Shown piece after piece: positions 1-16,812 of a stretch of 16,812 bases of DNA; position 1 is the stretch's first letter; every line of letters starts with the position of its first letter. The notes beneath the pieces are model-generated. The model saw only the letters and a program-made list of their open reading frames with translations. It was not told the origin of the DNA and did no database searches. Source of the stretch: Burkholderiaceae bacterium (GTDB taxonomy: Bacteria > Pseudomonadota > Gammaproteobacteria > Burkholderiales > Burkholderiaceae_C). The translations under genes were made by a program, and so were the position numbers. The stretch spans positions 1-16,812 of the forward strand of contig JAOTTZ010000006.1 in NCBI GenBank assembly GCA_029864165.1, given 5' to 3'.

Positions 1-395
1 TCCGCGACGCTGCCCGCTCGTCCTCGACCCTGATGTACTACAGCACCCGAAAGCGCGTGGTGCTGCCGGACATCGCTGCCGACAAAGTAATTTTGCAGTA
101 CTCAGTCGTTCCCGAACAGCACATCATCAGCTCGGCGCACACGGCGTTGGTGCTGCCGCCGCAAGATCAGCATTACGGGTCGAGTGGGGACTATGCGATG
201 TGCCTACATTACTTTCCAGACCAGATGGACCACTACCGCCAGTGCAAAAACAGGCAGGAGGACCACCTCGGCGAAGTGACTTCAGACAACCTCAAGCGTG
301 GGGTTCTGCGCCGGCTCACGTACAACTTCGCCTACGAATCCATGACGGCGCATCTGAAAGAGTTCATCGCTCGCCTACCGCCCCCGGCCGACTAG
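1..395 (+). CDS. C-terminal fragment of an unrecognised protein (possible alpha/beta hydrolase), 5' end outside window
   Basis: The reading frame is open from the first bases of the window and ends at TAG 393-395, so the gene starts upstream; the ATG at position 33 is probably internal. About 130 residues are visible. They are rich in aromatic and charged residues (for example HYFPDQMDHYRQCKNR and LKRGVLRRLTYNF) and show no signal peptide or membrane segment. The tail vaguely resembles the C-terminal part of some proteobacterial alpha/beta hydrolases, but no catalytic motif is visible, so this is only a guess. The gene ends 26 bases before the AlgE-like gene on the same strand, so the two may be co-transcribed. 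Confidence 0.6.
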   Translation, partial: RDAARSSSTLMYYSTRKRVVLPDIAADKVILQYSVVPEQHIISSAHTALVLPPQDQHYGSSGDYAMCLHYFPDQMDHYRQCKNRQEDHLGEVTSDNLKRGVLRRLTYNFAYESMTAHLKEFIARLPPPAD

Positions 396-421
396 TCGCC
401 CGCGAACAGTAGGATAGGCTC

Positions 422-1954
422 ATGGTCAGCGCCGTGCAGAAACGCGGATGTTCGTCACACCCATACAGTTCTATTTCTGCCTTGATCGCTCCCCTTGTCA
501 TCGCGCTAGCGCTGCTTGCGTTTGCTGCCCTGGCCAACGCTGACAAAACCACAGCGGAGACTGACACAACGGCACCGGCCACAACGGCATCGGCCGACAG
601 CGAGTTGCGTCAACGGCTGACCCAACGTGAAGATCAGCGGCGAACCAGCGACCCTTGGCACACTGATATTTTTGGCCGAACGCTGACCGTTTCGGGCGAG
701 GTGGCCCTCGACCATGAACGAATGTCGCCACGTCTTTCCGAGCCCATCGACGATGGACGCAGTCGTCTGTCGACGCTGAGCCTAGAAGCAGAAGCGTTTT
801 ACAGCGTCACCGATAGGTGGTCGCTCTTTGTGCAAGGGCGCTTGGGCGCCGACAAAGCGCTACGCGAGGGGGACGAGCGTTTAGGCTGGACTCGGTATGT
901 GGAACGTGGAGAAATGTGGTTGCACGGTCGGAGCGTAGGCGGTAGCGGGCTGGACTTTGAGCTGGGCCGCCTCAACTTCGAAGACGAACGCCGGTGGTGG
1001 CTGGACGAAGAGCTCGACGCACTGCGCGTGTCGGGCGGGAGTGACAAGTTCGAGTTCTCGCTTGCTGCGGCACGCGAATTGGGCCGCAGCCGAAGCGACC
1101 AAGACGGTATCGATCCGGAGCAGCAAGACGTTATCCGTTGGATCGCAAACGCGGGGTGGGAATGGCGGCCGAACCATTCGGTCAACTTGTTCATGCTGCG
1201 CCATCGCGACCGCTCAACGACCGAATCTGTTGGGCAGGTGGTACGGGCCGCGGTGCATGACGACTCGGACGCCCGGTTGACCTGGGTCGGCGCCAGTTTG
1301 GAAGGCGAGGCCAACCTGCGGCCCAAAGAAAGTCTCCACCACTGGCTTGACGTCGCACGCGTTTGCGGCGACGAGGCGATGGTCGAGTTTGGCACGCATT
1401 CTCCCGACGAGGTCACGAACGTGTTGCGGCGCAAAATTCGCGGCTGGGCGGCCGACGCCGGCCTGCGCTGGCAGTTACCGCTACCGGGTCAACCACGTCT
1501 ATCGCTCGCGTACGCCATAACCTCCAGCGGTACCACAAGTGACACCGACCGCGCGTATCGGCAAACTGGCTTGCACAGCAACCTGCACGAATTTGGCGCA
1601 GCGAAAGAATTTGCACGCTACGGTTCTACGCTGGCCCTGGAATTGTCCAATCTGCGCGTGACAACGCTAGGCGTGGGACTGACGATACTCAAGGCCAGTT
1701 CGGTCGACCTCGTTTATCACCGCTACCGACAAGCCGAACCTGCCACCGAGATGCGTGCGGCGCGCTTTGCCAGCGAACTGACAGGCTTGGCCACAGACAT
1801 CGGCAGTGGGCTGGATTTGGTGCTGACGTTTCTAGAATCTGAGCGCGTGGAGTTGAACGCGACTGTTTCCACGTTTCGCGCTGGGGAGGCGTTTGGTGCA
1901 CTGGCGGGTCGAAGGTACCGCTACGGCGCTGTGTCGATCCGTGTTGGCTTTTGA
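422..1954 (+). CDS. Alginate export (AlgE-like) family outer-membrane beta-barrel protein
   Basis: Encodes 510 aa. The N-terminus has a long hydrophobic stretch (about residues 23-40, ending ALANA) that looks like a Sec signal peptide. The mature part has the alternating polar/aromatic pattern of a beta-barrel and ends in phenylalanine, the usual BAM-recognised outer-membrane terminus. Segments such as FELGRLNFEDERRWW, YRQTGLHSNLHEFG and LELSNLRV followed by SSVDLVYHRYRQ match the alginate_exp family, whose model AlgE exports polyanionic polysaccharide. The start ATG 422 has an AGGA at 411-414. The substrate cannot be read from sequence: no alginate polymerase genes are in the window, and many family members act as general porins or export other polysaccharides. 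The family call is firm; the function is inferred. Confidence 0.85.
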   Translation: MVSAVQKRGCSSHPYSSISALIAPLVIALALLAFAALANADKTTAETDTTAPATTASADSELRQRLTQREDQRRTSDPWHTDIFGRTLTVSGEVALDHERMSPRLSEPIDDGRSRLSTLSLEAEAFYSVTDRWSLFVQGRLGADKALREGDERLGWTRYVERGEMWLHGRSVGGSGLDFELGRLNFEDERRWWLDEELDALRVSGGSDKFEFSLAAARELGRSRSDQDGIDPEQQDVIRWIANAGWEWRPNHSVNLFMLRHRDRSTTESVGQVVRAAVHDDSDARLTWVGASLEGEANLRPKESLHHWLDVARVCGDEAMVEFGTHSPDEVTNVLRRKIRGWAADAGLRWQLPLPGQPRLSLAYAITSSGTTSDTDRAYRQTGLHSNLHEFGAAKEFARYGSTLALELSNLRVTTLGVGLTILKASSVDLVYHRYRQAEPATEMRAARFASELTGLATDIGSGLDLVLTFLESERVELNATVSTFRAGEAFGALAGRRYRYGAVSIRVGF

Positions 1955-2225
1955 TCTTCAACGCCGCTTGCGTCGACGAAGGTCGCGCGAACCGTGAATC
2001 CACGGGACGCGTCGGGTGAGCGCTGGCCTTTCAGCAGGTCAATTCGCGCGCCATGCCGTTGTGCGATCTGCGATCCGATCGTCTTTGACGATCGCCACCC
2101 GCAGACGAGGCCGCACCCGCGAGTTCGTCCGCGCTGCCAACGCAAAAAAGTTGGTCAAACGCACTTTCCCTATCCGCACACAGACGCCGCGGCCGGAATC
2201 GACCCCGGGGGTTGTCACGCAACGA
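1955..2225 (-). pseudogene. Decayed 3' remnant of a sensor histidine kinase gene
   Basis: No intact gene lies between 1955 and 2401. The minus strand here carries the broken C-terminal end of a histidine kinase related to the intact one at 3359-4753. In order, in different frames, are a G1-like DSGRGV (about 2200-2183), ESAFDQLF (about 2165-2145; intact copy ERVFDRF), VAIVK (intact copy LAIVK), and SQIAQRHGARIDLL (intact copy KEIAQRHGARIELV) followed by a matching tail to near 1955. The G1-to-F-box spacing is 41 nt against 42 in the intact gene, so at least one base is lost; a second frame change lies after VAIVK. The part coding for the N-terminus, H-box and any response regulator is absent. 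The frame runs a little into the 3' end of the AlgE-like gene before a stop at 1921-1923. Confidence 0.75.
2062..2081. repeat. Short tandem repeat inside the kinase remnant
   Basis: TGCGATC occurs twice in tandem (2062-2068, 2069-2075), followed by a partial CGATC. The matching place in the intact kinase gene (about 3490-3500) has a single copy. Local duplication here adds bases between the G2-box part and the IAQRHG part and accounts for one of the frame changes. Confidence 0.7.
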
Positions 2226-2363
2226 CTGCATTGCACGGCTGATCCTTTACGGATTTATTTTTCTTCGGACCAGCGCATCAGATGATGGTTGTTCCCAAGG
2301 CATGTGTAACCGATTGTTGGTTGCTGCGGGCGGCGAGGGTGTGGACGAGTAGACTGAAAATCT

Positions 2364-2369
2364 TATAAG
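2364..2369 (+). promoter_or_regulatory. Possible -10 element upstream of the spondin gene
   Basis: TATAAG (5 of 6 matches to the sigma-70 -10) lies inside the 8-bp palindrome CTTATAAG at 2362-2369, about 33 bases before the preferred ATG at 2402. No convincing -35 is seen at normal spacing. The rest of 2226-2361 shows no gene or clear signal. Confidence 0.3.
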
Positions 2370-2401
2370 CAATGCCAGGTCGGCAGAAAGAGGAGAAGCG
2401 T

Positions 2402-3052
2402 ATGGAGCGCATGAATCATCAAGATGCGTGGGATCAGTCGTCGCGGTGGGTTTCCATGTTCAGAAAGCACAAAGCGATCTTGGTCACATGTGGTGCTTTC
2501 CTAGGTTTTGGGATGGGTCTATCGTCAGCTCAGGCGCAGACAGCCCAACACCGGGTGGATTTTGACGTCACTTGGAGTAGCACCACGCATCCCGGTGCAA
2601 TTCATCCACTTTCGCATTTCGACTCGGTGACCGGAGCGACTCATTCCGATGCCGTCAGCTTTTGGCGGGTCGGCGAGCTCGCCACCCCGGGTGTGAAGCA
2701 AGAAGCCGAGGAAGGCGTTTCGCCTCTTTTCGACGATGAGCTCAACGCGGCACTGACGGCAGGTACGGCGCATGGCCTCATTAACGAGCCCGGATGGATA
2801 TGCCCTGGTGAGGTATCTCATGCGAATTGTCGCGCACCGAATTTCACGTTCGAGGCCAGTGAGTCGCATTCGAAGGTGACCTTTCTGGCGATGATCGGCC
2901 CCAGCCCAGATTGGTTCGTGGGCGTCTCTGAGGTGGCGCTGCGTGATAACGGTGCCTGGGTAACAACGCCGATAGTGTTGCCCATTCTTCCCTACGACGG
3001 CGGCACACGGAGCAACGACGCTACGTTTCGTTTGGCCAGTTCGGACCTTTGA
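2402..3052 (+). CDS. Spondin-domain surface protein, frameshifted before its PEP-CTERM anchor
   Basis: The ATG at 2402 is preferred because AGGAG at 2391-2395 sits six bases before it; an in-frame ATG at 2372 has no such site. A hydrophobic segment (FLGFGMGLSSAQAQ, about residues 33-46) ends a signal peptide. The mature region matches Spondin_N: it starts HRVDFDVTW and contains the core MIGPSPDWFVGVSEVAL and then YDGGTRSNDATF. Spondin_N is a beta-sandwich domain often found in exported bacterial proteins, some of them PEP-CTERM substrates. The frame then gives RLASSDL and stops at 3050-3052, without an anchor. The other frame continues with FGQFGPLNNPPEAISLI and a clean PEP-CTERM tail to 3219. 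A single indel between about 3025 and 3050 is the simplest explanation, so the gene is a recent pseudogene, a secreted truncated product or a sequencing error. Confidence 0.8.
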   Translation: MERMNHQDAWDQSSRWVSMFRKHKAILVTCGAFLGFGMGLSSAQAQTAQHRVDFDVTWSSTTHPGAIHPLSHFDSVTGATHSDAVSFWRVGELATPGVKQEAEEGVSPLFDDELNAALTAGTAHGLINEPGWICPGEVSHANCRAPNFTFEASESHSKVTFLAMIGPSPDWFVGVSEVALRDNGAWVTTPIVLPILPYDGGTRSNDATFRLASSDL

Positions 3053-3219
3053 ACAACCCGCCTGAAGCGATCAGCCTGATCACCGACACGAGCGGACAGT
3101 TCATGGGCGGTGCTTCGCTGGGAACGATGACCATCACCCTGATTCCGGAACCGGCAACCGCTGTCTTGTTGGGGCTGGGGCTTGGTGGCTTGGCGCTGGT
3201 TCGCCGAAGGAGTCGCTGA
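3026..3219 (+). pseudogene. Out-of-frame PEP-CTERM sorting tail of the spondin gene
   Basis: In the frame shifted by -1 relative to the upstream gene, the sequence reads through to TGA 3217-3219. It holds IPEPATA, then a hydrophobic stretch LLGLGLGGLAL, then the basic end VRRRSR. This is the complete tripartite PEP-CTERM signal recognised by exosortases. It has no start or ribosome site of its own and can only be the lost C-terminus of the spondin-domain gene. The frame is open from about 2950, so the indel lies in the overlap; domain continuity places it near 3025-3050. No X XXY YYZ slippery heptamer is visible there. Confidence 0.8.
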
Positions 3220-3250
3220 GGCCAGCCCCACCGTCTTTAAAGTAGTCAAG

Positions 3251-3275
3251 GCGCCGGGTGTGAACCACCCGGCGC
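3251..3275. terminator. Strong hairpin after the spondin/PEP-CTERM gene
   Basis: Perfect 10-bp arms GCGCCGGGTG and CACCCGGCGC with a 5-base loop, 31 bases after the PEP-CTERM tail stop. No clear T-run follows on either strand, so it is terminator-like rather than a textbook intrinsic terminator. It lies between two convergent genes. Confidence 0.5.
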
Positions 3276-3315
3276 AATTAGAAGAAAAGTACCCAGGGTC
3301 AGTTTGAACATTGCG

Positions 3316-3349
3316 ACATGTCACCCGTCCCCCGGGGGCGGTGACGTGT
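3316..3349. terminator. Second hairpin, just downstream of the histidine kinase gene
   Basis: Outer arms ACATGTCACC (3316-3325) and GGTGACGTGT (3340-3349) pair with one wobble. Inside them CCCCC faces GGGGG. It lies ten bases past the kinase stop on the minus strand and may end the regulator/kinase transcript. There is no strong U-tract. Confidence 0.4.
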
Positions 3350-3358
3350 GACTTCGCT

Positions 3359-4753
3359 TCATTGGGGGGTGGGGGGGTCTTCGTACTCGGCTCCACGTGT
3401 GTCATCGAAAACGACGCGAACCCTCAGCCCATGCGTCCCGTCGGATGACGGCAAACCGTCGACCAGTTCAATGCGCGCGCCGTGTCGCTGCGCGATCTCT
3501 TTGACGATGGCCAACCCGAGCCCGGTGCCGGTCGTCGTCGCATCGTCCCCATGTACCGTCGTGCCGCGGTAAAAGCGGTCGAAAACACGTTCTTGTTCCT
3601 CCAATGCGATACCGGGCCCGGTATCAGCAACCTCTAGCAGCACACCAGGTGGCGCAGCGCGCAATGCGACGTCAACTTTGCCACCACGAGGTGTGTAGCG
3701 CAAAGCGTTGTCGACCAGGTTGTTGAGCAGGATACGCAGATGATGCACATCTCCACGTACTACCGTGGATTGGTACGCCGCCGTTTCAATCTCTGCGCCC
3801 AAATCGATGCCGCGCGCGTTCGCAAACACCCCCATATCAGTCACTACCGACTTCACGAGCGCCGCCAGGTCGACGTCGCTTGCTGTGTGTTCGCTGGTGT
3901 CTGGTTCCAGGCGCGATAGCTGCAGAAGTTGTTCGATCAAATGCGTTGCGCGATCGAGCCCACGTCGAATGTCGCCCAGCGTTTCTTTGCGTGTCGCCTC
4001 ATCAGAGGCCGTTGCCAACCCCTGAACCTGCAGCCGCAACGCGGTCAGCGGCGTGCGCAAGGCATGGGCCGCGTCGGCGGTGAAGCGGCGTTGCACGAGC
4101 AGCGCCTTGGCAAGGCGCGTCATCAGCGCGTTGACCGACGTCACCAGGGGTTGTAGCTCGGTCGGAAGCGAGGCGGTTGCGATGGGTGTCAGCGACGATG
4201 CACTGCGGTGACCGATATCGGCGGTGGTTTGCGTTAACGGCTTCAGGCCTTGCCGCAGCGCGTATGCCAGCATCAGCGCGGTCAATACCAAAACGACAAC
4301 CAAATTCGGCAACAGGACTTCCACCGCGGTGTCGACCGCCAGGTCTTCACGCACCGACATCAGCTGTGCCGCCTGGATCAGATGCGTCGGCGATCGTTCT
4401 GCGTAAACCCGCCATGCGCCTTGCGGCGTTGTAAGCGTCTGGTAGCCTTCTCCATCGGCCCAAGGTATGTCGGCGGTAGGAAACGATAGGAACACTTGGC
4501 GTTTGTCCAAACTCCAAATTTGAGTGACCAATCCGCTGTCGTCCAAGTCTGGCGTCGTCTGATGGTTCGGCGGCGGCACACCTTGCCCGCGGTAGTGCGT
4601 TCGCACCGAGAGCGCATGCTGTTTGAGCTGCTCGTCGAACACTTCGTTGATTTCCTGACGCGTGAACCAGAATGTTGAAGCGCCGAGCAATACCCCGCCG
4701 ACAGCCAAAGCCATCGACAAACGAACCATGAGATGCCATTGAATTGAGCCCAC
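3359..4753 (-). CDS. Sensor histidine kinase, QseC/PmrB-like
   Basis: Encodes 464 aa with two membrane segments (about residues 9-30 and 145-167) flanking a periplasmic sensor region of roughly 115 residues. After them come a linker, the dimerisation helix with phospho-acceptor His230 (FTADAAHALRTPL), the N-box (LLNNLVDNALRYTP, 342-355), G1 (DTGPGI, from 377), the F-box (VFDRFYR) and G2 (GTGLGLAIVK). It should autophosphorylate and pass phosphate to the adjacent regulator. The start is a GTG directly after the regulator's TGA, with GGAG six bases upstream; an ATG eight codons in is the alternative. The last codons form a C-rich run (C7, A, C6) coding PPTP, unusual and possibly slippage-prone. 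The signal sensed is unknown. Confidence 0.93.
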   Translation of the reverse strand: MGSIQWHLMVRLSMALAVGGVLLGASTFWFTRQEINEVFDEQLKQHALSVRTHYRGQGVPPPNHQTTPDLDDSGLVTQIWSLDKRQVFLSFPTADIPWADGEGYQTLTTPQGAWRVYAERSPTHLIQAAQLMSVREDLAVDTAVEVLLPNLVVVLVLTALMLAYALRQGLKPLTQTTADIGHRSASSLTPIATASLPTELQPLVTSVNALMTRLAKALLVQRRFTADAAHALRTPLTALRLQVQGLATASDEATRKETLGDIRRGLDRATHLIEQLLQLSRLEPDTSEHTASDVDLAALVKSVVTDMGVFANARGIDLGAEIETAAYQSTVVRGDVHHLRILLNNLVDNALRYTPRGGKVDVALRAAPPGVLLEVADTGPGIALEEQERVFDRFYRGTTVHGDDATTTGTGLGLAIVKEIAQRHGARIELVDGLPSSDGTHGLRVRVVFDDTRGAEYEDPPTPQ

Positions 4754-5413
4754 TCAAAGCTCCACGACGCAGTAGCCCACGCCACGAACATTTTTGATTC
4801 GATCTGCGCCGAGTTTCTTCCTCAAGTGGTGCAGATGCACCTCGATGGCGTTGCTGCCCACCTCCGACGACCATCCGTAGACCGAGTCTTCCAAAGCCTC
4901 CCGCGACAAGACCGCGCCGGGTCTTTGCATCAACATTTCAAGCAAGCTGAACTCGCGCGCCGACAGTTCTAACGGTTGACCGTCGAGCTCAGCGGTGCGC
5001 GCAATAGGATCGACGCGCAGGTCCCCGCATTCGAGTAGCGATGTCGCGCCGCCCGCGTGTCGGCGTATCAGCGCGCGCACACGGGCAATCAGTTCTTCCA
5101 GGTCGTAGGGTTTGATGAGATAGTCATCGGCCCCGGCGTTCAGGCCGCCCACCCGGTCAGCAACGGCGTCACGCGCAGTTGCTATCAGCACAGGCACGGG
5201 GTTGTGCCGCGCCCTCGCGGCCGACAGCACGCTCAAGCCGTCTTGGCGCGGTAATCCGAGGTCGAGAATCACAGCCTGGTACACATCGTTGGCGATTGAA
5301 AGCTCGGCTGCACGGCCGTCGGTCACCCAATCGACGCTAAAGCCTGCGCGCGTCAAGCCCTGCTGCACAGCCTTGCCAATCATCGGGTCATCTTCTACCA
5401 AAAGTAATCGCAT
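4754..5413 (-). CDS. OmpR/PhoB-family response regulator, QseB/PmrA-like
   Basis: Encodes 219 aa. The receiver domain starts MRLLLVEDD, with acidic residues for Mg binding, phospho-acceptor Asp51 (ILDLGLPRQDG) and conserved Lys101 (DDYLIKPYD). The C-terminal winged helix runs from about residue 125 and contains LSAREFSLLEML and the recognition region SNAIEVHLHHLRKKLG, ending RGVGYCVVEL. The frame is open to 5503, but the receiver begins exactly at the ATG at 5411-5413, so that start is chosen. It is directly adjacent to the kinase gene, indicating one operon and a cognate pair. It faces the PEP-CTERM gene at 5668 across a 254-bp divergent region that carries a PmrA-type box, so autoregulation and control of the surface protein are likely, though inferred. 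Confidence 0.93.
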   Translation of the reverse strand: MRLLLVEDDPMIGKAVQQGLTRAGFSVDWVTDGRAAELSIANDVYQAVILDLGLPRQDGLSVLSAARARHNPVPVLIATARDAVADRVGGLNAGADDYLIKPYDLEELIARVRALIRRHAGGATSLLECGDLRVDPIARTAELDGQPLELSAREFSLLEMLMQRPGAVLSREALEDSVYGWSSEVGSNAIEVHLHHLRKKLGADRIKNVRGVGYCVVEL

Positions 5414-5477
5414 CGCGTACCCGTTGTAGCGGCCTGAGTCGCAAAGGAAAGATGCCGTTGTTGTTGCGAGCCGGTGT

Positions 5478-5487
5478 GTACCGGTAC
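5478..5487. repeat. 10-bp palindrome in the regulator leader
   Basis: GTACCGGTAC is a perfect palindrome. CCGGT also recurs ten bases apart (5471-5475 and 5481-5485). It sits downstream of the presumed regulator promoter on the minus strand. A protein-binding role is possible but unproven. Confidence 0.3.
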
Positions 5488-5502
5488 TACGCGTTGTAAG
5501 CA

Positions 5503-5508
5503 ATCGTA
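5503..5508 (-). promoter_or_regulatory. Possible -10 of the regulator promoter
   Basis: On the minus strand TACGAT (4 of 6 to TATAAT) lies ten bases downstream of the PmrA-type box. It would place transcription start about 85 bases before the regulator ATG. A normal -35 is replaced by the activator box, as expected for an activated promoter. Confidence 0.35.
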
Positions 5509-5518
5509 GCCACTTCAG

Positions 5519-5535
5519 ATTAAGTGTGACTTAAG
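5519..5535 (-). promoter_or_regulatory. PmrA/QseB-type response-regulator box
   Basis: Read on the minus strand this is CTTAAG, five bases (TCACA), CTTAAT. Both half-sites fit the YTTAAK-N5-YTTAAK direct repeat known for PmrA and QseB. It lies between the regulator gene and the PEP-CTERM gene, 106 bases upstream of the regulator start and 133 bases upstream of the PEP-CTERM start. It is the natural binding site for the adjacent regulator. No second copy was noticed near the other PEP-CTERM gene. Confidence 0.7.
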
Positions 5536-5546
5536 TCGGCGCCGAA

Positions 5547-5552
5547 TAAATT
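5547..5552 (+). promoter_or_regulatory. Possible -10 for the PEP-CTERM gene
   Basis: TAAATT lies eleven bases downstream of the regulator box on the plus strand. It would give a leader of about 110 bases before the ATG. It is weak and is supported mainly by its position next to the box. Confidence 0.3.
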
Positions 5553-5654
5553 CGCCCCGTGGTTGCGCTCTGACCCACGCGCGGCGACTGCGAGAAGCGA
5601 GTTCCATCGCTCGGCGCAACGTAATTTGTGGGCCTATCAAATCATCTGTTTCTA

Positions 5655-5660
5655 CAGGAG
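5655..5660 (+). promoter_or_regulatory. Ribosome binding site that fixes the PEP-CTERM gene start
   Basis: CAGGAG ends seven bases before ATG 5668, which is followed at once by a typical signal peptide. This rules out the longer in-frame start at 5563. Confidence 0.75.
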
Positions 5661-5667
5661 TTTTAGC

Positions 5668-6480
5668 ATGAAGAAAATTGCAGTTGCGTCACTTTTACCG
5701 CTGGCCTTGGCCTGCGGCAATGCCAGCGCGGTACTGAGCCTGCCAGATTTCAACGCGGCGACCTTTACCCCTGGCACACCCATCACTAATCCGTATTACA
5801 ACCAATTTGACGGTACGCGCGTCTACACTTCCACCGACGTAAACGGCGACCCTGCCGACGAAAGGTTCGAGTTTCAGTGGCTCGGCGCGGGCAAGACGCT
5901 GTTGGGCGTCCAGACATGGGCGCTACGCGACCGCGCGTTTGAGGGTGGTTTCTTGGTCGAAGACACCTTTGACTACTTTGCGCAGGACATCGCCGGTAAC
6001 CTCTGGTACTTCGGTGAGGACGTCACCAACTACGAGTACGATGCCAACGGCGACCTGATCGGCACCAACGACCATAGCAGCTGGCTCGCCGGCTTCAACG
6101 GCGCGGTCCCGGGCTACCAAATGCCGGCTGTCCCCACCGTCGGTCAAAACTACTTCCAAGAATTTGCCATCGCCGACAACGCGGCTGACACGGGTGAAAT
6201 CACAGCCACCGGGCTGACGCGTACATTTGCGGGCACGACCTACACCGACGTCGTACAGGTGTTTGAGACCAGCCCGGTCGATCCCGGCGTGTTGCCGGGG
6301 TACAAGTACTTTGCGCCGGGCATCGGTCTGATCGGGGCTGAAGAGCATCTTGATGCGAATCTGCTAAACCCCGAGTTGACCTTTGCGCTGGCGCCTGTCC
6401 CTGAGCCCACGTCAGCAGCTTTGCTGGCTTTGGGCTTGTCGCTGGTAAGTGCGGCGGCGTATGCCCGACGCAAGACGTAA
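5668..6480 (+). CDS. PEP-CTERM sorting domain surface protein, function unknown
   Basis: Encodes 270 aa. A short signal peptide (MKKIAVASLLPLALACGNASA) is predicted to be cut near residue 21. The mature part is acidic and rich in aromatic residues and Gly/Asn/Asp. Segments such as NLWYFGEDVTNYEYD, SSWLAGFNGAVPGYQMPA and VGQNYFQEF recall a family of secreted proteins of unknown function; no catalytic motif is visible. The C-terminus is a complete exosortase signal: VPEPTSA (PEP codons 6400-6408), a hydrophobic helix LLALGLSLVSAAAYA, and the basic end RRKT. After export it should be cut by an exosortase such as XrtA and attached to the cell surface or matrix. It faces the response-regulator gene across a shared regulatory region, the best clue to its control. 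Confidence 0.9.
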   Translation: MKKIAVASLLPLALACGNASAVLSLPDFNAATFTPGTPITNPYYNQFDGTRVYTSTDVNGDPADERFEFQWLGAGKTLLGVQTWALRDRAFEGGFLVEDTFDYFAQDIAGNLWYFGEDVTNYEYDANGDLIGTNDHSSWLAGFNGAVPGYQMPAVPTVGQNYFQEFAIADNAADTGEITATGLTRTFAGTTYTDVVQVFETSPVDPGVLPGYKYFAPGIGLIGAEEHLDANLLNPELTFALAPVPEPTSAALLALGLSLVSAAAYARRKT

Positions 6481-6511
6481 GGCTGACCACTCCCGCCGGC
6501 GGCGGTCAGCC
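6481..6511. terminator. Hairpin between the convergent PEP-CTERM gene and waaA
   Basis: Arms GGCTGACC (6481-6488) and GGTCAGCC (6504-6511) are perfect, with a GC-rich self-complementary CCGCCGGCGG inside. It starts right after the PEP-CTERM stop and may serve both converging transcripts. There is no T-run. Confidence 0.45.
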
Positions 6512-6555
6512 CCGCTGTGCTCGACGTTTACCGAGGCTGCGTAGCAACTCATGCC

Positions 6556-7884
6556 TTACGGATTGCTGCGCGGCGCTTTGGCTAGGGACAAATCGGGCGT
6601 GTTAACGCCAACGAGTATGCCTTCGATACGTGCTGCAATTTTATCGGCAGCACCCCTGTGCTGAGCAGCAAAGGCCAGGCACTTGGCCACCTGCTCGGCC
6701 TGGGCTGGCGATGAGAGCATTGCGCATGCGGTAGCGACAGCTTGCTGCATCGTCTGCACGCGCTGCGCTGCGCCCGCGACGAGCGACAGCTCTGCCGCGG
6801 CTGAAAAATTGAACGTATTGGGCCCCATCAGCAGCGGGCAGCCACAGGCCGCAGCCTCGATCAGGTTTTGGCCACCGAGCGGGGCGAAGCTGCCGCCCAA
6901 CAGCGCCACCTGCGCCAGCGCGTAGTACAGCGGCATCTCGCCCATCGAGTCGCCGAGCCAAACCTGCGCCTGCCAGGCTTCTTGCGGTGGCTGCGCGCCC
7001 CAACGGCTGCGGCGGGCTAGGCTGATTCCGGCCGATTGCACCAAAGCAGCGACTTCGTCGAAGCGCTGTGGATGGCGCGGAACGATCAGCAACAGCGGGC
7101 GAGGCCCGGCTTGTTTCTTCCAAGCAGCGAGTAGCTCCGCTTCCTCGCCCTCGCGGGTGCTGGTGGCCAGCACGACCGGCCGGGCGACGGCATTGCGCCA
7201 CTGCCGGCCTTGCGCCAGCAAAGCGGCGTCGGGCGTGATGTCGAACTTCAAATTGCCGCACACCTCGACCCGCTGGGCGCCAGAGTCGCGCAGCCGACGC
7301 GCGTCGCCTTCGGTCTGCGCCAACACTAAGGCCAGGCTTTCAATGGCTGGTCGCAGCAATGCATCGAGCCGGCGACCGAGCTTGCGGCTGTGATCACTCA
7401 GGCGTGCATTGGCCAACACCATGGGGACTTTCGCGGTGCGCGCTGCGAGCAGCAGGTTGGGCCAAGTTTCAGTCTCTATCAGCACACCCACAGCAGGTCG
7501 AAACTGACGCAGGAAGCGCTGTACCGAGCCCGGCGCGTCGTAGGGCAACCAGACTTGCCGGTCGCCAGCTTGCAAGAGACTGCGGCCGGCGTGGCGTCCC
7601 GTTGCCGTGCTGTGCGTCAGCAGGAGCTTGGCATCTGGCAAACGAGAGCGCAACGCCCGCACCAGGGCCGCGGCGGCCAGCGTTTCGCCGAGCGAGACGG
7701 CATGCACCCAGACCCAATCTTTCGACGGTTCGCTGTTATAGATGCCCAACCGCTCGCCGAGCGTGTGCCGATAAAGCGGCTCGGCGTGACCGCGCCACCA
7801 TAAGCGCAACAGGTACACGGGCATCAACAACCGCAGCAGCGCCGAATACAGCGCAAGAGCCAGACACGTTGGCCAACGTCTCAT
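6556..7884 (-). CDS. waaA: 3-deoxy-D-manno-octulosonic acid (Kdo) transferase
   Basis: Encodes 442 aa; the E. coli enzyme is about 425. It transfers Kdo from CMP-Kdo to the lipid A precursor at the inner membrane, the first step of LPS core assembly. An N-terminal hydrophobic helix (about residues 6-28) anchors it. HAVSLGETLA carries the conserved catalytic glutamate (about Glu67). IETETWPNLL, the KFD segment in GNLKFD and the C-terminal LLGGSFAPLGGQNLIEAAACGCPLLMGP are typical family motifs of the GT-B fold. The ATG at 7882-7884 is chosen because it overlaps the waaC stop (ATGA) and begins the membrane helix; the frame is open upstream to 8007. One or two Kdo residues may be added; this cannot be told from sequence. 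Confidence 0.93.
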   Translation of the reverse strand: MRRWPTCLALALYSALLRLLMPVYLLRLWWRGHAEPLYRHTLGERLGIYNSEPSKDWVWVHAVSLGETLAAAALVRALRSRLPDAKLLLTHSTATGRHAGRSLLQAGDRQVWLPYDAPGSVQRFLRQFRPAVGVLIETETWPNLLLAARTAKVPMVLANARLSDHSRKLGRRLDALLRPAIESLALVLAQTEGDARRLRDSGAQRVEVCGNLKFDITPDAALLAQGRQWRNAVARPVVLATSTREGEEAELLAAWKKQAGPRPLLLIVPRHPQRFDEVAALVQSAGISLARRSRWGAQPPQEAWQAQVWLGDSMGEMPLYYALAQVALLGGSFAPLGGQNLIEAAACGCPLLMGPNTFNFSAAAELSLVAGAAQRVQTMQQAVATACAMLSSPAQAEQVAKCLAFAAQHRGAADKIAARIEGILVGVNTPDLSLAKAPRSNP

Positions 7885-8864
7885 GAAAAGCCCCGGCCTT
7901 TGACCGAGCACCACGCCGACCATACTTCTTGCAGCGCGGGCGACGGTTGGCCCAGCACAGAAACTTGATGCAAGTGGCCGTGCGCCTTCTGTGGGCCTGT
8001 GCGCCACGCGGTAGGAAAGTTGTAGAGCTGCACGTGCGGCAGGCCTAGCGCAACGGCGATATGGCTCAGGCCACTATCGACGCCAATCACGCCTTGGCTG
8101 GCTGCCATGCGGTCCACCACCGCGTCTATGCTCATTTCCGGCCATACCTCCGCCTGCGGCCCGAGCGCCGACGCAAGACGTTGTGCACGCTCGCGCTCGC
8201 CAGCATCGCCCTGGGGTAGGCCAATTCGCATGCCGTCGGCGGTCAAGCGCTGGCCGAGCGCGATCCAACGCTCTAGCGGCCACAGTTTGTCGTCGCGCGA
8301 ACTGCCGTGCACGAAGACCACGCTGGGTGAGTTGCGGGCAGGTGGCGTGGCTCTCAGGCCGTAGCGCGGTGGACCTTCGGGGTTGTAGCCCAGCGCGCGT
8401 CCTGCCAGAACACGCGAGCGGTCCATCGCGTGGGTACGCGGTGCTATGTGTATGGGGCGGTCGACCAAGCAACGCGCCGCGAATTCCCAACTTGAACCCT
8501 CGGTTCGGTTGGCGATACCGTAGCGGTGGCCGTTTGTCGACAATCTAACCACACGGCCGACCAGCGCTGACTTGGTAAGGCCTTGCAAGTCCAGCGTGGC
8601 GTCGTAGCGTTGCCGGGTCAACCGCGCTCGCAGCGCCTTGAATTCCCGACGTGTCGTTTGACTCCACCACGCTGCGGCCCATCGACGCAGCGGCAGCTCG
8701 ATAACGTCTCCGATGCCTTCGACGCGGCGCACCAGCGACGCATAGCTGGGCTCGACGACCCAGTCGATTCGAGCGTGCGCAATGGCTGTGCGTATGTCCT
8801 GCACCGCTGGCATCGAGTGCACCACATCACCCAGCGACGACAATTTGATGATCAGTACCTGCAT
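7881..8864 (-). CDS. waaC: LPS heptosyltransferase I
   Basis: Encodes 327 aa, a normal length for family GT9. It adds the first L-glycero-D-manno-heptose to Kdo2-lipid A on the cytoplasmic face of the inner membrane. The N-terminus VLIIKLSSLGDVVHSMPAV is the family signature, including the loop near the acceptor site. Later come LDLQGLTKSALV, VVFVHGSSRDDKLWP (nucleotide-sugar region) and GVDSGLSHIAVALGLPHVQLY, the C-terminal signature. The stop overlaps the waaA start by four bases, so the two are translationally coupled. It lies 31 bases downstream of the phosphomannomutase gene, fitting an operon of sugar-phosphate and core genes. Confidence 0.93.
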   Translation of the reverse strand: MQVLIIKLSSLGDVVHSMPAVQDIRTAIAHARIDWVVEPSYASLVRRVEGIGDVIELPLRRWAAAWWSQTTRREFKALRARLTRQRYDATLDLQGLTKSALVGRVVRLSTNGHRYGIANRTEGSSWEFAARCLVDRPIHIAPRTHAMDRSRVLAGRALGYNPEGPPRYGLRATPPARNSPSVVFVHGSSRDDKLWPLERWIALGQRLTADGMRIGLPQGDAGERERAQRLASALGPQAEVWPEMSIDAVVDRMAASQGVIGVDSGLSHIAVALGLPHVQLYNFPTAWRTGPQKAHGHLHQVSVLGQPSPALQEVWSAWCSVKGRGFS

Positions 8865-8895
8865 GCTCGCGCGGTACCGGCACGCAAATCAAGAC

Positions 8896-10299
8896 TCAAT
8901 GCGCCGCCGTTGCGACTTTCGCGTCAGGTTTGACCGAGCGCAGCACGGCCATGAACTGTGCTTCTATACGTTGCAGCGCCTCGGCCGTGTGGCCCTCGAA
9001 TCGCAGCACCAGCACGGGGGTGGTGTTGGAGGCACGGATAAGACCGAAACCGTCGGCGTATTCGGCGCGCAGACCATCGATGGTGATGATTTCGTTTGCG
9101 CCCTGGAATAGCGTTTCACCGCCCAGCCTGCTGCGCAGCTTTTCTATCACCGCGTGGTGCTCTCCTTCGGCGCATGGTACGTTGAGTTCCGGGGTGTTGA
9201 AGCTCGTCGGCAAAGCGTTTAGCACCGCGCTCGGATTGCCGGAGCGCGAGAGGATTTCGAGCAGCCTTGCCGCTGTGTAGGTAGCATCGTCGAACCCATA
9301 CCAGCGCTCGCTGAAAAAAATGTGCCCGCTCATCTCGCCGGCCAAAGGCGCGCCGGTTTCCTTGAGTTTGGCTTTGACCAGCGAGTGCCCCGTCTTCCAC
9401 ATCAGGGGCGTTCCGCCCGCGGCCACAACCGCCGGCGCCAAGCGCTGCGTGCACTTTACGTCGTAGATGATGGTGCCGCCACGCACGCGAGTGAGCACGT
9501 CGGTCGCGAACAGCATCAACTGACGGTCGGGATAAATGATTTGGCCGTCTTTGGTGACCACGCCCAGGCGATCGCCGTCGCCATCAAAGGCCAGCCCGAT
9601 TTCGGCGTCGGTGCTTTTGACTTTGGCCATCAACTCGGCCAGGTTTTCGGGTTTGGACGGATCGGGGTGGTGATTGGGAAAGTTACCATCGACTTCGGAG
9701 TACATCTCGGCGACATCGCAACCGAGTGCGCGCAAAACGCCAGGTGCCGAAGCGCCGGGGATACCGTTACCGCAATCGACGACGATGTTCATGCGGCGCG
9801 CCAGTTTGCAGTCACCGACGATGCGCTGTTGGTATTCGGCCAGGACATCGAGCTGGCACGAACTGCCCGCGCCGGTTGCGTAGTCTTCGGCCTCTATGCG
9901 TTGACGCAGACCCTGTATCTCATCGCCATAAATGGCGCGGCTGGCCAGTACCATCTTGAAGCCGTTGTAATCCTTGGGGTTATGGCTGCCTGTTACTTGG
10001 ATGCCGCTGCGGCAACCTTGTGCCTTGCGCGTCGCCGCCACGTAATACAGCATGGGCGTGGTGACAGCCCCCAGGTCGATCACATCGATGCCGGTGGTCA
10101 GCAAGCCACGCGACAAGGCGGCCGCCAGAGAAGGGCCCGACAAACGCCCGTCGCGCCCTACGGCGACAGCCTTCTCACCCAGACGCAGTGCCTCGGTTCC
10201 GAAAGCGCGGCCGAGGTGCTCAGCCAAGGCTTCGTCGAGCGTCTGGCCGACAATACCGCGGATATCGTAGGCCTTGAAGATCGATGCAGTGACTTTCAC
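8896..10299 (-). CDS. Phosphomannomutase/phosphoglucomutase (AlgC-like)
   Basis: Encodes 467 aa, the usual size of the alpha-D-phosphohexomutase family. It interconverts hexose 6- and 1-phosphates and so feeds GDP-mannose, UDP-glucose, LPS and exopolysaccharide synthesis. Visible motifs: FKAYDIRG at the N-terminus; the phosphoserine loop TGSHNP (Ser105); the metal loop DGDGD (Asp239, 241, 243); the sugar-binding loop GEMSGH (321-326); and the phosphate-binding RASNTTP (422-428). The start is a GTG at 10297-10299 with AAGGAG eight bases upstream; the longer open frame to 10428 lacks similarity. It is first in a run with waaC and waaA. Dual mannose/glucose specificity is inferred from AlgC-like relatives. 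Confidence 0.92.
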   Translation of the reverse strand: MKVTASIFKAYDIRGIVGQTLDEALAEHLGRAFGTEALRLGEKAVAVGRDGRLSGPSLAAALSRGLLTTGIDVIDLGAVTTPMLYYVAATRKAQGCRSGIQVTGSHNPKDYNGFKMVLASRAIYGDEIQGLRQRIEAEDYATGAGSSCQLDVLAEYQQRIVGDCKLARRMNIVVDCGNGIPGASAPGVLRALGCDVAEMYSEVDGNFPNHHPDPSKPENLAELMAKVKSTDAEIGLAFDGDGDRLGVVTKDGQIIYPDRQLMLFATDVLTRVRGGTIIYDVKCTQRLAPAVVAAGGTPLMWKTGHSLVKAKLKETGAPLAGEMSGHIFFSERWYGFDDATYTAARLLEILSRSGNPSAVLNALPTSFNTPELNVPCAEGEHHAVIEKLRSRLGGETLFQGANEIITIDGLRAEYADGFGLIRASNTTPVLVLRFEGHTAEALQRIEAQFMAVLRSVKPDAKVATAAH

Positions 10300-10317
10300 G
10301 GGATATTCTCCTTCTGG

Positions 10318-10347
10318 TTGATAGGCGATTGTAGGGAGGACGATAAT
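10318..10347 (+). promoter_or_regulatory. Sigma-70-like promoter for the methyltransferase gene
   Basis: TTGATA (10318-10323) and GATAAT (10342-10347) each match the consensus at 5 of 6 positions, with an 18-base spacer. Transcription would start near 10354, 20 bases before the ATG and just ahead of the GGAG at 10361-10364. Confidence 0.55.
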
Positions 10348-10351
10348 CGCC
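10324..10351. promoter_or_regulatory. Dyad across the divergent promoters
   Basis: GGCGATT (10324-10330) and AATCGCC (10345-10351) are perfect inverted arms 14 bases apart. They span the spacer and -10 of the plus-strand promoter. On the minus strand TACAAT (10328-10333, 5 of 6 to a -10) overlaps the left arm, about 30 bases before the mutase GTG. A protein bound here could affect both genes. Confidence 0.4.
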
Positions 10352-10373
10352 GAACAAGCTGGAGACGACGACC

Positions 10374-10877
10374 ATGACCCACACCACACTCGGCGCAGCC
10401 TGCACCGCGCAAGCGACCATAAATACACCCCTTGGAGTCGTGCTTGTGGCTCGTACCGTCACCGGTATCGCCGGGTTGTGGTTCGAAGGTCAGAAGGATC
10501 ACCCTGGCACGCTAACTGCGCCCGAACAAGCCGACGATCCGCTGCTACGCTGCGCTGCGGCGCAGTTGGCTGAATATTTCGCAGGCCAGCGAACGCAATT
10601 CGATTTGCCGTTGGATTTGCACGGCACCGAGTTCCAACGCAGTGTGTGGACGGCACTGCTGGGAATCGGCCGTGGTCAGACCGCGAGCTACGGCGAAATT
10701 GCTCGCCAGCTCGAGCACCCCAAGGCGGTGCGCGCGGTGGGCGCTGCTGTCGGCCGCAACCCGGTTTCTTTGATCGTGCCCTGCCATCGTGTACTGGGCA
10801 GCGGCGGTGCGCTTACGGGCTACGCCGGCGGGTTGGATCGCAAGCGGGCGCTCCTTCGGCTCGAAGGCGCGGCTTGA
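10374..10877 (+). CDS. ogt: Methylated-DNA-[protein]-cysteine S-methyltransferase
   Basis: Encodes 167 aa, typical of single-domain Ogt proteins. It moves the alkyl group from O6-methylguanine (and O4-methylthymine) to its own cysteine, a one-use repair reaction. The acceptor is Cys137 in the invariant IVPCHRV motif. The DNA-binding helix-turn-helix is seen around ASYGEIARQLEHPKAVRAVGAA, with the likely base-flipping arginine near Arg120. The C-terminal GYAGGLDRKRALLRLEG is also family-typical. The start ATG 10374 follows GGAG at 10361-10364. It lacks the AraC-like and metal-binding domains of Ada. Its stop overlaps the start of the transporter gene. Ogt is preferred over Ada because of the length. 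Confidence 0.93.
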   Translation: MTHTTLGAACTAQATINTPLGVVLVARTVTGIAGLWFEGQKDHPGTLTAPEQADDPLLRCAAAQLAEYFAGQRTQFDLPLDLHGTEFQRSVWTALLGIGRGQTASYGEIARQLEHPKAVRAVGAAVGRNPVSLIVPCHRVLGSGGALTGYAGGLDRKRALLRLEGAA

Positions 10878-11761
10878 AGTCTGGTGATTTAACTGAACTG
10901 TTTTTGCTGGCCGCAATTTGGGGCGGTTCGTTCTTGTTTCTTCGCGTCGGGGTGGGTGAGTTCGGTGCCGTCTCACTGGCGGGTATGCGCGTGATCGGCG
11001 CTGCCTTGTTGTTGCTGCTGGTACTTGCGCTACGCGGACATATCGGTGAACTGCGCCGCCACTGGCGGCCGGTTTTGTTGCTGGGATTGACCAACACGGC
11101 CTTGCCGTTCTTGTGTTTCAGCTACGCTGCGTTGTCGATCACCGCTGGGCTGGCCTCTATCTTCAACGCTACCACGCCACTGTTCGGCGCCCTGGTGGCC
11201 TGGGCTTGGCTGAAGCACAGGCTGACGCGCTTGCAGGTGTTGGGCCTGGTGGTCGGCTTTGCGGGAGTGTTGTGGCTGGCAACGAGCAACGTCAACAACG
11301 ATGCCAGCTTCAAGCCCGGCGGCTCGGGTTGGGCCGTCGTGGCTTGTTTGGGGGCTACGGCCATGTACGGCGCGTCGGCGAGCTACACCACGCGCTGGCT
11401 CGCCGGGGTCTCTTCGCTGACCGTATCTGCCGGCATTCTCGTATCGGCAGCAGCGCTCTTGCTGATTCCTACACTTCTGTGGTGGCCAGTGCACGCACCC
11501 TCGCTCAGCGCTTGGCTGGCCGTCGCGATGCTGGCGTTTGTCTGCACGGGAGTGGCTTACCTCATGTACTTTCGCCTGCTCGCCCGAGTGGGTCCAGCAA
11601 ACGCGATGGCGGTGACCTTTCTCATTCCCATGTTCGCCATGCTTTGGGGCAGCGTGTTCCTCGACGAGGTCGTAACGGTGCCGATGCTCCTTGGCGGCGC
11701 GATCATACTCTCGGGCACCGGCTTGACGATGGGCTTGCTCAAACTGCCTGTGCGAGGCTGA
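10874..11761 (+). CDS. EamA/DMT-superfamily transporter
   Basis: Encodes 295 aa with about ten hydrophobic segments in two EamA repeats. The first repeat starts LFLLAAIWGGSFLFLRVGVGEFG, the classic opening of the family; the second begins after the central loop near GWAVVACLGATAMYGASASY. Family members export or import small metabolites such as amino acids; the substrate here is unknown. The frame is open upstream to 10646 inside ogt, but that part is only an out-of-frame reading of ogt. The chosen start is TTG 10874-10876, overlapping the ogt stop (TTGA) and placed just before the first helix. Translation is probably coupled to ogt. Confidence 0.88.
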   Translation: MKSGDLTELFLLAAIWGGSFLFLRVGVGEFGAVSLAGMRVIGAALLLLLVLALRGHIGELRRHWRPVLLLGLTNTALPFLCFSYAALSITAGLASIFNATTPLFGALVAWAWLKHRLTRLQVLGLVVGFAGVLWLATSNVNNDASFKPGGSGWAVVACLGATAMYGASASYTTRWLAGVSSLTVSAGILVSAAALLLIPTLLWWPVHAPSLSAWLAVAMLAFVCTGVAYLMYFRLLARVGPANAMAVTFLIPMFAMLWGSVFLDEVVTVPMLLGGAIILSGTGLTMGLLKLPVRG

Positions 11762-11821
11762 GCAGAAGATGCTCGCCGACGGTTCGGCGGTGGATCGCGC
11801 CTCTCGCGCACCGGGCCGAGG

Positions 11822-11840
11822 TGATTCACCGGGTGATTCA
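11822..11840. repeat. Small repeat/palindrome in the gap before the hydrolase gene
   Basis: TGATTCA occurs at 11822-11828 and 11834-11840, twelve bases apart. TCACCGGGTGA (11826-11836) is palindromic between them. It lies about 105 bases before the hydrolase ATG and could be an operator. A TTGACG at 11883-11888 might be a -35, but no good -10 follows. Confidence 0.25.
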
Positions 11841-11945
11841 ACAGAAGCGGCGAGCTTGCGTCCTCAAATCGCCATCGGTGGGTTGACGTATAACTCTGTT
11901 GTTTCAACATGCCCCGCCGACACTGGGTGACACAAGGAGAGTTTC

Positions 11946-12815
11946 ATGCTTGACAATGAATTTGACAGTCTGGTTCCCGCGCGGGAATACAGCCGCCGCG
12001 GATTCACCGCTGCTGTGGGCAGTGGCTTTGCGCTTGCGGTGCTGCCGGTGGGCTCGCAGACCATCAATACCAATACCGATGGCCTTACTACAGGTGAAGT
12101 AAGCATTCCAGTGGGCGACTTCACGCTGCCGGCGTACCGGGCGATGCCGGCTGGTAAGACCGGCTTGCCGGTGGTGTTGGTCGTCCCGGAGATCTTCGGC
12201 GTTCACGAGCATATTGCCGACGTGGCACGACGGTTTGCCAAGCTGGGCTACCTGGCCATTGCACCCGAGCTGTTTGTACGCCAGGGTGACGCGAAGTCCT
12301 ACGGTGAAATCAGCAAGCTGATTTCAGAAGTAATTGCCAAAGTACCCGATGCACAGGTGATGGGCGACCTCGATGCAAGCGTCAAGTGGGCACGGTCTCA
12401 CGGTGGTGACTCGTCCAGGCTGGCCATCACAGGCTTCTGCTGGGGAGGCCGCATCACCTGGCTCTATGCTGCGCACAACCCAGCGCTGAAGGCCGGCGTG
12501 GCCTGGTACGGTCGGCTGGTGGGGCAAGCCACGGCACTTACGCCCAAGCACCCCGTCGACGTTGCCCACAATCTCAACGCGCCGGTGCTAGGGCTTTACG
12601 GCGGGCAGGATGCCGGAATTCCACTGGACGCAGTCAAGAAAATGGAGGCTGCCTTGAGCATCGGCAGTCGTGCCGCTCGGCGCTCGGAGATCGTTGTTTA
12701 CCCCGATGCACCACATGCTTTTCATGCCGATTACCGCCCCAGCTACCGCAAGGGCCCAGCCGGCGATGGCTGGAAACGTTGTGTCGCCTGGCTCAAAGCC
12801 AACGGCGTAGGTTGA
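11946..12815 (+). CDS. Dienelactone hydrolase family protein with Tat-like leader
   Basis: Encodes 289 aa with an alpha/beta-hydrolase fold. The DLH triad is visible: Cys165 in GFCWGG, Asp222 in GGQDAG and His257 in APHAFHADY. Glu82 in PEIFGVHEH matches the glutamate that controls the DLH nucleophile. True DLH hydrolyses dienelactone to maleylacetate in chlorocatechol breakdown; this longer family often has other or unknown substrates, and no catechol genes are nearby. The N-terminus has SRRGF (residues 16-20) followed by a hydrophobic stretch, resembling a twin-arginine signal, so export to the periplasm is likely. The start ATG 11946 follows AAGGAGAG. It lies 184 bases after the transporter gene and probably has its own promoter. 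Confidence 0.9.
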   Translation: MLDNEFDSLVPAREYSRRGFTAAVGSGFALAVLPVGSQTINTNTDGLTTGEVSIPVGDFTLPAYRAMPAGKTGLPVVLVVPEIFGVHEHIADVARRFAKLGYLAIAPELFVRQGDAKSYGEISKLISEVIAKVPDAQVMGDLDASVKWARSHGGDSSRLAITGFCWGGRITWLYAAHNPALKAGVAWYGRLVGQATALTPKHPVDVAHNLNAPVLGLYGGQDAGIPLDAVKKMEAALSIGSRAARRSEIVVYPDAPHAFHADYRPSYRKGPAGDGWKRCVAWLKANGVG

Positions 12816-12820
12816 CTTGC

Positions 12821-12842
12821 GAGTCCGCTAGCTTTCGGACTT
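12821..12842. promoter_or_regulatory. Hairpin directly before the ZIP transporter start
   Basis: AGTCCG (12822-12827) and CGGACT (12836-12841) pair, extendable by one G-T pair, with an 8-base loop. It ends five bases before the TTG start and takes up the place where a ribosome site should be. It may hinder translation start or act as a weak terminator for the upstream gene. Confidence 0.35.
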
Positions 12843-12846
12843 TGCC

Positions 12847-13626
12847 TTGTTGACCTTGCTCTACATCGCGCTGGCGACGCTGTTGGGAGGTTTGCTGTCG
12901 GTGCTGATCGCGGCGAGCCTGACTGTTACCGCGCTCACCCACATGGTGCGCCACATGGTAAGCCTTGCAGCCGGCGTGCTGCTGGCCACGGCCTTACTGC
13001 ACGTGTTGCCCGAAGCCTTTGAGAGCCCAGCCAGTCCGCACAGCCTGTTTGCCACGCTGCTGGCCGGGCTGATGTTTTTTTTCCTGTTGGAAAAGGCCGA
13101 GTTGTACCGCCACGCCCACCATCACGAAGGCGACGGGCACTCGCATCATCTGCATTTCGACAAACAGCAGGCCGGTCGTGGGGGGTGGAGCGTGTTGCTG
13201 GGCGATAGCATCCACAACTTTTGCGACGGCATCATCATCGCGGCTGCCTTTCTCACCGATGTCCGCTTGGGCGTGCTGACCGCGCTGGCCATCATTGCGC
13301 ACGAGATTCCGCAAGAGCTGGGCGACTTCATCGTGTTGCTCAACGCCGGGTTTTCACGGCGCAAGGCATTGCTCTACAACGCAGCTTCGGGCTTGTCGGC
13401 GGTGGCCGGCGGTGTCTTGGGCTACTTCGTGGTCGGCCCGTGGAAAGCGTTGTTTCCATACTTGCTCGTTGTCGCTGCGAGCAGCTTCGTCTACGTCGCC
13501 ATCGCAGACCTGATCCCGCAATTGCAGCACCGACTCTCGCCGCGAGACACAGCTATTCAGTTGGCTTGGCTGGCCGCTGGTATGGCGGTGGTCGTGTCCG
13601 TGGTGCGAGTCATTCACGTGGGTTAG
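12847..13626 (+). CDS. ZIP-family divalent metal transporter
   Basis: Encodes 259 aa with about eight membrane segments. Family hallmarks are HNFCDG (about residues 123-128, helix 4) and AHEIPQELGDF (from about 151, helix 5), which line the metal path. A histidine-rich cytoplasmic loop (HAHHHEGDGHSHHLH, about 89-103) lies between helices 3 and 4, as in zinc-handling members. Uptake of Zn or a similar cation across the inner membrane is the likely role; the exact metal is not readable. The start is TTG (12847, or the next TTG at 12850). There is no good ribosome site and a hairpin lies just upstream. It begins 31 bases after the hydrolase gene, so the two may be co-transcribed. Confidence 0.9.
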   Translation: MLTLLYIALATLLGGLLSVLIAASLTVTALTHMVRHMVSLAAGVLLATALLHVLPEAFESPASPHSLFATLLAGLMFFFLLEKAELYRHAHHHEGDGHSHHLHFDKQQAGRGGWSVLLGDSIHNFCDGIIIAAAFLTDVRLGVLTALAIIAHEIPQELGDFIVLLNAGFSRRKALLYNAASGLSAVAGGVLGYFVVGPWKALFPYLLVVAASSFVYVAIADLIPQLQHRLSPRDTAIQLAWLAAGMAVVVSVVRVIHVG

Positions 13627-13636
13627 CGAACACGCT

Positions 13637-14071
13637 TCAGCGAACTACCAGCACGGGAACCTTCGTGTGCGTCAGCACTCGTTGCGTTTCGCTGCCGAGC
13701 AGCAGCGACGAGACACCACGGCGGCCGTGCGAAGCCATCACGATCAGATCGCACTCTTTGCTCTGGGCGTGTTCGATGATTGCTTCCCAGGCATGCATGG
13801 CTTCGACCGTATGCACCTCACAGCTCAGGCCAGCCGCGCTGCAAGCTTCTCGAACCATATTGACGCGGGTAACCGCTATTCTCTCTTGCGCATCGAAGAA
13901 CTCCTGCGGTGGCACCAACTGCATCTCCGACATGGCGCTGTAAGGGTAGGGTTCCTTGACGCTGATCGTGTGGAGTTTCGCACCCACTGCGCGCGCTAAG
14001 TCGATGGCGGTAGAAACAGCGGTCTTTGTGATGTCTGAACCGTCCGTGGGGACAAGAATGCATTGGAACAT
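13637..14071 (-). CDS. Universal stress protein (UspA family)
   Basis: Encodes 144 aa, one Usp domain. It starts FQCILVPTDGSDIT, with the conserved Asp10 near the nucleotide. The C-terminal part MASHGRRGVSSLLLGSETQRVL matches the ATP-binding G-X2-G-X9-G-S motif except that the first G is Ala, which is common in the ASHGRRG subgroup. VPVLVVR closes the fold. Usp proteins are cytoplasmic and help survival under stress; the specific role is unknown. An AGGA lies seven bases before the ATG. The gene is convergent with the ZIP transporter, only ten bases apart, and lies 45 bases downstream of the Rieske oxygenase. Confidence 0.93.
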   Translation of the reverse strand: MFQCILVPTDGSDITKTAVSTAIDLARAVGAKLHTISVKEPYPYSAMSEMQLVPPQEFFDAQERIAVTRVNMVREACSAAGLSCEVHTVEAMHAWEAIIEHAQSKECDLIVMASHGRRGVSSLLLGSETQRVLTHTKVPVLVVR

Positions 14072-14116
14072 GGTAAGTCCTTTCCGTATCGCTGGGCGAG
14101 CGCAGACAAAGAGCGT

Positions 14117-15241
14117 TTAGTCCGTGAACTGAAGGGCGCGCCGATACCACTCGTGGAATTGCTGCATCCCGTCTTCCATCGGCGACTGATAGGGACCAAT
14201 CTCGTTGTCGCCCCGCTTGTAAAGTGCGTGCCGTCCCATGTCCATGCGCAGCGCGATGTCGTCATCTTCAACACAGGTTTCCAAGTACGCCGCTTGCTGC
14301 GCTTGTACGTATTCGCGCTCGAAAGCGGCGATTTCCTCTGGATAGTAGAACTCGACGATATTGGTAGTGTGTCGCGGACCGCTGGGATAAAGCGTCGAGA
14401 TGACAAGCACGTTGGGATACCACTCGACCATCGACGTGGGGTAGTAGGTCAGCCAAATCGCCCCATGCATGGGTGCGCGCCCCTGCTGGTACTTCATGAC
14501 TTCGTCTTGCCACCGCTGATACACCGGCGAGCCCGCCTTGCCCAGGGCATTGTCCTGTGAGCTGGCAATACCAACGGTTTGTACCGAATAATTCGCGCCC
14601 ATCTCCCAACGCAACTCGTCGCAGGTGACAAAGTTGCCCAAACCCGGGTGGAACGGGCCAACGTGGTAGTCTTCCAAGTAGACCTCGATGAAAGTCTTCC
14701 AGTTGTAGTCGCACTCATGCGTATACACGCGGTCTAGCACATAGCCATTGAAATCAAACTGCGCGCGCGGCCCAAGCGACGCCAAGTCCGCGGTAACGTC
14801 TCTGCCTAGTTGCTCAAACACCATGCCATTCCAGGTCTGTGTCGGGTAGTTGTTGAGGTTTAGACAAGGGTCGTGCGTGAAATGTGGTGCACCGATCAAC
14901 TGGCCATGCAAGTCGTAGGTCCAGCGGTGCAACGGGCAAACGATGTTGCTGCCTGAGTTGCCGCGCCCATGCAACATGACCGCCTGACGGTGCCGGCAGA
15001 CATTCGATATCAGTTCAACGCCGCGCGAGGTGTGCACCAAAGCGCGACCTTCGCCCTCGTGAGCAAGCGCGTGATGGTCGCCGATCTCCGGCACCGATAG
15101 CTGGTGACCAAGATAGCGCGGGCTATGCCGGAAAATGTACTCCTGCTCGCGCTGGAACAACTGCGCGTCGAAATACGCTGAAACCGGAAGTTGTGATCGG
15201 GTGCGCGCAAGAGCTTCGCGGGGCAGGCTCAAGTCGGACAT
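14117..15241 (-). CDS. Rieske [2Fe-2S] ring-hydroxylating oxygenase, alpha subunit-like
   Basis: Encodes 374 aa. The Rieske cluster ligands are Cys82 and His84 (CRHR) and Cys102 and His105 (CPLHRW). The catalytic domain has NWKTFIEVYLEDYHVGPFHP, giving iron ligands His193 and His198, and a likely acidic ligand in EDDDIAL (about 325-331). Such enzymes use electrons from a separate reductase to hydroxylate aromatic or quaternary-amine substrates. No reductase, ferredoxin or beta-subunit gene is in the window, so the substrate cannot be assigned; choline/carnitine-type monooxygenases and aromatic dioxygenases are both possible. The start ATG 15239-15241 has no strong ribosome site. It lies 87 bases downstream of the FemAB-like gene. 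Confidence 0.9.
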   Translation of the reverse strand: MSDLSLPREALARTRSQLPVSAYFDAQLFQREQEYIFRHSPRYLGHQLSVPEIGDHHALAHEGEGRALVHTSRGVELISNVCRHRQAVMLHGRGNSGSNIVCPLHRWTYDLHGQLIGAPHFTHDPCLNLNNYPTQTWNGMVFEQLGRDVTADLASLGPRAQFDFNGYVLDRVYTHECDYNWKTFIEVYLEDYHVGPFHPGLGNFVTCDELRWEMGANYSVQTVGIASSQDNALGKAGSPVYQRWQDEVMKYQQGRAPMHGAIWLTYYPTSMVEWYPNVLVISTLYPSGPRHTTNIVEFYYPEEIAAFEREYVQAQQAAYLETCVEDDDIALRMDMGRHALYKRGDNEIGPYQSPMEDGMQQFHEWYRRALQFTD

Positions 15242-15328
15242 GATGGCTAAGGCTTAGAAACGGATCTATGAACGCTATGGTGTGGACGCTGGGCGTTCCG
15301 CATCCGGCAGTTTACCCAGACCGGCACC

Positions 15329-16375
15329 CTAACCAAGGTTTCGCACAATATGCGGCCCCAACCAGTTTGCCACACCGATTGGCAAACGTCGCCAAGTTTC
15401 AATCAATAACCTGTACTTTGCGTTGGCGGGGTTGTTTTGCGGAATGGCGTCGCGTTTGTATAGACAGTACTCGTAATACAAAGGCCGGGGTTCAAACCCC
15501 CAATTCTTCTTGAAGGAGTAAGACCCTGTGCCTTGTTTGCTTCGTCCATAGTCGAAGAGCTTGACGCCGCGGTTGCAGGCGCGGCGCATCAGCTCCCAGT
15601 ACTTGAAGTCGTTGGCAGCCAAGTCCCGGGCAGCCTCGTCGTCACCGGCGTAGTAGGGCAAGACTTCGTCCCGAAAGTAGAAACTCAGCACGCTGCTGAG
15701 CGGACGGTGGTCGGGGGCTGTGACAGTCAAAACCTCGCAATCGGTACCGAACTCTTGCAAGAGCGCCTCAAAGTAGCGCTTTGGCATTGCCGGAGTACCA
15801 TGACGGTGCACGTTGCTCGCGTACAAAGCAAAGAACCGATCTACATCGCTGTCAGTATGGCTGAGCAGGCCGTTCTTGGCGCCCTTGCGCACCATCGCGC
15901 GCTGTTTGCGCGGAATGGCCAGCATGTTGGCCTCTTCTTCGGGCGCGATCTCCTTGCGGAACGTCACGTACAGGCCTTGCGCGGGCCAGTCAGCATGGCG
16001 TTGAGTCGTATTGCGTAACTCTAAGTGCGCCACGCCTAGCCGCTGCGCCAACTGCTGCGCTTCTTGCTCCAGCGCTTGCGTAGCCTGTGGGTTAACCGCG
16101 GCGACGCCGCCATAGACGGCAAACGGAAGGCTTACCAGCGAACTGCCAAACAGCAGGCTCTTTACGTGCGCAAGCGGTAGTACACCGTCGATACGACCGC
16201 CGGCTTGTGAGGACTGCGCATACAGATAGTACGTTTCGTGTCGAAACACCTCACGCAGTATCTTTTGCCAGCCGGAGCGGTGGAAAAAGGTCGCCTCAGG
16301 GCAAGTCGAGACAAACTCGTCCCACAAAGCTGTCGCGGACACCTCACCGGGCAACAAGCGTTTGACGACAGGCAT
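15329..16375 (-). CDS. FemAB-like protein, XrtA/PEP-CTERM system-associated
   Basis: Encodes 348 aa from the ATG at 16373-16375; a GTG at 16405 in frame would overlap the upstream gene. It is a GNAT-like acyltransferase of the FemAB type. Characteristic segments are FFHRSGWQKIL near the N-terminus, AIPRKQRAMVRKGAKNGL in the middle, and LFDYGRSKQGTGSYSFKKNWGFEPRPLYYEY near the C-terminus. These match the subgroup found with exosortase A and exopolysaccharide genes. FemAB proteins add amino acids to cell-wall precursors in Gram-positives; the role in PEP-CTERM systems is not established, with modification of polysaccharide or lipid carrier as one idea. It starts ten bases after the deacetylase gene, so they form one operon. 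Confidence 0.88.
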   Translation of the reverse strand: MPVVKRLLPGEVSATALWDEFVSTCPEATFFHRSGWQKILREVFRHETYYLYAQSSQAGGRIDGVLPLAHVKSLLFGSSLVSLPFAVYGGVAAVNPQATQALEQEAQQLAQRLGVAHLELRNTTQRHADWPAQGLYVTFRKEIAPEEEANMLAIPRKQRAMVRKGAKNGLLSHTDSDVDRFFALYASNVHRHGTPAMPKRYFEALLQEFGTDCEVLTVTAPDHRPLSSVLSFYFRDEVLPYYAGDDEAARDLAANDFKYWELMRRACNRGVKLFDYGRSKQGTGSYSFKKNWGFEPRPLYYEYCLYKRDAIPQNNPANAKYRLLIETWRRLPIGVANWLGPHIVRNLG

Positions 16376-16385
16376 GAGCGAAGAG

Positions 16386-16812
16386 CTATCGGTCTTGCAA
16401 CGCACCAGCTTGGCCAGCCCGCTTTAGAAAAATATCGTCCATACGCCCCCACTTGAAGTCGCTCAAAAGACGTTCTAAGCGAGGCTCCATCCGGTGGATA
16501 TTCACGTAGTGACGAAAGCGCGTTTTGCGGCTGATGCCGGCAATGCGCGGCTGCCCGACGTCGATTTCCCATGGGTGGAAGTAGAAGATACCCGGCTCAC
16601 CGTCACCGGCATTCACACGCCTGAGCATCCAACGAGAAAAGGCGTACGGTAAAAGCCTGAAGTACCCGCCACCACTGGACGGCAGATTTCGATTGAACAC
16701 GCGCAGCGTCGTGGCAGGTATCTCGATCAACCCATCGCGCACGCCGTGAGCGAAGCGAGGCGCATTCGGCATGCCATAGTGGTCGTGTCGAATAGGGTAG
16801 ATGCTCGAACTG
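16386..16812 (-). CDS. Polysaccharide deacetylase, PEP-CTERM locus subfamily (C-terminal part)
   Basis: Only the last 141 residues are present; the frame is open to the window edge. The visible part includes SSSIYPIRHDHYGMP, a signature of the deacetylase subgroup found in XrtA loci, and then a DUF3473-type C-terminus: FNRNLPSSGGGYFRLLPYAF, GIFYFHPWEIDVGQPR and FRHYVNIHRMEPRLERLLSDF. The catalytic NodB-like motifs should lie upstream of the window. It likely removes acetyl groups from an exopolysaccharide in the periplasm. The adjoining FemAB-like gene supports the presence of an exosortase A locus beyond the right edge. Confidence 0.88.
   Translation of the reverse strand, partial: SSSIYPIRHDHYGMPNAPRFAHGVRDGLIEIPATTLRVFNRNLPSSGGGYFRLLPYAFSRWMLRRVNAGDGEPGIFYFHPWEIDVGQPRIAGISRKTRFRHYVNIHRMEPRLERLLSDFKWGRMDDIFLKRAGQAGALQDR

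Follow-up and report, generated by a model that had tools for sequence, protein, structure and literature searches.

The window, by which we mean the whole analysed stretch of DNA (contig C40, 16,812 bases), belongs to a genome that is 87.8% complete at 2.65 Mb and fragmented into 560 contigs. An AlgE-like outer-membrane porin gene (Alginate_exp; PF13372, 96.2 bits against a cut-off of 25.2) occupies 422..1954 on the plus strand and converges with what is left of a sensor histidine kinase gene on the minus strand (1921..2243), its decayed 3' end, which runs from just before the G1 box to a stop across at least three frames; 34 nt form the end of both frames. To the right of this fragment lies a plus-strand gene for a Spondin_N protein with a PEP-CTERM motif (2402..3219; PF06468, 96 bits; PEP-CTERM model match at 3142-3210), followed by an intact sensor histidine kinase gene, the second copy of the same subfamily, with HisKA and HATPase_c domains (3359..4753, minus strand). 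An intact OmpR-type response regulator (4754..5503, minus strand; PF00072 and PF00486; likely start, read from the sequence, at 5413) and a second PEP-CTERM protein gene (5563..6480, plus strand; PF07589, 20.9 bits; likely start at 5668) come next, and a FemAB-family protein of the XrtA/PEP-CTERM system is encoded at 15329-16405 (TIGR03019, 521 bits). No exosortase match (PF09721) was found in this 87.8% complete genome, with a Pfam model that may be insensitive. Scans of 1900-3400 for promoters and terminators returned nothing above shuffles.

Pfam scans of three single-frame open reading frames across the fragment yielded no match, after which we wrote a frameshift-tolerant local aligner for it. 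The intact kinase (3359-4753, minus strand) aligned to the minus strand of 2420-1900 with a score of 119, against a mean of 34.8 (sd 4.4) and a maximum of 58 in 500 dinucleotide-preserving shuffles of the region; the highest chance score seen with this aligner was 78, reached once, when the same kinase was set against a shuffled 681-base stretch of contig C416. The best alignment pairs window positions 2248-1945 with kinase residues 356-460 (37 of 100 residues identical), and when both strands were scanned in 600-base tiles the fragment was the top-scoring place in the window outside the kinase gene, with 7801-8400 on the minus strand as runner-up at 72. The homology of the fragment to the catalytic ATPase domain (HATPase_c) is thus beyond chance. 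An earlier note on this DNA had read a sensor-kinase remnant on the minus strand and proposed frameshift-tolerant alignment as its check; the alignment, lying far above shuffles, bears that reading out.

The kinase pieces were found across three frames at the places given earlier. A G1-box-like DSGRGV (2183..2200, minus strand) aligns to DTGPGI/DSGPGI; an F-box-like FDQLF follows in a second frame (2145..2159, minus strand); and a G2-box-like LRVAIVK lies at about 2104-2084 on the minus strand, its VAIVK segment (2082..2100) repeating 3498-3516 of the intact kinase gene at 89%. A single-frame tail in a third frame completes the fragment (1921..2070, minus strand; QIAQRHGARIDLLKGQRSPDASRGFTVRATFVDASGVEDQKPTRIDTAP followed by a stop; QIAQRHGARIDLL...TRIDTAP-stop). 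The homology had been placed at 1955..2225, and while the homology holds, its left limit does not: the last frame passes 1955 into the porin gene and stops at 1921 with QKPTRIDTAP-stop, 34 nt inside that gene.

The relationship is also visible in DNA. Over its first 31 codons the tail has 63 of 93 bases in common with the intact kinase gene, and the differences fall 8, 7 and 15 times at codon positions 1, 2 and 3; such an excess at third positions is what coding constraint would leave if it acted on one branch or both during part of their history. Repeats pair 2036-2052 with 3465-3481 and 2082-2100 with 3498-3516. Apart from the query itself, a DNA search of the same genome with 1900-3340 returned a match in the kinase gene, at 66% over 3415-3516 (E 0.003), and two short ones on C450 and C225, at which a kinase protein search found nothing.

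Upstream of the G1-like piece the signal ends. With a lenient frameshift penalty the alignment could be extended to 2296-2402, an extension that we dropped, as 2249-2420 scored no better than shuffles. To the left of the Spondin gene, no trace of kinase residues 1-355 was found in 2249-2420 on the minus strand, which is at shuffle level, or in the tile scan. A functional kinase would have an open frame, a HisKA phospho-acceptor and N, G1, F and G2 boxes, a set that the fragment does not possess; because the sensor, the membrane part, the HisKA histidine domain and the N box are gone and the frame is broken, it yields no working kinase. Minus-strand positions 2243-1921 are the final quarter of a sensor-kinase gene with its frame broken, a pseudogene produced by ordinary gene decay. 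The genome is fragmented into 560 contigs and the frame of the Spondin gene differs from that of a near-identical database protein, and one might therefore ask whether the frame breaks are assembly errors in a living gene. We give this virtually no credence: three quarters of the gene are gone, beyond the reach of any frame error, and 2249-2420 carries no kinase signal above shuffles. The missing domains refute it.

To place the fragment among kinases, we scored 166 sequences against it: 120 listed homologues (of at least 5893 found among 7994 candidates), 45 open frames from fetched loci, and the window kinase. Among the 45 frames, four duplicate the window kinase, and some other places also occur twice. 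Six database kinases scored highest (P0002 151, P0004 139, P0001 126, P0003 123, P0009 122 and P0005 121), followed by the window kinase and its copies at 119. The top 17 of the 166 rows all belong to the subfamily of the adjacent kinase, the lowest being P0015 at 103; a kinase from the same genus (L006) reached 102, and the best other kinase of the same genome only 52 among the 22 of 27 other HATPase_c places scored (those on C83, C360, C477, C543 and C504 were left out). Identity to the adjacent kinase is 62-71% across P0002-P0016, and the fragment's best matches lie inside P0001-P0016. These scores put the fragment in the adjacent kinase's subfamily, of which the adjacent kinase is not demonstrably the member closest to it. 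The suggestion that the intact neighbour is the closest match survives in part: it is the only kinase gene of its own genome matched by DNA, but six database kinases outscore it.

These scores bear on how two kinases came to lie side by side. One reading is that the fragment is the native orthologue and that the intact kinase was imported or stems from an older duplication (an outparalogue). P0002 and P0004 both outscore the neighbour against the fragment, and among discriminating columns the fragment sides with P0002 against the neighbour at 17 and the reverse way at 2, although the row had been fitted to P0002, 7 of the 17 columns lie in the tail constrained by the porin overlap, and several others carry the commonest letter of the other rows. 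A tree of 29 rows, with porin-overlap columns removed, placed the fragment best inside a 12-row set (98/99) that contains neither the adjacent kinase nor P0002; the fragment's branch is 1.13 long and its placement insecure. The approximately unbiased (AU) test rejected neither sister relation (p-AU 0.122 for fragment plus neighbour, 0.406 for fragment plus P0002). Against this reading stands a linker of about six extra codons before the tail that is common to the fragment and the intact kinase and absent from P0002, P0004, P0010 and P0013; in register, 18 of 33 bases are equal (shuffle p 0.0012), against 12 in the next best register. As the linker is common to both, it favours duplication in this lineage, and we hold a native orthologue beside an imported or outparalogous kinase to be possible, if rather unlikely.

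The most informative part of the fragment is its end. Its tail, QKPTRIDTAP, resembles those of P0002 (QKTTRIATAP) and P0004 (QNETRMASAP), and we asked whether any DNA could encode the tails of a kinase and a porin on opposite strands with an overlap of 18-65 nt. Five of 8160 pairs fit (120 listed kinases by 68 listed porins), involving four kinases and five porins, and all five did so at 34 nt: P0002/P0163, P0004/P0166, P0010/P0164, P0010/P0167 and P0013/P0170. Shuffled kinase tails gave 48 fits in 89 full sets, all at 18-23 nt and none at 26 nt or more, and 115 fits in 1264 smaller sets, none at 30 nt or more. The window fragment fits its own porin at 34 nt and no other listed porin. The tail of the intact window kinase fits none of the 68 porins. 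Nor, among P0002-P0018, do those of 13 of these 17 further members of the subfamily (P0003, P0005-P0009, P0011, P0012 and P0014-P0018). The last residues of the intact kinase (3359-3380) differ at a run of G from those of the near-identical P0001, and its stop is uncertain.

Independently of the tails, the longest contig listed is 33989 bases for both P0004 and P0166, and 8904 for P0013 as well as P0170. From the protein tails and these shared values we infer that the porin and kinase genes are neighbours, tail to tail, in the relatives; the pairing would hold for only four of the 17 subfamily proteins P0002-P0018. A convergent pair with a 34-nt overlap is accordingly seen in DNA in the window and, for the four relatives, in protein tails only. 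Because the relatives' kinase tails fit porins antisense at this same length, the ancestral neighbour of the kinase was probably an AlgE-like porin and not a PEP-CTERM gene, and the fragment probably lies at the ancestral site. Since its last 34 nt double as the living end of the porin gene, they have persisted, and what remains of the fragment is held partly by the porin's coding constraint over those 34 shared bases.

Searches of related genomes (own genome excluded throughout) found no porin-kinase locus for comparison in the genus, family, order or class. The porin occurs in none of 4 genus genomes and in 2 of 199 family genomes. With at most four candidates scored per genome, the kinase passed a threshold of E 1e-98 in 2 of 398 order genomes, with 51% identity at most, and P0004 as query passed one of E 1e-95 in 4 of 368 class genomes, with 48% at most. 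We also examined kinase loci of relatives (among them the best 80 of at least 587 confirmed, with kinases at most 45% identical), and no porin and no Spondin gene was seen near the kinase in 105 loci, whose kinases are at most 51% identical and many of which are only about 4 kb long.

The earlier note had explained the arrangement by duplication of a whole module of regulator, kinase and PEP-CTERM gene, with subsequent loss of the left regulator and kinase. The geometry invites this: both kinase 3' ends point the same way, and to the right of each lies a PEP-CTERM gene on the plus strand. A comparison of the two PEP-CTERM proteins, however, gave nothing significant (best blastp E 1.5); the left one belongs to Spondin_N and the other has matches to the sorting motif only, in two libraries. 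Since the genome has 32 PEP-CTERM motif matches, 31 of them over the cut-off, two such genes in one window are unremarkable in themselves. Loose PEP-CTERM-like ends appeared in 10 of 101 related kinase loci (9 of 80 and 1 of 21; kinases 33-51% identical) in a scan that recovers the window's own two genes, 21 of the 101 loci being only about 4 kb long; among the ten we judged only that of L135, about 4 kb from the kinase, to be credible, and the others to be mostly chance frames. Likewise, no regulator signal was found left of the Spondin gene in 2249-2420, in the tile scan or at 1-421, where the best score was 42 (shuffle mean 31.6, maximum 46). The kinase tail, moreover, indicates the porin as former neighbour. 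With neither homologous PEP-CTERM genes nor regulator traces in both halves, we regard a module copy as very improbable; what stays plausible of the proposal is a duplication followed by loss of the left kinase, given two kinase 3' ends of which the left is dead.

A regulator remnant does exist elsewhere in the genome. Contig C416 carries a second copy of the AlgE-like porin gene (L056, 1-1106; 93% DNA identity over window 449-1560), cut by the contig end before its tail. Upstream of this copy, 45 bases from the start of the porin similarity and pointing away from the porin, lies the decayed C-terminal end of a regulator (L056, 1151-1276; KVLSRETLEDSIYRW ... VGNNAVE, with RGIGYRVVE slightly further). 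It scored 70, against a mean of 33.2 and a maximum of 49 in 200 shuffles, and tblastn with the window regulator, in a search of three loci, gave 41% over 51 columns (E 7e-4); of 110 regulator frames, two tied as best at 70, namely that of the window and a frame of a different genome (L139). This scar may be a piece of the same old porin/kinase/regulator neighbourhood, or may come from a second strain in the assembly.

The Spondin gene has a history of its own. Its frame is broken near 3030, with the PEP-CTERM tail in another frame, and the near-identical database protein P0121 (270 aa) is intact; the break reflects variation between strains, recent loss of the gene's function or faulty assembly. 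A search of the 199 other family genomes recovered no such protein, and P0122 as query recovered a Spondin gene, 34-38% identical, in 4 of the 368 other genomes of the class. In the database, the six closest relatives share 52-64% identity with it, and among 41 relatives one (P0139, 42%) is a protein of a Phycisphaerales MAG; the gene was possibly imported from outside. On either side of the gene stands one copy of a 17-nt direct repeat (2203-2219 and 3330-3346, 82%), which may be chance or the trace of a rearrangement; short two-copy repeats are often chance, as the repeat tool itself warns.

A rearrangement that brought in the Spondin gene could itself have duplicated about 300 bp of kinase 3' end, in which case the intact gene went on working and the fragment was never a whole gene. 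The absence of any trace of residues 1-355 or of a regulator on the left side would then be expected, as would the stop of the homology near the Spondin upstream region, and the direct repeat around the gene, perhaps itself chance, would find a place. A full duplication followed by full loss predicts the same picture, however, and we think a copy of the 3' end alone possible without being the likelier account.

Our preferred reading, which we consider quite probable, is that the fragment is the last quarter of an OmpR-type sensor-kinase gene, now a pseudogene, left where the ancestral kinase gene and an AlgE-like porin gene overlapped tail to tail by 34 nt. In the ancestral state the two genes would have stood in this arrangement; kinase and regulator would then have come to be present in two copies, most likely because this lineage duplicated them. 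The kinase on the right would have stayed alive together with its regulator and with a different C-terminal tail, and the left kinase copy would have lost its first three quarters, in whose place the Spondin_N PEP-CTERM gene now lies. We infer the order of these steps and the agent of the rearrangement, as well as duplication in place of import.

More tentatively, and with a probability that we set low, porin and kinase may have been an old functional pair, locked by the conserved 34-nt antisense overlap and dismantled in this genome at two places, with a kinase remnant at one porin copy and a regulator remnant at the other, the surviving regulator/kinase pair having moved beside genes for PEP-CTERM surface proteins with a possible change of targets. 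If the porin-kinase pairing is true, an AlgE-like exporter is a candidate regulatory target of an uncharacterised two-component system. More generally, the locus corrects the story of a duplicated module and illustrates how the place that a dead gene had in the ancestor can stay legible in its overlap with a living neighbour.

The intact neighbour and P0002 resemble kinases of the QseC/PmrB type from OmpR-family two-component systems, with HisKA and HATPase_c domains. The best NCBIfam model for the intact neighbour is QseC, at 236.9 bits against a curated equivalog cut-off of 475, so it is not QseC itself; of such a kinase, the fragment has kept no more than its tail and pieces resembling the G1, F and G2 boxes. 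Prokaryotic genes can overlap tail to tail over a few tens of nucleotides. Overlapping genes in prokaryotes are described as common and mostly short; what sets the window apart is that the same 34-nt overlap fits several relatives and would mark the fragment's old position. For myxobacterial two-component genes, one study (PMC4603909) names large indels as the most common change and describes lineage-specific gene loss, with some pseudogenes arising from smaller indels or frameshifts, the latter in about 1% or less of clusters. The fragment in the window is unlike these known two-component pseudogenes in that the porin gene on the opposite strand preserves its dead tail.
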